Of a DNA stretch of 64,000 bases, positions 1 to 64,000 are shown piece by piece. The translations under genes and the position numbers were made by a program. Source of the DNA: Methanosarcina sp. MTP4 (GTDB taxonomy: Archaea; Halobacteriota; Methanosarcinia; Methanosarcinales; Methanosarcinaceae); NCBI RefSeq assembly GCF_000970045.1, contig NZ_CP009505.1, positions 2,046,001-2,110,000 on the forward strand. The letters run 5' to 3'. Below the pieces are notes generated by a model. That model was not told the origin of the DNA, did no database searches, and was given only the letters and a program-made list of their open reading frames with translations. The first letter of the stretch is position 1. The number at the start of each line of letters is the position of its first letter.

Positions 1-8
1 CCTCTCAT
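1..8 (-). CDS. Start codon of a downstream minus-strand gene (almost wholly outside window)
   Basis: On the minus strand the stop codon of the CARDB protein gene (TGA, 7-5) overlaps an ATG (8-6) in an ATGA arrangement. The same ATGA overlap links the regulator to the CARDB gene at 1231-1234. This suggests that a third translationally coupled gene begins here. In related archaea such secreted CARDB proteins often precede ABC-transporter genes, but nothing of the product is visible. Confidence 0.35.
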
Positions 9-1234
9 TGTTCTTTGTTGTCAGCAGAGTTATCACTGCCTTCCATTAACTGCCTGATTATCTCATCCTTTGACTTTTTTGTTCTGTAATTATTGTAAAT
101 CAATCCTCCAATAACTGCCAGGATAAGCAATACGATTGCAGCTGTTCCTGCCCCACCACTGCTTTCCAGGACTATGACATTGATCTTCGTTTCGATCTGT
201 TCTTCTCCAAAATCATCAATATACGTTATGGTCACAGGGATCTCGTATTCCCCTGCTTCATCAGCTATAAAAGTAATTACCGCAGGTCCGTCTTCATCCG
301 GGTCAAGAGTTCCTATAAAGGATTCTTTCAGTCCTTTGAACGGATGGTCAGCATAGACCCTTATTGAATTTATTGTCCTGTCCCCGGAGTTTTCGACCCT
401 CATGGTCAATTCTACAGTATCATCCATGTAAGGAAGAACAGGATCAACCTTTACGGATGCAAGATTCAAACTCCCTTTTTTGTCAAGCACGGTTATTTTA
501 ATGTCATATTCATTTTTTTGCTTGCCAAAATCATCTTCATACTCTATAATGACAGGGATTTCAAATTCTCCAGCCTCACTTGCTTTAAACTTGAATAATG
601 CAGTTTGACTCCCGTTTAAGCCAAGAGTTCCAATTGTGGAATTTTTAATTCCTTTAAACTCATGGTCCAGGCCAATTGATACAGATTTTGCTATTGCCTC
701 ACCAAAGTTTTCTATGCCTAACCTTAAGTCAACTGTATCTCCTTCATAGATATATTCAGGATTGGTTTTGACAGAAGAGATTCTCGGTTCAGCATCTTCG
801 CCTATCACTCTGACCTCAATTTCATAATATTTCGTTGTTTCAACGGGGGTATTTGGATATGTTAATTTCATCTTTATAAGATGAGGGCCAGGTTTAGCAT
901 CAGGAGTTGTTCTCATGTGATATACCAGGTACCTTTCACTTGTACTATAAGTTAATTTTGGAACTTTAGTAACTAAATTTTCTGTAACTTTTATGTCTGA
1001 GGGGATGCTGATTATCTCAAAAGTAATATCTTCAGGAGTTTTAGTACCGCAGCTCTCAAGATTAATTCCCAGGGTGAATTCTTCATCGATACCTATTGAA
1101 CTGGGACTTATTTCCTGTAACTCTGCGTTTACGCATGCATAACTGGAAATTTCTGCATTAGCCGTAGAGATTCCTGTTAAGATAATTGCAATAAATAATA
1201 AGAGCAAATATCTTAGTTTTGTATTTTGATTCAT
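5..1234 (-). CDS. Secreted/anchored CARDB (S-layer-like, COG1361-type) protein
   Basis: 409 aa. The N-terminus is a signal peptide (hydrophobic residues about 9-27, ending near ANA). Three beta-sandwich repeats follow, each carrying the CARDB/NPCBM-like pattern of a divalent 'VENSGD' or 'IENFGE' turn and a closing 'EYDDFG' or 'TYIDDFGEE' strand. A single C-terminal TM helix (about 366-384) and a charged cytoplasmic tail complete it. This is the architecture of COG1361 extracellular proteins of Methanosarcina, which sit on the cell surface and are often partnered with ABC exporters. The gene overlaps the upstream regulator by 4 bp (ATGA), so the two are translationally coupled. The exact role is unknown; surface binding or presentation of a substrate to a transporter is inference. 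Confidence 0.75.
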   Translation of the reverse strand: MNQNTKLRYLLLLFIAIILTGISTANAEISSYACVNAELQEISPSSIGIDEEFTLGINLESCGTKTPEDITFEIISIPSDIKVTENLVTKVPKLTYSTSERYLVYHMRTTPDAKPGPHLIKMKLTYPNTPVETTKYYEIEVRVIGEDAEPRISSVKTNPEYIYEGDTVDLRLGIENFGEAIAKSVSIGLDHEFKGIKNSTIGTLGLNGSQTALFKFKASEAGEFEIPVIIEYEDDFGKQKNEYDIKITVLDKKGSLNLASVKVDPVLPYMDDTVELTMRVENSGDRTINSIRVYADHPFKGLKESFIGTLDPDEDGPAVITFIADEAGEYEIPVTITYIDDFGEEQIETKINVIVLESSGGAGTAAIVLLILAVIGGLIYNNYRTKKSKDEIIRQLMEGSDNSADNKEQ

Positions 1235-1722
1235 TTTTTCTTCAACTCCACCTGGATATTTTCAATGTATTCCGCAATATTTCTAAAAATTAAGTCTAAT
1301 GCAACCATTTGCTGATAGTAATCTTCGATTAGTTTGAGCATTTCTTCAGAGTCCTCTGACCTGTTTTTTTTGCATCTTTCAATTATTGCAGGAAGATCTT
1401 TAAGCGCAGGACTAACAAAGACCTCATTCTTGGTTTTTACTGCATTAATGATCATTGTCAACATATCTTTTTGAACTGAGAAGTACAATTTTTTTGAACC
1501 GGCTTTCTTTGTTTTTTCTACGAGAGTGATTCCAGTAAGCAATTTCATTGCCGCACTAACTGCTGAAAAACTATACCCGGTCCTTGTAGAAAGCTCTTCT
1601 AAAGTTAGTGGATCTGGTTCAGAATGAAGTATTGCAAGCAATTTAGAGGAAAGTTCATCAAGTCCGTAGGATTTCATCCCCTGATACACAAGATTCTCAA
1701 ATTCTTTTTTTACTGTTTTCAT
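1231..1722 (-). CDS. GbsR/MarR-like winged-helix transcriptional regulator
   Basis: 163 aa. Residues about 22-85 form a winged helix: 'LSSKLLAILHSEPDPLTLEE' is the first helix region, 'TGYSFSAVSAAMKLL' the recognition helix, and 'KAGSKKLYF' the wing. The C-terminal half (100-163) is helical and probably mediates dimerisation, as in GbsR-type regulators. It is the first gene of the operon with the CARDB protein. A GAG(T)TATCAGTCAATCA site about 85 bp upstream (1806-1822) matches 16 of 17 bases with a site before the aldo/keto reductase gene, which hints at shared control. The effector is unknown. Confidence 0.75.
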   Translation of the reverse strand: MKTVKKEFENLVYQGMKSYGLDELSSKLLAILHSEPDPLTLEELSTRTGYSFSAVSAAMKLLTGITLVEKTKKAGSKKLYFSVQKDMLTMIINAVKTKNEVFVSPALKDLPAIIERCKKNRSEDSEEMLKLIEDYYQQMVALDLIFRNIAEYIENIQVELKKK

Positions 1723-2057
1723 TTCAACGCCCTATTTACACAATTTCCAGTAATTACTGTATATTGTAAAAATTGTAGATATAATTTTCGATTCTGAAGG
1801 CTTTTGAGTTATCAGTCAATCAAAATTAACCAAAACAAGCAGACTTAAAAACGAGAAATTCGAAGTGCCGAATATGGCAGACAGAGGCGAGTTTAGTCAA
1901 GCTTGAGAAGAGGGTTGGAAATTAATCATTCCCTACATACTGATTGATAAAGTTTTAAAAGACGACAGTTCAACTTCACAAGGTTTATTATGTGTAAACT
2001 GTTCATATATGTTAACATTCTACTGAGAACGAAATAGAAATAAACGGAGAGAAGAGC
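1723..2057. promoter_or_regulatory. Intergenic region with promoter of the regulator/CARDB operon
   Basis: AT-rich and without a plausible gene. It should hold the minus-strand promoter of the regulator. At 1806-1822 it has a 17-bp sequence containing ATCAGTCAATCA, which differs by one base from 6944-6960 and contains the AGTCA half-site of the TetR operator at 6309-6322. This is a candidate shared operator. Nothing else was recognised. Confidence 0.4.
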
Positions 2058-2341
2058 ATAGGAACTGAACAGTACAACATGATGTTGCTTCAGACGGCGG
2101 ATGGTGCCTGGAACGCACAGGAATCTGAAGACTTTCGCGAACCGGCATGCGAAAGACGTCATCGTTCATGTTCCGGCACAGCCCGACCAGATGGGATTGG
2201 AGGCTCATACCAAGTTTGCGCTCAACTCCTTCAAGGCATTCCCTGACCAGCGTGTCGAAAACAGGCCTTATAAGGTCTTCTTCACCTCGGAAGACTGGGT
2301 GTGCTCGATCTTTACACAGAAAAATCTGGGGATAAGAGTAC
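2058..2341 (+). pseudogene. Remnant of a SnoaL-like polyketide/ester cyclase gene
   Basis: Translation gives a SnoaL-family core: 'QTADGAWNAQ' in one frame, then 'LKTFANRHAKDVIVHVPAQP' in the next, then 'GLEAHTKFALNSFKAFPDQR' and 'RPYKVFFTSEDWVCSIFTQ'. The first part (from ATG 2079) and the rest are separated by a one-base frameshift near 2121-2126. The fold is cut off at about 2335, exactly where the next gene begins, so the C-terminal third is missing. SnoaL proteins are small (about 130-150 aa) cyclase or isomerase-like alpha+beta barrels. The break marks the left junction of the XpaC/VWA/TelA insertion. The family assignment is by recalled motif pattern. Confidence 0.6.
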
Positions 2342-3085
2342 ATGGACAGAAAAAAGCTGATTAAACTGTCAGGCCTGAATCTGGGCATTGCCGCCGCCAA
2401 CATAGTTACCTTTTCTCCAAGATTGATCGGACTGGGGTTGTTCGGGGCCGGTGCATTGGAAACAGCCCTTGGCACCACATTCATCTTCTTAAGCGGCGCC
2501 GGGTTAATCTACGGCAATTATGAGCTCCTTACCGGACCTGAGAAAGTATTTCAAATTGATAAAGTCTGGACTGTGAATGATTATATTAAAGCACTGAATG
2601 TCCACAGGGGGCTCAAAACATTCGAAAAAAATGTTGACATGCTGTTCGATCAGATTGAGCGGCTGCAGAATAAAAATAAAACTATCCGGGATATCCTTCT
2701 GCAGATCTTCAGTGCCTCAGAGATGAGCTACAGGAAATTTGATGCGGTCATCGCTGAGGTGGAAGAGATCTTTTTTATGAACATCCGCAGCATCCTCAAT
2801 AAATTGGATGCATTCGATGAAGAAGACTACAATTTCGTTAGAAGGAAATACGAAGAAGGGGCCTTTTCGCAGCAATTTATGGAAGAAAAACTTAAAATTT
2901 TTAATGAGTATATCAATTTTGTGAAAGCTGCCACTGAAGATAATGAGCAGATCCTGCTAAAGCTTGATAAGCTGTTGCTGGAGATCTCAGGCTTAAACAG
3001 TGTAGAGAGTGGCCAACTGGAGCAAATGCCCGGCATGATCGAGATCGATAATCTGATCAAACAGGCAAAATACTATAAGAATTGA
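2342..3085 (+). CDS. XpaC-like membrane protein of a TelA operon
   Basis: 247 aa. Two hydrophobic segments lie at the N-terminus (about 12-35 and 42-60). They are followed by a long, charged, coiled-coil-rich cytoplasmic region (about 85-247). In Bacillus, xpaC lies directly upstream of the telA-like yaaN, and XpaC proteins have this same layout of two TM segments plus a helical tail. The call rests on that layout and on the neighbour TelA; the sequence match to XpaC itself is weak by eye. It is the first gene of a three-gene operon (gap of 16 bp to the VWA gene). Its start lies inside the 3' end of the SnoaL remnant, which supports insertion of the operon as a block. Function: probably a membrane partner of TelA in envelope or toxic-anion stress. 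Confidence 0.55.
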   Translation: MDRKKLIKLSGLNLGIAAANIVTFSPRLIGLGLFGAGALETALGTTFIFLSGAGLIYGNYELLTGPEKVFQIDKVWTVNDYIKALNVHRGLKTFEKNVDMLFDQIERLQNKNKTIRDILLQIFSASEMSYRKFDAVIAEVEEIFFMNIRSILNKLDAFDEEDYNFVRRKYEEGAFSQQFMEEKLKIFNEYINFVKAATEDNEQILLKLDKLLLEISGLNSVESGQLEQMPGMIEIDNLIKQAKYYKN

Positions 3086-3101
3086 AGAGGGAGGCATCGG
3101 C

Positions 3102-4757
3102 ATGCCGAACGAAAACAACAAACAAGTAATTTTGAAGATAATCGGAGCAGCAGTTGTAGTATTTATCTTAGTTTATGCGGCGATTACTATAATCGGACCC
3201 GATGAGAAATCGCTGGATGGGGTCGTTAAAGACATCAATGTGAATGCAGTCCCGCATCCTATGGGCCATGTTGACGTTTCCCCGGACCTGAAAAACTCCC
3301 TGTCCGAAGACTTGCCTGATATCTCCAGATACCCTCCGCAGGTTGATAGCAGCACACCCAGCTACATCGAAATATTCTCCTCAACAGAAAAAGCTGGCAG
3401 CGGTGCTGATGGCTGGCTAACGGAAGTGGCCAGGGACTTCAATGACGCGGGAATAATGATTGACGGCAAGCAGGTATCGATAAGGCTCAGAGGAATCCCC
3501 TCCGGGGAAGCCGCCGATTATATTATTTCCGGGAAGTACTTGCCGGATGCCTATACGCCGTCCAATGAGCTCTGGGGAGAGCTAATCATCTCCAGAGGGG
3601 TTAAAGCCGAGTTAGTGGAAGAAAGACTTGCCGGCAATGTGGCCGGGGTCCTGCTCACTAAATCCAAGAAAGACGAACTGGTAAACAAACACGGGGCAGT
3701 CAATACCAGGACGATTACCGATGCTGTCGCGAACAAGGAACTGGCGATGGGCTACACCAATCCTTTTGCCAGTTCAACCGGGCTGAACTTCCTGATCTCA
3801 ACTTTATACACCTTTGACAGCAGCAACTTATTGAGCGACAAAGCAAAAGCAGGATTTGAGGGCTTCCAGGCCAATATTCCCGTGGTCGCCTATACTACTC
3901 TGCAAATGAGGGAATCTGCCAAATCAGGTGTTTTGGACGGTTTTGTCCTGGAATACCAGACCTATGTGAATACACCGGATATCGGGTACTACGAATTTAT
4001 ACCCTTTGGGTTCAGACATGACAGCCCGATGTATGCGATCGGCGACCTATCGGAAGAGAAAATGAAAATCCTGAACGAATTCGTTGAATTCTCCCAGCAG
4101 GAAAAGTACCAGATCCTGGCCACCGAGTATGGTTTTAACGGCTTTAATGAATACCAATCCGAAACCGGACCTGTCAGCGGCGATGTGATCATCCAGTCCC
4201 AAAAACTCTGGAAAGAAAAGAAAAAACCTATTTGCGCAGTATTTGTGGCCGATGTCTCCGGCAGCATGATGGGCGAGCCGCTGAACAATTTGAAAGATTC
4301 ATTGCTCAAAGGTCAATACTACATCGGGGAGGACAATATGATTGGCCTGGCATCATATTCCAACGATGTCAATATCGATCTGCCGATTTCCAGATTCGAT
4401 CTGAACCAGAGAGCCTTGTTTGTCGGAGCGGTTAATGATTTGCAGGCATGTGGCAGCACGGCAACCTTCGATGCGATTGCTGTCGCCATGAAGATGATCG
4501 AGGATCAACGGGATGCAGATCCCGATCTGAGACCGGTTATCTTTGTTCTCAGCGACGGCGAGACCAATAAAGGCCATTCGCTGAACGATATTAAAGACAT
4601 TGTAGAGGACCTTGGAATACCTATATACACAATTGGCTATAATGCGGATCTTCCGGCCCTGCAGGCTATCTCCAGCATAAATGAGGCTGCCAGCATTAAC
4701 GCCGATACCGATGACGTTGTTTATAAGCTGGGCAACCTGTTCAATGCCGAAATGTAA
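3102..4757 (+). CDS. Membrane-anchored substrate-binding-like plus VWA domain protein
   Basis: 551 aa, with a strong GGGAGG ribosome binding site. A TM anchor lies at about 11-30. Residues about 65-350 resemble a periplasmic binding protein fold ('YIEIFSSTEKAGSGADGWLT', 'NPFASSTGLNFLISTLY'). Residues about 375-545 are a von Willebrand factor A domain with a complete MIDAS: D-x-S-G-S at about 383-387, the distal Thr in 'CGSTATFDA' near 450, and Asp in 'LSDGETNKG' near 484. The VWA domain should bind a divalent cation and a protein partner outside the membrane. Fusions of a binding-protein module with VWA are known next to TelA/XpaC genes in Firmicutes. It sits between the XpaC-like gene and telA (17 bp to telA), so one complex is likely. 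Confidence 0.8.
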   Translation: MPNENNKQVILKIIGAAVVVFILVYAAITIIGPDEKSLDGVVKDINVNAVPHPMGHVDVSPDLKNSLSEDLPDISRYPPQVDSSTPSYIEIFSSTEKAGSGADGWLTEVARDFNDAGIMIDGKQVSIRLRGIPSGEAADYIISGKYLPDAYTPSNELWGELIISRGVKAELVEERLAGNVAGVLLTKSKKDELVNKHGAVNTRTITDAVANKELAMGYTNPFASSTGLNFLISTLYTFDSSNLLSDKAKAGFEGFQANIPVVAYTTLQMRESAKSGVLDGFVLEYQTYVNTPDIGYYEFIPFGFRHDSPMYAIGDLSEEKMKILNEFVEFSQQEKYQILATEYGFNGFNEYQSETGPVSGDVIIQSQKLWKEKKKPICAVFVADVSGSMMGEPLNNLKDSLLKGQYYIGEDNMIGLASYSNDVNIDLPISRFDLNQRALFVGAVNDLQACGSTATFDAIAVAMKMIEDQRDADPDLRPVIFVLSDGETNKGHSLNDIKDIVEDLGIPIYTIGYNADLPALQAISSINEAASINADTDDVVYKLGNLFNAEM

Positions 4758-4774
4758 ATACGGGAGGGGCTAAG

Positions 4775-5914
4775 ATGGCTTTTACTATGGAAGTGCCCGA
4801 TGAAGCGGCGATTAAGAGTGAGGTGGAGGAGCAGGTCAAACCGGTATCTGAGGAGGTCGCCCAGCTTCAGGCTGTAGCGGAGAAAAATGTTGCGGAAATT
4901 CTGACTCTGGATATCGATGAATTTGCCAAAAAGAAGCATATCCTCCAGTCGATCGAGTCTTTCGGGGCTGCCTCGATGAAAAGCTCGGCAGATAAAAATT
5001 CTTTGCTGCAGGTGACAGTCGGGAAACTGTCCAGAGACGGCGATGAAGGCGGCGTTGTGGCAAAAGGTCTAATGGATTTGAACCGGGAATTAAAAGACCT
5101 GGACCCCAGCCTGATTGATTTCACCAGGACCGGCATTTTCGGCAAGCTGTTCAACCCGGTAAGGGACTATTTTGCCAGATACCAGAAAGCAGATTCGGCG
5201 ATTGCGGACATCATTGTCTCTCTGGACAAGGGGAAAACAATTCTGAAAAACGATAATACTACTCTGGAGATCGAACAGCAGGCATTGCGCAATTTGACTA
5301 AAAAGCTGATAAAAGAGGTCCGGCTTGGTACCCTGATGGACGAATCCATTGAAACGCAGATCGAAACAGCCAGAGCCAGCAATGAAGACCCGGAAAATAT
5401 TAAATTTGTCACCGAAGAAGTCCTGTTTCCACTGCGGCAGCGGATTATGGATATGCAGCAGATGATCGTAGTCAATCAGCAGGGCGTAATGGCGATAGAG
5501 CTTGTGATCAGAAATAATAAGGAACTGATGCGCGGGGTAGAAAGAGCCAAAAATGTGACGGTTTCCGCTTTGAAGACCTCAGTGATGGTTGCCGGCGCTC
5601 TTTATAACCAGAAGATTGTCCTGAAGAAGATTCAAATGCTCAATGAGACCACTAATAATATCATCGGCAGCACCTCGCAAATGCTGAAGGAACAGGGGGC
5701 GGAAATCCAGGAACAGTCAATGGAAACCAATATCTCTGTCGAGACGCTGAAGACTGCCTTTGCCGATGTCATGGAAGCGTTGGATTCCATCAGCACCTAT
5801 AAGCAGGAAGCTCTGCCCAAAATGCGGGATACTATCAATCAGTTCAGGGAACTGGCCGCCAGAAGCGAAGAACAGATTCAGCAGCTGGAGAAGGGTCATA
5901 AACTGGAGCTGTAG
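4775..5914 (+). CDS. telA: TelA family protein (toxic anion/tellurite resistance)
   Basis: 379 aa, preceded by GGGAGGGG. It matches the TelA/KlaA family (PF05816) in length and pattern: 'LDPSLIDF', 'NPVRDYFARYQKADSAIADI', 'LDKGKTILKNDNTTLEIEQQ' and the long helical core ending in 'LEKGHKLEL'. It is soluble, largely alpha-helical and without membrane segments. TelA proteins are associated with tellurite and other toxic-anion resistance and with membrane-stress systems that include VWA and Ter proteins; the biochemical role is not settled. It ends in TAG, a rare stop in UAG-decoding methanosarcinas. Together with its GC-rich, bacterial-looking operon structure this supports import from bacteria. 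Reading on through the TAG would add only 41 unrecognised residues. Confidence 0.85.
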   Translation: MAFTMEVPDEAAIKSEVEEQVKPVSEEVAQLQAVAEKNVAEILTLDIDEFAKKKHILQSIESFGAASMKSSADKNSLLQVTVGKLSRDGDEGGVVAKGLMDLNRELKDLDPSLIDFTRTGIFGKLFNPVRDYFARYQKADSAIADIIVSLDKGKTILKNDNTTLEIEQQALRNLTKKLIKEVRLGTLMDESIETQIETARASNEDPENIKFVTEEVLFPLRQRIMDMQQMIVVNQQGVMAIELVIRNNKELMRGVERAKNVTVSALKTSVMVAGALYNQKIVLKKIQMLNETTNNIIGSTSQMLKEQGAEIQEQSMETNISVETLKTAFADVMEALDSISTYKQEALPKMRDTINQFRELAARSEEQIQQLEKGHKLEL

Positions 5915-6075
5915 CTTAAGAAAGCCGATGTCTGCAGGGCTGCTCAGGCTGGAATGGGTAGATATGCAATATGTAAACTCCTTGAGGCGAGTGAAGCAAC
6001 TGCGAGAAAGCAAAATTTGGTACACGTGCTCTCTTGTTGAAGCAACAATCATGGGTGTTTAAAATTACTAGGTCA

Positions 6076-6195
6076 GTTTTTTCCTCGGGGGCTGATTGTG
6101 GACCTGCTCGGTGTTCATGATGTTTTCTTTGCAGGCGGGCTTGCTCTTATTGCCGGAGATCTTCTTTTCTTTTTCATGTCACGACCGGGCAGCAA
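6076..6195 (+). pseudogene. C-terminal remnant of an MFS transporter
   Basis: Reading from 6092 gives 'LIVDLLGVHDVFFAGGLALI' followed by 'AGDLLFFFMSRP'. This is the typical last-but-one helix and loop of a major facilitator superfamily drug transporter (G-G-L-x-x-D-L-x-G-x-x-x-V-F). Upstream, 'FFLGG' continues the match after a one-base frameshift (6085-6092). No longer ORF is present. The fragment lies just upstream of a TetR regulator, a typical partner of MFS exporters, so the regulator may have lost its exporter. Confidence 0.45.
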
Positions 6196-6287
6196 TTCCT
6201 GTCATTCGGGGAAGCCCTGGATATGATAGAAGAAGTAAGTGGAGTGTCGGGGGCTACCTGTGCTCAGCTGGGGGAGCAAAAGTAAAA

Positions 6288-6322
6288 CTTTTATACCGAA
6301 AACACCAATGACTGATTAGTCA
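6288..6322 (+). promoter_or_regulatory. Promoter and autoregulatory operator of the TetR-type gene
   Basis: A TATA-like CTTTTATA lies at about 6287-6294. About 25 bp downstream, at the expected transcription start, lies the palindrome TGACTGATTAGTCA (6309-6322; arms TGACT/AGTCA perfect). TetR-family proteins bind such palindromes as dimers. The position over the start site implies autorepression of the gene at 6346. Confidence 0.55.
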
Positions 6323-6345
6323 ATTTTCTTAGTTGAGAGTTTAAC

Positions 6346-6924
6346 ATGAACCGGCAGGTTAAGAACAAAAGAACCGCAATCATGGACGCAGCCCTGAAGC
6401 TCTTTACGGAGAGGGGTTTTCACGGCACGTCCACCGCGCAGATTTCAAAGGACGCGGGGGTAGCCACAGGGACCCTTTTCAACTACTTCCCAAGCAAGGA
6501 AGCCCTGATAAACAGCCTCTATTTTGAGGTTAAGGGCAGGTTAAGCATCTGTATAAAAGAAGGGCTTGATTCCGAAGCCACTTTTGAGGCCAGGATGAAG
6601 AAGCTGTGGTCGAATTTCGTCAGGTGCGGCGTTAATAATCCTGAAGAGTTCCTTTTTGTGGGACAGTTCAGTTCATCCCCCTATATCACAAAAATCACCA
6701 GGGAAGAAGCGATGAAGGAGTATGAATCCATCCGCGCTCTGGCGGAGGAAGGCTTCAGGAATGGAAAAACCGGAAATTATTCAATGGAACTGGCCATGAT
6801 GATTTTTTACCAGTCCAGCAGGGCGGTGGTAAGTCTTGTTCTGGACTCCAGAAGCTCGCTGGATATGGATGAAATCATCGAGGAAGGATTTCAGATCCTC
6901 TGGAAAGGTCTGGCTCCCGAATAA
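6346..6924 (+). CDS. TetR/AcrR family transcriptional regulator
   Basis: 192 aa. The N-terminal TetR_N domain covers residues about 8-55, with the canonical 'AALKLFTERGFHGTSTAQIS' and 'AGVATGTLFNYFPSKEALI' helix-turn-helix. The C-terminal ligand-binding helical domain (60-190) is unspecific. A palindromic operator sits on its own promoter. The adjacent MFS remnant and the downstream aldo/keto reductase gene, which has a partial operator upstream, are likely targets. The inducer is unknown. Confidence 0.9.
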   Translation: MNRQVKNKRTAIMDAALKLFTERGFHGTSTAQISKDAGVATGTLFNYFPSKEALINSLYFEVKGRLSICIKEGLDSEATFEARMKKLWSNFVRCGVNNPEEFLFVGQFSSSPYITKITREEAMKEYESIRALAEEGFRNGKTGNYSMELAMMIFYQSSRAVVSLVLDSRSSLDMDEIIEEGFQILWKGLAPE

Positions 6925-6943
6925 TTTTTTTCACGGAACTTTG

Positions 6944-6960
6944 GAGTGATCAGTCAATCA
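6944..6960 (+). promoter_or_regulatory. Candidate operator upstream of the aldo/keto reductase gene
   Basis: GAGTGATCAGTCAATCA contains the TGA-TCAGTCA core of the TetR-type palindrome. It recurs with one mismatch at 1806-1822 and more weakly at 7012-7025 (AGTGATCAATCAGA). It lies 147-163 bp upstream of the reductase start. Assigning it to the TetR protein is inference. Confidence 0.4.
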
Positions 6961-7106
6961 TAAATGCCTGTAAACAAGCTAATTTCAAACAACTGACCTC
7001 AAAGAAAGAAAAGTGATCAATCAGACTTCAAATCAAAATTCAAATCAAAATTCAAATCAAAATCAAAATCAAACCAGAATCCAATCAAAAATAAGGAGAA
7101 TGAAAA

Positions 7107-8312
7107 ATGCTGTACAGAAAAATGCCAAAGAACGGGGACGAACTCTCAATACTGGGCTTCGGATGCATGCGCCTTCCCGTAAATGAAGACAGAACGATCG
7201 ACGAAGAAAGAGCCAGGAAGCAGGTCCGCTATGCAATCGACCACGGTGTAAACTACATCGATACGGCCTGGCCCTACCACATGGGTGCGAGCGAGCCATT
7301 CCTCGGAAGAGCCCTTGCCGACGGCTACCGGGAAAAGGTCAAACTTGCAACAAAGCTTCCCTCCTGGATGATTGAAAGCCGGGACGAAATGGATAAATTC
7401 CTGAACGCCCAGCTTGAAAAGCTCAACACGGACCATATTGATTATTACCTCATCCACAGCCTCGTTGGCGAACTCTGGGACAAGGTTGAAAAACTGGGTG
7501 TGGCTGATTTCCTTGACAAAGCAAAAGCTGACGGGCGGATTATTAACGCAGGCTTTTCCTTCCACGGCTCGGGAGAGGACTTCAGGCGAATAGTTGACTC
7601 TTATGCCTGGGACTTTTGCCAGATCCAGTACAACTTCCTGGACGAAAAGAACCAGGCAGGGACCGAAGGCCTGGAATATGCAGCCTCGAAGGGCCTTGGC
7701 GTAATCATTATGGAACCCCTGCGCGGAGGAAAACTCGCAAGCCCCGTGCCTCCTGCCGTGGAAGATCTCTGGAATGAGGCTCCGGTTAAGCGGACAGCGG
7801 CGGAATGGGGCCTTCGCTGGGTCTGGAACCACCCTGAAGTAACGGTCGTACTTTCCGGCATGAACGAGGAAGCCCATGTGGAAGAAAACCTAGAGGTGGC
7901 AGGTGAAGCCTACCCGAATTCCCTGACTGAAACCGAACTTCAGCTTGTAGAGAAGGCCGAGAAAAAGTACCGCGAACTCATGAAAGCGGGCTGTACCGGC
8001 TGCAGGTACTGTATGCCCTGTCCTTCAGGGGTAAATATTCCTGCCTGTTTTGATGCATACAACAACCTGCACATGTCTGGCAATGCCGATGAAGCAAAGT
8101 TCATGTATGCAGCAAGTCTGGGTGGTGCCCTTGGAGGAGACCCCGGCTTTGCTTCCCAGTGTGTGCAGTGTGAAGAGTGCCTGGAAAAATGCCCCCAGCA
8201 CCTTGAGATCCCCACCCTCCTTGAAGCCGTGGTAGAGGACCTTGAGGGGCCGGACCTTGAACAGAGGGTCGCCATGGCGAAACAGCTGTTTGCGAAGAAA
8301 ACCATAGACTGA
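7107..8312 (+). CDS. Aldo/keto reductase with C-terminal 4Fe-4S domain (COG1453)
   Basis: 401 aa, with AAGGAG eight bases before the ATG. The AKR TIM barrel occupies residues about 1-285: 'FGCMRLP', catalytic D-x4-Y in 'IDTAWPYHMG', 'LATKLPSW', 'DYYLIHSL', 'IIMEPLRGG'. The C-terminal extension has two cysteine clusters, C-x2-C-x2-C-x3-C at about 293-303 and 351-362 ('CVQCEECLEKCPQ'), as in ferredoxin-like domains. NAD(P)H-linked carbonyl reduction coupled to an Fe-S relay is expected; the substrate is unknown. The cytoplasmic enzyme family is common in methanogens and clostridia. A short AAATCAAAATTC-type tandem repeat (7030-7079) lies just upstream. Confidence 0.88.
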   Translation: MLYRKMPKNGDELSILGFGCMRLPVNEDRTIDEERARKQVRYAIDHGVNYIDTAWPYHMGASEPFLGRALADGYREKVKLATKLPSWMIESRDEMDKFLNAQLEKLNTDHIDYYLIHSLVGELWDKVEKLGVADFLDKAKADGRIINAGFSFHGSGEDFRRIVDSYAWDFCQIQYNFLDEKNQAGTEGLEYAASKGLGVIIMEPLRGGKLASPVPPAVEDLWNEAPVKRTAAEWGLRWVWNHPEVTVVLSGMNEEAHVEENLEVAGEAYPNSLTETELQLVEKAEKKYRELMKAGCTGCRYCMPCPSGVNIPACFDAYNNLHMSGNADEAKFMYAASLGGALGGDPGFASQCVQCEECLEKCPQHLEIPTLLEAVVEDLEGPDLEQRVAMAKQLFAKKTID

Positions 8313-8767
8313 ATATTCAGGACCTGACTCCGGATCCGGTATTTCAAAAGTGAACCCTGATAGATTGCTCGAAAAACCTTCTTAATATGGAGCACTTATC
8401 GAATAACATTCTTTTTTTGAAAAATGTGCATATTTTCCGGAGAAAATTGCAATTTTAGATCACATTTTCCATTTTCAGGGCATACTCTTGAATCCTCAGA
8501 CATATCTATGTTAATGGATAAATTTAAATAGTATTGTACCATTTCGATGATAAATCATCAGTTGATTTTACATCAATATAAATACAAACTATCAGTTTAT
8601 TGACCATCTGTATACTAACTATTGCGATTTCATCTGCTGAAATCTCAGCTATACCCGGAAAGGGAACCAGGTATGTGGTTGCTGAAGCCTTTTTGCAGGA
8701 TTGCGAATCTGCAAAGTCATCAGTCTCTTACGGGCTTATTGCAGCCTTATAGATCCCTGGAGGAAAC
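8313..8767. promoter_or_regulatory. Long leader/promoter region of the MarR gene
   Basis: 455 bp without a gene. A TATA-like TAAATTTAAATAG lies near 8518-8531. AT-rich imperfect dyads follow (ATCATCAGTTGAT near 8557; CTATCAGTTTATTGACC near 8588). MarR dimers bind such dyads, so autoregulation is plausible. The last 130 bp before the GGAGG are not recognisably coding. Confidence 0.4.
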
Positions 8768-9253
8768 ATGGACCCCGAATGTATTAAGAAAGTAAGGTTG
8801 ATGGATCTTGAATTCCGAGCACTTCACAGTAAATTGTTTGAAGACCAGTTTTTTCAAAAAGTAGCCGCATCTGAAAATGCCGAACTCAAGGAGCTTAGCA
8901 AAAATCAACCTGGTGTTATCACGATAATTGGTCTGGTAAAGGAAGTCATGCCCTCGACTATCGGGACATATGTAGGCATGGACCGGAGCAGCCTTTCGAG
9001 AATGGTTGATTCTCTGGAAGCAAAAGGGTTTGTCCTGAGAAAAAACGATCCTGAAGACCGCAGAAAAGTCCTCATTTCCCTTACGGAAAAAGGGGAACGG
9101 TGCTATGAACTCCTGAATGAGATCTCCGAGGCGATGGCTGCCGAGCTTCTGAGCTTAGGTGATAAGCAGGATTTCAGGGATTTTGAAAAGAGCCTTGAAA
9201 CGATGTTGCGAGTCATGAGGAAAATCGATTCGGCAATGGAAAGCGGAAAGTAA
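8768..9253 (+). CDS. MarR family transcriptional regulator
   Basis: 161 aa, with a strong GGAGG. The winged helix lies at about 50-115: 'ITIIGLVKEVMPSTIGTY', the recognition helix 'MDRSSLSRMVDSLEAKGFVL', and the classic MarR wing 'DPEDRRKVLISLTEKG'. Helices at both ends form the dimer interface. It is followed by a TrmB-type regulator and an MMPL exporter on the same strand, so it is likely the local sensor for the exported compound. Confidence 0.9.
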   Translation: MDPECIKKVRLMDLEFRALHSKLFEDQFFQKVAASENAELKELSKNQPGVITIIGLVKEVMPSTIGTYVGMDRSSLSRMVDSLEAKGFVLRKNDPEDRRKVLISLTEKGERCYELLNEISEAMAAELLSLGDKQDFRDFEKSLETMLRVMRKIDSAMESGK

Positions 9254-9372
9254 ACCCGAAGCCCGTAACCCTCGAAAACATGACAAAACTACAGAAATAA
9301 TCAAAAAGAATTATAAAAATAATTGATGTCGAACTTTAGTTTTTAGTTTAGTATCCTTCACGGAGCAGAAAC

Positions 9373-9732
9373 ATGACCCTGAAACTAATCAATAACCTTC
9401 AGAAACTAGGCTTTACGGAAAACGAGGCAAAGATCTACGCCTCCCTTGTCTGTTTGAAAGAGGGGACAGCCAGGGAAATCTATGAAGCAAGCGGAGTTCC
9501 CAGGCCCAAGGTGTACAAGGTCCTCAGGGGAATGGCGGAAAAAGGGCATGTCCGGATTATTGAAGGAGAACCGACCCATTTTGTTTGCCTCCGTCCCGAT
9601 AAACTGATTTCCAGGATCAGGGCCGACTTTATGCTCTCCCTGAACGAAACCTTCTACAGCCTTAATGCCCTGAGCCTTGAAAGAGAAGTTCCGGATTTTG
9701 AAAATCCCGCAGAAATCGGACTAAGGTGCTAA
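9373..9732 (+). CDS. TrmB-type winged-helix regulator (short form)
   Basis: 119 aa, with GGAG before the ATG. The whole protein is the N-terminal TrmB DNA-binding domain: 'LQKLGFTENEAKIYASLVCL', then 'TAREIYEASGVPRPKVYKVL'. Full TrmB proteins (about 250-350 aa) have a C-terminal sugar-binding domain, which is absent. It may act as a stand-alone DNA-binding protein. It sits between the MarR and MMPL genes, and regulating the exporter is inference. Confidence 0.85.
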   Translation: MTLKLINNLQKLGFTENEAKIYASLVCLKEGTAREIYEASGVPRPKVYKVLRGMAEKGHVRIIEGEPTHFVCLRPDKLISRIRADFMLSLNETFYSLNALSLEREVPDFENPAEIGLRC

Positions 9733-9974
9733 AAAGAATTTCAGACAGATTTCAGTTTGATCTGTTTGGGGCTTTTTTGCAGCAAAATCATTGTTCAAAA
9801 GCTGTTGCTATGGAACTTTTCGAATAATACGAAAATTAACTGAATCAAAATGAACTTGGGAAAAATTCACTGAATGAAGGCCTAACTTGATTAAGGTTGA
9901 CTGAATCAAAGTTGACTGAATCGAAAACCGGAAGAAATTAAATAATAATTAAAGCCTCCAGAGGGGGATTCTAT

Positions 9975-12353
9975 ATAAAAAACGTTTTTGAAAAACTGGG
10001 CATTTTTATCCAGAGCAACCGTGCAATCATACTTGCGGTTGTGTTTATGCTGGTCCTGCTCTCTTTCCAGGGAGCCCAATACATCGAAATGGCGTCCGGG
10101 ACCGATACCCAGGTGTCAAAGGATTCGCAGCTGTACAAGGACTATGACCACCTTTTCCTGAACACCTTCAGTACGGAAAGCATTGTTGTGATGGTGGAAG
10201 GAAACGATGTTGAAACAGTGGACCTTATGAAGGCCGCCGATAGGCTGGAGCATCAGGTAGAGAATATCCCCGGGGTTACTACGGTCTCAAGCCCTGCTTC
10301 CGTCATGAAGCAAATTAATTATGCAAAAACCGGGAGGTCCAGAATTCCCGATTCTGATCCGGAAGTCTGGGAGATGATAGATAGCTATCCTGAATATTTC
10401 GAGTCACTCGTGCTTGATGATACCCATATGCTCATAGCTATCGGGATCGAAGGAAGCAGCACGGACCAGGAGCAGGAAGACATTATCAATAATGTGGAAA
10501 TCGCCTCAAAAGAAGCCGATTTTCCTCCGGGCTATAACCTGATTATCACAGGCAGGCCTTCTCTTATGCTTGACATTAACAGTGAAATGGGAAAGAGTAT
10601 GGGCGTACTGCTCGGGATTGCTGGGATTTTGATGGTAATCGTCCTTTTTCTTGTATTCAGGCATGTCAGGTGGGGACTGCTCCCGCTCCCCGTTGTCCTG
10701 CTGGGGATAGTCTTCACTTTCGGGTTTATGGGATATGCAGGGGTGCCCATGACAATGGTTTCCATGTCCGCATTCCCGGTGCTGATAGGGATCGGGATTG
10801 ACTATGCTATCCAGTTCCACAACAGGATGGAAGAGGAAATCCGAGGAGGCAAAAATTCGGCTCAGGCCCTTGTTTATACGGTCAAGCACACCGCACCCGC
10901 CGTCCTGATTGCCCTAACAATGACGGCCCTTGGTTTTGTTTCTCTGTTTACCTCTGTCGTCCCCATGATCCAGGATTTCGGAAAACTCCTGCTCATAGGG
11001 GTAATCATGTGTTACCTTTCTTCACTCTTTTTCGGGCTGGTTACCCTCTACACTTTTGACTGGATAGCTCAGAAAAACCTGTTTGGGATGTTTAAGAAGG
11101 GGGGGCGCAGAAAAGGGGAAAATGGCTTCGATGAAGGGTTGGAGGATTTATCCGTCTCCGTCTCCGCAGGACATGAACCCGGAGCAATTGAAAAAACCCT
11201 GAAAAAACTGACTGGCTATACCCTGAAATACTCCACCGTAATTCTCGTAGTAGCGCTTTTGACCTGTTCCGCGGGGCTGTATGCCGACCGTTCTATTCCG
11301 ATCCAGACCGATACCAACACCTTCATTCCCCAGGATATGCCTTCCCTGATCAACTTCAAGCATATGCAGAGTATCATGCCGGGGTCAGGGGACCACCTGA
11401 ACGTCATTCTGAAAGTTGAGGATAATAGCGATCCCGAACTGCTGGAGTGGATGGACGAATTTTCCCTGCATGAAGTAGCAAGTAGGTCGCACATCTACAG
11501 CGCCACAAGTATCGTGGACCTGGTAAAGGAAAGAAATGGCGGGACAATTCCCGGAACTTCAGAGGAAATACAGGCAATATATGAGGAGATTCCCGAAAGT
11601 CAGAAGGAAATATATCTCGAGGGCGGGCAGTTGCTCCACATTGACCTGGACATAGGGACTGCAATGGCCGACCTTGAAATTACGGGAATCGAGGAATTAC
11701 GGGAGATTGTCAAGGAAGATATTGGATGGATGCAGCCGCCTCCCGGGGTCACTGTTACGATCACGGGGGATTCCGTGGTTATCATTGATATGATTGACGG
11801 GCTTACAAATGGCCGGAGCCAGATGACCCTGCTTGGGGTTTTCCTGGTACTGATGGGCCTTCTGGTGGTTTACAGGGACCTCGTAAAGGCCCTCTCCCCC
11901 ATTATCCCCATGATAATCGTGATTGGCTGGTCAGGCCTGGTCATGGCGGGCATGGGTATTGCGTATAACCCGATGACTGCGGTCATGGGTGCCCTGATCC
12001 TTGGGGTCGGGTCCGAGTATTCGATTCTGATGATGGAACGTTATTTTGAGGAAAAGAATGCCGGAATGGATCCTGTGGACGCAATCTACCAGGCAGTGTC
12101 TACCACCGGAACAGCCCTTATTGCATCAGGGGCCACAACCGTGTTTGGGTTTTCAGCCCTGATAGCCTCCCCGTTCCCGATGATCAGCAGTTTCGGGCTG
12201 GTCACGGTTATTGACGTCCTCCTGGCAATGCTTGTGACCTTCGTGATCTTCCCGCCCCTGATTATCCTGATGGACACCCACCGGGGAAAGGCTACGGAAA
12301 TTTTTGCGAAGATTCTAAGGAAAAACAGCTATTCTGAACCTGTAAGTGTCTGA
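9975..12353 (+). CDS. MMPL/RND-superfamily exporter (HAE3-like), non-canonical start
   Basis: About 793 aa if begun at 9975, 771 aa from the first canonical start (GTG 10041). There are two homologous halves. Each has a TM helix, a large extracytoplasmic loop, and a block of five to six TM helices with MMPL motifs ('FPVLIGIGIDYAIQFHNRME' and 'ALILGVGSEYSILMMERYFE', with the conserved G-x-x-x-D/E-Y). It should export hydrophobic or lipid-like compounds by proton antiport. The coding frame is open from 9942. The AGAGGGGGA Shine-Dalgarno (9960-9968) is correctly spaced from an ATA codon (9975) that opens 'KNVFEKLGIFIQSNRA', the natural start of TM1. GTG 10041 would cut TM1 in half. Confidence 0.85.
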   Translation: MKNVFEKLGIFIQSNRAIILAVVFMLVLLSFQGAQYIEMASGTDTQVSKDSQLYKDYDHLFLNTFSTESIVVMVEGNDVETVDLMKAADRLEHQVENIPGVTTVSSPASVMKQINYAKTGRSRIPDSDPEVWEMIDSYPEYFESLVLDDTHMLIAIGIEGSSTDQEQEDIINNVEIASKEADFPPGYNLIITGRPSLMLDINSEMGKSMGVLLGIAGILMVIVLFLVFRHVRWGLLPLPVVLLGIVFTFGFMGYAGVPMTMVSMSAFPVLIGIGIDYAIQFHNRMEEEIRGGKNSAQALVYTVKHTAPAVLIALTMTALGFVSLFTSVVPMIQDFGKLLLIGVIMCYLSSLFFGLVTLYTFDWIAQKNLFGMFKKGGRRKGENGFDEGLEDLSVSVSAGHEPGAIEKTLKKLTGYTLKYSTVILVVALLTCSAGLYADRSIPIQTDTNTFIPQDMPSLINFKHMQSIMPGSGDHLNVILKVEDNSDPELLEWMDEFSLHEVASRSHIYSATSIVDLVKERNGGTIPGTSEEIQAIYEEIPESQKEIYLEGGQLLHIDLDIGTAMADLEITGIEELREIVKEDIGWMQPPPGVTVTITGDSVVIIDMIDGLTNGRSQMTLLGVFLVLMGLLVVYRDLVKALSPIIPMIIVIGWSGLVMAGMGIAYNPMTAVMGALILGVGSEYSILMMERYFEEKNAGMDPVDAIYQAVSTTGTALIASGATTVFGFSALIASPFPMISSFGLVTVIDVLLAMLVTFVIFPPLIILMDTHRGKATEIFAKILRKNSYSEPVSV

Positions 12354-12405
12354 TAAATGTCTGATAAGTGTTTGAATAATCGAAGGATTTGGAGAGGAAA
12401 AGAGT

Positions 12406-13266
12406 ATGAAATCAAAGCTACTGGACACCCTATTCTTTTCGGAAAAAAGAAAGAACCTGCTGTTGTTCCTTGCCGATGGCCCGAAAAGTTCCGGGGAAAT
12501 TAAGGAAGCTTTCGATTTTCCCTGGAAATCCATGATCCCGCAGATTAAGCAGCTCCTGAAAACCGGGCTGGTCGAAAAGGAAGGCGATATGTACAGGCTT
12601 TCTGGCATGGGTCCCGTAGTGGTTGCAAACATGAAGCACCTGCTCGGGACTCTGGAGCTTTACGAAGAGAATATGGATTACTGGAAGGAACATGAGCTCA
12701 GTTCCCTTCCCCCTTTCCTGAGAGAAAGAATCCATGAACTGGAGCGGTGCCGGGTTATCCCTCTCAAAAACGAAAGTATCCTGCTCCAGAACAGGGTACT
12801 GAACAGCATCCTGGCTTCAGGCCGGGTCAGGCTCTTTTTTTCAGCCTTTTACTCCGAACTTCCGTTTTTTTATTCCGAACTCCTGGAAAGAAAGATCGAG
12901 ACCGGGATCATAATCAGTGAAGCCGCTTTTAAAGACATGCAGGAGGAACTGCTTGAAGACAAAAATTCCCCTGAGCTGAAAAACTCCCTTTTCGGGACCC
13001 TTTTCAAGGGGTACAGAAAAGAAACAGGCAAACTCCTGGACCGGGAAAACCGGGACATTTTTGTATATACAGGGACCAGACTTCCTGCGGCAGTCCTGCT
13101 GACCGATGACCTTCTTTCGGTTGTGCTTTACGGGAAAAACGGGGTACTGACAAATCAATACCTGCTCTGTCAGGAACCTGGAGCTTTGAAATGGGGAGAA
13201 GAATTATTTATGTACTACATGAACAATTCAAAGCGGGTTTGTGATTACGAAGCAATCCGGAATTAA
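12406..13266 (+). CDS. Msr-type winged-helix regulator with FilR1 (DUF1724) domain
   Basis: 286 aa, with GGAG-rich RBS. The N-terminal winged helix (about 8-85) starts with the family signature 'FFSEKRKNLLLFLADGPKSS'. The C-terminal FilR1/DUF1724 domain (about 130-270) ends in 'LKWGEELFMYYMNNSKRV'. The related Methanosarcina Msr proteins control methyltransferase genes. This copy is placed 52 bp behind the MMPL gene and before an AI-2E-family permease, so here it more likely controls transport. Three relatives occur in this window (46258, 55804, 61876); this one is the most divergent by eye. Confidence 0.82.
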   Translation: MKSKLLDTLFFSEKRKNLLLFLADGPKSSGEIKEAFDFPWKSMIPQIKQLLKTGLVEKEGDMYRLSGMGPVVVANMKHLLGTLELYEENMDYWKEHELSSLPPFLRERIHELERCRVIPLKNESILLQNRVLNSILASGRVRLFFSAFYSELPFFYSELLERKIETGIIISEAAFKDMQEELLEDKNSPELKNSLFGTLFKGYRKETGKLLDRENRDIFVYTGTRLPAAVLLTDDLLSVVLYGKNGVLTNQYLLCQEPGALKWGEELFMYYMNNSKRVCDYEAIRN

Positions 13267-13293
13267 ACGGACCTTTAACTCCTCAGGCTATAC

Positions 13294-13305
13294 GTTTATA
13301 TATAG
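13294..13305 (+). promoter_or_regulatory. TATA box upstream of the AI-2E-family permease gene
   Basis: GTTTATATATAG in an AT-rich 125-bp gap matches the archaeal box A. A start site near 13330 would leave a leader of about 60 nt before the ATG at 13392. Confidence 0.45.
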
Positions 13306-13391
13306 TTTAGAAGTTTATACAGAGAATGTGAAAAATTAAAAAGAGATGTACTAACAGGAAGAGACTAAATAATAGGAGACGGGCGGGAAAA

Positions 13392-14459
13392 ATGGCACTT
13401 AGCGCTAACAGGTACGTATGGAGGTTTCTGTTTGCAATCTCCGTAGTTTTTTCAGGTTTTTTTGCGGTCCTGTTTTATTTCCAGGACATTTTCATAGTCC
13501 TTATTCTCGGGGCTATCCTGCTCCTGATCAGTGAAAAATTACTCTCCGGCTTCAACAGGGTAATGGACAGGTTCCCGAACCTGAACCGGAAGGCTATAGG
13601 TTTTTCCCTGATCCTTCTTTCCCTGTTTGCTGTTGTGGTTCTCATCAGCAGCCAGATGGACGAGATAGCCGCCCTGCTTGCCGAAGCTGCAAAAGTGCAG
13701 CAGGACTTTACGGGCGGGGCTTCCGCGCTTTTCGGGAGCGAATCGAGGTTTACAAAGCTAACGAATTCCGGAGTTATCAAACCCGGCGACCTGCAGGAAG
13801 TAGGCAACGCCATCTTTACCGAATTTACCGGAATCATATCAAAAATTTCATATTATCTCTTTGCAGGAGCCCTCATAATTCCCTTGATGTTCAGCATGTA
13901 TTTCAGGCACCGGAATAAGCTTGCCAGCTACATCGGCGAATATGCTCCTCCGAAACATGCCGAGATTATCGATAGGGGTTTAAAGGACATGGGAAGAGAG
14001 CTTGAAGATTTCTTCAGCGCAAAGATGATCGAAAGTTCTGTTGTGGGCCTGATCTGCTGCATAGGTTTTTATCTTGCAGGAGTTGACGGCTGGTTTTTCC
14101 TGGGAGTCCTGGCAGGTTTCCTGAACATCATCCCCTACATCGGCCCGATAATAGGGGCGATTCCTCCCATAATTGTGGGCTACCTGACCAGCCCGGAAAC
14201 AGCTATCCTGGTAGCAGGCACGGTTTTAGCTGCCCAGCTTGTGGACAACTTCTACCTTATCCCCTTCATGATCTCCGAAAAGGTAAACATCAACCCCCTC
14301 CTGAGTGTGGTCCTGACCCTGGCCGCTTCCAAGCTGCTCGGCCCCCTGGGGATGGTATTTGCAATTCCGATTTTCATCATATACAAGATAATAATTACCG
14401 AGTCTTACAAAGCACTGATTAAAATTTATCCTGACGAGGAATTACGGCTTGAAGAATAA
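13392..14459 (+). CDS. AI-2E transporter family (PerM/YdiK-type) membrane protein
   Basis: 355 aa. About eight TM helices: two pairs at the N-terminus (about 10-50, 65-85), an amphipathic loop (90-150), and the C-terminal block. Family motifs are 'GFLNIIPYIGPIIGAIPPII' and 'INPLLSVVLTLAASKLLGPL' followed by 'GMVFAIPIF'. The AI-2E exporter family (PF01594) includes quorum-signal exporters and Na+/H+ antiporters; the archaeal substrate is unknown. It lies between an Msr-type regulator and an ABC exporter. Confidence 0.9.
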   Translation: MALSANRYVWRFLFAISVVFSGFFAVLFYFQDIFIVLILGAILLLISEKLLSGFNRVMDRFPNLNRKAIGFSLILLSLFAVVVLISSQMDEIAALLAEAAKVQQDFTGGASALFGSESRFTKLTNSGVIKPGDLQEVGNAIFTEFTGIISKISYYLFAGALIIPLMFSMYFRHRNKLASYIGEYAPPKHAEIIDRGLKDMGRELEDFFSAKMIESSVVGLICCIGFYLAGVDGWFFLGVLAGFLNIIPYIGPIIGAIPPIIVGYLTSPETAILVAGTVLAAQLVDNFYLIPFMISEKVNINPLLSVVLTLAASKLLGPLGMVFAIPIFIIYKIIITESYKALIKIYPDEELRLEE

Positions 14460-14558
14460 AGGCTTTCAGAATAAAGGTTTGCGGAATAAAGACTTGCAGA
14501 ATAACGGTTTGCAGAATAACGGTTTGCAGAACAAAAATTTGCAGAATAAAGGCTTGCA
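14455..14558. repeat. Imperfect tandem repeat (about 18 bp)
   Basis: About six units of the type AGAATAAAGGTTTGC begin at the stop codon of the permease gene, with variants AATAACGG and AACAAAAA. It is non-coding spacer before the ABC ATPase gene. Confidence 0.8.
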
Positions 14559-14612
14559 GGGTTTACCCCGATAATGAAGAAAGACTAGCAAGACTTGCAG
14601 GAGCCAGGGATT

Positions 14613-15425
14613 ATGATTGAGGTAAAAGGTCTCTCAAAATCTTATGGGAAAATAAAAGCAGTGGACAGCGTGGACCTCTCCGTTAAAAAAGGGGAACTTT
14701 TCGGGCTCCTGGGCCCAAACGGCTCCGGGAAAACCACCATGATAAAAATGCTCACGGGTCAGATAAAACCGGATTCCGGTTCCCTGAGGGTACACGGGGT
14801 GGACGTCCTGGAAGCTCCTCTGAAGGTCCGGGAGCTTGTGGGGGTAATCCCTGAACAGGAAACCCCGCCCAGTTTCCTGACTGCTGAAGAGTACCTGTAT
14901 TTCGTTGCAAAAATCAGAAAGCTGGAAGGATACGAGGAAGCCTGTGAGCGCTGGTTCGAGTTTTTCGATTTCGGAGAGCAGAAAAACGTGCTCTGCAAAG
15001 ACCTTTCCCGGGGTACCCGCCAGAAACTGATGTTTGCCCAGGCTTTCCTGCACGAGCCGGAACTTGCAATCATCGACGAGCCCCTGATCAACCTGGACCC
15101 GGTTATGCAGCGGAAAGTAAAGGATTTCCTCCGGGGTTACGTGAAAAACGGAGGCACGGTTTTCATCTCCACCCATATCCTGGAAATCGCAAAGGAAATC
15201 TGCAGCAGTATCGGGATCATCTATAAAGGCAAACTCGTCCATAGCGGGCGCATGGACAGCCCCGAACTGGATGACCGGAACCTTGAAGATTTCTTCCTGA
15301 AACTGGTGGGAAAGCCCGGGGAAAGCCAGCTGAACACCGGCACTGGCGCCGGAATTCACGGGAATCACGGGAACCTGTCCAAAATAAATCAGGCAGAAAC
15401 GGATGAAACAGAAATAATTGCATGA
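14613..15425 (+). CDS. ABC transporter ATP-binding protein
   Basis: 270 aa from ATG 14613. The ATG is preceded by AGGAG and opens the family start 'MIEVKGLSKSYGKIKAVDSV'; an upstream TTG (14595) is less likely. Walker A 'GPNGSGKTT' lies at about 38-46, signature 'LSRGTRQKL' near 135, Walker B 'LAIIDEPL' near 156, and the His switch 'STHI' near 189. The order fits ATPases of ABC-2-type exporters (CcmA class). It is followed 12 bp later by its probable permease. Cargo unknown. Confidence 0.92.
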   Translation: MIEVKGLSKSYGKIKAVDSVDLSVKKGELFGLLGPNGSGKTTMIKMLTGQIKPDSGSLRVHGVDVLEAPLKVRELVGVIPEQETPPSFLTAEEYLYFVAKIRKLEGYEEACERWFEFFDFGEQKNVLCKDLSRGTRQKLMFAQAFLHEPELAIIDEPLINLDPVMQRKVKDFLRGYVKNGGTVFISTHILEIAKEICSSIGIIYKGKLVHSGRMDSPELDDRNLEDFFLKLVGKPGESQLNTGTGAGIHGNHGNLSKINQAETDETEIIA

Positions 15426-15437
15426 GAATGATCGCCT

Positions 15438-16853
15438 ATGCTTGACATTTTCAAAAGCATGATGAAAGAAGAGTGGCGGATGCACTCCAGCCTCTTCGGG
15501 CACAGCGGCTTTGCCCTCTTTCCGGTATTCATCTTCCTCTTCACGTTCTTTGTGAGCCTGGTCCTCCCGGTTTTCAGGGTAATCGTTACGGATAAGGGAA
15601 TCGCTCTCGGGATGCACTATTTATTCCTGCTGGTAGGCGGCATGGTGGGCGCTTTCGGGCTCATGGGAAGAGAGTTCATGAACCGGCGCTTCGGGCAGGC
15701 AAGCCTGATTACATATTCTTCAAGGACGCTTCCGGTTTCCGAGAGGGTCGTTTTCCTGAACTTCCTTGTAAAAGATGTTGTGTACTATTTTTTCCTCTAC
15801 GTCCTGCCTTTCGTTGCAGGTTTTGCCCTGGCGGTAAAATTCGTGCTTCCTTCGGCTGCCGAAAGTTTCAAAATCCCGCTTCTCACCCTCACGCTTTCCC
15901 TTTCCTTCATGATCGGGCTTTCAGTTGTGTTTTTCCTTTCCACGGTCTATGCCCATTCGGGAAAAGCAGTGCTTGCCGGTTTATTGCTGGCATTTCCTGC
16001 CCTGCTTTTTGCCTCCGGAAACTTCAATGGGGAAACCCTGTACGCCCTTCCGGCACTTGCCTTTTACCTTGTTCCTTCCCAAACCCGGCAGCTTCTGGTC
16101 TCGGCTTTCCTTGTACTCGTCCCTTCCGCTCTTTCCCTTATCTTCCTGAAAGTGGACTATCCCCAGGTGCAGAAGAGTTTTTCCAACTCCTTTTCCGGGC
16201 TTTCCTCCCGCTTTGGCTCTTACCGCTATGCGGCTTTTGTTGCAAAGGACTTCCTTGACCTGAAAAGAAGTGAAGGCGGGCTCGGGAAAATCATATTCTC
16301 CTTCCTGCTCCCGGCCACACTGGTCTGGGTGCTGCTTTCTGCCCTTGGAAACGTGATCCCGGCTCTCGACTCCCTGCTCCTCTTCTCCCTGGTCCTGGGG
16401 GTGCTTTCTTCCTCGATGTACAACTGGCTTACGGAATTCGACCTGTTTTCATCCTACGCTTTCCTCCCCCTGAAGGTCTCGGACGTGATAAAGAGCAAAC
16501 TCGACAGCTATGCCTTCTTGAATGTCGTCCCCTTCGTTTTCCTCTTCGGCCTCGGCTTGAGGACGGCACCTTACACTCTTGTCCCCTCTTTGCTGGTCTT
16601 CCTCTCCATATCCTTCTACATGGTCACGGTGCTTGTCTACCTGACAGGGCTTTACCCTTCGGTGAACCTCTACAATGGAAAGACCTTTGCACTCTATGCC
16701 CTCTCAATAGTCCCGGTCCTGATCCTCAACATCGTTTTGTCGATTTTGGGACCCTACTATCTGCTTGCAGACCTGGCGCTCGTACCTGTGGCCGTTTCCC
16801 TGCTCGGAAGGAGTTTCAGGAAATGGGACGGGCTGGAAAACCCGCAGTTTTGA
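15438..16853 (+). CDS. ABC exporter permease, multi-spanning
   Basis: 471 aa and very hydrophobic, with about 12 predicted TM helices and short loops. The only large soluble part is around 245-275 (before 'RSEGGLGKIIFSFLLPATLV'). There are no catalytic motifs. Its position directly behind the ATP-binding protein makes it the membrane partner. It lacks a recognisable ABC-2 signature, so the family is assigned by context. Confidence 0.75.
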   Translation: MLDIFKSMMKEEWRMHSSLFGHSGFALFPVFIFLFTFFVSLVLPVFRVIVTDKGIALGMHYLFLLVGGMVGAFGLMGREFMNRRFGQASLITYSSRTLPVSERVVFLNFLVKDVVYYFFLYVLPFVAGFALAVKFVLPSAAESFKIPLLTLTLSLSFMIGLSVVFFLSTVYAHSGKAVLAGLLLAFPALLFASGNFNGETLYALPALAFYLVPSQTRQLLVSAFLVLVPSALSLIFLKVDYPQVQKSFSNSFSGLSSRFGSYRYAAFVAKDFLDLKRSEGGLGKIIFSFLLPATLVWVLLSALGNVIPALDSLLLFSLVLGVLSSSMYNWLTEFDLFSSYAFLPLKVSDVIKSKLDSYAFLNVVPFVFLFGLGLRTAPYTLVPSLLVFLSISFYMVTVLVYLTGLYPSVNLYNGKTFALYALSIVPVLILNIVLSILGPYYLLADLALVPVAVSLLGRSFRKWDGLENPQF

Positions 16854-16967
16854 GAAGATAATGTCTTCTGTTTGAGATACGTTGTCAGTTATTATTATAA
16901 CGAGTTGATGAAGATTCGGAGTTGATGAGAATTTGTACCTGACTTCAAAGCTAAGGAGAAAGAAACC

Positions 16968-17342
16968 ATGCTCCCTTACTTAATCACATTTGTGATGTTT
17001 CTGAGATCGTTATACGAACTGATTAAAAAACCGGAGACTCGTGCCCTCTTATCTTCCGTGGCTTTTGTCCTTATTCTCGGGACTTATGTATTCCACAACG
17101 TCGAGGGTTGGAGCTGGCTTGACTCTTTGTATTTTTCAGTAATCACACTGACGACTGTGGGGTACGGAGACTTTTCTCCGCAAACGGATGTGGGTAAAAT
17201 TTTTACGATGATTTATATCTTTGTAGGGCTGGGAATTCTGTTCGGGTTTGTTGATGTTATCGGGGAGCATATTGTGAACAAGAGGGTGGAACACATTGAG
17301 AAGAGGAGAGAGAGAAGAGAACAGAGAAGAGAACAAAGATAA
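16968..17342 (+). CDS. Two-TM potassium channel protein (copy 1)
   Basis: 124 aa, with AAGGAG. TM1 lies at about 25-42, the pore helix plus selectivity filter 'TLTTVGYGDFSPQTD' at 58-72, and TM2 at about 78-97. The tail is very basic with repeated R-R-E. The Ion_trans_2 core (PF07885) forms tetrameric K+ channels; no RCK/TrkA regulatory domain is attached. The neighbour at 17508 is a close paralogue, so hetero-tetramers are possible. Confidence 0.92.
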   Translation: MLPYLITFVMFLRSLYELIKKPETRALLSSVAFVLILGTYVFHNVEGWSWLDSLYFSVITLTTVGYGDFSPQTDVGKIFTMIYIFVGLGILFGFVDVIGEHIVNKRVEHIEKRRERREQRREQR

Positions 17343-17507
17343 AGAAGGGTTCATCGAGCTTCTTCCTCCCTTTTTGATTCTTTGCCTTTTTGATTCTTTG
17401 CCCTTTTGTTTCTTCCCCCTTTTGCTGATCGGCATTTTCGGGTAAGCTGCCATAGAAGGTATATTTTTAACCTTTTGTTATTATATTCTTAAAGGGGGGC
17501 AGGATTA

Positions 17508-17876
17508 ATGTTATCTATTTTCATCACTTTACTGTTGTTTCTCAAGACCTTAAAAAACCAGCTTAAAAATGAGGAATTGCAGACCCTTTTAGTTATAGTA
17601 GGGCTAATTCTTATTCTGGGTACTTTCTTTTACCACAACATCGAGGGCTGGACCTGGCTTGACTCATTCTATTTTTCGGTAATAACCCTGACAACCGTGG
17701 GATATGGAGACTTTTCCCCTCAAACGGATCCGGGAAAAGTTTTCACAATGGTCTACATCTTTTGCGGGCTGGGAATCCTCTCCGGTTTTGCCACTGTAAT
17801 TGGAAAGCAGATCGTTGCTCACAGGCTGGAAAAGGTGGGGAAGGCAAAACCGGAAGGGAAAGAGTCAGAAAAGTAA
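17508..17876 (+). CDS. Two-TM potassium channel protein (copy 2)
   Basis: 122 aa, with AAGGGGGG. It has the same design as the gene at 16968: TM1, pore with 'TLTTVGYGDFSPQTDPGKVF', TM2, and a short charged tail without regulatory domain. It arose by tandem duplication. The N-terminal 20 residues ('SIFITLLLFLKTLKNQLKNE') and the tail have diverged most, while the pore is nearly identical. The spacer between the copies is C/T-rich. Confidence 0.92.
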   Translation: MLSIFITLLLFLKTLKNQLKNEELQTLLVIVGLILILGTFFYHNIEGWTWLDSFYFSVITLTTVGYGDFSPQTDPGKVFTMVYIFCGLGILSGFATVIGKQIVAHRLEKVGKAKPEGKESEK

Positions 17877-18106
17877 ATCCGTTTACTCCTGCCTGCCCGG
17901 AGGGAGGGTTTTGAGAATCAAGCATGGGTATTTGTGTGCAGGATTTGTGTGCAGGATCACGCCTTCCAGTGCCTGAAAAAATCTGCAAAGAATCCCCCGT
18001 CTGGTTTTTGAAAACAGATTCGGACAACAGTACAGCAAAATTTTGCCCAATCAAAAGGATATTAAGTTAACGAGTTTCATACTATTATCCAGATGGGGGT
18101 ATTGTT

Positions 18107-18775
18107 ATGAAACTCAAAAATACATCCGTAGGTCTTGTTTTACTTCTTACCATCGGGCTTATGGCTGCGGCTGTTTTTTCGCTGGGCTGTGCAGAGCAGG
18201 AAGCCCCTGCCGAAACTATTCCTGAAGATGCCGATCAGGCAGCGGTTGAGGAAGAAGAGGTTGAGGAAGAAGAGGTTGAGCAGGTAGAGATAGAGCAAGA
18301 AGAAGCCGGAATGGAAGAACCTGAAATGGAAGAGCCTGGAATAGATGAGGCAGAGCAAGAAGGAAGCGAAAAAGAAGGGGACGAACAGGAAGAGGTTGAA
18401 GCAACTCTGGCTGAGGAAATTACTGACATCGAGTGGCAGTGGATCGAGCTTCAGGAGCCGGGGATCTCAGGCAAAACAGAAGTGTCGAACCCTGAGGACT
18501 ACACTATTGTTTTTTCCAGGCATGGTACGTATTCCATCAAAGCCGACTGCAACCGTGGCGGAGGAAGCTATACGCTTGAAGGAAACTCTCTTACACTGGG
18601 GGCAGGCCCGATGACGCTTGCCGAATGCGGACCCTTATCATTGTATGATCAATATGTTACGCTGCTCTCCGACGTAAATTCAGTGGAAATGGAAAACGGC
18701 CAGCTCATCCTTTATTCCGGGAGTGAAGACAACAGGATGATCTTTACCAATGGGGGAGTGATTGAAGGGATCTGA
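18107..18775 (+). CDS. Secreted lipoprotein-like META domain protein with acidic linker
   Basis: 222 aa, with GGGGG ribosome binding site. A signal peptide ends in the lipobox-like 'FSLGC' (Cys about 27). An extremely Glu-rich linker spans about 30-105. A META/HslJ-type domain spans about 108-220 ('YSIKADCNRGGGSYTLEGNS', 'LTLGAGPMTLAECGP', 'SLYDQYVTLL'). META domains are small beta-barrels of exported stress or motility proteins. The paralogue at 22528 has the same domain with a short linker. It probably sits on the outer face of the membrane. Confidence 0.82.
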   Translation: MKLKNTSVGLVLLLTIGLMAAAVFSLGCAEQEAPAETIPEDADQAAVEEEEVEEEEVEQVEIEQEEAGMEEPEMEEPGIDEAEQEGSEKEGDEQEEVEATLAEEITDIEWQWIELQEPGISGKTEVSNPEDYTIVFSRHGTYSIKADCNRGGGSYTLEGNSLTLGAGPMTLAECGPLSLYDQYVTLLSDVNSVEMENGQLILYSGSEDNRMIFTNGGVIEGI

Positions 18776-19145
18776 AACTTAAGAATCCGGAGCCCGGGTG
18801 AAGTTCAATCTCATCTTCTGCTTTTTATTTTACTTTCTCTTTTTCATTTTTTTGCGATATCGGAAGGTCTCAGATGGCTTTGGGCAGCCACCGCCGTGAA
18901 CCTTGCCAAAGCAGCCTGAATCCTTTTGAGGCTCGAAAAGCTTAAAAAAGCCTTCCAACCTTCATTTTAACTCCCACTATCAGTTTAATAAAATGTACCT
19001 GGAATTAATATCTTTATATACCAATAGTTTATAAAACATAATCGGGGAGTGTATTTATCGGGAAAGTAAGTTTACCGTTGTATATTTTCCCACACGTGTG
19101 CATATATGTGCACCCATTCTTATCTTAAACAATTGGGGGAAGGTT
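18776..19145. promoter_or_regulatory. Intergenic region with promoter of the Glu-rich lipoprotein gene
   Basis: No gene. A T-rich tract after the META gene (18820-18855) may terminate it. A TATA-like TCTTTATATACC lies at about 19009-19020. The leader of about 100 nt then runs to the GGGGGAAGG before ATG 19146. An open frame from 19098 upstream of this ATG lacks an RBS. Confidence 0.5.
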
Positions 19146-20087
19146 ATGAAGAAACGGGGTATTCTTGTGGCTGCGTTACTCATTGCGGCAATGTTATTTG
19201 CTTCCGGTTGTGCTGAAGAACCTTCGGAAGAAGGTGTTGAGGAAGGAGTTGAGGAGGAAGTCCCTGAAGAAGGGGAAGAAGAAGAAGTGGTAGAAGAAGA
19301 AGTGGTAGAAGAAGAGGAAGTAGTAGAAGAGGAAGTAGTAGAAGAGGAAGTAGTAGAAGAGGAAGTAGTAGAAGAGGAAGTAGTAGAAGAGGAAGTAGTA
19401 GAAGAGGAAGTAGTAGAAGAGGAAGTCCCTGAAGAAGCCGTGGGAGTGGAAGGGGAATACAGCCCTGTCATAAACCCCGAGGACTTCGTCGAAGAAATTG
19501 ATAACCCCTATTTTCCGCTGGTCCCGGGCACAACTTTCTTCTATGAAGGGGAAAGCGATGAAGGTGATCCTTTAAGAACCGAGATTTACGTCACTGATGA
19601 AACCAGGGATGTGATGGGAGTAACCACCATCGTTGTCAGGGAATCGGAATACGAGGACGATGAGCTGGAAGAAGAGACCTCTGACTGGTTCGCCCAGGAT
19701 AAAGATGGGAATGTCTGGTACTTCGGTGAGGAGTCCAAAGAATACGATGAAGGTGAAGTCGTAAGCACCGCCGGTTCCTGGGAAGCCGGAGTAGACGGGG
19801 CCCAGCCAGGGATAATAATGCCGGGAGACCCACAGGTGGGAGATATTTACTACCAGGAGTTCTACCAGGGTGAAGCCGAAGACCAGGCTGAAGTTGTCTT
19901 TTTAAATGAATCGGTCACTGTTGCCTACGGCTCTTTCGAAGACTGCCTGAAGACAAGGGAATGGAACCCCCTTGAACCTGGCCAGGAAGAGAACAAGTAC
20001 TATGCCTCAGGCGTCGGTCTGCTTCTTGAAGAGGAAGTTGAAGGTGGAGATGAAAGACTGGAACTTGTAGAAATTACCACTGAGTAA
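19146..20087 (+). CDS. Secreted lipoprotein with Val-Glu repeat linker
   Basis: 313 aa from ATG 19146, chosen because GGGGGAAGG precedes it and a signal peptide follows ('RGILVAALLIAAMLF', lipobox-like 'ASGC'). Residues about 24-100 are a low-complexity linker of V-V-E-E-E units encoded by perfect 15-bp repeats. Residues about 105-313 are a globular all-beta-looking domain ('NPYFPLVPGTTFFYEGES', 'VGDIYYQEFYQGEAEDQAE', 'YASGVGLLLEEEVEGGDERL') with no family I can name. A close paralogue is encoded on the opposite strand at 21067-21912. The acidic stalk probably lifts the domain from the membrane. Confidence 0.8.
   Translation: MKKRGILVAALLIAAMLFASGCAEEPSEEGVEEGVEEEVPEEGEEEEVVEEEVVEEEEVVEEEVVEEEVVEEEVVEEEVVEEEVVEEEVVEEEVPEEAVGVEGEYSPVINPEDFVEEIDNPYFPLVPGTTFFYEGESDEGDPLRTEIYVTDETRDVMGVTTIVVRESEYEDDELEEETSDWFAQDKDGNVWYFGEESKEYDEGEVVSTAGSWEAGVDGAQPGIIMPGDPQVGDIYYQEFYQGEAEDQAEVVFLNESVTVAYGSFEDCLKTREWNPLEPGQEENKYYASGVGLLLEEEVEGGDERLELVEITTE
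19320..19424 (+). repeat. Seven perfect 15-bp repeats coding VVEEE
   Basis: Unit GTAGTAGAAGAGGAA occurs seven times without a mismatch, after diverged units from about 19284. It is in frame in the lipoprotein linker. Perfect identity suggests recent slippage, so copy number may vary between strains. Confidence 0.95.
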
Positions 20088-20264
20088 CAGGATTTAACTT
20101 CGGAGAAAATCAATCCGGATAAGCCTCTGGAATCTGAGATTCAAACTCAGTTCCGAAGGAATTTTATTCGGCCTCTGTTTTTCAATTCTTATTTTTTATA
20201 TCTTATAAGTTATATCGAATGATCAAGTTATCAAATGATCAAATAAGCTCACTTTTTCTTAAGC

Positions 20265-20798
20265 TCACTTTTTACTGTCCCCAAAATTCCACATTTCGAT
20301 GAAGTTTTCAAGAAGCCTATCGGGAAAACAGTCTTTGTAGGATATAAGCAGCCTGGCAGTAAGGTCCGGGTCTACAATTTTGAGATTACATCTTTGCCCT
20401 GTTCTGTCCTTTTCAATGATACCGGACTTTACCATCTTATTGAGGTGCCATGAAACAGTTGAGGGGGAGAGCCCGACTGCGGTAGACAGTTCCTTATTGT
20501 TCGTGTCGGGGCTCTGGAGCAGGTTTATCAGGATATGCCTGCAGCCTTTCCTCCTTAAAAAATAGATCATTTCCCTCTCACGCTTTTCGGGAATCCTTTT
20601 ATTTACGAAATATCGGACGTATTCCTCATCTTTAAAATGCGAAATCAGGTTATTCTTTTCGAGATAGTGAAGGTGGTACTGCAAGCTGCCCACTACCAGA
20701 TCCAGCCGCCTTTCGAGCTCCCTTAGATGAATTCCCGGGGAATCTCTTATCAGTTCGTAAAGCTTTTTTCTTGGTTCAGGTTCAAATTCCATCTTCAC
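20265..20798 (-). CDS. Regulator with two winged-helix domains
   Basis: 177 aa. The first winged helix covers about 8-65 ('PGIHLRELERRLDLVVGSLQ', then 'YHLHYLEKNNLISHFKDEEY'). The second covers about 85-145 ('NNKELSTAVGLSPSTVSWHL', 'MVKSGIIEKDRTG', an ArsR-like wing). There is no ligand domain. Tandem-wHTH proteins of this type are common in Methanosarcina. It lies between the two secreted paralogues, both possible targets. It ends in a region converging with the lipoprotein gene. Confidence 0.82.
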   Translation of the reverse strand: MKMEFEPEPRKKLYELIRDSPGIHLRELERRLDLVVGSLQYHLHYLEKNNLISHFKDEEYVRYFVNKRIPEKREREMIYFLRRKGCRHILINLLQSPDTNNKELSTAVGLSPSTVSWHLNKMVKSGIIEKDRTGQRCNLKIVDPDLTARLLISYKDCFPDRLLENFIEMWNFGDSKK

Positions 20799-21066
20799 CC
20801 TGATCTTTCGTTAACATGGTAAGTGAAAAGAATATCAACACAAGAAAATTGGATGCCTGTCCCGGATTTGAAAATAAACCTCATGTCCGGAAAGAACCCC
20901 ATTATTATGTATTGTCTGGTTTTGTACATCAAAGCTACCCCCAGGTTATAAGAGGCAAATGGCCTATAATAAATGAACATTTTGTAAGAAGTATATTGCA
21001 GACTGTAGATTGTAAACAGTAACTTGCAAAAAATAAATTAGGAGGAACCGGTTTTATCCTCCCCTT

Positions 21067-21912
21067 TTATTCAGTAGTAATTTCCACGAGTTCCAGTCTC
21101 TCATCTCCTCCTTCCACTTCTTCTTCAAGAAGCAGACCGATGCCTGAGGCATAGTACTTGTTTTCCTCTTCGCCGGGTTCGAGCGTGGTAAATTCCCTTG
21201 TCTTCAAGCAGTTTTCAAAGGAACCATAGGCAACCGTGATCGTTTCACTCAATGAGAGCACTTCGGCCTGGTCTTCAGCCTCGCCCGGTGAAAATTCCTG
21301 GTAGTAAATGTCCCCGACTTTGGGGTTTCCCAACATTATGATTCCGGGCTTTGCGCCGTTTACTCCGGCTTCCCAGGAACCTTCGGTACTGACAGGCTCT
21401 CCGTCCTCATATTCGATGGAGTTTTCTCCGAAATACCAGACGTTTCCGGCTTCGTCCTGGGCGTACCAGTCAAAGGTTTCCTCAACCAGCTCCCCGTCTT
21501 CGTATTCAGTATCCTGGACAACGGTGGTGGTAACTCCCATTACCTCCTTGGTTTCGTTGGTAACAAAAACCTCATTCAGGATGGTCGTGCCTTCCTCCTC
21601 GCTTTCTCCTTCATAAACGAAAGTTGTACCCGGGACCAGCGGGAAGTAAGGATTGTCAACTCCTTCGACGAAGCTCTCAGGATTTATTTCAGGATCATAT
21701 TCTTCGGTTACGTTATCGGATCCTGTATCTATTGGCTAGGAATCCTATCCTCCGTCAGTTACATTTTCAGATCCTGTTTCCGTTACGTTTTCAAATCCTG
21801 TTTCTGTTACATTTTCAAATCCTGTTTCCGATCCCGGAGCAAGCGCAACCACCGACCCGATAAGGATAAGTATTACACAAGATGCCATACTTTTTGTAAG
21901 TGTTTTTTTCAA
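21067..21912 (-). CDS. Paralogue of the secreted lipoprotein, with two in-frame UAG codons
   Basis: The frame is intact for 282 codons from a TTG start (21912, preceded by GGAGG with seven-base spacing) except for TAG at codons 56 (21747-21745) and 59 (21738-21736). It encodes a signal peptide ('MASCVILILIGSVVALA'), a linker of 8-aa units E-T-G-x-E-N-V-T, the two UAGs, one more unit, then the globular domain shared with the gene at 19146 ('DNPYFPLVPGTTFVYEGES', 'VGDIYYQEFSPGEAEDQAE', identical C-terminus). In Methanosarcina UAG can be read as pyrrolysine, so a full 281-aa product is possible. Otherwise this is a pseudogene making a 55-aa secreted stub. Everything downstream of the UAGs lacks frameshifts and matches the paralogue closely, which favours continued or very recently lost function. 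Canonical annotation would start at 21540 or call a pseudogene. Confidence 0.7.
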
Positions 21913-22527
21913 CCTTCAACCTCCAGAATTTTATTCCACTAATTTTTCCTATCTATGGTGTAGAAAAGTAGGGATTTTGGAGCCTCTGGTGCTTTGTCCC
22001 TCCTTAAAACTCAGTTTCGCATTTCATCTAAAATTATCAGGCTAAAATCAGAAATTTCCCCAATTATCTTTCTGATTATTCTTTCTGATTATTATGCTGT
22101 TGATGTATTGGATCCCCATGAGGTCTCGCAGCTTATAAGGCTCGATTTAATACCTCATCCTGATTTCCGTGAAAGTTCAGTCCCACTTTTCCCCTGTCAT
22201 AATAGGGGGAATGAGTTTTAATAACGGTTCTGGTACATTACTCGAATATTATATTTTTTTAAATATTCTGCTGCCCTGTGATGTCTGATCCGGCTAATGA
22301 TAATTTTCAACTTTTAACTTCCAAATCTTATTTATTATTTTTTGGCGGTTTTGGGGCTCTTGCGTGAACCTGGCCAGAACGACATGAATTCTTCTTCGAA
22401 CAGGTCGTGAAGTGTTTTCTCCTTCCGATCCAAAAACAGAGTCGCATGACTGCAAATCAAATCGTAGCTTAAACAAAAGTTATATTGAAACAATGCTTTT
22501 CATTAGCTCGTCAATCCAAAGAGGTCT
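21913..22527. promoter_or_regulatory. Intergenic region between divergent secreted-protein genes
   Basis: 615 bp carrying divergent promoters for the UAG-containing gene (minus) and the META gene (plus). AT-rich with runs such as TATATTTTTTTAAATATT near 22248-22265. A 75-codon open frame (21994-22221) shows no start signal or homology and is not called. Confidence 0.4.
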
Positions 22528-23043
22528 ATGATGAATTTGAAAAACATGTCTATTTATCTTGTATTACTCCTCACTGTCGGAATTATAACCTTGAGTGCCT
22601 TTTCACCTGGCAGTACTGAGCAGGAAGAAACTCCACTTGAGCCTGCCGAAATCACCCCTTCTGAGCCTGAAATCATTTCGGTTGATGACATTACCAGCAT
22701 CGAATGGCAGTGGACAGGACTTCTTGAAACCGATCCAGTCGCTCAATCAGTGGTCCCTGACCCTGAAAACTACACTCTTTCTCTCTTTCCGGACGGCACA
22801 TATTCCATCAAAGCCGACTGCAACCGGGGCAGTGGAAGCTACACCCTGGAAGGAAACACCCTGACATTAGGGCCAGGCCCGATGACTCTTGCCGCATGCG
22901 GACCCGATTCATTGTATGACCAGTATGTAACGCTGCTGTTCAATGTGAAGTCAGTAGCAATGGAGAACGGTCAGCTTATCGTCTACTCCGGGGACAACGG
23001 TGACAAAATGTTCTTCAGCAATGGAGGACAGGTCGAAGAGTAA
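22528..23043 (+). CDS. Secreted META domain protein (paralogue of 18107)
   Basis: 171 aa. Signal peptide about 5-27 ('MSIYLVLLLTVGIITLSAF') without the lipobox Cys. A short P/E-rich linker follows. The META domain (about 55-170) is nearly the same as in the gene at 18107 ('YSIKADCNRGSGSYTLEGNT', 'LTLGPGPMTLAACGP', 'SLYDQYVTLL'). The two Cys of the domain are conserved and could form a disulfide. Being without lipobox, it may be released or held by the uncleaved signal. The pair META/lipoprotein occurs twice in 18-23 kb, so a segment duplication with inversion is likely. Confidence 0.82.
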   Translation: MMNLKNMSIYLVLLLTVGIITLSAFSPGSTEQEETPLEPAEITPSEPEIISVDDITSIEWQWTGLLETDPVAQSVVPDPENYTLSLFPDGTYSIKADCNRGSGSYTLEGNTLTLGPGPMTLAACGPDSLYDQYVTLLFNVKSVAMENGQLIVYSGDNGDKMFFSNGGQVEE

Positions 23044-23508
23044 AGGCCTACCTGGAAATGATTTGAGAAGAGATTTTGAGAAAAGATCATTTTTAAATCT
23101 TTTTTTCTATTTTTTAGCTGTTTCAGGGCGCTTGCGTGCACTTCATCGAAACAACCATATTCTTCGTGAAAAATAGAATTTTTCCCGCCTTCTCTCTTCG
23201 ATCCGAAACTTCAGAAAACCCCGCAGCCAGCTTCTCGAATTCGATCAGTTTGGTTTGTTGGCTGGGAGGCAGGCGAAGTGAGAAAAGATGCATTTACCGG
23301 CGGTGGTTTTAGCGATTTCGGTTTTAGTTTTTCCGGGATGACCGAAATGGTGTCTACTTTCGTTACTTGATTAGAGTCCAAAACACTCAAAAATTTGGGG
23401 TTCAGCTTTTCAATCCACAAAAAATCCTATAATTCATACCCTAAGCCTTGTTCCCCTTCAAAAATACACAAAAAGGGAAAATGAATGGAAAACGCTCCTA
23501 AACCCGCT
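23044..23508. other. Non-coding region, convergent genes
   Basis: 465 bp between convergent genes. T-rich tracts at 23090-23115 may terminate the META gene. A GCGCTTGCGTGCAC segment (near 23130) resembles GGCTCTTGCGTGAACC near 22357, a small sequence echo of the META duplication. No gene supported. Confidence 0.4.
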
Positions 23509-24360
23509 TTAAACCAATCCCTTCGGCTGCTTCTCCCCCGGCACAACCGGCAGCTCCATAGTATTAATCAAAACCGGCCTTTCGATATCCTTTGCCCTCT
23601 CAATCACAAGCTCCTTTCCTTTCTGAGTGAGAGCGAAAAGCGGAATCGCAACTGCCACCTGGACAAGCGGCTTTGCAAGCTCCCTGATATGTTTGGAAGC
23701 GCAGCTTATTACGATATCCGAGTTTTCCAGAAGCTCCCTGGCTTCTTCCCGGCTGACCCCTGTTACATGGACTGCAATCACGATCAGGTCAAGCCCGAGT
23801 TCGGCTTCTATTTCCCTGCAGTTTTTGGCGGTTTTTGCGTCTGCTATAGTTACTGCGATCCTTTTGTACCCCATTTCAGCGGCTTTCCTTACCCCGCCTG
23901 CAGGGTCGATGGCTGCACCTGAGGGGTCGAGCACAGTCCCGCCGTTTTCCCGTATTCCTTTGATGGTTTTGGCAATGGGTTCGGTTTCGATCAGGCCGGA
24001 CATCCTGCCTCCGATCCCCTGGACAAGGGGAGGGTTACCGGAGATCACGGTCCCTGCGCCGTCGCAGGCGGTTACGGTTGTTTCAAGGAAGCCTCGACGA
24101 AGGCCGCTCATCATTACTTCGGAGGCTCCGAAAGCCACATAGGTGTCAAGTTCGAGGAGCTGGCGTTTGTCGGTGAACAGTCCAAAGTCACTGATCCTGA
24201 ATTCGATGTTTTTCCTGACTTCTTCGGCAGTAATCTTTCGGATTCCCCTCAGCTTGTCAAAGAGGGGGCACCATTCTACTTCCGGAGGCCCAACTTCTAC
24301 GACCTTTCCGTCTTTTACGACTACCCTGGCTTTCCCCAATAATTCCATTATATGAGGCAT
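23509..24360 (-). CDS. Methanogenesis marker protein 8 (DUF2099), copy 1
   Basis: 283 aa from ATG 24360; the GTG nine bases upstream is less likely because the paralogue starts at the same 'MPHIMELLGK'. The sequence 'TVTACDGAGTVISGNPPLVQ', 'GIGGRMSGLIETEP' and 'VIAVHVTGVSREEARELL' matches the DUF2099 family, which is conserved across methanogens and counted as methanogenesis marker 8. Cys in 'TACDGAG' and 'SCASKHI' are conserved between the two copies. The function is unknown; a role in methyl-coenzyme M reductase or its cofactor maturation is speculation. The second copy at 25741 is about 70% identical by eye. Confidence 0.8.
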   Translation of the reverse strand: MPHIMELLGKARVVVKDGKVVEVGPPEVEWCPLFDKLRGIRKITAEEVRKNIEFRISDFGLFTDKRQLLELDTYVAFGASEVMMSGLRRGFLETTVTACDGAGTVISGNPPLVQGIGGRMSGLIETEPIAKTIKGIRENGGTVLDPSGAAIDPAGGVRKAAEMGYKRIAVTIADAKTAKNCREIEAELGLDLIVIAVHVTGVSREEARELLENSDIVISCASKHIRELAKPLVQVAVAIPLFALTQKGKELVIERAKDIERPVLINTMELPVVPGEKQPKGLV

Positions 24361-24589
24361 AATAGACACACCTGTAGGTACTGAATAAAGTTGTATTTGT
24401 TCAAACTATATATATACATGACTATATATTGATATTTTTATCTAATATGTAGATCATTGCAATACATGTATATATATAGTATGAAGCCCATATATATAAC
24501 AAGCAAAGAGTATAAGGTTTTTAGTGCTTTCTGTTTTTTGATCGACTGCAGACTACTGAAAAATGAATATATTATTCAAGGAGTGTTTT
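24361..24589. promoter_or_regulatory. AT-rich divergent promoter region
   Basis: It contains several TATATATA runs (about 24407-24420, 24469-24480, 24490-24500), which can serve the marker-8 gene on the minus strand and the small protein on the plus strand. Which box is used cannot be decided from sequence. Confidence 0.45.
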
Positions 24590-24775
24590 ATGGAACTGAT
24601 GGATTCTTCAATGACTGTTAGGCAAAAAAATTTAGTAATAAAGTCTCTCAGGTATATGGATAGACATAAAAAAATTAGTCAGTATTGCAATGAATGCGGG
24701 AAGAGCTGGCCTGAATTATCCTTTGATGAGGCAAGTAACTTAACCAAGATGCTTGATAAGATGTCCTGGCAGTAA
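24590..24775 (+). CDS. Small uncharacterised protein with CxxC motif
   Basis: 61 aa from ATG 24590, eight bases after AAGGAG; an in-frame ATG at 24563 lacks an RBS. It is basic in the first half ('TVRQKNLVIKSLRYMDRHKK') and has a single C-x-x-C ('YCNECGKSW') that could bind metal as a dimer. The rest is helical. Not recognised. The convincing RBS and strong upstream TATA boxes support a real gene. Confidence 0.55.
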   Translation: MELMDSSMTVRQKNLVIKSLRYMDRHKKISQYCNECGKSWPELSFDEASNLTKMLDKMSWQ

Positions 24776-24997
24776 CTATTCTTAGCTTCTTCCTTTTAAC
24801 TGTTTAACCTATTTTTCTGATCGATTTTTAAATTTGTTTTTTCAACATTTTTCAAATTTTTTTACCTATTTCCAAATTTTTCCCCTGGTTTCGAATTTGT
24901 TTTTGCTCCATACTGTTGCTTTAGACAGTGCTCCGGGTAATTAGTCGTGAACAATGAGGAGTGAACAGTTAAAAATTGAGATAAAAGAATGCAGGAC

Positions 24998-25237
24998 TTA
25001 AAGCCCCGCCCTTCCGACTATTGTGTCTGCAACCTGTTTTGCATCCTTGAACGGGAAATCCGCTTCAGTGAGCAATTTGCCTGCTTCTCCCGCAGTAACT
25101 TCAATATCCCCGGCTTTGCATGTGGTGTCTGCTCCCGCAGGGAAAGCAGCAAGCAATTCTCCGGGTGTGTTTATGGGAAACTTTGCATCCTTAAGACCTG
25201 CAACGATCTGTCCGTGAATTTCATCTTTTACAGCCAT
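24998..25237 (-). CDS. MTH865-like small protein
   Basis: 79 aa, with GAGG before the ATG. '[20 protein letters not shown]', '[16 protein letters not shown]' and '[20 protein letters not shown]' follow the MTH865 family (PF07747), a compact helical fold with EF-hand-like resemblance found mostly in methanogens. The function is unknown. It is monocistronic: the spacer toward the marker-8 gene is long and repeat-filled, and downstream is a pyrimidine-rich tract (24830-24910). Confidence 0.75.
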
Positions 25238-25740
25238 TTCTTTTTCCTCTGGTTTTGCCTTTTACTTCAGTTTCCGGCCTGTTTGCTTCTTTGCAGCTTG
25301 ATTTTCTCCGGAGAAATCATACCACAATCTCCTATTGGTTGGTTATTAATATATACTTAATCGGCATTGAAATGTAGTTAGTATATTTCAGTGCACTGCA
25401 AAGACTTTTAAAGTCATTTTAATACCTTTTCAGGGTTTTCCAGATTTACCGCTTGATGTTGAAACTATTTTTTTGTTGACAAAATGAAGTTAGAATCTGA
25501 AGAAATGAGTAAAGGTGGCTGGAAATAGAAAAGGGAAAAATGAAGGAAAAAAGAGGGAAAAATGAAGGAAAAATGAAGGAAAAAAGAGGGAAAAATGAAG
25601 GAAAAATGAAGGAAAAATGAAGGAAAAATTAGGGAAAATGGAGGAAAAAAAGGGAAATGAAGGAAAAGAAAATGAAAAATAAAGGAAAAAAGTAAAAAAG
25701 AAACAAAAAGAAAAAAAGTAACGACGGCCTTATTGCCGCC
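25238..25740. repeat. Intergenic region with GGAAAAATGAA tandem repeat
   Basis: From about 25525 to 25720 one strand is almost pure purine, built of 11-14-bp units GGAAAAATGAA/GGAAAAAAGAGG (about a dozen). This is non-coding low-complexity sequence that could adopt unusual DNA structure. The first 280 bp carry the promoter of the MTH865-like gene; no gene was seen. Confidence 0.75.
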
Positions 25741-26589
25741 TTAAATCAGGTCCCTGGGCTGCTTGTGCTCCGGCAGCACCGGAAGAGCCATCGTATTGAT
25801 CAGGAGCGGGGTTTTGATATCTTTTGCTCTTTCTATCACAAGCTCCTTCCCCTTCTGGGTAAGGGCAAAAAGCGGAACGGCAGTCCCTACCTGCGCGAGG
25901 GGCTTTACGAGGTCCCTGACGGGTTTTGAGGCGCAGCTGGTTGCGATGTCCGAGTTTTCAACAAGAGCCTGGGCTTCTTCCCTGTCAAGTCCGGTTACGT
26001 GTACGGCGATAACCACAAGGTCAAGCCCGAGTTCGGCTTCGAGTTCCCTGCATTTTTTAGCGGTATCGGCAAAGGCAACGGTTACTGCAATCTTCTTGTA
26101 GCCAAGCTCAGCTGCCTTTTTCACTCCTGCAACAGGGTCCATTACGGCAGTCGAGGGGTCGAGCACGATTCCGCCGCGTTCTTGGATACCGTTTATGATA
26201 CCGTCGATTGGCTCGGTCTCGACAAGGCCGGACATCCTGCCTCCCATGCCCTGGACAAGGGTGGGGTTGTTGGAAATCACGGTCCCTGCGCCGTCGCAGG
26301 CGGTCACGGTTGTGTCAAGCAAGCCTCTGCTAAGCCCGGTCATCATGACTTCGGAGGCTCCGAACCCTACAAAGTCCTCAAGCTCCAGCTTGCGCTTGTC
26401 GGTGAACATCCCGAAGTCCTTTATCCTGAACTCCATGTTCTTCTTTGCTTCCTCGCCGGTGATCTTCTGGATCCCGCGAATCTTGGCAAAAAGGGGGCAC
26501 CAATCGACTTCCGGCTCTCCGACTTCCACGACTTTCCCGTCTTTTACGACGACTCTTGTTTTTCCCAGTAACTCCATTATGTGAGGCAT
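25741..26589 (-). CDS. Methanogenesis marker protein 8 (DUF2099), copy 2
   Basis: 282 aa, with AGGTGGA before the ATG. It is collinear with the protein at 23509 from 'MPHIMELLGKTRVVVKDGKV' to the C-terminal 'KQPRDLI', with conserved 'TACDGAG' and 'SCASKPV'. Duplicated marker-8 genes separated by small genes suggest specialisation, for example for different growth conditions. The second copy has its own promoter region (26590-26891). Confidence 0.8.
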   Translation of the reverse strand: MPHIMELLGKTRVVVKDGKVVEVGEPEVDWCPLFAKIRGIQKITGEEAKKNMEFRIKDFGMFTDKRKLELEDFVGFGASEVMMTGLSRGLLDTTVTACDGAGTVISNNPTLVQGMGGRMSGLVETEPIDGIINGIQERGGIVLDPSTAVMDPVAGVKKAAELGYKKIAVTVAFADTAKKCRELEAELGLDLVVIAVHVTGLDREEAQALVENSDIATSCASKPVRDLVKPLAQVGTAVPLFALTQKGKELVIERAKDIKTPLLINTMALPVLPEHKQPRDLI

Positions 26590-26891
26590 AGTTCCACCTT
26601 TAAAAGCTGAGCAAAAATATGATTGTTAAGAATTTTAAATCCGGTAAAAATTGCAGGTAAAGTTTGGGGTTGTTTACTTAATAGCTTATTGGTTTTGGGT
26701 TTGGCTTTGAAGCCTGAACAGAATGATCTGAAGCAGGAACCCGGATTTTCCCTGTAAATCCCTGGTTTTATTAGCGACCTTTTTTGTTCGCTTAACTAAT
26801 AGCCGGGTTTCCAACCTGGTCTTTTCCCCGGCAGCAGCCCCCGTTTGCGAAGCAAACGGCTTTTCCCCTGAAATTGAAAAAAAGATAAAAA
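26590..26891. repeat. Intergenic region with perfect hairpin related to the 29.8/32.0-kb elements
   Basis: CCGTTTGCGAAGCAAACGG (26841-26859) is a perfect 8-bp stem with GAA loop. Read on the minus strand it is preceded by GGGGAAAAGCCG, as the hairpins at 29849 and 31997 are preceded on the plus strand by A/GGAAAAAGCCG or GGGAAAAGCCG. It lies just behind the stop of the STAND gene, so it may also work as that gene's terminator. The rest is the promoter of marker-8 copy 2. Confidence 0.6.
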
Positions 26892-29690
26892 TCAGTCGTT
26901 AGACCCTTCAAGTTCCTTCAATTTCTGCTCGCAAAAGCCAATTATCCTTGGATCTTCAATTGCCTTTCCTATAGCCAGGGATTGTTTCAAAAACTTAACC
27001 GCTTTTCTGGGCTCTCCCAGATGACTGTATGCGTTGCCCAGATTTCCGAGGTGATTTCCTTCTCCGCGCCTGTCGCCGATTTCTTTAGAAATTTTCAGTG
27101 CCTGTTCGTAATATTCAATTGCTTTTCTGGGCTCTCCCAGATGACTGTATGCTAAGCCCAGATTTCCGAGGTGATTTCCTTCTCCGCGCCTGTCGCCGAT
27201 TTCTTTAGAAATTTTCAGTGCCTGTTCGTAATATTCAATTGCTTTTCTGGGCTCTCCCAGATGACTGTATGCGTTGCCCAGATTTCCGAGGTCTGCACCT
27301 TCTCCGCGCCTGTCGCCGATTTCTTTAGAAATTTTCAGTGCCTGTTCGTAATATTCAATTGCTTTTCTGGGCTCGCCCAGATGACTGTATGCTAAGCCCA
27401 GATTTCCGAGGCGATTTCCTTCTCCGCGCCTGTCGCCGATTTCTTTAGAAATTTTCAGTGCCTGTTCGTAATATTCAATTGCTTTTCTGGGCTCTCCCAG
27501 ATGACTGTATGCTAAGCCCAGATTTCCAAGGTCTGCACCTTCTCCGCGCCTGTCGCCGATTTCTTTAGAAATTTTCAGTGCCTGTTCGTAATATTCAATT
27601 GCTTTTCTGGGCTCTCCCAGATCACTGTATGCTAAGCCCAGATTTCCGAGGCGATTTCCTTCTCCGCGCCTGTCGCCGATTTCTTTAGAAATTTTCAGTG
27701 CCTGTTCGTAATATTCAATTGCTTTTCTGGGCTCTCCCAGATGACTGTATGCTAAGCCCAGATTTCCAAGGTCTGCACCTTCTCCGCGCCTGTCGCCGAT
27801 TTCTTTAGAAATTTTCAGTGCCTGTTCGTAATATTCAATTGCTTTTCTCACATTTCCTAGATTACTATATTCGAGACCGAGGTTCCCAAAAACAAAACTT
27901 TGAAATTCTTTCTTTAGTAGAATTTCTTCATTAAACGGATCAACCGGAAGCAACCGATTGTATAATTCAACAAGTGTAGTGTAATTTCCCCATATGTCCA
28001 GAAGTTGGTGCAGACCGGAGCGATAAATTATGATTGCAGCCAGGTCATATCCTCCCTCTTCGCAGGCATGGTGGTGGGCTTCGATTGCTGACTGGAGTTC
28101 TTCTTTCTTTCTGGGGTTCTCAGGGAGGGGAATGGAGAGGTAATACTTGCAGGCGATCGCATGGGCTTCATTCTTATTTTTCAGGTCATTGTAAGAAAAT
28201 TCCTGCACAAGGGGGTGGAGCCAGTATTTTCCATTGTGGTCGGTTTCGAGGAGGGATTTATCGAGTAGAGTGTCAACGGAATCAATGGGGGTGTTGTCTG
28301 TAAACATTATTTTGATGGCTTCAGGAGGCTCGGGCTGACGGTAGACGGCGATGCGTTCCAGCAGCTCTTTTTCTTCATCCACCAGTTTGTAAAAGAGGAA
28401 TCTTGCTTTTTTGATGCGGTCTTCCTGGTGTTTTTTGTAAAGATTAAGGTCTTTTAGTATATTCTCTGGTGTATGTTTCTTTGTGAGACCCACGAGCAGT
28501 TTCAATGAGAAAGGGTGTCCGTCCACGCTTTCGACCAGAGATTCCAGTATATCGAGTTCAATTTTGTCAAGACCGTTTTCTTTCAGGTAGTTAACGGCAA
28601 AATCTGTTTTCAGACCCTTTATCTCCTGCCGGTTTTCGTCTTCGAGTTCATCGATCAGGTATTCTCCATTGTCCAGCAGGGGCATAATCCGGCTGGTCAG
28701 GATTACCTTTGCCCTGTGGGTGTTGTCCCTGAGGGATGTGAAGAGCAGACCCAACCCTGGATCTATGAAATTCCGGTTTTCATTAATCATGTAGCTCAGG
28801 TCGTCAAAGACCAGCCAGAGGGAGTTTCTTTTTCTCAGTTCCTCTGTAAGTCTGTTTATATCGGGTTTTCCTGCCTGTCTTTTTCCTTTGAAGCTCAGTA
28901 TCTCGGGGGCTTCCAGATAGGCTGCAAGAGCTTCAAGTACATCTTCAAGATTTGCATCTCTATTATGATGGAAGTCGAACCAGAATGGTTCTGGGACGCC
29001 TGTCGGCCTGAAGTCTATCAGAACCCTTGCAAGGGTAGTTTTCCCGACACCTGCGATACCGCTGAAAAGTAGAATTTTGTTTTCCTGAAGACGGTTGAGG
29101 GCATGAGAAAGTTCTTCTGCCCTGTTTTCGGTTACAAATTTCATTAGATTCTTGGAATAATCTGGCAGAGCGGAAGGGCTATAACTTCTTTGAACTTCTT
29201 GAATTAGTTCCTCTTGCCTCTTCCATTCCATATATTTCAGAACTTTGATCAGTTCTTCCCCTTGAACGCCTTCCAGATTAAGTATCAGGTTATTGTCTCC
29301 GAAAACAAGCTGCTTGACCAGGTCGATTTTGAGATTTATGTTTACGATGATTTCTATTTCTCTCGCAATCTCCGGGTTTTCCACCAGCAGTTTGAAGATT
29401 TCCTGCTGCAATTCTTCTTTTGCTTTCGGGTCTTCGGAATTTTTGGAAGCCTTTGTAAGCGCTTTTCCAAGGGATTCACTCATTTTCGGACTTATCTTTT
29501 CCAGCAGAGCTTTTGCCCTTTTCCCACTTTCGGAACCAAGCTTTTCAATAACTTTTTCGTAGGCCATGTCTTCAAGAACTTCTTTTCCTTTATCAGCTGC
29601 GGACTTTCCTGCAAGAGTAAGGAAAGGCAGGGCTGGCAGAAGAATATTAGTTGCCTGCTGGGCAATGGTTTCAAGGGGTAGCGGGACCAT
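26892..29690 (-). CDS. STAND NTPase with C-terminal TPR array
   Basis: 932 aa from ATG 29690 (GGAGG just upstream; an in-frame TTG at 29702 is the other option). The N-terminal helical region (about 1-180) contains 'LPALPFLTL' and may be the effector or an adaptor; no enzyme motif is visible. The NTPase core has P-loop 'GIAGVGKTT' (about 211-219) and Walker B 'LWLVFDDL' (about 291-298), followed by 'KVILTSRIMPLL' (sensor region). The winged-helix/linker part runs to about 560. Then come eight TPR units (about 595-895), seven nearly identical. This is the layout of NLR-like STAND signalling proteins, including anti-phage Avs-like sensors. In such proteins the repeats bind the trigger and the NTPase oligomerises. 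The gene stands alone, flanked by hairpin repeats. The defence role is inference. Confidence 0.85.
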   Translation of the reverse strand: MVPLPLETIAQQATNILLPALPFLTLAGKSAADKGKEVLEDMAYEKVIEKLGSESGKRAKALLEKISPKMSESLGKALTKASKNSEDPKAKEELQQEIFKLLVENPEIAREIEIIVNINLKIDLVKQLVFGDNNLILNLEGVQGEELIKVLKYMEWKRQEELIQEVQRSYSPSALPDYSKNLMKFVTENRAEELSHALNRLQENKILLFSGIAGVGKTTLARVLIDFRPTGVPEPFWFDFHHNRDANLEDVLEALAAYLEAPEILSFKGKRQAGKPDINRLTEELRKRNSLWLVFDDLSYMINENRNFIDPGLGLLFTSLRDNTHRAKVILTSRIMPLLDNGEYLIDELEDENRQEIKGLKTDFAVNYLKENGLDKIELDILESLVESVDGHPFSLKLLVGLTKKHTPENILKDLNLYKKHQEDRIKKARFLFYKLVDEEKELLERIAVYRQPEPPEAIKIMFTDNTPIDSVDTLLDKSLLETDHNGKYWLHPLVQEFSYNDLKNKNEAHAIACKYYLSIPLPENPRKKEELQSAIEAHHHACEEGGYDLAAIIIYRSGLHQLLDIWGNYTTLVELYNRLLPVDPFNEEILLKKEFQSFVFGNLGLEYSNLGNVRKAIEYYEQALKISKEIGDRRGEGADLGNLGLAYSHLGEPRKAIEYYEQALKISKEIGDRRGEGNRLGNLGLAYSDLGEPRKAIEYYEQALKISKEIGDRRGEGADLGNLGLAYSHLGEPRKAIEYYEQALKISKEIGDRRGEGNRLGNLGLAYSHLGEPRKAIEYYEQALKISKEIGDRRGEGADLGNLGNAYSHLGEPRKAIEYYEQALKISKEIGDRRGEGNHLGNLGLAYSHLGEPRKAIEYYEQALKISKEIGDRRGEGNHLGNLGNAYSHLGEPRKAVKFLKQSLAIGKAIEDPRIIGFCEQKLKELEGSND
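27001..27840 (-). repeat. Seven near-identical 120-bp TPR-coding repeats
   Basis: The period is exactly 120 bp (40 codons). A 60-bp half of the unit is identical in all seven copies (beginning at 27061, 27181, 27301, 27421, 27541, 27661, 27781). The other half varies at a few codons only. Copies alternate between two types, so 240-bp blocks have been duplicated. Confidence 0.95.
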
Positions 29691-30179
29691 AAACTCCTCC
29701 AATTTCTTTTTTGATATTGGTGGCAGGTAAAATAAGTTTTGCCATTTAGTGGGTTAAGAAGTGGGTGATTCGGATTTTTTCGCGATAAAACTTAAAGGCT
29801 GGTGGAAATTCCAAGACCACTGCTTCTTTCCAGTCTTCAGGAAAAAGCCGTTCGCCTTCGGCGAACGTGGGTGGGCACGGATGTTAAAACTAAATGGTTG
29901 CTTTGGGTTTTAAAATATTAGTCCGCTTGAGTGAGCGTAGCGAGGGAAAAGGACCGCGTACTGCCGAGGCGCAATTCGGCTATTCAAGAAAAAGTAAGGC
30001 AAGGAAAAAGTTTCCTGAAATTTTTTAAGGACTATTAATAACTAAGAAATTAGTATTCTTTTTGTTTTATATAATTAATCGATATATTATATTTTACACT
30101 TACTGGTTGGCTAATTTAGATACGTTACGTCCAAAACTGATAAACTTGATGCTAAATTAGCTACGGGAGGATATGGTAT
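29691..30179. promoter_or_regulatory. Divergent promoter region of STAND and secreted-protein genes
   Basis: 489 bp. Next to the STAND start is the STAND promoter area, then element copy 1 (29821-29980), then an AT-rich tract with TTTTATATAATTAATCGATA (30065-30084), probably the promoter of the gene at 30180, whose RBS is GGGAGG (30165-30170). Confidence 0.5.
29821..29980 (+). repeat. Dispersed structured element, copy 1
   Basis: About 160 bp shared with 31967-32180. It starts GCTTCTTTCCAGTCTTCAGG and contains the hairpin CGTTCGCCTTCGGCGAACG (29849-29867), then GTCCGCTTGAGTGAGCGTAG with partner GGACCGC, then CCGAGGCGCAATTCGGC (29964-29980). It is GC-rich in an AT-rich spacer. Located 130 bp upstream of the STAND gene start. 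Confidence 0.8.
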
Positions 30180-31673
30180 ATGAAAAAGTATGTACAGGTC
30201 ATATTGCTTGGCTTTTTGTTCACGGTATTAACTGGAACTTGCCTTGCACAGAATGAAACAGAGGAAACGAAGGCTTTTCAAGAGGCTCTGGAACAGGACG
30301 GATTCACCGTACAGGAAGGTGAACTGGCTTACTTTGATCTAATCAGGTTATTGGAGGAAGGAGCATTACCTTCTGCGTATGGAAACAATCCCACCACAAA
30401 GTATCTGATATATTTTGTTCCACCGGCACCTAGTTATGAAGTGGAAGAACGAATTAAGCAAATAACCAGTACACTGGGCGTAAGCGAGAATGTAACTCCA
30501 TTCTGGAACCTGGGTCCTGATGAAGCTGTTGTTTTTGTGGGAAGGACACCGCCGGAATGCAGGTACTTCAGCTACGACCATTACATAATACACAGGACAA
30601 TTGATGATGAGAGGAGATGGATCTTTGCCAACGTGGAAGATACGGTAAACAACCTGGTTATCAATACCGAAGGGACTCCAAACGGGTCTTCCGGAGATCC
30701 TTTCAACCAGACCACGGTAATAATCATTACAGCCGACAAAGGCATTGACCAGCGCATCCGGGCTGCTGCCCAATCAGCAGGGTATTCGGATAATATAACC
30801 AACACTCAGGTTCTTCCTCCAGCCATTTTGAACCTGGGCCTGGAGAATGACTCCGATACATTTGCCGCATTTATCCGCCCGGCCCTATTCAATGACACGG
30901 AGGCTGGGGATGATTACATAAATAATACGCCTGCAACTATTTTCCGGATTACTTCCAACAACACTACTGAGCTTGACCCGTATGATTATCCGGAACTGAG
31001 GGTTCGCGGAACCGGGCAAACAGAATTCGACCTTGTGGATGATCTCGAAGAGCTAAGGATTGCGATTCTTGACAGATATAACCAATCCAATGCCACAGAG
31101 CTCCCGACCAGTCAGGGAGTTCCTATAGGGAGTGATGCTATCCAGAGAGGTATTAACGCCGTAGGTCCTGATAACGACGCTGCCTATCTCTGGTCAGCAA
31201 ACCAGACTATCTCTTCGCCGACACCGCCTTTCTTTGACACCTCACAGTACTATCCTTTCCTGAGGGATCCGGCGATTACCCTGGGCAACAATACTGAAGA
31301 GTTCATAATTGTCTATGGGGTCAACCATGTAGCCACAGGAAAGGCGACATACTCGAACTTCTGCATATACGGAGCTGATGTGTGGAATGGTGTTAGAGCA
31401 ATCACTGATGAGGATTTCAGTGGATCTGCCGAGGAGTACCTCCCTGACAATCCGAATGCGAAATACCTGTACGTCTACAAGCTCGCCAGGAACTGCACTG
31501 AAGAAGACCCATACTGCTACGAGGTGCCCTACGGCGTGGGAGCTCGCGGCATAGAGCTTGACCAGCCGCTCTTTGTTGCCTGGAGGGCCTATTTGGAGGA
31601 AACAACAAAAACCGGACCATCCTATTCAGAGATCGTGTACGACCGGGCTATAAAGTTCGATCCGAAGAGTTAA
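30180..31673 (+). CDS. Secreted protein of unknown function
   Basis: 497 aa, with GGGAGG. A signal peptide lies at about 1-24 ('VILLGFLFTVLTGTCLA'). The mature part has no TM helix, many N-x-S/T glycosylation sequons ('NNTTE', 'NQTT', 'NNTEE') and several Cys in the C-terminal third ('NCTEEDPYCYE'). Two similar stretches ('TKYLIYFVPPAPSYEVEERI', 'NAKYLYVYKLARNCTEEDPY') suggest an internal duplication. I do not recognise a family. It stands between two copies of the structured repeat element, downstream of and divergent from the STAND gene. Confidence 0.75.
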   Translation: MKKYVQVILLGFLFTVLTGTCLAQNETEETKAFQEALEQDGFTVQEGELAYFDLIRLLEEGALPSAYGNNPTTKYLIYFVPPAPSYEVEERIKQITSTLGVSENVTPFWNLGPDEAVVFVGRTPPECRYFSYDHYIIHRTIDDERRWIFANVEDTVNNLVINTEGTPNGSSGDPFNQTTVIIITADKGIDQRIRAAAQSAGYSDNITNTQVLPPAILNLGLENDSDTFAAFIRPALFNDTEAGDDYINNTPATIFRITSNNTTELDPYDYPELRVRGTGQTEFDLVDDLEELRIAILDRYNQSNATELPTSQGVPIGSDAIQRGINAVGPDNDAAYLWSANQTISSPTPPFFDTSQYYPFLRDPAITLGNNTEEFIIVYGVNHVATGKATYSNFCIYGADVWNGVRAITDEDFSGSAEEYLPDNPNAKYLYVYKLARNCTEEDPYCYEVPYGVGARGIELDQPLFVAWRAYLEETTKTGPSYSEIVYDRAIKFDPKS

Positions 31674-31881
31674 GGTAAAAGGAACCGGGATATTAAGGTA
31701 AATTCGAACTCTGCTTGATATGTGTTATCAAACACATATCTTCATTTTTTATATTTACAACGTCAGAGCTGTATTTTATTATAATTTTTAGACCTCGTGA
31801 TCAGCCTCTAGGCGATAAACTCTATTTTCCAGAAAGGTTTCTAATGGTGCCGAAGAATGTTGATTTAAATTCCAAAACTGT

Positions 31882-31976
31882 TTCTTCTTCTATTGCTTCT
31901 TCTTCTTCTATTGCTTCTTCTTCTTCTATTGCTTCTTCTTCTTCTATTGCTTCTTCTTCTTCTATTGCTTCTTCTT
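31882..31976. repeat. 18-bp minisatellite
   Basis: Five copies of TATTGCTTCTTCTTCTTC at exact 18-bp spacing (TATTGC at 31891, 31909, 31927, 31945, 31963). It abuts the start of the structured element copy 2 and shares its TTGCTTCTT motif, so the element edge may have seeded the expansion. Confidence 0.9.
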
Positions 31977-32180
31977 TTCAGTCTTCAGGGAAAAGCCGTT
32001 CGCCTTCGGCGAACGTGGGTGGGTATGGGTGCTGGAACTCGGCGGTTGCTTTGGATTTTAAAATACTGGTCCGCTTGAGTGAGCGTAGCGAGCGAAACGG
32101 ACCGCTTACTGTTGCGATTTCATCGTAACTAAAAGAAAAATCATAGATTTTTCTGATACCGAGGCGCAATTCGGCTGGCA
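31967..32180 (+). repeat. Dispersed structured element, copy 2
   Basis: Same order as copy 1: GCTTCTTTTCAGTCTTCAGG, hairpin CGTTCGCCTTCGGCGAACG (31997-32015), GTCCGCTTGAGTGAGCGTAG with CGAAACGGAC closing a stem, and CCGAGGCGCAATTCGGCT. It differs by an extra segment of about 49 bp that contains a perfect hairpin AGAAAAATC-ATA-GATTTTTCT (32133-32153). Confidence 0.8.
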
Positions 32181-32291
32181 CGGGTGTTTAAACTGGATGG
32201 CTGCCCTGTTTCCTGAAAATAAGCAAATTTAACAGGAGCCCTGTTTCAAGGAAATAAAAATTCGATCTTCATTTTTTAACATCTATTCTCA

Positions 32292-32574
32292 GGTAGGCCT
32301 GGACCGGGGAGCTGCAAAAAAAGTGATGACCACTTTCCTATCAGGCAAGACCCTGAGCGCGAACCAGATAGAATTAATAAACCTGATTGTGAACCACCTT
32401 ACAGAACATGGCGTGATGGATGCTGCACTACTTTACGAATCCCCATTCACCGACCTTACCCCACAGGGGCCGGACGGGCTCTTCGCATCGAGCCTTGTGG
32501 ATGAGCTTATAGGGCACTGGCAAATCACGGCAACAGCAATGTCACCCTCATATCAGCAACAAAGCCTGGCATGA
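32292..32574 (+). pseudogene. hsdR: C-terminal remnant of type I restriction enzyme subunit HsdR
   Basis: The frame opens with 'VGLDRGAAKKVMTTFLSGKT', then 'LSANQIELINLIVNHLTEHG', 'VMDAALLYESPFTDLTPQGP' and 'DGLFASSLVDELIG'. This is the conserved C-terminus of DEAD/DEAH HsdR subunits of EcoAI-like type I systems. The following residues (from HWQITATAM) no longer match. The preceding about 900 codons, and hsdS and hsdM, are absent. A restriction system therefore once stood here, next to the STAND gene. Confidence 0.72.
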
Positions 32575-32729
32575 GGACTGTTTGATTTCCAAGTGATTAA
32601 CATCGTAGTGGCGCACCCTGGCCGTCGTTCTTATTCTCATGCCTGGGTTTTTGCAGGAGCTGTCCATTGCTCCTGCCGATTCCAATTGATCAATGGTTAA
32701 TTATAATGTAATGCACAGGCGAACGGTGT

Positions 32730-33941
32730 TCACTTGTTTCTGTGCCTGGTATATTGCTGACCTTTTCTGGAGGGGTTTTTCATTTTATTTACCGGCTTTG
32801 GCAATCTTCTTCCCGGTTTTTCAATTACAATTTTCTTTAGAGCAGGTAGTGCCTGTCCCTTAATATCTACATCATTGTCTTTCAGCACACTCATGAAATT
32901 AGCATGGTCATTTTTGGAAAGGATATTTATCGCTTTTCCTTCTGTTCCTGCTCGTGCAGTTCTTCCAATCCTGTGAATATACTGTTTACTCTCCTTGGGA
33001 ATATCATAATTGTAAACATGGGAAACACCCTGTATATCAATTCCTCTTCCGGCTACATCTGTGCATACAAGGACACATATGTTCCCGGAATGGAATTCTT
33101 CCATTATGCGAGTTCGTTTGTTCTGTGTCAATCCGCCATGAATTGCCAGGGCATCGATACCTACTTTTCTCAGGTTTTTTGCGACTTTGTCAGTGTTTCT
33201 TTTTGTGTTGCAGAAAACCATCCCGAGGTTTGACTTCTCATTTTGTAGAAGGTGCACAAGCAGAGATAATTTCATATCATCCTGCACTTTATAAACAACC
33301 TGATTCAATTTTTGCGGGTCGATATAAGACTCTACTGATACTCGAACCGGGTTTTCCATGTGCTTGCGGGAAAGCTGGACAACATCTTTTGAAATGGTTG
33401 CAGAGAACAAAAGGGTCTGCCTGTTTTGAGGACATTTCTTGATGATTTTTTCTACATCCACTTTGAATCCCAGATCAAACATATGGTCTGCCTCATCAAG
33501 GACAAGTGTTTTCACATTATTGAATTTGATGGTATTTCTGCTGATATGATCGAGTAGCCTACCGGGTGTTCCAACAACAACCTCGGCATTCTTTAATTCT
33601 TTAATTTGTGGATTGATCCCTACACCGCCATAGATAGATGCGATTTTTAGCGGGTCGTATTTTGAGAATTTCCTGAAAGTATTTGCCACCTGCTCCGCCA
33701 GTTCTCTTGTAGGGGTCAGGATCAAAGCCTGAATTCCTTTTCCTTTTTCGGAATTTTGTAATATGCCAGAAGCAAATGAGAGTGTTTTTCCGGAACCTGT
33801 TGCGGATCCGGCTATAACATCTTCCCCAGCAAGTATTAGGGGAATTGATTTTTCCTGTATTGCTGTAGGGCTTTCAAAGCCATGTTCATTTATTGATTTC
33901 AAAACAGCATTACTGAGGCCTAGTTTTTTAAAATTATTCAT
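32730..33941 (-). CDS. DEAD-box ATP-dependent RNA helicase (RhlE/DeaD-like)
   Basis: 403 aa from ATG 33941 ('MNNFKKLGLSNAVLKSINEH'); ATG 33956 or longer in-frame starts are possible. All motifs are present: Q motif 'GFESPTAIQEKSIPLI', I 'SATGSGKT', Ia 'PTRELA', Ib 'TPGR', II 'DEAD', III 'SAT', IV 'MVFCNTKR', V 'TDVAGRGIDIQ', VI 'HRIGRTARAG'. A short basic tail ends the protein. It unwinds RNA duplexes, and archaeal members are often cold-induced. It stands alone with its own 270-bp upstream spacer. Confidence 0.93.
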   Translation of the reverse strand: MNNFKKLGLSNAVLKSINEHGFESPTAIQEKSIPLILAGEDVIAGSATGSGKTLSFASGILQNSEKGKGIQALILTPTRELAEQVANTFRKFSKYDPLKIASIYGGVGINPQIKELKNAEVVVGTPGRLLDHISRNTIKFNNVKTLVLDEADHMFDLGFKVDVEKIIKKCPQNRQTLLFSATISKDVVQLSRKHMENPVRVSVESYIDPQKLNQVVYKVQDDMKLSLLVHLLQNEKSNLGMVFCNTKRNTDKVAKNLRKVGIDALAIHGGLTQNKRTRIMEEFHSGNICVLVCTDVAGRGIDIQGVSHVYNYDIPKESKQYIHRIGRTARAGTEGKAINILSKNDHANFMSVLKDNDVDIKGQALPALKKIVIEKPGRRLPKPVNKMKNPSRKGQQYTRHRNK

Positions 33942-34296
33942 AGTTAAACTTTCCATGATTTGTCTGAAAAAGCTACTTAATTGCTTTTTCATATTCGTAT
34001 ATTTAAGAGATATTAAAAACAATTAAGAGCTATAAGCACAACTTCAGAAAAGTTAAGATTAATTTACTGCTTAAAAGTTAATAACTGCTTGTAACGGTGA
34101 GCTCTCTCTTATACCTTTGCCTATTTTGATGATGTCAACTACCCAGCATTCATAAGAACGTAGCAGGAAACCCCTGAGTCTTTAGAAACTATCCGACAAT
34201 TCAATTTCAGGAAAAAAACAAGTAAAAAAAGGCATATAAAGCCTTTAAATCGAAAAAAAGGTAGGTGCAGGGAAAAAGCTCCCTGAAATAGAAGCT

Positions 34297-35598
34297 TTAC
34301 AGCTTTTCCCTTCTGTCGATAATCCTCTTAGCCTTTCCTGCGGTCCTTTCGATACTGCCTTTCTCAAGCAGCTCAACATTCGTCCGGATGTTCAGGATGG
34401 CTTTGAGTTCTTTCTGGACGTGGTTCTGGACGGCGGAGAGGTCTTTTAGTTCGCCGGTAAAGGCGTTTTCTTCGAGTTCGACTTCGACGGTCAGTTCGTC
34501 AAGCATGTGTTTGTTGCGGTCGAGGACGAGCTGGAACTGTTCGCCTACTTCGGGGATCCGGGAGATGACGTCCTGGATCTGGGAGGGGAAGACATTGATG
34601 CCCCTGACTATGAGCATGTCGTCGACACGGCCAAGGAGGCGGGAGACCTTTGTTGTTGTGCGGCCGCAGGCGCAGTCGGATTCTAAGAGGCGGGTCATGT
34701 CGCCGGTCCTGTACCTTATGTTGCAGAAGCCTTCTTTGTTGAGGGAGGTTAGGACCAGTTCGCCTTTTTCGCCTTCTGCGACCTGTTCTCCATTTTCGTC
34801 GAGGACTTCTGCAAGGAAGTTGTCGTTCCAGATGTGCAGGCCGTCCTGTTCCTGGCATTCGAAACCGACGCCTGGGCCGATCATTTCGGAGAGGCCGTAG
34901 CAGTCGTAGGCTTTGAGGTTGAGGCGCTTTTCAAGCTGCTTGCGGGTGTTTTCGGACCAGGGTTCGCCTCCGAAGATGGCTGCTTTTAGGGAGAGTTTGT
35001 CGATGAGGTCGAGTTCTTCGGCGGTCTCGGCAAGGTAGAAGGCGTAGGAAGGAGTGCAGTGGACTGCGGTTACGCCGAAATCGATCATCATCTCGAGCTG
35101 GCGGGCGGTGTTTCCGGTGGCTGCGGGGACGGTCATTGCTCCGAGTTTTTCCACGCCGTAGTGGAAGCCCATGCCTCCTGTGAAAAGGCCGTAGTTCATG
35201 GAGTTCTGGATAACGTCCCTGTTCGAAAGCCCGATCATGGTCAGGCTTCTTGCGATAAGGTCCGACCAGGCATCGAGGTCATGTGCGGTGTAGCCGACAA
35301 CCGTGGGCTTCCCGCTGGTCCCGGAAGACGCGTGGATGCGCACGATGTCGTCCTGGCTTGCAGCAAAGAGCCCGAAGGGGTAGTTGTCCCGAAGGTCCGT
35401 TTTGCGGGTATAGGGCAGTTTCCGGACATCTTCGAGGGTCTTGATGTCGTCCGGAGTGACCCCTGCCTCCTTAAATTTCTGCCTGTAGAAGGGGACATTG
35501 TCATAGACCAGTTTGACGCTGTTTTTCAGGCGTTTTAACTGCAGTTCTTTCATCTCGGCGTGACCCATTGTTTCGTATTTCGGCTGCCAGTATTTCAT
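34297..35598 (-). CDS. paaK: Phenylacetate-CoA ligase family adenylate-forming enzyme
   Basis: 433 aa, the usual PaaK length. AMP-binding motif 'ASSGTSGKPTVVGYT' lies at about 89-103; 'YDCYGLSEMIGPG' near 236, 'YRTGDM' near 302, and the C-terminal 'GRVDDMLIVRGINVFPSQIQ' follow the family. It activates an aryl or similar acid to its CoA thioester with ATP. In methanogens this type is proposed to serve aromatic amino acid synthesis from aryl acids, which fits a stand-alone gene. The substrate cannot be read from sequence. Confidence 0.9.
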   Translation of the reverse strand: MKYWQPKYETMGHAEMKELQLKRLKNSVKLVYDNVPFYRQKFKEAGVTPDDIKTLEDVRKLPYTRKTDLRDNYPFGLFAASQDDIVRIHASSGTSGKPTVVGYTAHDLDAWSDLIARSLTMIGLSNRDVIQNSMNYGLFTGGMGFHYGVEKLGAMTVPAATGNTARQLEMMIDFGVTAVHCTPSYAFYLAETAEELDLIDKLSLKAAIFGGEPWSENTRKQLEKRLNLKAYDCYGLSEMIGPGVGFECQEQDGLHIWNDNFLAEVLDENGEQVAEGEKGELVLTSLNKEGFCNIRYRTGDMTRLLESDCACGRTTTKVSRLLGRVDDMLIVRGINVFPSQIQDVISRIPEVGEQFQLVLDRNKHMLDELTVEVELEENAFTGELKDLSAVQNHVQKELKAILNIRTNVELLEKGSIERTAGKAKRIIDRREKL

Positions 35599-35944
35599 TA
35601 GAAGGACCTTCTTTTGACTTGATGATTTTTGGTGAGTAGTTCTATGCCATGACTCTGCATGTCATGCAGCATTCAATAATTCCTTTTTCGAATATAACGA
35701 TCAGGGAAAAATCAGTCTGTAGTGTAATTTCCTTCCAACATATAAATATTATTGAATGGGGACGCGAATTGAATTCGAAATGAAGACAAAATTAAAAGAG
35801 TTATATGGGAATTGAGCTTGATTGCTTTATTTATAGTTAATTCCTGGTTTGATTTCTATTTTGATTTCTATTTTGATTTCTATTTTGATTTATAGTTGAT
35901 TTCCATTTGGACTCCCATTTTGGTTTCCGGTTCCATTCCGGTTT
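35599..35944. promoter_or_regulatory. Spacer with promoter of the CoA ligase and a short tandem repeat
   Basis: The proximal part (35600-35760) should carry the ligase promoter; TATAAATATTATTG is at 35741-35754. At 35849-35895 TTTTGATTTCTA is repeated four times. No gene. The repeat lies behind the stop of the flippase-like gene. Confidence 0.45.
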
Positions 35945-36979
35945 TCATTCCTTCTGAAGGTAAGCCGCAAGCGGGAACCCTAAAAAGGTCGGGATCCAGA
36001 ACGAAAACATCCGGTAGCCGAGGATGACCACAACTGCAATCGGCCCCGGCACTCCAAGGCCTGTGTAGAGAGCTGCCATGGTACTCTCCACAATCCCCAC
36101 CCCACCCGGGAGGAGAAATGCCAGTCTCCCGAAGAGCAGGGGCAGGCCGTATCCCACAAGCAGGACGCTCAGGCTTACCTGGTTTCCGGCAGCTATGAAG
36201 AAGAAGTAAAGGGTCAACATATCGAAGCCGATGGTGAGCACTGCTCCAAGAGCCGGGCGTTTCCAACCCCCTTTTTCTAGCACATCGAAGGCTGCGAACA
36301 TGCGGAGGACTGCGGTTTCAGTTGAATGTGGGTTGTAGGGCCTTTGGAGAGCCCTGGAAAAAAAGGCAGCTTCCCTGACAGCTGCAGCCATGAAGCCTTT
36401 CCTGTGCTGTTTTCCCCAGCCTACTGATACAATCCCCATGCCCATCCCGACAAGGACCAGGAAAAAGGCGGAGAACTGTGCGGAGGAAAGCTCCTCTGCT
36501 GCCAGTAGCTCGAGTATTCCTGCCACTCCCAGTATCACTAAAATTGTGTTGTTGAAAAAGGTGGGCAGGGTACCTGCAAGCCCCGAAGCTTCGGCGCTGA
36601 TGCCCAGTTTCCGTATCCAGCGGTATGTGGCTGCCCCGTTTCCAAGCGGCCCTCCTGCAAGCAGCCCGACGCTAGCTGCAGCAATAGTTATCAGGGCTCC
36701 CCTGGACACTGAAAGTTTCTGGTTTACGTTTGCCACAATAGAATGAAGGAGATAGCCGCTTCCCATATACCTTATAACCTGGGCAAGGGCAGCCAGCAGC
36801 ACAGCCCACAGGACCATTGTTTTGATGACCTGCAGGGACTCTTCAACCGAGGCGAGCTCGGGAAGAATAAGATTAACTGCAAACCCCAGAAAGATCAGGG
36901 TGGGAAGGTAGCGGCCTGCCCGCAGTATAAGCGGCGGAGGAAAAGCCAGGCTACGGGAATTTTGCTTTTCAGCTCCCAT
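35945..36979 (-). CDS. Lysylphosphatidylglycerol synthase TM region/flippase-like protein (UPF0104)
   Basis: 344 aa with about eight TM helices, GGGAG before the start. Motifs of PF03706 are seen: 'GPLGNGAATYRWIRKLGISA' and 'FLLPGGVGIVESTMAALYTG' followed by 'LGVPGPIAVVVILGYRMFSF'. Relatives include the flippase half of MprF and archaeal AglD. It may translocate a lipid or lipid-linked sugar. The neighbouring genes give no hint to its cargo. Confidence 0.85.
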   Translation of the reverse strand: MGAEKQNSRSLAFPPPLILRAGRYLPTLIFLGFAVNLILPELASVEESLQVIKTMVLWAVLLAALAQVIRYMGSGYLLHSIVANVNQKLSVSRGALITIAAASVGLLAGGPLGNGAATYRWIRKLGISAEASGLAGTLPTFFNNTILVILGVAGILELLAAEELSSAQFSAFFLVLVGMGMGIVSVGWGKQHRKGFMAAAVREAAFFSRALQRPYNPHSTETAVLRMFAAFDVLEKGGWKRPALGAVLTIGFDMLTLYFFFIAAGNQVSLSVLLVGYGLPLLFGRLAFLLPGGVGIVESTMAALYTGLGVPGPIAVVVILGYRMFSFWIPTFLGFPLAAYLQKE

Positions 36980-37297
36980 CGCTAACTCCCATTAATCGTC
37001 TAGTTCCGTTGACCATGGACTCCCATTACTCGTAAATTCCCATTGGTCGAACCCCATTGATAATAAACTCACGTTGATCGTTTGCTCCCCTTTATATTTC
37101 ATCCCCCTTTATATTTCATCCCACTTCATATTCCACCCCACTTTTTCTGCCTGCATATATTGGTTTTCAGGTTACTTTTCCTTTTCCTTCAAAATCCCTC
37201 CTCAAAGATGTGAGATTAAAACGCAAACAGTTTCAGAAGCCCGGAATCCCCGGTGAATATCACAGCCTTTAATTATTATTATGGATAATCCCTTTCC
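36980..37297. other. Non-coding spacer between divergent genes
   Basis: Contains several diverged short repeats (TCCCATT/CCCCATT-A/GATCGT at 36990-37080; CCCCTTTATATTTCATC twice at 37087-37121). A TATA box for the gene at 37298 may be TTTAATTATTATTATGG at 37268. No gene. Confidence 0.4.
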
Positions 37298-37570
37298 ATG
37301 GAAAACGGCATGTACCTTTTTATTCCCATCCTGTATGCTGCACTTAACTCAGTTTCTTTTGTCCTCTACGGGCTGGACAAGTTCAAGGCGAAACGGCAAA
37401 AATGGCGCATTTCGGAGCAGACCCTCCTGATAGCAGCCTTCTTCGGACCCATCGGGGCCTGGATGGGGATGCAGCGCTTCAGGCACAAGACCCAGAAACC
37501 CCTATTTAAGTTTCTAGTACCTTTGTTCATAGGAATTCATGTAATGTACGTGCTCTGGATAAATCTTTGA
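37298..37570 (+). CDS. DUF1294 small membrane protein
   Basis: 90 aa with two to three TM helices (about 6-24, 45-62, 72-89). 'LYGLDKFKAKRQKWRISEQT' then 'LLIAAFFGPIGAWMGMQRFR' followed by 'HKTQKP' is the DUF1294 (PF06961) signature. The function is unknown; the family also occurs fused to cold-shock domains in bacteria. No clear RBS, so a leaderless transcript or a start at ATG 37310 is possible. Confidence 0.85.
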   Translation: MENGMYLFIPILYAALNSVSFVLYGLDKFKAKRQKWRISEQTLLIAAFFGPIGAWMGMQRFRHKTQKPLFKFLVPLFIGIHVMYVLWINL

Positions 37571-37948
37571 TACCTGTACGCCCAGCTTCCATGACCTGAA
37601 TAATGAGGATTGGAAGACTTCTTTCCGGACGAACAGTGCCACAGTTTTTTTATTTTTTGTAAAATGTTTTTTATAGTACTTTCTGCATAGAATATTGGGG
37701 GTTACAGTTTCCGTTACTTATCGTTACTTATCATTGCTTATCATTGCTTATCATTGCTTATCATTGCTTATCATTGTTTATCCCTGATGCAATCGGCAGC
37801 AGCAGGTGTCAATGACCCTGTTGTAAGCAGCTGGATTGGGATAGGACAGATCGGAGAAAAAGCACCGTAATTTAAAAGAAATTCCATACATTATTTCCGG
37901 GCTATATTTATTGGGGATAGAAAGCTCAGGAAATCGCATTCAGGGGGA
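37571..37948. repeat. Spacer with seven 10-bp repeats
   Basis: From 37712 to 37781 the unit TATCATTGCT (first units TATCGTTACT) repeats about seven times. The stretch then runs to the inositol phosphate synthase start, where TATATTTATTGGGG near 37902 may be its promoter. No gene. Confidence 0.7.
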
Positions 37949-39106
37949 ATGCAGACGGCTGGGGAGAACAGGATTAGAATAGCTATTGCAGGGCTGGGGA
38001 ACTGTGCAAGTTCCCTTGTACAGGGAATTGAGTACTACAGGATAAAGGAAAGCTGCGATGAGGAAAGTAGTGAAAGGTATGGTGGGTCCAGGGGCAACAG
38101 TGATATAATTGGCCTGATGCACCGGGACCTGGGAGGCTACCATCCCTCTGATATTGAGGTTGTGGCGGCTTATGACATTGATAAACGAAAAGTGGGAAAG
38201 GATGTCTCGGATGCTATCTTCGCTCCTCCCAACTGCACCACCGTTTTCTGTTCCGGAGTCCCGGCTACGGGCGTGGAAGTAAAAATGGGAAGGGTCCTGG
38301 ACGGCTGTTCCGAACATCTCGTAGATTATCCTGAAGAATGCAGGTTTTTGCTCTCGGAAGCGGAGGAGGCTACAAAGGAAAACGTCATCCGAACTCTCCG
38401 GAGCTCCGGAGCCGAAGTCCTCCTGAACTACATGCCTGTAGGCTCGGAGCAGGCTGCCCGCTTTTATGCCGACTGCGCCCTTGAAGCAGGCTGCGCGTTT
38501 ATAAACAACATGCCCGTGTTCATAGCAAGCGACCCCGCCTGGGCCAGGCGTTTTGAGGAAAAAGCCCTCCCGATAATAGGTGACGACATCAAGTCCCAGC
38601 TGGGAGCCACAATCGTCCACCGGACCCTTGCCGACCTTTTTAAGAAGCGGGGGGTCAAAGTGGAGCGCACCTACCAGCTCAACACCGGCGGAAACACCGA
38701 TTTCCTGAACATGCTCAACCGCAGCCGCCTGAAGTCCAAGAAGACCTCCAAGACCGAAGCCGTGCAATCCGTGCTGGCCAAGCGCCTGGAAGTCGAAAAC
38801 ATCCACGTGGGACCCAGTGACTACGTGCCCTGGCAGAAAGACAACAAGGTCTGTTTCCTCAGGCTGGAAGGCAAACTCTTTGGGGACGTGCCCATGAACC
38901 TGGAACTCCGGCTTTCGGTGGAAGATTCCCCGAATTCCGCAGGCGTGGTCATCGACGCCATCCGCTGCTGTAAACTTGCCCTGGACCGCGGGGTAGGGGG
39001 AGTGCTCTATTCTCCGTCGGCTTATTTCATGAAGCACCCGCCAAAACAGTTCCCTGACGATGAAGCATACAGCATGACCGAGTTATTTATTGCGGGAGAA
39101 AAATAA
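37949..39106 (+). CDS. ino1: Myo-inositol-1-phosphate synthase
   Basis: 385 aa, in the size range of the short archaeal/actinobacterial type. The NAD-binding Rossmann motif '[20 protein letters not shown]' lies at about 10-29; '[15 protein letters not shown]' near 72, '[20 protein letters not shown]' near 211 and '[15 protein letters not shown]' near 241 are catalytic-domain signatures. It converts glucose 6-phosphate to inositol 1-phosphate, used for inositol phospholipids and, in some archaea, osmolytes. The ATG follows CAGGGGGA closely. Monocistronic. Confidence 0.93.
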
Positions 39107-39240
39107 GAGCTGTACAGGGTAAAAAAGAAAGAGGGTTTGGATAAAGGACTCCCCTCAAAATATGATCTTTTGAAGGTTCAGGATTCGGGTATTCAGACCC
39201 GGAATCAGGATTTTTGTCAGAACTCAGGCCTCATGAAGCT

Positions 39241-39525
39241 TTATTTGGAGAGTTCTTCTTCCACCTCTTCGGCTCCTGCTTCCAGTTCTAGCCCCTGCTG
39301 CGGGTCAAACCTGAGTAAAAGGGTCTGGAACTCCCCCACATGTGTCTTTTCTTCCTTTGCAATGTCCAGAAGGATTGCCCTGATGTCCTCGTTTTTGGTC
39401 AGGTCAGCCATCTGTTCATAAAGGCTTACAGCATCGAGTTCGGCGATGATGCCGGCTCTGAGAATCTGCTTGTCAATGTCTTCTTCTGGTACTTTTTCAA
39501 GATCGATTGGAATCTTGGATAACAT
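39241..39525 (-). CDS. Encapsulin-type ferritin-like protein
   Basis: 94 aa from ATG 39525 (GGGGTGA upstream; the in-frame GTG at 39534 is less likely). Two helices carry the ferroxidase residues 'IIAELDAVSLYEQMADLT' and 'LLDIAKEEKTHVGEFQTLL' (E, and E-x-x-H). Short two-helix ferritins of this kind dimerise to form a diiron site and are iron-storage cargo of encapsulin shells; in Pyrococcus furiosus the domain is fused to the shell protein. No shell gene is in this window. The acidic C-terminal tail (last about 15 residues) does not look like the usual cargo-loading peptide. Confidence 0.78.
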   Translation of the reverse strand: MLSKIPIDLEKVPEEDIDKQILRAGIIAELDAVSLYEQMADLTKNEDIRAILLDIAKEEKTHVGEFQTLLLRFDPQQGLELEAGAEEVEEELSK

Positions 39526-39685
39526 AATATTCACCCCTTACGTTATTATATGGGGGACTTAAATCATAAAGATTTTTGTTCCGGTTCTTAATTTACCCCA
39601 CATTGAAAATTATTTATACATCGCAAATCTTTTTCCACATTATAAATTACATTCAAATTACAAGTTGTTTCACATAGTTAATTAT

Positions 39686-40861
39686 TTAAATAACTCCCTG
39701 GCCGGTCCCCAGGTAACTGATCCTGTAGATCGCATCGTTTTTATCGTCCGAGACCAGCAGCGCCCCGTCCGGCATGACAAGAACGTCTACGGGTCTTCCC
39801 CAGGCCGAAAAACCCTGGATCCAGCCTTCCGCAAAGGCCTCGTAACTAACGGGTGTCCCGTTTTCCAACCTGACAAGGGTCACCCGGTACCCGATTGGAA
39901 TTTTCCGGTTCCAGGAGCCATGTTCTGCAATAAAGGTCTGGTTCCTGTACTCCTCGGGAAACATCGTACCCGTGTAAAAGGTCATTCCAAGAGCCGCCAC
40001 ATGGGGGCCAAGCTTGACTTCAGGAGGTGTGAACTCTTCGCAGTCCCGCAGTTCTCCTAATTCCGGATCAGGGATGTCGCCTCCGTGGCAGAAAGGAAAA
40101 CCGAAATGCAGGCCCGGTTCCGGTGCCCTGTTCAACTCGTCCGGGGGCAGGTCGTCCCCGAGCCAGTCCCGCCCGTTGTCCGTGAACCAGAGTTCTTCGG
40201 TCTCCGGGTGCCAGGCAAAACCCACGCTGTTCCTGATCCCCCGGGCAAAGATCTCAAGCCCGCTCCCGTTTGCTTCCATCCGCATGATCGTTGCGTAGCG
40301 TGCGTCTTCTTCCTCTTTGTCACAGGCGTCGCAGGGTGCCCCCACGGGCACGTAGAGTTTCCCGTCAGGCCCAAACTTTATGTACTTCCAGCCGTGGGAC
40401 TTGTCAGAGGGAAAACTGTCATTTACCACCACGGGTTCAGGCGGGTCTTCCAGCCTGTTTTCGATATCGTCATAGCGGATCACCCGGGAAACCTCTGCCA
40501 CATAGAGCGAACCGTTCCTGAAGGCCACCCCGTTTGGCATGTTCAGCCCTTCAGCTATCATGAGCAGCTCATCGGCCCGGTTGTCCTGGTCCCTATCCGG
40601 GAGCGCGTAGACGTTTCCTGCATTCCGGGTCCCGACAAAGAGTGTGCCGTTCGGGCTTAGCGTCATTGACCTGGCATTATCCACGTTTTCGGCATAGTAA
40701 TCAATAGAAAACCCCGGCGGAAGCTCAATACAGTCAAGCCCTGACTCCCCTTCAGCGCATTCCTGTGCCTGCATATTTTGAACAATGGTGTACACTGCGA
40801 TAATAAGGACGAAGAAGCCAATGACCCTCAGGATCCCCAGAAATACCTGCCTTCTAGCCAT
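39686..40861 (-). CDS. PQQ-type sugar (sorbosone/glucose) dehydrogenase-like beta-propeller
   Basis: 391 aa, with AGGGGG. An N-terminal membrane anchor lies at about 9-27. A six-bladed propeller follows: 'LPPGFSIDYYAENVDNARSM', 'MPNGVAFRNGSLYVAE', 'RGIRNSVGFAWHPETEELWF', 'TDNGRDWLGDDLPPDELN', 'FIAEHGSWNR'. These match soluble glucose/sorbosone dehydrogenases. It faces outward. No PQQ synthesis genes are visible, so the cofactor or even enzymatic activity is uncertain. It follows the Atp10-like gene by 76 bp on the same strand. Confidence 0.85.
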   Translation of the reverse strand: MARRQVFLGILRVIGFFVLIIAVYTIVQNMQAQECAEGESGLDCIELPPGFSIDYYAENVDNARSMTLSPNGTLFVGTRNAGNVYALPDRDQDNRADELLMIAEGLNMPNGVAFRNGSLYVAEVSRVIRYDDIENRLEDPPEPVVVNDSFPSDKSHGWKYIKFGPDGKLYVPVGAPCDACDKEEEDARYATIMRMEANGSGLEIFARGIRNSVGFAWHPETEELWFTDNGRDWLGDDLPPDELNRAPEPGLHFGFPFCHGGDIPDPELGELRDCEEFTPPEVKLGPHVAALGMTFYTGTMFPEEYRNQTFIAEHGSWNRKIPIGYRVTLVRLENGTPVSYEAFAEGWIQGFSAWGRPVDVLVMPDGALLVSDDKNDAIYRISYLGTGQGVI

Positions 40862-40937
40862 GAATCCCCCTTTCCAGCCATAAATTCCTCACTTTACCTC
40901 AGCTTTCTCATCTCAGTCTGTTTTATCTGAAGCTGCT

Positions 40938-41504
40938 TCAGCCCAGGAGAGCCCTTGAGATCTCGATAAGTTCTTTTTCAGTTTCAGGTGTGGCGTACCC
41001 CTGCTCTCTCCAGCGGATAATCCCCTTCCGGTCCAGCAAAAAGACATAAGCCAACTGAGTATCTTCCATCTCAAGGGCTTCCTGGTAGTCCGAATAATCC
41101 CCGTAGAATGTGATCACGTTGTCATGCTTTTCCGTTGGGATCCCACCCCTCATCCCGGAATCAATCATCCAGGAAAGCACTTTCCAGCCCTGGCTGATCA
41201 TCGGGAGCTCGTAGATTGCAAAATGTTCGTCCCCTCCAAACTCCCGCTCGAAAGGCCGGATCCAGGAGTCGATTTGTTCCTGGGCATTGCGCGCAAAGGC
41301 TATACTGACGAGCGTAATTTTTCCTTCGGCACAGTCAGGCAGTGTAAGGAGATTGTTCGCAAGGGACTTTGATGTGACTTTGGGAAACCTTGTGCCGACG
41401 ACTTTTTTTGAGGCCTGCTTCATATTTGCAGCCAGCCGTTTGACAGAGTCATCAACCTTATGGCTTCCTTCCTTGAAGACTTTAAGTTCCTGATTTTCCT
41501 GCAT
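40938..41504 (-). CDS. Atp10-like thioredoxin-fold protein
   Basis: 188 aa. After a charged N-terminus comes 'VGTRFPKVTSKSLANNLLTL', 'GKITLVSIAFARNAQEQIDS', 'WIRPFEREF' and 'YVFLLDRKGIIRWREQGYAT', a pattern shared with the Atp10/ATPase assembly factor family (PF05176), which has a thioredoxin-like fold. There is no signal peptide and no C-x-x-C pair, so redox catalysis of the classical kind is unlikely. It is probably co-transcribed with the propeller dehydrogenase. The role in an archaeon is unknown. Confidence 0.7.
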   Translation of the reverse strand: MQENQELKVFKEGSHKVDDSVKRLAANMKQASKKVVGTRFPKVTSKSLANNLLTLPDCAEGKITLVSIAFARNAQEQIDSWIRPFEREFGGDEHFAIYELPMISQGWKVLSWMIDSGMRGGIPTEKHDNVITFYGDYSDYQEALEMEDTQLAYVFLLDRKGIIRWREQGYATPETEKELIEISRALLG

Positions 41505-41581
41505 AGGTATAATGAAGTTCCCCCCACTTCATGAATAAAGGCTTCGAAATTTTCTTCCGGTGTACTTTTAATTATCCTGAT

Positions 41582-41642
41582 TTTTCTAATTATTATTTTT
41601 CGTTTTCTAATTATTATTTTTCGTTTTCTAATTATTATTTTA
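41582..41642. repeat. Three 21-bp AT-rich repeats
   Basis: TTTTCTAATTATTATTTTTCG in three consecutive copies, directly before MITE-like copy A. Confidence 0.9.
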
Positions 41643-41645
41643 TAT

Positions 41646-41807
41646 TATAGTCCCGAACGCAAATATTTACACTTACATTATAACCACGGAAGACACGGAA
41701 AGCACGGAAGGATTGTGCCCCTATTTCCTTTATTTCCTTTATTCCGTGCTTTCTGTGGTTAAACTTTCACTTGAGATTGGTGAAATAATTTGGGTCCTTG
41801 ACTATAG
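41646..41807 (+). mobile_element. MITE-like palindromic element, copy A
   Basis: About 160 bp, opening TATAGTCCCGAACGCAAATA and closing TTGGGTCCTTGACTATAG, so the ends carry a short inverted repeat (TATAGTC/GACTATA). The interior is a long imperfect hairpin: AACCACGGAAGACACGG against CCGTGCTTTCTGTGGTT. Copies lie at 44871-45031 (inverted) and 59879-60035. No ORF. It lies between the Atp10-like gene and the polymerase IV gene; this spacer (41505-41979) holds nothing else recognisable apart from the 21-bp repeats. Confidence 0.75.
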
Positions 41808-41979
41808 TATGATTATCTAAATTATTCCAGCCATTCCAATTATATATTATCCTGCTTTGTAGAAATGCTTTTTTCGGGAAGTTTCATTCCCCATTTTCAT
41901 TCCTTTAATTTAGAGTAGGTTAATACTTTCACCCCGCGTGCTCAAGCTTTTTTAAGAGGTAGCTTTTATCTATCGCATA

Positions 41980-43086
41980 ATGCCTGCCCCCGATCCGAAA
42001 AAAAGCGATCCTAAAAAGCGGATTACTTTCCATGTGGACATGGACAGCTTTTTTGCTTCTGTGGAGGTCAGGGAGAGCCCCGAGCTGAAAGGACTGCCCG
42101 TTGTCGTGGGGTCTGACCCGAAAGGAGGAGCAGGGAGAGGGGTTGTAAGCACCTGTTCCTACGAGGCGCGGGAGTACGGGATACATTCGGCAATGCCGAT
42201 TTCAAAGGCGTATAAGCTCTGTCCCGAAGCGGTCTTTTTGCCCGTCAACATGAAGCTCTACATGGGAGTCTCGGCGGGGGTAATGGAGATCCTCAGGGGT
42301 TTTGCGGAAAAGTTTCAGCAGGTCAGCGTGGACGAGGCATACCTGGTGCCCGGGCCCGAGGTCAGGGATTTTGAGGAAGCTGCCCTTTATGCCCTTCGGA
42401 TCAAGGACGAAGTCCGGAAACAGGCTGGAATTACCTGTTCCGTGGGGGTAGGCCCCAACAAGCTCCTTGCAAAGATTGCCTCGGGCTTCCAGAAACCGGA
42501 TGGGGTGACCGTGTTCCGTCCCGAAGACGTCAGGGATTTTCTTTTTCCAATGCAGGTCTCGAAAATCCCGGGCATAGGGGAAAAAACCACGGAAGCCCTG
42601 AAAGGGATGGGAATCTCCACGGTGGAAGAGCTTTCAAACTGCGATGTCCAGCTCCTGAAGGAAAAATTCGGGAAAATGGGCCTGCGGATGAAGCAGATGG
42701 CAAACGGACTCGATTTCGGGGAGGTACGGGAAAAAGAGGGCATAAAGTCCATAAGCAGGCACGGGACCTTTGAGGAAGACACCGGCGACCCGGTAAAGGT
42801 TTTCGGCTCCCTGGACGCTCTTGCCGAGGCAGTGCACGGTTCCCTGCTCAGCAATAACTTCCTCTACAGGACCGTGACCCTGACCGTTCGCTTCGAGGAC
42901 TTTTCAACGTATACCCGTTCGAAAACCGTCCCGATCTGGACTTCGGATATCTTCGTGATAAAAAGACTGGTCCGCCAGCTCCTTTCCGAGTTCCTTGGCG
43001 GCAGGAAATTCCGGCTGGTGGGAGTCGGGGTCTCGAAGCTCCGGGAAAGGGACGAGAGGCAAACCCTGATAACGGATTTCCTGTAG
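41980..43086 (+). CDS. dinB: DNA polymerase IV (Y-family)
   Basis: 368 aa. Catalytic carboxylates sit in 'HVDMDSFFASVE' (about 18-29) and 'VSVDEAYL' (about 111-118). 'VSTCSYEAREYGIHSAMPIS' and the helix-hairpin-helix 'KIPGIGEKTTEALKGMGIST' are typical, with the little-finger domain beyond about 240. It performs translesion synthesis. The last residues 'QTLITDFL' do not resemble a strong PCNA-binding PIP box. It ends in TAG, followed by a coincidental long open frame; the next gene has its own start. Confidence 0.93.
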   Translation: MPAPDPKKSDPKKRITFHVDMDSFFASVEVRESPELKGLPVVVGSDPKGGAGRGVVSTCSYEAREYGIHSAMPISKAYKLCPEAVFLPVNMKLYMGVSAGVMEILRGFAEKFQQVSVDEAYLVPGPEVRDFEEAALYALRIKDEVRKQAGITCSVGVGPNKLLAKIASGFQKPDGVTVFRPEDVRDFLFPMQVSKIPGIGEKTTEALKGMGISTVEELSNCDVQLLKEKFGKMGLRMKQMANGLDFGEVREKEGIKSISRHGTFEEDTGDPVKVFGSLDALAEAVHGSLLSNNFLYRTVTLTVRFEDFSTYTRSKTVPIWTSDIFVIKRLVRQLLSEFLGGRKFRLVGVGVSKLRERDERQTLITDFL

Positions 43087-43331
43087 AGTCGCGAAAAAGC
43101 CTGCAAAAACCTGCCGGAATCTCCGGGGTTTTCGGACTTTCAGGCTTTTAGGTCTTTAGCTTTTTGGCTCTTCGGCTTTTCAGCTTTTCAGCTTTTCAGG
43201 TCACTATTCAGACTTTCAGACATTCAATCACAGGTTATTTTGGCTCCCAGGCTCACTATTCGAGCTTTTGGGCTCACGGGATATTCAGATTTAATAATTT
43301 TTCACAAAAAGAAAAACAGAGGATTTGTATC

Positions 43332-44408
43332 GTGATAGAATATGGTGTTTCGGGTGCGGAAAAAGAACTTTTGAGGGACGTCAGGTCTAACGGAATTCCG
43401 GCTGAGCGTTTCCGGGAAATTTCCGAGGAAAGGCAGAGGCTTGAGTCCGAATATTCCGAAAAGGCAGGGCTGGCTGAAGAAGAAATCCGGAGGGAAATCA
43501 AGGAACTGGACGCAAAGATTGGAGATTTGAGGCAGGTTATCGAAAAAGAATCCTGCCGCATCTCGGAAGAAAGCAGGCTGGAACTTGTAAAACTGGAAGC
43601 CGAATTGAAAGAAGCTGAAAAAGTGCGCCCTGTTCCGGGAAAGCTTTTATCCTATCTCCTGGCCCGGGTGAAAAGGTACCTGAAAGGTAGACGCCATGCC
43701 CGGTTGAAAGCCGGGTCCCAAAAAGAGGCGGACAGGCTGCTCAGGAACGAATACACCGTCCTGAAGGAAGTGAAAGACCGCTCCGGGTACCTGAAAAACA
43801 ACAGCGGTTCGGAAATCGAAAGAAAGCTCTTTCCCCTTGTGAGACAGCTTGAAGCTCTTAAAAAAATAATGGTCTCAAACAATTACTGGGGAGCCGAGGG
43901 AGAGCTGCATGTTATTGAAAAGCTTCGTTCCCTCCCTGACGAATACTATCTCTTCAACGACCTGAAGCTGGAGCTTGAGGAGTACATAAGCTTCGAAGGC
44001 AAAAAGTTGAAATCTGCCCAGATCGACCACCTGCTTGTGGGGCCTTCCGGGGTTTACGTAATCGAAACGAAAAACTGGAGCCCTGCCTATGTGAAAAAAG
44101 TCTTCAAGGAACACTCCTTCACCCCGTACGACCAGGTAAAGAGAAGCAGCTATCTTGTCTACAGGTACCTTAACGGCTTGAAATACGGGAGCCGCCTTCA
44201 GAGAGGCTATTTCAAAATCGCAAACAAAGAGATAAAAGTACAGCCTGTAATCGCCATAGCAGGTTCGAAAATCCCTCTGGAAAAAAGCCCCGTCCAGGTG
44301 CTATTTGCGGACAGCCTGAGTTCCCACGTCCTGAGTCGGGAAGTGACCCTCTCAAAAGGAGATGTTAAAAAAATTGTAAAGCAGCTGGAAAACCTGTTCC
44401 CGATGTGA
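43332..44408 (+). CDS. NERD (nuclease-related) domain protein with coiled coil
   Basis: 358 aa from GTG 43332 (GAGGA eight bases upstream); the frame is open back to 43164 but that part is low-complexity (F/S-rich, copied from a GGCTTTTCAG-type repeat). Residues about 15-190 form a long coiled coil. The NERD domain (about 180-300) shows 'GAEGELHVIEKLRSLPDEYY', 'KSAQIDHLLVGPSGVYVIET' and 'KNWSP', carrying the nuclease-like G-x-x-G-E, D and E-x-K residues. DNA processing or defence has been suggested for NERD proteins. It follows dinB. Confidence 0.85.
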   Translation: MIEYGVSGAEKELLRDVRSNGIPAERFREISEERQRLESEYSEKAGLAEEEIRREIKELDAKIGDLRQVIEKESCRISEESRLELVKLEAELKEAEKVRPVPGKLLSYLLARVKRYLKGRRHARLKAGSQKEADRLLRNEYTVLKEVKDRSGYLKNNSGSEIERKLFPLVRQLEALKKIMVSNNYWGAEGELHVIEKLRSLPDEYYLFNDLKLELEEYISFEGKKLKSAQIDHLLVGPSGVYVIETKNWSPAYVKKVFKEHSFTPYDQVKRSSYLVYRYLNGLKYGSRLQRGYFKIANKEIKVQPVIAIAGSKIPLEKSPVQVLFADSLSSHVLSREVTLSKGDVKKIVKQLENLFPM

Positions 44409-44409
44409 A

Positions 44410-44735
44410 CTTTTCCATCTTATTTCTCCACCGAATTTCTCCATATAATTCGGTCAACCTATTTCGGTCCGGCTATTCGGGAGCTTCTCCCGGCTCCGAA
44501 ATACAGCTTTTATAACATTAAGTCTAAATTACGGCTTGGGATAATCATAGGTGTATCCCTCTTTGGGTTGATCGGGATCGTAGTCGGGACCCTCTTTTTA
44601 TCTTATTTTATCCTCATAGTCAGGATGTTTTCCGAAGAGTACCTTTCAGGAAAGGCACAAAAGGGAGGAAGTTATGAGGCTGCGGGAACGGAGAGTAAAA
44701 GTTCAGATAAAGAGAAAGGGGCAAATGAAGAGTAA
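44410..44735 (+). pseudogene. C-terminal fragment of a membrane protein, possibly AI-2E family
   Basis: An open frame ends at TAA 44735 with 'LRLGIIIGVSLFGLIGIVVG' then 'TLFLSYFILIVRMFSEEYL' and a hydrophilic tail. The helix-plus-'EEY' end resembles the C-terminus of AI-2E transporters. There is no ATG, GTG or TTG in frame before the helix, so it cannot be translated as it stands. It could be a remnant of a paralogue of the gene at 13392. Certainty is low. The rest of 44736-44870 is low-complexity. Confidence 0.35.
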
Positions 44736-44870
44736 GGGTTCGGATGAAGAGAAAAGGGGCAAATAAGGAATAAAAGTTCGGATGAAAAGTGAGGGTTCCG
44801 ATGAAGAGCATGAATCCCGGAATTTTCGTCCGTTTTTATCATTCAAGTTTTTTTCTTCGGTTTCAAGCAT

Positions 44871-45031
44871 CTATAGTCAAGGCCCCAAATTCCTTCACCA
44901 ATCTCAAGTAAAAGTTTAGCCACAGAAAGCACGGAAAACACGGAATAAAAGAAATGGGGCACAATCCTTCCGTGCTTTCTGTGTCTTCCGTGGTTATAAA
45001 GAAAGTGTAAATGTTTATGTTCGGGACTATA
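44871..45031 (-). mobile_element. MITE-like palindromic element, copy B (inverted)
   Basis: Opposite orientation to copies A and C: it begins CTATAGTCAAGGCCCCAAAT and ends TTATGTTCGGGACTATA. The core hairpin is GCCACAGAAAGCACGG against CCGTGCTTTCTGTGTCTTCC. It is followed by 100 bp of spacer before the MBL gene. Confidence 0.75.
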
Positions 45032-45153
45032 ATTCACCCCGTTCCATGCGTTCAAGCCAGAGGCAATTTTTATACGGGCAAAAATCCGGGTAAAATTCCC
45101 ATTTTTCCGTTTCCTCCGAAAAAGGGTTCTGGATGCACGTGTTAGTATATTAT

Positions 45154-46074
45154 ATGCAAATTGAGGTCCTTGGAAGCGAATCTTTCGGAGCAAGGTCCCT
45201 TGCCTGTGTGGTCAGGGTGGAAGATCGGGTGATAGTCATCGATCCCGGAGTTGCCCTGGCTCGCATCCGCTTTTCTCTGTTTCCCCATCCCCTGGAGGTT
45301 GCTGCGGCTGCCAGGATAAGGGCCAGAATCCTTTCCGCACTTGCCGGGGCCACGGACGTTGTGATCAGTCATTACCACGGGGACCACATGCCCATGAGAG
45401 CCGAAGACCCCTACCAGCTCCCCGTAGAAGCTCTCCCTCCTCTCGAAGGGGTCAGGTTCTGGTGCAAGGGGCCGGAAAATATTTCACGGCTCTCAGCCCG
45501 GAGGAGAAAAGAACTTTCCACCTTTCTCGGTTTCCCCCTCCCCAATTCGGAAGGGGAAAACTCCGGCTGCATTTCTTTTTCCCGGCCAGTCCCCCACGGT
45601 GCGCAGGGTAAGGGTTTCGGAGAGGTGCTGATGACCTGCATCCGGGAAGGGGATGAGGTCTTTGTCCACTGTTCGGACATCCAGCTCCTGGACAGGGAAG
45701 CAGTCCTCACCGTACTTGCCTGGAAACCCACGACAGTCCTGGCTTCGGGGCCTCCAATCTACCTTTCCCACCGTGTCCCGGAAGCCAAAACGGAAGCTTT
45801 TGAAAATGGGCTCCTACTTGCAGGCAATGTTGATACGCTTATCCTTGACCACCATCTGCTCAGGTCCTTTTCCGGATACAGCTGGTTACAGGAACTGGGT
45901 GAAGCTGCAGGAAACAGGGGTGGAGTGCTCTGTGCTGCGGAATTTATGGGGGAAAAGCCGAATCTGCTGGAAGCCAGGAGAAAAGCCCTCTACAGAGAAC
46001 TGCCCGTGCCCGAGGGCTGGCATGAAGCCTATGCAAGAGGAGAGGTGGGGTTTGAAGAGTACTCCGGATGGTAA
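45154..46074 (+). CDS. UPF0282-type metallo-beta-lactamase fold hydrolase
   Basis: 306 aa from ATG 45154 ('MQIEVLGSESFGARSLACVV'); ATG 45133 is possible and neither has a clear RBS. Metal-binding motif 'SHYHGDHMP' (H-x-H-x-D-H) lies at about 72-80; further ligands are likely in 'FVHCSDIQLLDREA' and 'LILDHHLLRS'. It matches the archaeal UPF0282 group of MBL-fold proteins of about 300 aa. The substrate is unknown. Confidence 0.85.
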   Translation: MQIEVLGSESFGARSLACVVRVEDRVIVIDPGVALARIRFSLFPHPLEVAAAARIRARILSALAGATDVVISHYHGDHMPMRAEDPYQLPVEALPPLEGVRFWCKGPENISRLSARRRKELSTFLGFPLPNSEGENSGCISFSRPVPHGAQGKGFGEVLMTCIREGDEVFVHCSDIQLLDREAVLTVLAWKPTTVLASGPPIYLSHRVPEAKTEAFENGLLLAGNVDTLILDHHLLRSFSGYSWLQELGEAAGNRGGVLCAAEFMGEKPNLLEARRKALYRELPVPEGWHEAYARGEVGFEEYSGW

Positions 46075-46174
46075 AATGAAAGCTCAAGAGCCTTAATCGA
46101 ATAAAAAAGTCACAACAGGTCCTGCAAATACGGGAGCCGAGTAATACGGGAATAGCTCACCTGCAAGTCCTTTT

Positions 46175-46232
46175 AGATTGGTTCCCTGTTAGATTGGTTC
46201 CCTGTTAGATTGGTTCCCTGTTAGATTGGTTC
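46175..46232. repeat. 16-bp tandem repeat
   Basis: AGATTGGTTCCCTGTT three times plus a partial copy, between the convergent MBL and regulator genes. Confidence 0.9.
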
Positions 46233-46257
46233 AGGCTCAGGCAGCTTCCTGTTCCGA

Positions 46258-47058
46258 TTATCCTTCAGAGTTTTCGAGCTTTTCTATTCGGGTTGCCAGT
46301 TTCTGAAAGTGGTCAATATATTCATCTCCCCATACGCGGGCAGCGGGCTCGAAACTCATCATGTATTTCCGGTCAAAAACCGCTGATTTGGGGAAGAGAG
46401 CCATTGCCATGAAATTGTCTGCTACCATGAGTGAGGGGACTTTATCATTTTTCTTAAAGGTAAAAAGCTCGGCATTTTCAAGGCTAAGTAATTCTTCCGT
46501 TTCCGCCCTGTAATCTTCAACCCACCTTCTCAGGATCGGTTCGGGAATGAGGAGAGAAACTCTGATACCTTTCCGAGCCAGGTCAAGGTAATGAGAAGGA
46601 AAGAGGGGATGGAAGTAAGAAAGCAGCGCTCTTACCCTTTTAGCCTTTTTCATGTTTTCTACTAATAGGGGTATCAACTCAAACATGCGGTCAATATCGG
46701 GCTCAGTCGTGGTGCATTTCCCAAGTTCATTGATCCTGCGCAGGAGCTCCGGGGGAATTGTGACCATATCCCTGTTAGCCCAGTAGTCCACATTTTCTTC
46801 CAGCAGGTCAAGGGTGTCCAGCAGAGGTTTCATTTTTTCCACAACGACACTTCCGATATCGGTAAGTACGTAGAGGTCTTCTTCCTGGGTAACCAGGTGC
46901 TGTTCCTTGAGCTTCTTTAGCTGGGGCTGGACCGAAGTGGCATTGGCTTTGAGGATTTCCCTTATCGTTTCGATGTTTTTTGGGCCTTCCATTAAAAGAA
47001 GGAGTATATTCTTTCGTTTCTCGGAAAGGAAGAGCAGATCGACCAGTGGGTTTACCAT
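46258..47058 (-). CDS. Msr-type winged-helix regulator with FilR1 (DUF1724) domain
   Basis: 266 aa from ATG 47058 ('MVNPLVDLLFLSEKRKNILL'), the start that fits relatives; the frame is open to 47133. The winged helix lies at about 8-80 ('IREILKANATSVQPQLKKLK'). The FilR1 domain (about 120-255) has 'VADNFMAMALFPKSAVFDRK' and 'AARVWGDEYIDHFQKL'. No methyltransferase gene is adjacent. Its target is unknown; the gap with the gene at 47433 is a shared divergent promoter region. Confidence 0.82.
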   Translation of the reverse strand: MVNPLVDLLFLSEKRKNILLLLMEGPKNIETIREILKANATSVQPQLKKLKEQHLVTQEEDLYVLTDIGSVVVEKMKPLLDTLDLLEENVDYWANRDMVTIPPELLRRINELGKCTTTEPDIDRMFELIPLLVENMKKAKRVRALLSYFHPLFPSHYLDLARKGIRVSLLIPEPILRRWVEDYRAETEELLSLENAELFTFKKNDKVPSLMVADNFMAMALFPKSAVFDRKYMMSFEPAARVWGDEYIDHFQKLATRIEKLENSEG

Positions 47059-47133
47059 AAGCATGCACCGTGGGAAAGGGTTACGGGATATTTTTGTGGG
47101 CGGCAGTTGTAGTGCGTGACAGTTTATATTCAT

Positions 47134-47432
47134 TAATCGGGTGTTGATGGTTAAATGCGTGTTGCTTACTAATGCACATTAACCGGCGCACATTAATAAA
47201 TGAACATTAACCGATGCATATTAACTAAGTGCATAACAATTAATAGTTGAGCATATATAACAAGATACAGATCAATTATTAATATATTTATTTTCCTATT
47301 ATATATGTTGTGTGTTTATGATTTTCGAGTAGCTTTGCACAGTTTTTCCTCCCGGAAAATCTTTATTCAGGAACTCTATTTCAAAATGCATATATTTAGA
47401 CCATATGTTATATATTATACAGAATAAATATT
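47134..47432. promoter_or_regulatory. Divergent promoter region rich in TTAATxxx-GCACATTAA repeats
   Basis: Between 47150 and 47235 the motif (T/G)GCACATTAA or TGCATATTAAC recurs about five times, spaced 15-20 bp, an unusual array that could bind the regulator. AT-rich TATA candidates lie at 47280-47305 and 47405-47425. Confidence 0.45.
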
Positions 47433-48383
47433 GTGCATGTTTGGGGAGGGTCTGCCTTAGTTTCCACTCGTTTACCCGTTTCTCTGGTCTCAGGGGAAAT
47501 TGAAAATCCGCAGAGACCCACCGAGGAAGAGAAGGAACTTTTCCTTGCGATTGCCGAGCGCCTTATAAAAGCTTCGGAAAAAGAAATACTTCCCCATTCC
47601 ATACACGATGTAGTTAAAAGTCTCTCAACGGAACCTTTCAGGAAAGAAATAAACTGCACTGTTTTTCAGGAAAGTCAGGTGGAAAAAGTCAGGATCCGGA
47701 TAAGGACCCTGTTGATCAGCTGGGATGAGAGCCAGTCAGGTAAATTGGAAGAGGGAAGCTTTGGAGCCTATTCGTGGAACGAATGTGGGATTGGGATAAA
47801 GAAGGGAATTAAAACGCTGAAATTTACAAACTACCTAATGCTCAACCCCGAGGAACTGAGAGAAAAAGAAAGAGACGATTTCGGAAAAATAGAAAACGAA
47901 GGCCTGCTCTACCATGAACTGCTGCACGGTCAGCTCCTGATTGATGCCATGCAGGAAAACCTCTCCTGGCAGGAAAAAGTTTGCAGGCACGATTTTGATT
48001 TTACCCCCGTGGACCTGGAGCACAGGGTCATCTATGACTTTCAATCGGATTTCATGAAAAAATCAGCCGTTGAAAAGGGATACCAGCTCACGATAAAAAG
48101 GATAAAAACAAAATCCGAATACGGAAGCGAATTCGAATTTGTTCTGGGAGATGTCTCGGAATTTATTGGCAAAGGGGACATTACCCTGATGTACTACGTC
48201 CCCCCGGGCTGCGGTATAAGCAACATGGAGTTTGAGGTCCCCAGGGACGCCGCGAGAAACATAAAGACCAGAGGCCCCATAAAAATAAAAGGAAAAATCA
48301 CCCCTAAAACCAGGCAGGGAAAATGCTACTACTGGGTCCTCCATTCAGGAGGGCATAAAAAGAGCAGTCTTTCCGGGCCCTGA
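47433..48383 (+). CDS. Putative zinc metallopeptidase-like protein (HExxH)
   Basis: 316 aa from a GTG; no convincing RBS, so the N-terminus is uncertain. The feature is 'EGLLYHELLHGQLLIDAMQE' near residue 155-174, an H-E-x-x-H metal site. A third ligand might be in 'CRHDFDFTPVDLEHR'. The rest is not recognised; the last 100 residues look like an all-beta domain ('MYYVPPGCGISNMEFEVPRD'). No signal peptide. It is divergent from the Msr-type regulator. The peptidase call rests on the motif only. Confidence 0.6.
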   Translation: MHVWGGSALVSTRLPVSLVSGEIENPQRPTEEEKELFLAIAERLIKASEKEILPHSIHDVVKSLSTEPFRKEINCTVFQESQVEKVRIRIRTLLISWDESQSGKLEEGSFGAYSWNECGIGIKKGIKTLKFTNYLMLNPEELREKERDDFGKIENEGLLYHELLHGQLLIDAMQENLSWQEKVCRHDFDFTPVDLEHRVIYDFQSDFMKKSAVEKGYQLTIKRIKTKSEYGSEFEFVLGDVSEFIGKGDITLMYYVPPGCGISNMEFEVPRDAARNIKTRGPIKIKGKITPKTRQGKCYYWVLHSGGHKKSSLSGP

Positions 48384-48839
48384 ACACTTCCGGAACCTCA
48401 CCCTAATAAACTTTATTATTCCCAAATACAGGTTCTGCAGGATACGGTTTTAGAATACAGGATTCGGAACCGTATCCCACAAAACCCCGGGTTTGCAGCT
48501 ATTTCCGGATTAGATCATGCCGGTTTTCCTTTCAGTTCCCCAGCAATTCCTGTTTCCGGTTTACACTTTCGTCAGTTATTCGGAGTATGGGATTTCCATA
48601 CTCATACCTACTCCTCCCCCCAAAGGGAAATATGGAGCAAATGCCGACACAATTAAAATTATGTCTGTAAGTTACTCATGTATATTCTCACGCATAAATA
48701 GTTAATTGTTAAGGAAGTGCCAAACCTTATTAGCAGTATTAACAATTGCTATTATTTCACACTGAATGCACACTTTCCAGGATGAAATGAACTCCGGGAC
48801 TTGGCATTAAACAAGCATTAAGGGATCAGAAACCAATAC
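48384..48839. other. Non-coding spacer
   Basis: 456 bp. Repeated ACAGGTTCTGCAGGATACGG/ATACAGGATTCGG (48428-48475) and AT-rich sequence with TATTAACAATTGCTATTATT near 48740. A 62-codon frame (48517-48705) has no supporting signals. Presumably it holds the promoter of the photolyase-related gene. Confidence 0.4.
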
Positions 48840-48899
48840 ATGGGTTTGGAGAGATGGTTTTGCAGGTACATGGGTTTGGAGAGATGGTTTTGCAGGTAC
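48840..48899 (+). repeat. Two identical 30-bp repeats at the 5' end of the photolyase-related frame
   Basis: ATGGGTTTGGAGAGATGGTT plus ten bases is repeated exactly at 48840 and 48870, and a third diverged copy begins at 48900. Each copy provides an in-frame ATG. Confidence 0.95.
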
Positions 48900-48917
48900 A
48901 TGGGTTTGGGGAAAGGT

Positions 48918-50648
48918 ATGGCTTTTGAAAGATGCGAGGGGATGAATGGGGAGGAAACTTTTACGGGACAGGAAAAAGGAGTACACAGCTACGACAGGCT
49001 TGCCCTGATACCGGGAAACTGCCTTTTCCCGTCCACGGATCGGCTGAAGCCTGACGAAAAAACCCTTTTCTTCATGGCCGAAGATCCGGGACTCTGTACA
49101 CGCTACACTTTTCACAAACATAAACTGGTTTTCGTACTTTCGGCAATGCGTTCATACCGTGACTGGCTGGCCGAAAAATATGATGTGCTTTACTATCCGC
49201 TTCCCGGAAAAAAAGAGTCCGATTCCGGTGAAAACTTCAAAGAGTTGGAAAACCCGGTCACTTCGGAAAACTTTATCCCCTCAGCAAACTCGGGCAAACC
49301 CGGTTCCCTGCAAAAAACCAAAAACCTGACTTACGAGACAAAACTGAGGAATGTCCTGGAAAAGTACGGGATTGGAAAGATCGTTACCTATACGCTCGAA
49401 GACTCCTTTTTCAGGGAAAGCATCCTTGATTTCTGTGCCCGGAACGGGGTTGAGCTTGAAACGGTGGACTCTCCCGGTTTCCTAACCCCTGTGGAGACTT
49501 TCAGGGCTTATAAAGGGAAGAGGAAAAAGCTCCGCTTTAACGACTTTTACATCTGGCAGAGAAAACGCCTTGGAGTCCTGCTGACAGAAGACGGGCTTCC
49601 TGTTGGCGGCAAATGGAACCTTGACCGGGAAAACCGAAAACCTCTTCCCCGGAGACTGGAAGTCCCGAAACTTCAGGCTGCCCCTCAAACCGGGAATACG
49701 GAAGAAGTAATAGCCCTTGTAGACACCCTCTTTCCGGACCACCCCGGGAGGACTGAGAATTTTTACCTGCCCACGACAAGAAAAGCAGCCCTTGCCTGGC
49801 TGGACACCTTTCTCAAAGAGCGTTTCAGGTATTTTGGGCCTTACGAGGACGCCCTTGCAGAAGGGGAACCTTTCCTTTTTCATTCCGTACTTTCGCCCCT
49901 ACTTAACTTCGGGCTCCTGACCCCCGGAGAGGTGGTTGAAAAGGCTATCGAAACTTACGAAAGGAGCACAGAAGCAGATGAAATATTCAGAAAGGTTGGG
50001 AAAGAAGATGATGAGGAGAGACTAAAAGAAAGTGAAAAAGAATATTTTCCGTTTTCAAGCCTGGAAGGTTTTGTGCGCCAGGTGATTGGCTGGAGGGAGT
50101 TCATGCGGGGGATGTACCACTGCTCGGAGATTGAGGGAAATTTCTTCGGGCACGAAAGGAAACTGGAAGGGCGCTGGTACCGGGGGGACCTGGGCATCGA
50201 GCCAGTAGACCGGGCCATCCGGCAGGTCCTGGAATACGGGTATGCCCACCACATCCAGCGGCTGATGGTGCTCGGGAACTTCATGCTGCTCTGTGAAATC
50301 CACCCTGCCGAAGTCTACCGCTGGTTCATGGAACTCTTCGTGGACTCCGCGGACTGGGTGATGGTCCCGAACGTCTACGGCATGAGCCAGTTTGCGGACG
50401 GCGGGAGCTTTGCCACGAAACCTTACATCTCGGGCTCAAACTACCTCCTTAAGATGGGGGATTATGAAAAAGGGGAGTGGTGCGAGGTCTGGGATGCCCT
50501 TTTCTGGAGCTTTATCGATAAAAACCGGGAGTTTTTCCTTAAAAACTACAGGACAGCCGTGCTGGTCGGGACCTGGGATAAAATGTCAGGGGAAAAGAGA
50601 AAAAAACTCCTGCAGGTAGCTGCACGGTTCCTGGATAAAACAGGTTAA
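48918..50648 (+). CDS. Deoxyribodipyrimidine photolyase-related protein (COG3046)
   Basis: 576 aa from ATG 48918 (GGGG six bases before); longer in-frame starts at 48840 and 48870 lie inside the 30-bp repeat. N-terminal alpha/beta domain: 'LALIPGNCLFPSTDRLK', 'TFHKHKLVFVLSAMRSYRDW'. C-terminal FAD-binding helical domain: 'VRQVIGWREFMRGMYH', 'RQVLEYGYAHHIQRLMVLGN', 'YGMSQFADGGSFATKPYISG'. This is the DPRP/FeS-type cryptochrome-photolyase group. Some members repair (6-4) lesions using a 4Fe-4S cluster; Cys are seen in 'YHCSEIEG', 'LLCEIHP' and 'EWCEVWD', but I cannot confirm a complete cluster set. An acidic insertion lies around residue 370-405. It is longer than the usual about 510 aa. Confidence 0.85.
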   Translation: MAFERCEGMNGEETFTGQEKGVHSYDRLALIPGNCLFPSTDRLKPDEKTLFFMAEDPGLCTRYTFHKHKLVFVLSAMRSYRDWLAEKYDVLYYPLPGKKESDSGENFKELENPVTSENFIPSANSGKPGSLQKTKNLTYETKLRNVLEKYGIGKIVTYTLEDSFFRESILDFCARNGVELETVDSPGFLTPVETFRAYKGKRKKLRFNDFYIWQRKRLGVLLTEDGLPVGGKWNLDRENRKPLPRRLEVPKLQAAPQTGNTEEVIALVDTLFPDHPGRTENFYLPTTRKAALAWLDTFLKERFRYFGPYEDALAEGEPFLFHSVLSPLLNFGLLTPGEVVEKAIETYERSTEADEIFRKVGKEDDEERLKESEKEYFPFSSLEGFVRQVIGWREFMRGMYHCSEIEGNFFGHERKLEGRWYRGDLGIEPVDRAIRQVLEYGYAHHIQRLMVLGNFMLLCEIHPAEVYRWFMELFVDSADWVMVPNVYGMSQFADGGSFATKPYISGSNYLLKMGDYEKGEWCEVWDALFWSFIDKNREFFLKNYRTAVLVGTWDKMSGEKRKKLLQVAARFLDKTG

Positions 50649-50721
50649 AATCCGTTTAAAAATCAGGTACCTGCCAGGTTCTTTCAGGCTTCTCCGGACT
50701 TTCGGAACCTTAAGGTTTTTT

Positions 50722-51597
50722 TCAGGCTTTTTCGTATTTTTCCGTGACGTCCTCAATTATGCCCTGGAAATGGGTTGCGGCTCCTTCTTCATCCCTCTGG
50801 ATAAAAGTCGTTTCTTCCACCCAGCGCACTTCCCCGGACTTTGTAAGGATGCGGTATTCACGGTTGAACATTTTTCCGCCTTCCTTGCAGTTCTCGTCGA
50901 GTTCGAGTTCCACCTGGAGCAGGTCATCAGGGTGGACGATCTTTCCGTAGAGGACCCTGCCGGAGATGAAGTCTTCGGGGGAATACCCAAACTGCCGGAC
51001 GTTTTCGGACACGTAGAGCGTTGGCCAGTACTTATCGGCTTTCCACAGGAATACGACCATAGGGCTGTTGTTAATCACGGTCTCCAGGGCTTTTTCCCGG
51101 TCTAGCAAGGCTTTTTGTTTTTCCATGAGGGCTTTCTGGCTTTCCAGGGCATCCCTCAGGGCCCTTTCTTTTTCAATTTCTTCGGTAATGTCCCGGACTA
51201 TTCCCTGAAAGTGGGTTACTTCCCCCAGGTCATCACGCTGTATAAAGGTTTTTTCTTCTACCCAGCGCACTTTTCCCTTACCGGTGAGCACCCTGTAGCG
51301 CTGGACAAAAATATCTTTTCCCAGTGCACAGCACCTGTTGAGCCCCGATCGGACCTTCTCCAGGTCCTCGGAATGCACGATGTTGCCATATACGATCCTG
51401 CCGGTAAGGAAATCTTCTGCGCTGTACCCCAGCAGGCTGACGTTTTCAGAGACATATTCCGCAGGCCAGTTTTCTTCCGCGGTCCACAGGAAAACCATCA
51501 CAGGGCTGTTGTTGATCACGGTTTCCAGGACTTTTTGCCTATCCAGTGCCTCATCCAGAGCCTCTTCATCACTTTCAGCTAAATGATTGAATCCCAT
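50722..51597 (-). CDS. Protein of two PAS/PAC domains without output domain
   Basis: 291 aa from ATG 51597 (GAGGAG upstream). It has two PAS units (about 20-140 and 165-290) with the same pattern: 'VINNSPVMVFLW', 'VSENVSLLGYSAEDFL', 'RYRVLTGKGKVRWVEEKTFI' and 'VINNSPMVVFLW', 'VSENVRQFGYSPEDFI', 'EYRILTKSGEVRWVEETTFI'. A helical linker joins them. There is no kinase, receiver or DNA-binding domain. The PAS unit is closely similar to that of the histidine kinase at 56837. It may act as a PAS-only partner that docks to such kinases, or as a truncated sensor. Confidence 0.85.
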   Translation of the reverse strand: MGFNHLAESDEEALDEALDRQKVLETVINNSPVMVFLWTAEENWPAEYVSENVSLLGYSAEDFLTGRIVYGNIVHSEDLEKVRSGLNRCCALGKDIFVQRYRVLTGKGKVRWVEEKTFIQRDDLGEVTHFQGIVRDITEEIEKERALRDALESQKALMEKQKALLDREKALETVINNSPMVVFLWKADKYWPTLYVSENVRQFGYSPEDFISGRVLYGKIVHPDDLLQVELELDENCKEGGKMFNREYRILTKSGEVRWVEETTFIQRDEEGAATHFQGIIEDVTEKYEKA

Positions 51598-51645
51598 TGT
51601 AACTCCTCTCACTCTCAAGAACCCTTTTTTGGTAGTTCCGGGCAA

Positions 51646-51852
51646 TTTGCCCGTGAAACTCCCAGGTAAATATAATATATTCTGAATATAAGATATGTTT
51701 TGATATCTTATAAATTGCTGTCCTTATGCACGGAGCCCGGAGAATGATAGTTTCAAGGGATGTAATTTGAATAGGAAAAAAGAGTCAGGTGATGCTCAAA
51801 GGGAAGAGTGGAAAGGAAGAGTGGAAAGGAAGAGTGGAAAGGAAGAGTGGAA
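51646..51852. repeat. Spacer with GGAAGAGTGGAAA repeat
   Basis: Between about 51803 and 51850, (GGAAGAGTGGAAA) is repeated about four times and runs into the RBS of the DUF2769 gene. The distal part holds the promoter of the PAS gene (AT-rich at 51665-51710). Confidence 0.7.
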
Positions 51853-52137
51853 ATGGGAAGTGAAAGGAAAAAACGGATCTTGGAAAAAGACCCTGGAAAA
51901 GGACCTGAAAACTACGGCAAGTATTTCGGGGTTTGTTTTTCCTATCACAACTCAAAGGCCTGCATCTGCGGCAGCTGCCCTTCGTACCCGGGAAGCGGAA
52001 ATATGTTCTGTGCAAGGGGAAAAAGCAGGCTAACAGATGACATGCTCCCTGAAAAGAAGGACGATTGCCTGTGCCGGGACTGTGAGCTTTACAGGAAGTT
52101 CCGCTTTGAAGGCCAGTATTTCTGCATGGGGGAATGA
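51853..52137 (+). CDS. DUF2769-type cysteine-rich small protein
   Basis: 94 aa from ATG 51853 (repeat-derived GGAAGAG upstream). Eight Cys in a fixed pattern: 'YFGVCFSYHNSKACICGSCP', 'MFCARGKS', 'DDCLCRDCELYRKF' and 'YFCMGE'. This matches the DUF2769 (PF10967) family of archaeal and clostridial proteins. Metal or Fe-S binding is likely; the function is unknown. Confidence 0.8.
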   Translation: MGSERKKRILEKDPGKGPENYGKYFGVCFSYHNSKACICGSCPSYPGSGNMFCARGKSRLTDDMLPEKKDDCLCRDCELYRKFRFEGQYFCMGE

Positions 52138-52879
52138 GGTGGATTTCGGTGCTTCAGCCCTGCAATCAGGCACCAATGTATGTTTTTTCAGAAGGACACT
52201 TTACCTTACGGATCATGCTTTTTACCGTCCCATTTTTCGTGCAACAAAAAAGTTATTTTAAAAGCCTTAAGGCGGACAGCACAGCCCTGTGCACCTGAGA
52301 ATACGATTTTTTTCCTTATCTACTGTCCGTACTTGAGGCTTTCTTGCGGTTTTGTTTTCTCTGGCAGGCCGGACTCACGAGCCTTACTAACTTCCGGAAT
52401 CCTGCCTGCTTTGAGTGATGAGCCCCAACTCATACTCAACACCTGCGGGTCTCTACTGTAGTTCACCCCTGTATTATATTACCTGGCTAGCTTTCTATTC
52501 AGCTCACCAGCCAATTATATATTTATACATATATATAGCCTGAATTGTCCTGGTTTTTCAAAAGCTCTGTGCCTTTACAACAAGTATGAGCAATTTCCTC
52601 TGACCCGGAATTTTTTATTCCTTTTAGAATTTTTAAGCGACTGCAAATTTTTCAGTAAATTTTTCATGAAGACGCCTACGATCGAAGGTTCTCCTGCAAT
52701 TCTACAAATTTTAATTAAGTAAGAATATAATCTAGATAAAGTGAAGTGAAGTGAAATGATATGAAAGAATGAATGGAAACATAACAGATAAAATATAAAA
52801 AATAAAAGCCCGGAGATTGCAGCTATGCTTCCAACTGCAGGAATCTTCGGGCATTTTCCCATGTATTGTTTTTCCAGGC
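52138..52879. other. Non-coding region; terminator at one end
   Basis: 742 bp. It contains ATATATTTATACATATATATAG (52517-52538), TATA-like sequences with no gene behind, and a GAAGTGAAGTGAAATGA repeat (52743-52770). Frames at 52180-52461 and 52575-53006 have no start signals and no homology. It ends in the hairpin listed separately. Confidence 0.45.
52809..52853 (-). terminator. Stem-loop behind the permease gene
   Basis: GCCCGGAGATTGCAG pairs imperfectly with CTGCAGGAATCTTCGGGC across a short loop. On the minus strand it lies about 30 bases after the stop of the permease gene and is followed by T-rich sequence, as a terminator would be. Confidence 0.55.
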
Positions 52880-54325
52880 TTACATTATGGATTCGCTCGG
52901 CACTGCTGCTTCCTTCATCGCAGGCTCTGCAGTCTCGTTCTGGGAGTACAGCCAGAGCGGTACATAGAGGGCCAGCACCACGAACCCAACTATTGTGGAA
53001 GTCCATCCCACTTCAAGGCTGTTCAGGAAGATCACACCGATCAGGCAGAGCGGTAGGTTGAATATCCCGAAGGCGAAGGCGATATACTGCCAGCCTTTGG
53101 GGGCCTTGAAGGGCCTTTCGAGGCTTGAGAATTCCGGGTTCAGTTTTGCCTTCACATAGGCAAAGAGACTGATTCCGTTTGCGAAGACATAGCCGATAGA
53201 GGATGCTGCAAGGATGGCTGAGGGGGTCCCCAGGGTAATGAGACCAAGGTTGAAGACCGCGATCACGATCATGGCATTGACCGGGGTCCCGTGGCTGTTC
53301 ATTTTACCAAAGAACTTCGGCAGGTTTCCTTCTTCGGACAGGGAGTACATTGCCCTTGAAGCTCCGAGGAAGGCGGTCTGGATGATCAGGACCATTGCTG
53401 CAATTAGCATGAGGATGGCAATGGCACCTCCTATGGGTCCGAGGGTCATCTGGGCAACCGGGAGCATCGGGGAGAAGGGCTCGGCCAGGATGCCTTCAAT
53501 CCCAAGGGTCCCCGTACATGCTGCCTGGACCAGGATGAAGGTCACAAGACAGATCCCCCCGCAGATGAAGAGGGCTTTTGGGACATCGGACTTCGGTTCC
53601 TTGTACTCGGGCCCATAGATTGCTGCGGTTTCCCAGGCACAGGCACTCCACTGGGCCATTGCAAAGAGCCCGAGCAGGATCAGGACGTGCTCAAGGTCCC
53701 AGGACCATTCGGGAGGCAGCCAGGCGCCTGTGATATTACTCATTTCAAAGTGCCCGGTTACAAAGGGGGCAAGAGTGATTACGATAAGAGGGGCAAGGGC
53801 AAGTACGGCGAGGATATACCCGAGCGTTGCTCCGCCGGAAAGCCCGCGATAATTAACAACAATAAGGAAGAGGAATACAACTGCCCCGGATGCGATGTAG
53901 AGCGCCAGGTCAGGCACCCCGGCAAAGGCAGGGACAAGGCCTTTGAGGTAGCTTCCGATCAGGATTGCAAAGATCGCCAGCACCGGGTTCCAGGCAAACC
54001 AGTAACTCCAGGCGCTGAAACCTCCAAGGAGCTTGCTTTTGTCATACCTCGTGTTCTTATCTTTTGTCTTGAATACGCTCTGGGCATACCCGGGCAACCC
54101 TGAGGCTTTCGGGAACATGGTAGCAAGTTCTCCGTAAGCAAAGTTCTGCATGAAACCCTGGAATACGGAAAGAGCCCATATAATAATTGCAAAAGCCCAG
54201 ACATAACTTGCAAAATAGCCGATGGATGGCAGGATCAGCACAGGGACCCCAAGAGCAATTGCAAGCCCTTGCTTCCAGTCTATTGTTCTTTGAAGCCCTC
54301 CGGCTTCGCTGCTTTCTTCAGTCAT
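52880..54325 (-). CDS. APC-family permease, probable methylamine permease
   Basis: 481 aa from ATG 54325 (GGAG upstream; the frame extends to a GTG at 54343). Twelve TM helices of the amino acid-polyamine-organocation family. 'ALGVPVLILPSIGYFASYVW' is TM1, 'FAYGELATMFPKASGLPGYA' the conserved TM2-3 region, and 'SRAMYSLSEEGNLPKFFGKM' a family loop. Methanosarcina permeases of this family lie in methylamine operons (mtmP/mttP). Here it follows the corrinoid protein gene after 181 bp on the same strand, so uptake of a methylamine is the likely role; which one is not certain. Confidence 0.82.
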   Translation of the reverse strand: MTEESSEAGGLQRTIDWKQGLAIALGVPVLILPSIGYFASYVWAFAIIIWALSVFQGFMQNFAYGELATMFPKASGLPGYAQSVFKTKDKNTRYDKSKLLGGFSAWSYWFAWNPVLAIFAILIGSYLKGLVPAFAGVPDLALYIASGAVVFLFLIVVNYRGLSGGATLGYILAVLALAPLIVITLAPFVTGHFEMSNITGAWLPPEWSWDLEHVLILLGLFAMAQWSACAWETAAIYGPEYKEPKSDVPKALFICGGICLVTFILVQAACTGTLGIEGILAEPFSPMLPVAQMTLGPIGGAIAILMLIAAMVLIIQTAFLGASRAMYSLSEEGNLPKFFGKMNSHGTPVNAMIVIAVFNLGLITLGTPSAILAASSIGYVFANGISLFAYVKAKLNPEFSSLERPFKAPKGWQYIAFAFGIFNLPLCLIGVIFLNSLEVGWTSTIVGFVVLALYVPLWLYSQNETAEPAMKEAAVPSESIM

Positions 54326-54506
54326 ACTCTGCACACACTCCACATTTTTTTGGATTGAACGATGATTAGCTCCACTCTTGACAGCAATAAACAGGTTCCG
54401 TAATTTTAGAGGAGAAAACAGGATGTCCTGTCCGGAAAGAGGCCAGGATTCTTTCCAGGGAAAAGGCCTCCCGAAAAAAAGCTATCTTTATCCTCCGGGA
54501 TCTGGA

Positions 54507-55151
54507 TTAAAGGAGAAGCTCCTTTGCTTTGGTAACTGCTTCACTGGCGTTTTCAGCATAGCAGTCCGCGCTGATTTTGTCAGCCCAGGCCTGGGTGGCG
54601 GGTGCGCCTCCAACCATTACCTTGACGTTCTCCCTCATACCTTCCTCTTTCAGGAGCTCGATGACTTCCTTCTGGCCTGGTAGGGTTGTGGTCATCAGGG
54701 CAGACAGTCCAATCATGTTTGCTTTGACTTCCTTTGCCTTTTCAATAAAGTTCCTGAGAGGGACGTCCCTTCCAATGTCATGGACTTCAAAACCTGCAGA
54801 CTGGAGCATGGTAGAAACAATAGACTTCCCAATATCGTGTACGTCCCCCTCTACGGTCCCATTCACGATGACCCCGAGCTTTTTACTCTCACTGCCTTCT
54901 GGCATGTTGGCTTCAAGAACTGCGACCCCTGCGGTCATTGCATCTGCAGCCATCATCACATGGGGCAGGAAAAGTTTCCCTCTTTCGAAAAGGACTCCGA
55001 CCTCGTTCATGCCTGCTGCAAGTCCTTTCTCAATGATTTCTGCAGGTTCCATTACTTCTTTTGCCTTTTCTACGGCAGCGAGTACTGCGTCCTTCTTACA
55101 GGAGATAATCGCATCCGAAAGTTCCTGAATTAATTCTTCTTTGTTTGCCAT
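54507..55151 (-). CDS. mtbC: Methylamine methyltransferase corrinoid protein, dimethylamine (MtbC) type
   Basis: 214 aa from ATG 55151 ('MANKEELIQELSDAIISCKK'; GGAGG seven bases before). The N-terminal helical cap (about 5-90) is followed by the Rossmann-like B12 domain with 'GDVHDIGKSIV' (D-x-H-x-x-G, His is the lower cobalt ligand) near 120, 'SALMTTTLPGQ' near 168 and 'GGAPAT' near 197. In the pathway it takes the methyl group from dimethylamine via the pyrrolysine enzyme MtbB and passes it to MtbA and coenzyme M. The MtbC rather than MtmC/MttC call rests on 'VEKAKEVMEPAEIIEKGLAA', remembered from MtbC. No mtbB gene is adjacent, which is unusual. Confidence 0.8.
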   Translation of the reverse strand: MANKEELIQELSDAIISCKKDAVLAAVEKAKEVMEPAEIIEKGLAAGMNEVGVLFERGKLFLPHVMMAADAMTAGVAVLEANMPEGSESKKLGVIVNGTVEGDVHDIGKSIVSTMLQSAGFEVHDIGRDVPLRNFIEKAKEVKANMIGLSALMTTTLPGQKEVIELLKEEGMRENVKVMVGGAPATQAWADKISADCYAENASEAVTKAKELLL

Positions 55152-55803
55152 TTTTAAAACCTCCATTCATAGGAAAACCGTTTTGCTCCTGATAGGGACA
55201 GGGCTGATCCTTTTTCATCTGCCATTTTCAACCTCTGTTGTGTGTCATGAAACAGTCCGGCTTTCTGAAGTACAGGGATAATCTGGAAATCTGAATAACC
55301 CTGATTGCTTTTCTTTTTGTTTTCAAAAATATTTAGCCTAGCCCATCCTGTTTTTACCAGAATGCCGGGAATTGGGCGCTATTCCGATCTCCGAGAAGGT
55401 CAGAAGGCATTGGCAGGGATAAAGAGATTCAGGAAGGCAGATGTGCCAGATCCCTTCAGGGGGATAACGGCGTTAATTATGCGCATATACACAGGGGGCT
55501 GGTATAGCGCAAAGGATTAGCATGGCGCAAGAGGTTGGCCATACGCGGGAGATTAGTATATATGGAAATGCTTGAATAATTAGAGTAGACCTGTTCGGGG
55601 TACAATATAGAAAGATCTGTTCAAAGTACAATATATAGGATATAGTATACAGGGTATTCAGTATAGTATACAGGATACGGAGAAGTTTCACTTCCTCGTA
55701 CCTTCATCTCTCTGCTTATTGCTGCTTTATTGGGGTCCGGGACCGGAAGCCACGATAAAAAGCACAATATTTTTATAAATCGTAAGTATATAATATGATT
55801 GAA
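55152..55803. promoter_or_regulatory. Divergent control region between mtbC and the Msr-type regulator
   Basis: 652 bp, with no gene supported. The mtbC side should have a long leader, as methyltransferase operons do. In 55585-55680 there is an imperfect repeat of (GTTC)GGGGTACAATATA and TATAGTATACAGG. On the regulator side, ATATTTTTATAAATCG (55768-55783) provides a TATA box about 25 bp before the start, implying a leaderless or nearly leaderless mRNA. Confidence 0.5.
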
Positions 55804-56589
55804 ATGAGCTCTTCGTTATGTGATACACTCTGGCTTTCCGAGAAAAGGAAAAACCTGCTCCTTCTGTTGATGGAGGGTCCAAGGGATATGGGACAAATCA
55901 AAACGTCCCTGAACGTGACCTCCAAAGCCATGACGCCCCAGGTAAAGATCCTGCTGAAAGATGAACTGGTCGTCCTGGAAGAGGATTCCTACGAGCTTTC
56001 GGAAATCGGCAGGCTTGTTGTCGGGAACATGCTCCCCCTCCTTAATACCCTGGAGGTTATTGAGGATAACCGGGAATACTGGGCTAGCAGGGACCTTAGC
56101 ATCCTTCCTGAAAATCTTTTCCTGAGGCTCGGGGAACTTGGGGAATGCATGCTTATCGAACCCGACCTCAACCACATGTTCGACCTTCCCAGGGAGTTTA
56201 CGGAAAACCTGAAAAAAGCCGGGAAAATCCTTACCCTGGTTTCCTATTACCACCCACTCTACCCTTCCCTGTACTCGGAACTTGCGGAAAGCGGGGTTGA
56301 AATGTCAATAGTGGTTACCGAACCTGTGCTTGACCGAATGAAAAACGAGTGCAAGGAAGATTTTGAGACCATCATTAATGCGGAAAATACTCAGCTAGAA
56401 GTCTGCAGCGAAAAGCCGGGACTGCCAACCCTTGCCATCACGGACCGCTTCATGTACCTCTGCCTCTTTGATAAGCAGGGGAAATATGACCACAGTAAAA
56501 TCATGAGCTTTGATGCAAGTGCCCTGAAATGGGGCAGGGAACTGTTCATGCATTACCGGAAAGAAACCCGGAAAGTATCAGATGCCTGA
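55804..56589 (+). CDS. Msr-type winged-helix regulator with FilR1 (DUF1724) domain, copy 1
   Basis: 261 aa from ATG 55804 (matching the paralogue at 61876; ATG 55795 is alternative). The winged helix 'WLSEKRKNLLLLLMEGPRDM', 'IKTSLNVTSKAMTPQVKILL' covers about 8-75. The FilR1 domain lies at about 125-250 ('ITDRFMYLCLFDKQGKYDHS', 'ALKWGRELFMHYRKETRKV'). MsrA-like proteins of Methanosarcina activate methyltransferase genes. The divergent position next to mtbC makes that operon the probable target. It is followed by the sensor kinase at 56837. Confidence 0.85.
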   Translation: MSSSLCDTLWLSEKRKNLLLLLMEGPRDMGQIKTSLNVTSKAMTPQVKILLKDELVVLEEDSYELSEIGRLVVGNMLPLLNTLEVIEDNREYWASRDLSILPENLFLRLGELGECMLIEPDLNHMFDLPREFTENLKKAGKILTLVSYYHPLYPSLYSELAESGVEMSIVVTEPVLDRMKNECKEDFETIINAENTQLEVCSEKPGLPTLAITDRFMYLCLFDKQGKYDHSKIMSFDASALKWGRELFMHYRKETRKVSDA

Positions 56590-56665
56590 GAATGCGGGTA
56601 TTTTCAAGAAGAAGTAAAATGAGAAGTCCGAATTCGGGTTTTACTCGAGAGTCATTGCCTTAAGC

Positions 56666-56788
56666 TTCCCTTAATCATTTCCTTCATTCGTCCTTCCCTT
56701 AATCATTCTTCCCTTCATTCGTCCTTCCCTTAATCATTCTTCCCTTCATTCGTCCTTCCCTTAATCATTTTTCCCTTCATTCGTCCTC
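56666..56788. repeat. 31-bp tandem repeat
   Basis: About four copies of TCATTCGTCCTTCCCTTAAT plus CATTCTTCCCT between the regulator and the kinase gene. Pyrimidine-rich, non-coding. Confidence 0.92.
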
Positions 56789-56836
56789 CCCCTTACTCCT
56801 TCACAGCAAGCCAAAAAACACAGGATTGAACCCATC

Positions 56837-59368
56837 ATGAGATTCAAGGATGTCCCATTAAAAACCAAACTGATCCTTTACATCGTAATCGGGGTCTTGC
56901 TGGTTCTGGCAGCTTCCATGGGGGTTATCATCTCCACGGTTACCTCCCAGGAAGAAAAGCTGGCATACCAGCAGTCGGTAGAAATGTCCGCCAATTATGC
57001 GAACCGGTTCGATGCGGACATGAAAGCCAACTTTGCCATAGCAAAGACGATTTCCAACACCATGGACAGCTATGAGGCTTCGGATAGGGAAGAAGTCCTG
57101 GGCATCCTGAAAAACCTGCTTATTGAAAACCCCCTCCTTCTAGGGACATACGTAGCTTACGAACCAAATGCCTTTGACGGGAAGGACGCTGAGTTCGTAA
57201 ATTCTTCCGGCCATGATTCCACGGGCAGTTTTGTTCCTTACTGGAACAAAATGAACGGGCCGATTGTTCTGGACCCGCTGCTCCACTACGAGCACTCGGA
57301 CTATTACCAGCTTCCAAAGGAAACGAAAGGAGATTTGCTTACAGAGCCCTATTACTACGAAGGCGTGTTCATGATGAGTTATGTCTCCCCGATCTTTAAA
57401 GACGGAGAGTTCGTAGGGATAGGAGGAGTGGATGTGTCCCTGGAATACGTGGACGAGGTAGTCAGCGAGGTAAGGACCTTTGATACGGGCTATGCTTTTA
57501 TGGTGAGCAACACAGGGACATTCCTTTCCCACCCTACCCATAAGGACTGGATCGGGGAAAAAGGCCTCCATGATTTTGGGGAAGAGGACCTGGAGAAAGC
57601 CAGCAAGGACATTAAAAACGGGGTGGGAGGGCATCTGGAGACCACGGACCCTACAACCGGGAAAACCATTGTAATGTTCTACGAGCCCGTGGAAACGGGC
57701 AACTCCGCATTCGTCCTGGTCATCCCCAAAGAGGAAATGCTGGCCGGGGTGACAGCCCTCAGGAACAGGCTGCTCATAATCTCGGCTGTCTCGATCCTCT
57801 TCATGGCCGCCCTTGCCTGGATGATCGCCCGGTCCATTACAAGGCCAATTGATGAAATTGTTGAAGGGTTCAGCTGCATCGCTGATGATGCGGTAAAAGG
57901 AAAACTCGACAGCAGGGCAGATACCGACGTGGAAGTTGACTTCCGGGAAATCCCGCGGGGACTGAATAAGATCCTTGACGCGGTAATCGTCCCCATCCGG
58001 GAAACCATGAGGGTGACCAATGCCCTTGCGGAAGGGGAACTGAAAGAAAGGGTCAACCTGGATGTCGAGGGTGAGTTCAGGGAACTCGGGGATACCCTTG
58101 ACAAATTCTCCGAGACCCTCAACACGATAATCGATGACTCGAATGCGGTCCTCACCGCCTTTCAGAATAACGATTTCAAACATCCGGTCAGGGTCCACGG
58201 GCAGGGAGACTTCAAGCTCCTGACCGACGGGATAGAAGAAGCCCGCCGCTCCCTGGGCAGGGTCACGGCCGAGCGCAGGGAAGCTGAAAAAGCTCTGCTG
58301 GCTTATGCAATGGAGCTTGAGCAGTCCAACAAGCTGAAAGAAGATATGGAAAGGGTTGTTAATAACAGCCCTGTGGTTGCTTTCCTCTGGAAATACGAAG
58401 ATAAGTGGCCCGCAGAGTTCGTTTCGAAAAACGTCACCCGGTTTGGGTATGAGGTTGAGGATTTCACTTCTCAGCGCGTCCTGTACGGGGATATAATCCA
58501 CCCGGATGACCTCAAGATAGTAGAATCCGAACTGGTAAAGAACGTGGAGTCAGGTTCGGACGCTTATTCCCTGGAATACCGGATCTTCACTAAATCCGGA
58601 GAATTGCGCTGGGTTGATGAGAGGACCTTTGTCCAGAGGGACCTGAAGGGCGGGGTTCACCTGCAGGGTGTCATTCTGGATATCACAGAGCATAAGAAGG
58701 CTGAGGATGCCCTGCTCCTGATTGAAGAAGTCCGGAAAAAAGAAATCCATCACCGGATTAAGAACAACCTTCAGGTAATTTCAACCCTGCTTTATCTGGA
58801 ATCCGGGAACTTCGAGGACGAGAAAGTAATCGGGGCTTTCAAGGACAGCCAGCACCGGGTCAAGTCCATGGCCCTGGTCCACGAAAAGCTTTACCAGTCC
58901 GAAGACATGGTAAGCGTGGACTTTGCAGACTATATCCAGAACCTTACCAATTACCTCTTCCAGTCCTATTCCATTCGAAACGGAAATATCAGTCTGAAAC
59001 TTGACGTGGACAGGATCTTCCTAGGAATGGATACGGCAGTTCCTCTGGGAATCATCATCAACGAGCTGGTCTCAAATTCCCTGAAACACGCTTTTGCGGA
59101 AAAGGACAGCGGAGAGATCAACATCAGCTTGAAAAGGGATGAAAACAGTACGGCTGAAAATCCTGAAGAGTACTTTTTACTTGATGTCAGAGACAGCGGT
59201 GTGGGTTTCCCGGAAGACCTCGATTTCAGGGACACGGATTCTCTGGGTCTTCAGCTGGTGGTTTCCCTTGTTGACCAGATCGAAGGTGAAATCAGGCTTG
59301 ACACGAGTAAAGGAGGAACCGAATTCTTCATCTGGTTCAAGGAGTTGAAATGCAGGACAAAATTATGA
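56837..59368 (+). CDS. dCACHE-HAMP-PAS histidine kinase (HisKA_2 type)
   Basis: 843 aa. TM1 at about 11-34; extracytoplasmic double-CACHE domain at 35-308 ('YYQLPKETKGDLLTEPYYYE', 'YAFMVSNTGTFLSHP'); TM2 311-331; HAMP-like region 332-395 and a second helical repeat to 470; PAS 505-618; HisKA_2 with H639 in 'EIHHRIKNNLQVISTLLYLE'; HATPase with N-box 'INELVSNSLKHA' (741-752) and 'DSGVGFP' (786-792). It should sense a small external ligand and pass phosphate to the receiver protein encoded next (overlap or contact at 59368/59380). The context suggests a methylated substrate as ligand (inference). Confidence 0.93.
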   Translation: MRFKDVPLKTKLILYIVIGVLLVLAASMGVIISTVTSQEEKLAYQQSVEMSANYANRFDADMKANFAIAKTISNTMDSYEASDREEVLGILKNLLIENPLLLGTYVAYEPNAFDGKDAEFVNSSGHDSTGSFVPYWNKMNGPIVLDPLLHYEHSDYYQLPKETKGDLLTEPYYYEGVFMMSYVSPIFKDGEFVGIGGVDVSLEYVDEVVSEVRTFDTGYAFMVSNTGTFLSHPTHKDWIGEKGLHDFGEEDLEKASKDIKNGVGGHLETTDPTTGKTIVMFYEPVETGNSAFVLVIPKEEMLAGVTALRNRLLIISAVSILFMAALAWMIARSITRPIDEIVEGFSCIADDAVKGKLDSRADTDVEVDFREIPRGLNKILDAVIVPIRETMRVTNALAEGELKERVNLDVEGEFRELGDTLDKFSETLNTIIDDSNAVLTAFQNNDFKHPVRVHGQGDFKLLTDGIEEARRSLGRVTAERREAEKALLAYAMELEQSNKLKEDMERVVNNSPVVAFLWKYEDKWPAEFVSKNVTRFGYEVEDFTSQRVLYGDIIHPDDLKIVESELVKNVESGSDAYSLEYRIFTKSGELRWVDERTFVQRDLKGGVHLQGVILDITEHKKAEDALLLIEEVRKKEIHHRIKNNLQVISTLLYLESGNFEDEKVIGAFKDSQHRVKSMALVHEKLYQSEDMVSVDFADYIQNLTNYLFQSYSIRNGNISLKLDVDRIFLGMDTAVPLGIIINELVSNSLKHAFAEKDSGEINISLKRDENSTAENPEEYFLLDVRDSGVGFPEDLDFRDTDSLGLQLVVSLVDQIEGEIRLDTSKGGTEFFIWFKELKCRTKL

Positions 59369-59379
59369 AGGAGTTTACA

Positions 59380-59793
59380 ATGACCGAAGGAAGGATTCTT
59401 GTCGTCGAAGACGAGCATATAGTTGCAATGGGCATTAAGAAGATGCTGAAGAGCCTGGGGTACCAGGTAACAGGGATAGCCTCCTCAGGAGAAGACGCTA
59501 TCAGCAAAGCCGAAAGCACCTTTCCGGACCTTGTGCTCATGGACATCATGTTGAAAGGAAACATTGACGGGATCGAAGCCGCCCGGGAAATCATAAAACG
59601 TTTCGACCTCCCCGTGGTCTACCTCTCCGCATATTCCGACAGCAAGCTTCTTGAGCGGGCAAAGCAGACAGGCCCCTTTGGCTATATCGTCAAGCCCTTT
59701 GAAGAAAGGGACCTGCACAGTAGTATCGAAGTAGCGCTTCAAAGGCACGCGGTGGAAAAAAAGAAGCAGGAAGAAAATCCTGATTTACCGTAA
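59380..59793 (+). CDS. Stand-alone response regulator receiver protein
   Basis: 137 aa from ATG 59380 (AAGGAG six bases upstream; earlier in-frame ATG codons overlap the kinase gene). CheY fold: acidic pair 'VVEDEH' (about 7-12), phospho-acceptor D in 'LVLMDIMLKGNIDG' (about 55), T/S position 'YLSAYS' (about 84) and K in 'YIVKPFEE' (about 106). There is no output domain; the signal must pass to another protein, possibly the Msr-type regulator. Confidence 0.92.
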   Translation: MTEGRILVVEDEHIVAMGIKKMLKSLGYQVTGIASSGEDAISKAESTFPDLVLMDIMLKGNIDGIEAAREIIKRFDLPVVYLSAYSDSKLLERAKQTGPFGYIVKPFEERDLHSSIEVALQRHAVEKKKQEENPDLP

Positions 59794-59878
59794 AATGTAT
59801 ATAATTTTTCAATAAGATGCAGATATTTTCAATTAAATGTAGAACGATTTTCAATAAGAGTGGGACATTTTCAATTAG

Positions 59879-60035
59879 AGTCCCGAATGTAAATATTTAC
59901 ACTTATTTTATTAACCACGGAAGACACGGAAGACACGGAAGGATTGTGCCCCTATTTCCTTTATTCCGTGTTTTCCGTGCTTTCTGTGGTAATTTTCACT
60001 TGAGATTGGTGAAGGAATTTGGGTCTTTGACTATA
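59879..60035 (+). mobile_element. MITE-like palindromic element, copy C
   Basis: Same orientation as copy A. It begins AGTCCCGAATGTAAATATTT, with core AACCACGGAAGACACGG against CCGTGCTTTCTGTGG, and closes GGGTCTTTGACTATA. It differs from A by small changes only (AAGACACGG instead of AAAGCACGG in the left arm). The terminal inverted repeat is shortened at the left. Confidence 0.75.
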
Positions 60036-60284
60036 AATGTGGAAAATCTCCATTGAATTAAAAAATAGTATAGGAGTAATATTAAGCCCTGAATCAAAAA
60101 AGAGATGGGTAAAATCTGCGGGATACTTTTTACACGCCGGTTTTTCTTTTTAAAGGGGTTGTTTGAATCAGATACACTTCCCCTTTTTTGAGAATCGGGT
60201 TTCCTCTCGCATGGGGCTTTCACTTTTGAAGGGTTTTAAACTTTCATTTGTCAGTTTAATTAAATCCCAGCAGATTTCTTATTT

Positions 60285-60485
60285 TATTGGTGAGTTCCCA
60301 ACTCATATCCTATTTTTTACTATTGCCGTTTTACTATTGCTGTTTTTTTGTTGGTGAGTTCCCAACTTACATCCTGTTTGCGTTTAGCTGCCTTTTTTCT
60401 GCTGATGAGTTCCCGGCTCATCAACTCATATCCATTTGTGCTTATTCTGCCGGCTTCTTCATTGATGAGTCCCAACTCATATCCC
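60285..60485. repeat. Four spaced repeats with GAGTTCCCAACTC palindrome
   Basis: GGTGAGTTCCCAACTCATAT-type units occur at about 60291, 60354, 60404 and 60464, separated by 28-42 bp of T/C-rich sequence that is itself partly similar (GCTG/CTGCC). Units 2-4 are degenerate (AACTTACAT, CGGCTCATC, one base lost). Confidence 0.75.
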
Positions 60486-60701
60486 GGCATTGAGGTTCGT
60501 TTCCCATATGTCCAGATTTCCGCTATATGCCCTCCCTTTTCTTTTCCCACTACGTCAGAAGGGGGCGGATCTGCTCACATATATCTTATTCCCGATTATT
60601 TACTTTCTTGAACCTCTGATCATTTCAAGGTTAAAACCGACGCTGACCGGAGAACGACCAACGGGTTTCACTGTTCCCTGACAAATTAGTATATGCCCTT
60701 G

Positions 60702-60791
60702 CTTATATAAAGCCCAAACTCTGAGGTTTCATCAAGAGTAACGGGTTCTGGATAGGGCCCGGGGACTTTGCCTGCGACAGGAGATTTTTTT
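60702..60791 (+). ncRNA. Candidate short RNA with its own promoter
   Basis: CTTATATAAAGC (60702-60713) is an excellent archaeal TATA box. About 25 bp further a GC-rich stretch (GGATAGGGCCCGGGGACTTT, about 60750) ends in a run of seven T (60785-60791), a typical archaeal terminator. No ORF follows. A related ATTATATAGCCCAAAC sequence lies at 61565-61580. Confidence 0.3.
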
Positions 60792-61111
60792 ATGGCTTTA
60801 AAAATTACAATGGGATTAAAATGCAGTTTTCGTCAGACATGAAAACAGGTACCTGGCATCCCGGAAGCTAAAACTGTAGTTCAGGATGCACAAAAAAATA
60901 TGGTGCTGTAAGGGCATTGGGATAACCAGGAAAATACATTTCCATAACCATTTAAGGCACTGAGATGACTAACAACTATAGTTGAATAACTAATCCGGCC
61001 ACCTGTAATCCCGAAAAAACATATTGGGGAATAAAAATAAAAAGTCTCGAAAAAATGCCTACTAAAAAATTCAAAGTCCAATTCAAAAACAGAAAAGAAT
61101 TGTTGGAGGGG

Positions 61112-61154
61112 CCTGAGGGTTGTGACATAAAATCCCACCGCCACAACCTTCAGG
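61112..61154 (+). terminator. Strong stem-loop
   Basis: CCTGAGGGTTGTG pairs with CACAACCTTCAGG (12 of 13 pairs) across a 17-base loop and is followed by TTATTTTTC. It could be a terminator or part of a structured RNA; no gene precedes it on the plus strand. Confidence 0.5.
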
Positions 61155-61875
61155 TTATTTTTCAATGCATTTGCTGGGGTTCAAAAGAGGAGCATGAAGA
61201 ACTGCCTCCATTTCTGGTTTGGCCAGTTCCGTTCCAGCTCTCATTTTCTCAGGCGGGCCCGTAAAGAGCCAAACTGCACTCCCACGTGCGAGCCGACTTC
61301 TTCCGTTCTTCCTGAGATGTTTTTTCCCATTTTTTAAGGATGCAATTTTTTTGACTTTCGTCTTTTGAACTGTTTTTAGTACCAGTTAGTCGTTTAAACC
61401 GTTTAGACCGTTTTTTGTGCCATTTGTTGTTTAAACCGTTTAAACCGTTTTTAGTGCCAATTTTTTGAAATTATCTAAGTCAATATGCCGGGATTTCTCC
61501 TGGCAATTTGTTTGTGCCGGATAGGTATTCCCTTCCAGTTCCTGATCAATTATAGGGCCTGTATATTATATAGCCCAAACCATGATGCTCTTTCCGAACT
61601 TTCAGGTTAAAGTGAGGGGGATAGGAAATTGGACAAATGAGGTGGAAATGGACGGATGAGTGGAAAATGCCAGGGTGAACGGATATTTCAACGCCTTTAA
61701 AATTTTCAATGCCATTCGTGAAACGACCTTATCCCAAAATCAAGCAGTTATTTTTGCTAGCCTTTTATCCCTTTTAGATTACCTTTTACACCGTTAACTT
61801 TTTCTATATTCCATTTATTTTCCGATTAAGAACACAATTTTTAAATAAAATGATTCTTATAAAATATCTTTCATA

Positions 61876-62664
61876 ATGAGTTCTTCCCTGAGTGATACAA
61901 TCTGGCTTTCTGAAAAAAGGAAAAATCTGCTCCTTTTGCTGATGGAAGGGCCTCGGGACATCGAGCAAATAAAAGCCTCTCTTAATGTGACTTCAAAAGC
62001 GATGATGCCCCAGATAAAGATCCTGAAAAAGCAGGAGCTGATTCTTCAGGCCGAGGAAGTGTACGAGCTATCGGAGATTGGGAAACTGGTAGTTGGAAAC
62101 ATGCTCCCTCTTCTGAACACGTTTGAAGTCCTTGAGGACAACAAAGGGTACTGGGCAAGCCGGGACATGAGTGCCATACCCGAAGACCTGTTTATGCGCC
62201 TGGGGGAACTCGGGGAATGCATGGTGATAGAGCCCGACCTGAACCATATGTTTGACCTCCCCCGAGAATTTACTGAAAACCTTGCGAAATCCAGGTGCAT
62301 CATGAGTTCTCTTTCCTATTATCATCCCCTTTACCCTTCCCTTTATTCGAAACTTTCACAGAGTGATGCAAAAGTGGAAATCGTGGTGACGGAAGCAGTA
62401 TTCGAGAGACTGAAAACCGAATCTCCGACCGAACTTGGAGTACTGCTGAATTCCGGAAATACGGTAGTGAAAGTCTTTAGTGAAAAAAGCCTCAGGCTTC
62501 CCACAATTGCTGTCACCGACCGTTTCATGTACATCTGCCTTTTCGACAAGCAGGGAAAATACGATCACAGAAAGGCAATGAGCTTCGATGCAAGTGCAGT
62601 TCGCTGGGGCAGAGAACTTTTCATGCATTACAGGGGGCTATGCCGGGAAGTAACCGGTGTATAA
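61876..62664 (+). CDS. Msr-type winged-helix regulator with FilR1 (DUF1724) domain, copy 2
   Basis: 262 aa. It is closely related to the gene at 55804 through the whole length: 'WLSEKRKNLLLLLMEGPRDI', 'IKASLNVTSKAMMPQIKILK', 'VTDRFMYICLFDKQGKYDHR' and 'AVRWGRELFMHYRGL'. Differences cluster in the middle (about 150-200), the likely ligand or partner region. A TATA-like TTTTAAATAAAATG at about 61840-61853 lies about 25 bp before the start, so the mRNA may be leaderless. The next gene is the second sensor kinase. Confidence 0.87.
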   Translation: MSSSLSDTIWLSEKRKNLLLLLMEGPRDIEQIKASLNVTSKAMMPQIKILKKQELILQAEEVYELSEIGKLVVGNMLPLLNTFEVLEDNKGYWASRDMSAIPEDLFMRLGELGECMVIEPDLNHMFDLPREFTENLAKSRCIMSSLSYYHPLYPSLYSKLSQSDAKVEIVVTEAVFERLKTESPTELGVLLNSGNTVVKVFSEKSLRLPTIAVTDRFMYICLFDKQGKYDHRKAMSFDASAVRWGRELFMHYRGLCREVTGV

Positions 62665-62751
62665 ACGCTGTCGGCCGTCAAAGCCGTGAAATGGCAACCT
62701 GTTTTTCGCCGTTCAGCCTACCTGGCCATCAACTGGCGGGAGTTTGGTACA

Positions 62752-64000
62752 ATGAGGTTCAAAAACGTCCCCTTAAAAACAAAGCTGGTTCTTTTTATTG
62801 TCGTAGGGGTTTTTCTTGTCCTGGCCGTGTCTACGGCAGTCATTATCGGCACGGTGACCTCCCAGGAAGAAGACCTTGCTTACCGGAAATCCGTCGAAAT
62901 GGCGAGCAACTATGCGAACCAGTTTGACAGTAATATGCAAGCCAACCGGGCAATTGCGAACACTCTTGCCCTCACGATGGCCGAGTATGAAGGCGCCGAC
63001 AGGGAAGAAGTGAAGAATATTCTGAGAAGGGTCCTTGAAGAAAAACCTAACCTGATCGGGGCTTATGTTGGGTTTGAGCCTAACGCTTTTGATGGCAGGG
63101 ATGCGGACTACGCGGATACCCCGGGCTACGACTCTACTGGAAGGTTTGTCCCTTACTGCAACAATATCAACGGCCCCACGACTATCGAGCCGCTTGTTGA
63201 CTATGAGAGCTCTGACTATTACCAGCTGCCAAAAAGCACGAATAAAGATGTCCTGACCGAGCCTTACTTTTACGAAGGGATATTCATGGTAAGCTATGAC
63301 TCCCCCATCATCCGGGACGGTGAGTTTGTGGGGATAGCAGGTGTTGACGTCCCTCTGGAATATCTGGATGATGTCATAAGTGATATCCAGGCTTTTGATA
63401 CGGGCTATGCTTTCATGGTAAGCAATACAGGAATTTTTCTCTCCCACCCTACCAATAAGGAATGGATCGGAAAAAGGAGCCTCCGGGATTCTGAAGCGGA
63501 AGAGGTCCTCGCAGCAGCAGAAGATATTCAAAATGGTGTGGGAGGACATATTGAAACCACCGACCCCACCACAGGAAAGACTGTTGTGATGTTCTACGAA
63601 CCTGTTAAGACGGGGGAGTTCGCATTCGTCCTGGCAGTTCCCAAAGAAGAAATGCTGGCCGGAGTGACGGACCTCCGGAACAGGCTGCTTATAATCTCTG
63701 CAATTTCAATTCTTTTCATGGCCGCCCTTGGCTACATGATTGCCAGGTCCATTACAAAGCCCATAGACGAAATAGTTGAAGACTTCAAGAGCATCGCCGA
63801 GGATGCCGTTAAAGGAAAACTCGATGTAAGGGCGGATACAGATGTTGAAGTCGATTTCCGGGAAATCCCGAGGGGCCTGAATAAGATCCTTGACGCGGTA
63901 ATCGTCCCCATCCGGGAAACCATGAGGGTGACCAATGCCCTTGCAGCAGGGGAACTGAAAGAAAGGGTCAATGCGGACCTGCAGGGGGGGTTCAGGGAAC
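62752..64000 (+). CDS. dCACHE-HAMP sensor protein, second copy (cut by window end)
   Basis: 416 aa visible. It begins 'MRFKNVPLKTKLVLFIVVGV', matching 'MRFKDVPLKTKLILYIVIGV' of the kinase at 56837. The dCACHE domain ('YYQLPKSTNKDVLTEPYFYE'), TM2 and HAMP region ('ADTDVEVDFREIPRGLNKIL') are conserved; from about 63770 the DNA is nearly identical. The frame is open to the end. A HisKA_2 kinase end is expected outside. The ligand-facing part has diverged (for example 'YVGFEPNAFDGRDADYADTP'), consistent with a different ligand. Confidence 0.9.
   Translation, partial: MRFKNVPLKTKLVLFIVVGVFLVLAVSTAVIIGTVTSQEEDLAYRKSVEMASNYANQFDSNMQANRAIANTLALTMAEYEGADREEVKNILRRVLEEKPNLIGAYVGFEPNAFDGRDADYADTPGYDSTGRFVPYCNNINGPTTIEPLVDYESSDYYQLPKSTNKDVLTEPYFYEGIFMVSYDSPIIRDGEFVGIAGVDVPLEYLDDVISDIQAFDTGYAFMVSNTGIFLSHPTNKEWIGKRSLRDSEAEEVLAAAEDIQNGVGGHIETTDPTTGKTVVMFYEPVKTGEFAFVLAVPKEEMLAGVTDLRNRLLIISAISILFMAALGYMIARSITKPIDEIVEDFKSIAEDAVKGKLDVRADTDVEVDFREIPRGLNKILDAVIVPIRETMRVTNALAAGELKERVNADLQGGFRE

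Follow-up and report, generated by a model that had tools for sequence, protein, structure and literature searches.

A gene for a predicted secreted protein in Methanosarcina sp. MTP4 contains two in-frame UAG codons which, to judge from comparison of related sequences, the host almost certainly reads as an amino acid, and probably as pyrrolysine. It lies within the 64,000-nucleotide stretch of DNA that was analysed, here called the window (Table 1). A sequence-only reading had drawn attention to this frame of 282 codons, broken by TAG at codons 56 and 59; on re-reading, neither another stop nor a frameshift was seen. We think it very likely that the gene is intact and that both UAGs are decoded as pyrrolysine through tRNA-Pyl(CUA) and PylRS, since the TAGs are present in three species, the sequence downstream is under selection, the host has a full set of pyl genes and there is no canonical restart that could make the domain.

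Table 1. Features of the gene with two UAG codons, its surroundings and a second UAG-containing gene. Positions are those of the window except in the last line.
Feature	Position	Strand	Remarks
Gene with two in-frame TAGs	21067-21912	minus	TTG start, TAA stop, 282 codons including stop
In-frame TAG, codon 56	21745-21747	minus	Read from sequence
In-frame TAG, codon 59	21736-21738	minus	Read from sequence
Shine-Dalgarno motif GGAGG	21920-21924	minus	7 nt 5' of the TTG start; conserved in 3 species
Putative signal peptide or membrane anchor, residues 1-26	21835-21912	minus	Hydrophobic stretch in translation
Stalk, residues 27-72	21697-21834	minus	8-residue repeats, N-x-T sequons, predicted disordered
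26-nt block GGAGGATAGGATTCCTAGCCAATAGA around the TAGs	21728-21753	minus	Identical in 3 species, 1 copy per genome
Beta-rich YmcC-like domain, residues 73-281	21070-21696	minus	Purifying selection
Paralogue A, lipoprotein	19146-20087	plus	Same domain, no TAG
Winged-helix (HTH) regulator between the twin-TAG gene and paralogue A	20265-20798	minus	Selection control
CDF gene with TAG	L068:1561-2544; G000 contig 1, around 311561-312544	minus	

The predicted product has three parts. A putative signal peptide or membrane anchor is followed by a stalk whose repeat, ETGxENVT, is rich in N-x-T glycosylation sequons, after which the frame reads GG-UAG-DS-UAG-PI and continues into a domain of some 210 residues. 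AlphaFold2 on eight relatives predicts residues 1-69 to be disordered and, with confidence, the domain to fold as beta sheet. Its nearest solved folds are those of putative exported lipoproteins with a YmcC-like fold, PDB entries 4fvs and 3fzx (E about 2e-6, TM about 0.49 of the target); no PDB relative was found by sequence, and the identification is by fold only. No Pfam family matches the protein at an E-value of 1 or better and no NCBIfam family comes near its own cut-off; a methyltransferase match is thus lacking from both collections, and the fold is beta-rich. As the sequence-only reading had noticed, the protein matches paralogue A to the last residue, with 73% identity over the C-terminal domain. 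The same domain, which has no Pfam family, is also present in Nocardioides and in gammaproteobacteria (L018, L019 and L021), at about 44-52% identity to the archaeal sequences, a distribution that suggests transfer between domains of life.

Relatives were sought in four genomes of the host genus (g1) and 112 from the family. Two further species, G001 (JAENZL010000022.1) and G003 (DUKH01000156.1), proved to have the gene with both TAGs at the same place, and the agreement of three separate assemblies leads us to reject sequencing error as the source of the TAGs. Neither TAG has changed in any of the three species, nor has any synonymous site flanking them; the block GGAGGATAGGATTCCTAGCCAATAGA is identical throughout, while the copies differ by a 24-nt repeat in the adjacent stalk, in the length and sequence of the remaining stalk, and by many substitutions in the domain. 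A mobile or repeated element at this place can be rejected, as the block occurs once per genome in the three gene-bearing species and was not found in the other 109 family genomes searched. Likewise, the host genome contains the initial 222 nt of the gene only once.

A fourth species, G002, carries two TAG-free lipoprotein homologues at the corresponding place. In a tree of the domain a TAG-free tandem copy from G001 falls into one group with the three TAG genes, beside paralogue A, and the second G002 copy falls outside. The signal and repeats of the TAG genes recur in the G001 tandem copy, which is without the nine-codon segment that bears the TAGs and is a natural control. It also carries two beta domains, and its low-complexity tail includes a run of N (L016:5425-7041). 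The missing segment bears on the suggestion, made from the sequence alone, that an 11-bp palindrome at the TAGs might show how they arose. The palindrome itself, TAGGAATCCTA, is real (5+1+5, with an odd centre) and occurs once in the window against 0.04 occurrences expected; as the origin of the TAGs it is unsupported, given that these lie in a segment absent as a whole from the tandem copy and that the hairpin is weak (41-nt z of -0.43). The branching of the host, G003 and G001 sequences differs between the twin-TAG gene and paralogue A. Interspecies recombination is therefore possible, and may make the three TAG cases less than independent.

Conservation of the TAGs is in itself a weak argument, because the tree is short: by a hand estimate, the chance of keeping all six TAG bases under neutrality is about 6%, which is not very unlikely. 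The case rests instead on the frame downstream. For the three pairs among the host, G001 and G003, the part beyond the TAGs has dN/dS values of 0.13, 0.21 and 0.25; the corresponding ranges are 0.10-0.18 for paralogue A, which is intact, and 0.11-0.26 for the neighbouring HTH gene. The observed substitutions were also redistributed at random 20,000 times, and for none of the three pairs did any trial yield as few amino acid changes without a stop. Downstream changes favour the third codon position (first/second/third, 20/11/39 and 11/6/24), and the repeats upstream of the TAGs are under selection too. At 0.25-0.36, dS after the TAGs is similar to that of neighbouring genes, which indicates that the shared TAGs are old rather than recent damage. 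Sense codons in the orthologues combined with relaxed selection, named in the sequence-only reading as what would speak against it, were looked for; what we see is TAGs kept in three species and a selected frame.

These results bear most directly on the view that the gene is a pseudogene or in early decay, its TAGs being nonsense mutations with nothing translated after codon 55. Nearby TAG-free paralogues could indeed substitute for it, and the G003 copy has a 2-nt insertion within its last 27 codons, representing either late frameshift and decay or an error in a metagenome-assembled genome. Up to that insertion, however, the indels among the copies measure 24 nt and 3 nt, lengths divisible by three, and the TAGs are common to all three copies, so that the divergence most simply postdates them. 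With third-position bias, dN/dS like that of intact genes, and purifying selection downstream about as strong as in intact neighbours, we reject decay and regard it as highly improbable.

A selected downstream frame might also be explained by two products, namely a short secreted peptide that terminates at the first TAG, and a domain made by re-initiation further on. A GGAGG just 5' of the first TAG could serve as an internal ribosome-binding site, and the upstream repeats are selected in their own right. Yet a search for canonical starts (ATG, GTG or TTG) after the TAGs finds the first in-frame one only at codon 125 in the host and G003, and at codon 202 in G001. These starts are not conserved and lie inside the domain, so that re-initiation at any of them would cut into it and could not make it whole; a non-canonical start would be needed. 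With no conserved canonical start for the domain, re-initiation is excluded in practice, and we give it hardly any credence.

Decoding as pyrrolysine agrees well with the genetic equipment of the host. Its 4.21 Mb genome, assigned to the Methanosarcinaceae, has pylT (with a CTA anticodon), pylS, pylB, pylC and pylD together in one cluster; pylT and pylS are present in 4/4 members of the genus, pylBCD having been scored in the host genome itself. Three mtbB genes each contain one TAG. As a terminator TAG is rare, ending 3.6% of 611 sampled ORFs, though it still seems to act as a true stop for ordinary genes. An example is the ORF at 41980-43086 of the window, by eye resembling a Y-family DNA polymerase, which terminates in TAG and is followed by 82 open codons with a non-coding look.

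We propose that the tRNA-Pyl(CUA)/PylRS pair of the host would insert pyrrolysine, rather than another amino acid, at both UAGs. The result would be a secreted or membrane-anchored protein with an N-terminal signal or anchor helix and a disordered, N-x-T-rich stalk carrying Gly-Gly-Pyl-Asp-Ser-Pyl-Pro, the beta-rich YmcC-like domain sitting outside the cell. A flexible stalk could be expected to accept pyrrolysine, and this one presumably either tolerates or uses the two residues. Read-through is likely to be partial, since the losses at two successive UAGs should multiply. In M. acetivorans an introduced UAG was read at 20-30% efficiency (PMC2933860); at that rate per codon, by our arithmetic, roughly 4-9% of ribosomes would pass both, and the amount of protein made may be small.

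In the same work on M. acetivorans, MtmB was still produced after replacement of its PYLIS element, which together with the reading of an introduced UAG implies that PYLIS is not essential (PMC2933860). Near the TAGs we found no Rfam match, whether to PYLIS or to another element. RNA downstream of them has z-scores of -1.2 to -2.7, but the three copies share no one fold, and neither compensatory changes nor covarying pairs were found across them. The sequences accordingly give no clear support for a PYLIS-like structure at these TAGs.

The sequence-only reading had held that a secreted protein, not a methyltransferase, with two pyrrolysines in a flexible linker would be new. The proposal itself is well supported by conservation, selection, the pyl genes and the want of a restart; its uniqueness does not survive a coding scan of sampled stretches covering about 11% of the genome, whose hits were then scanned against Pfam. 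The scan revealed a CDF (cation-efflux) transporter gene with an in-frame TAG at codon 53 (DAVRSFODF), within the CDF domain. This TAG is kept in 4/4 members of the genus, whose copies are 84-92% identical to that of the host, and dN/dS for the gene is 0.20-0.28. In a relative from g13, a different genus of the Methanosarcinaceae, the site is occupied by Ser (L119). Two other g13 genomes, G084 and G097, have a TAG elsewhere in the same family, near the C-terminus (YGOGIYTLIKAEP; L117 and L118) at a site that is Glu in relatives; this second site is probably a separate gain of UAG. Reading of UAG outside methyltransferases is thus not peculiar to the twin-UAG gene and appears to be more widespread among these archaea, with the twin-UAG gene the most striking case within the sample.

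The first sample contained other TAG-interrupted ORFs; those for which Pfam gave no match were discounted as probable shadow frames, and a MarR-like ORF at position 8600 of the window probably starts after its own TAG. A stricter second scan listed the twin-TAG gene alone and missed the CDF gene, from which it follows that such scans undercount.

Two refinements of the pyrrolysine reading differ on whether the residues serve any purpose. According to one, the genus tolerates UAG as a sense codon and a disordered stalk simply accepts a pyrrolysine of which no use is made. Several observations are in keeping with such drift: members of the CDF family from two genera carry their TAGs at different sites, the site used in the host genus being Ser in the g13 relative; the stalk is predicted to be disordered; and the pyrrolysine in Thg1 of M. 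acetivorans is dispensable (PMC2933860). Against it, the TAGs and flanking synonymous sites are fixed while the stalk varies, a difference that is not significant on so short a tree. We put this refinement at about an even chance.

Alternatively, the pyrrolysines may have a function, possibly as a methylamine-dependent switch: cells short of pyrrolysine would make the anchor and stalk only, and growth on methylamines would yield the full surface protein. Two serial UAGs should square the dependence on pyrrolysyl-tRNA, and both are kept in 3/3 species. A precedent exists in Acetohalobium, where the growth substrate reportedly decides whether UAG means stop or pyrrolysine (PMC8211752), and the TAG-free tandem copy of G001, alike in signal and stalk, would represent an ungated version. 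However, no methylamine gene was found among ten neighbouring proteins scanned around the twin-TAG gene, and simple tolerance fits the data equally well, so that control of this kind appears unlikely, though worth entertaining. Slightly more doubtful is the fuller proposal in which the UAG pair confines display of the outer domain to pyrrolysine-making cells, that is to growth on methylamines, and the electrophilic pyrrolysines of the stalk possibly act as attachment points.

To our knowledge, conserved pyrrolysine is tied almost entirely to methylamine methyltransferases. Like the genes for MtmB, MtbB and MttB, the twin-TAG gene keeps in-frame UAG across species in a pyl-bearing methanogen. 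Those proteins, however, have one pyrrolysine in an enzyme active site, whereas here there are two UAGs in the disordered stalk of a surface protein that has no methyltransferase domain. Archaea with a 'Pyl code' were reportedly described in 2025 as reading all TAG as pyrrolysine. In them UAG is sense in many proteins and TAG is depleted as a stop; TAG stops are rare in the present host as well but, unlike in those archaea, appear still to end ordinary genes, such as the one at 41980-43086. A parallel for pyrrolysine outside methylamine metabolism, indicated in our case by sequence, is Thg1 of M. acetivorans, a protein other than a methyltransferase in which pyrrolysine has been physically observed (PMC2933860). 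The Thg1 UAG, though, is confined to one species and dispensable, while those of the twin-TAG gene are kept in three. Passages from a further paper on M. acetivorans mention transposases and a TetR regulator annotated with in-frame UAG (PMC3639795); as described there, these too have UAG outside methyltransferases but are mobile or limited to few species, in contrast to a conserved pair in a secreted protein. The passages on in-frame UAG genes that we consulted in the literature describe no such pair. What is new is therefore the conserved UAG pair in a secreted stalk protein, pyrrolysine outside methyltransferases being already known or annotated.

If correctly interpreted, the gene would be one of few conserved uses of pyrrolysine outside methylamine enzymes and, if translated, would yield a secreted protein, apparently without catalytic activity, in which a pair of pyrrolysines spaced by three codons has been retained between species. 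Taken together with the CDF transporter, it suggests that UAG functions as a sense codon in this genus beyond the metabolism of methylamines. The gene could also serve as a natural reporter with two UAGs, one species having a TAG-free sister copy, for the choice between stop and pyrrolysine. Elsewhere in the window, two DUF2099 genes (methanogenesis marker 8) lie close together, at 23509-24369 and 25741-26589.
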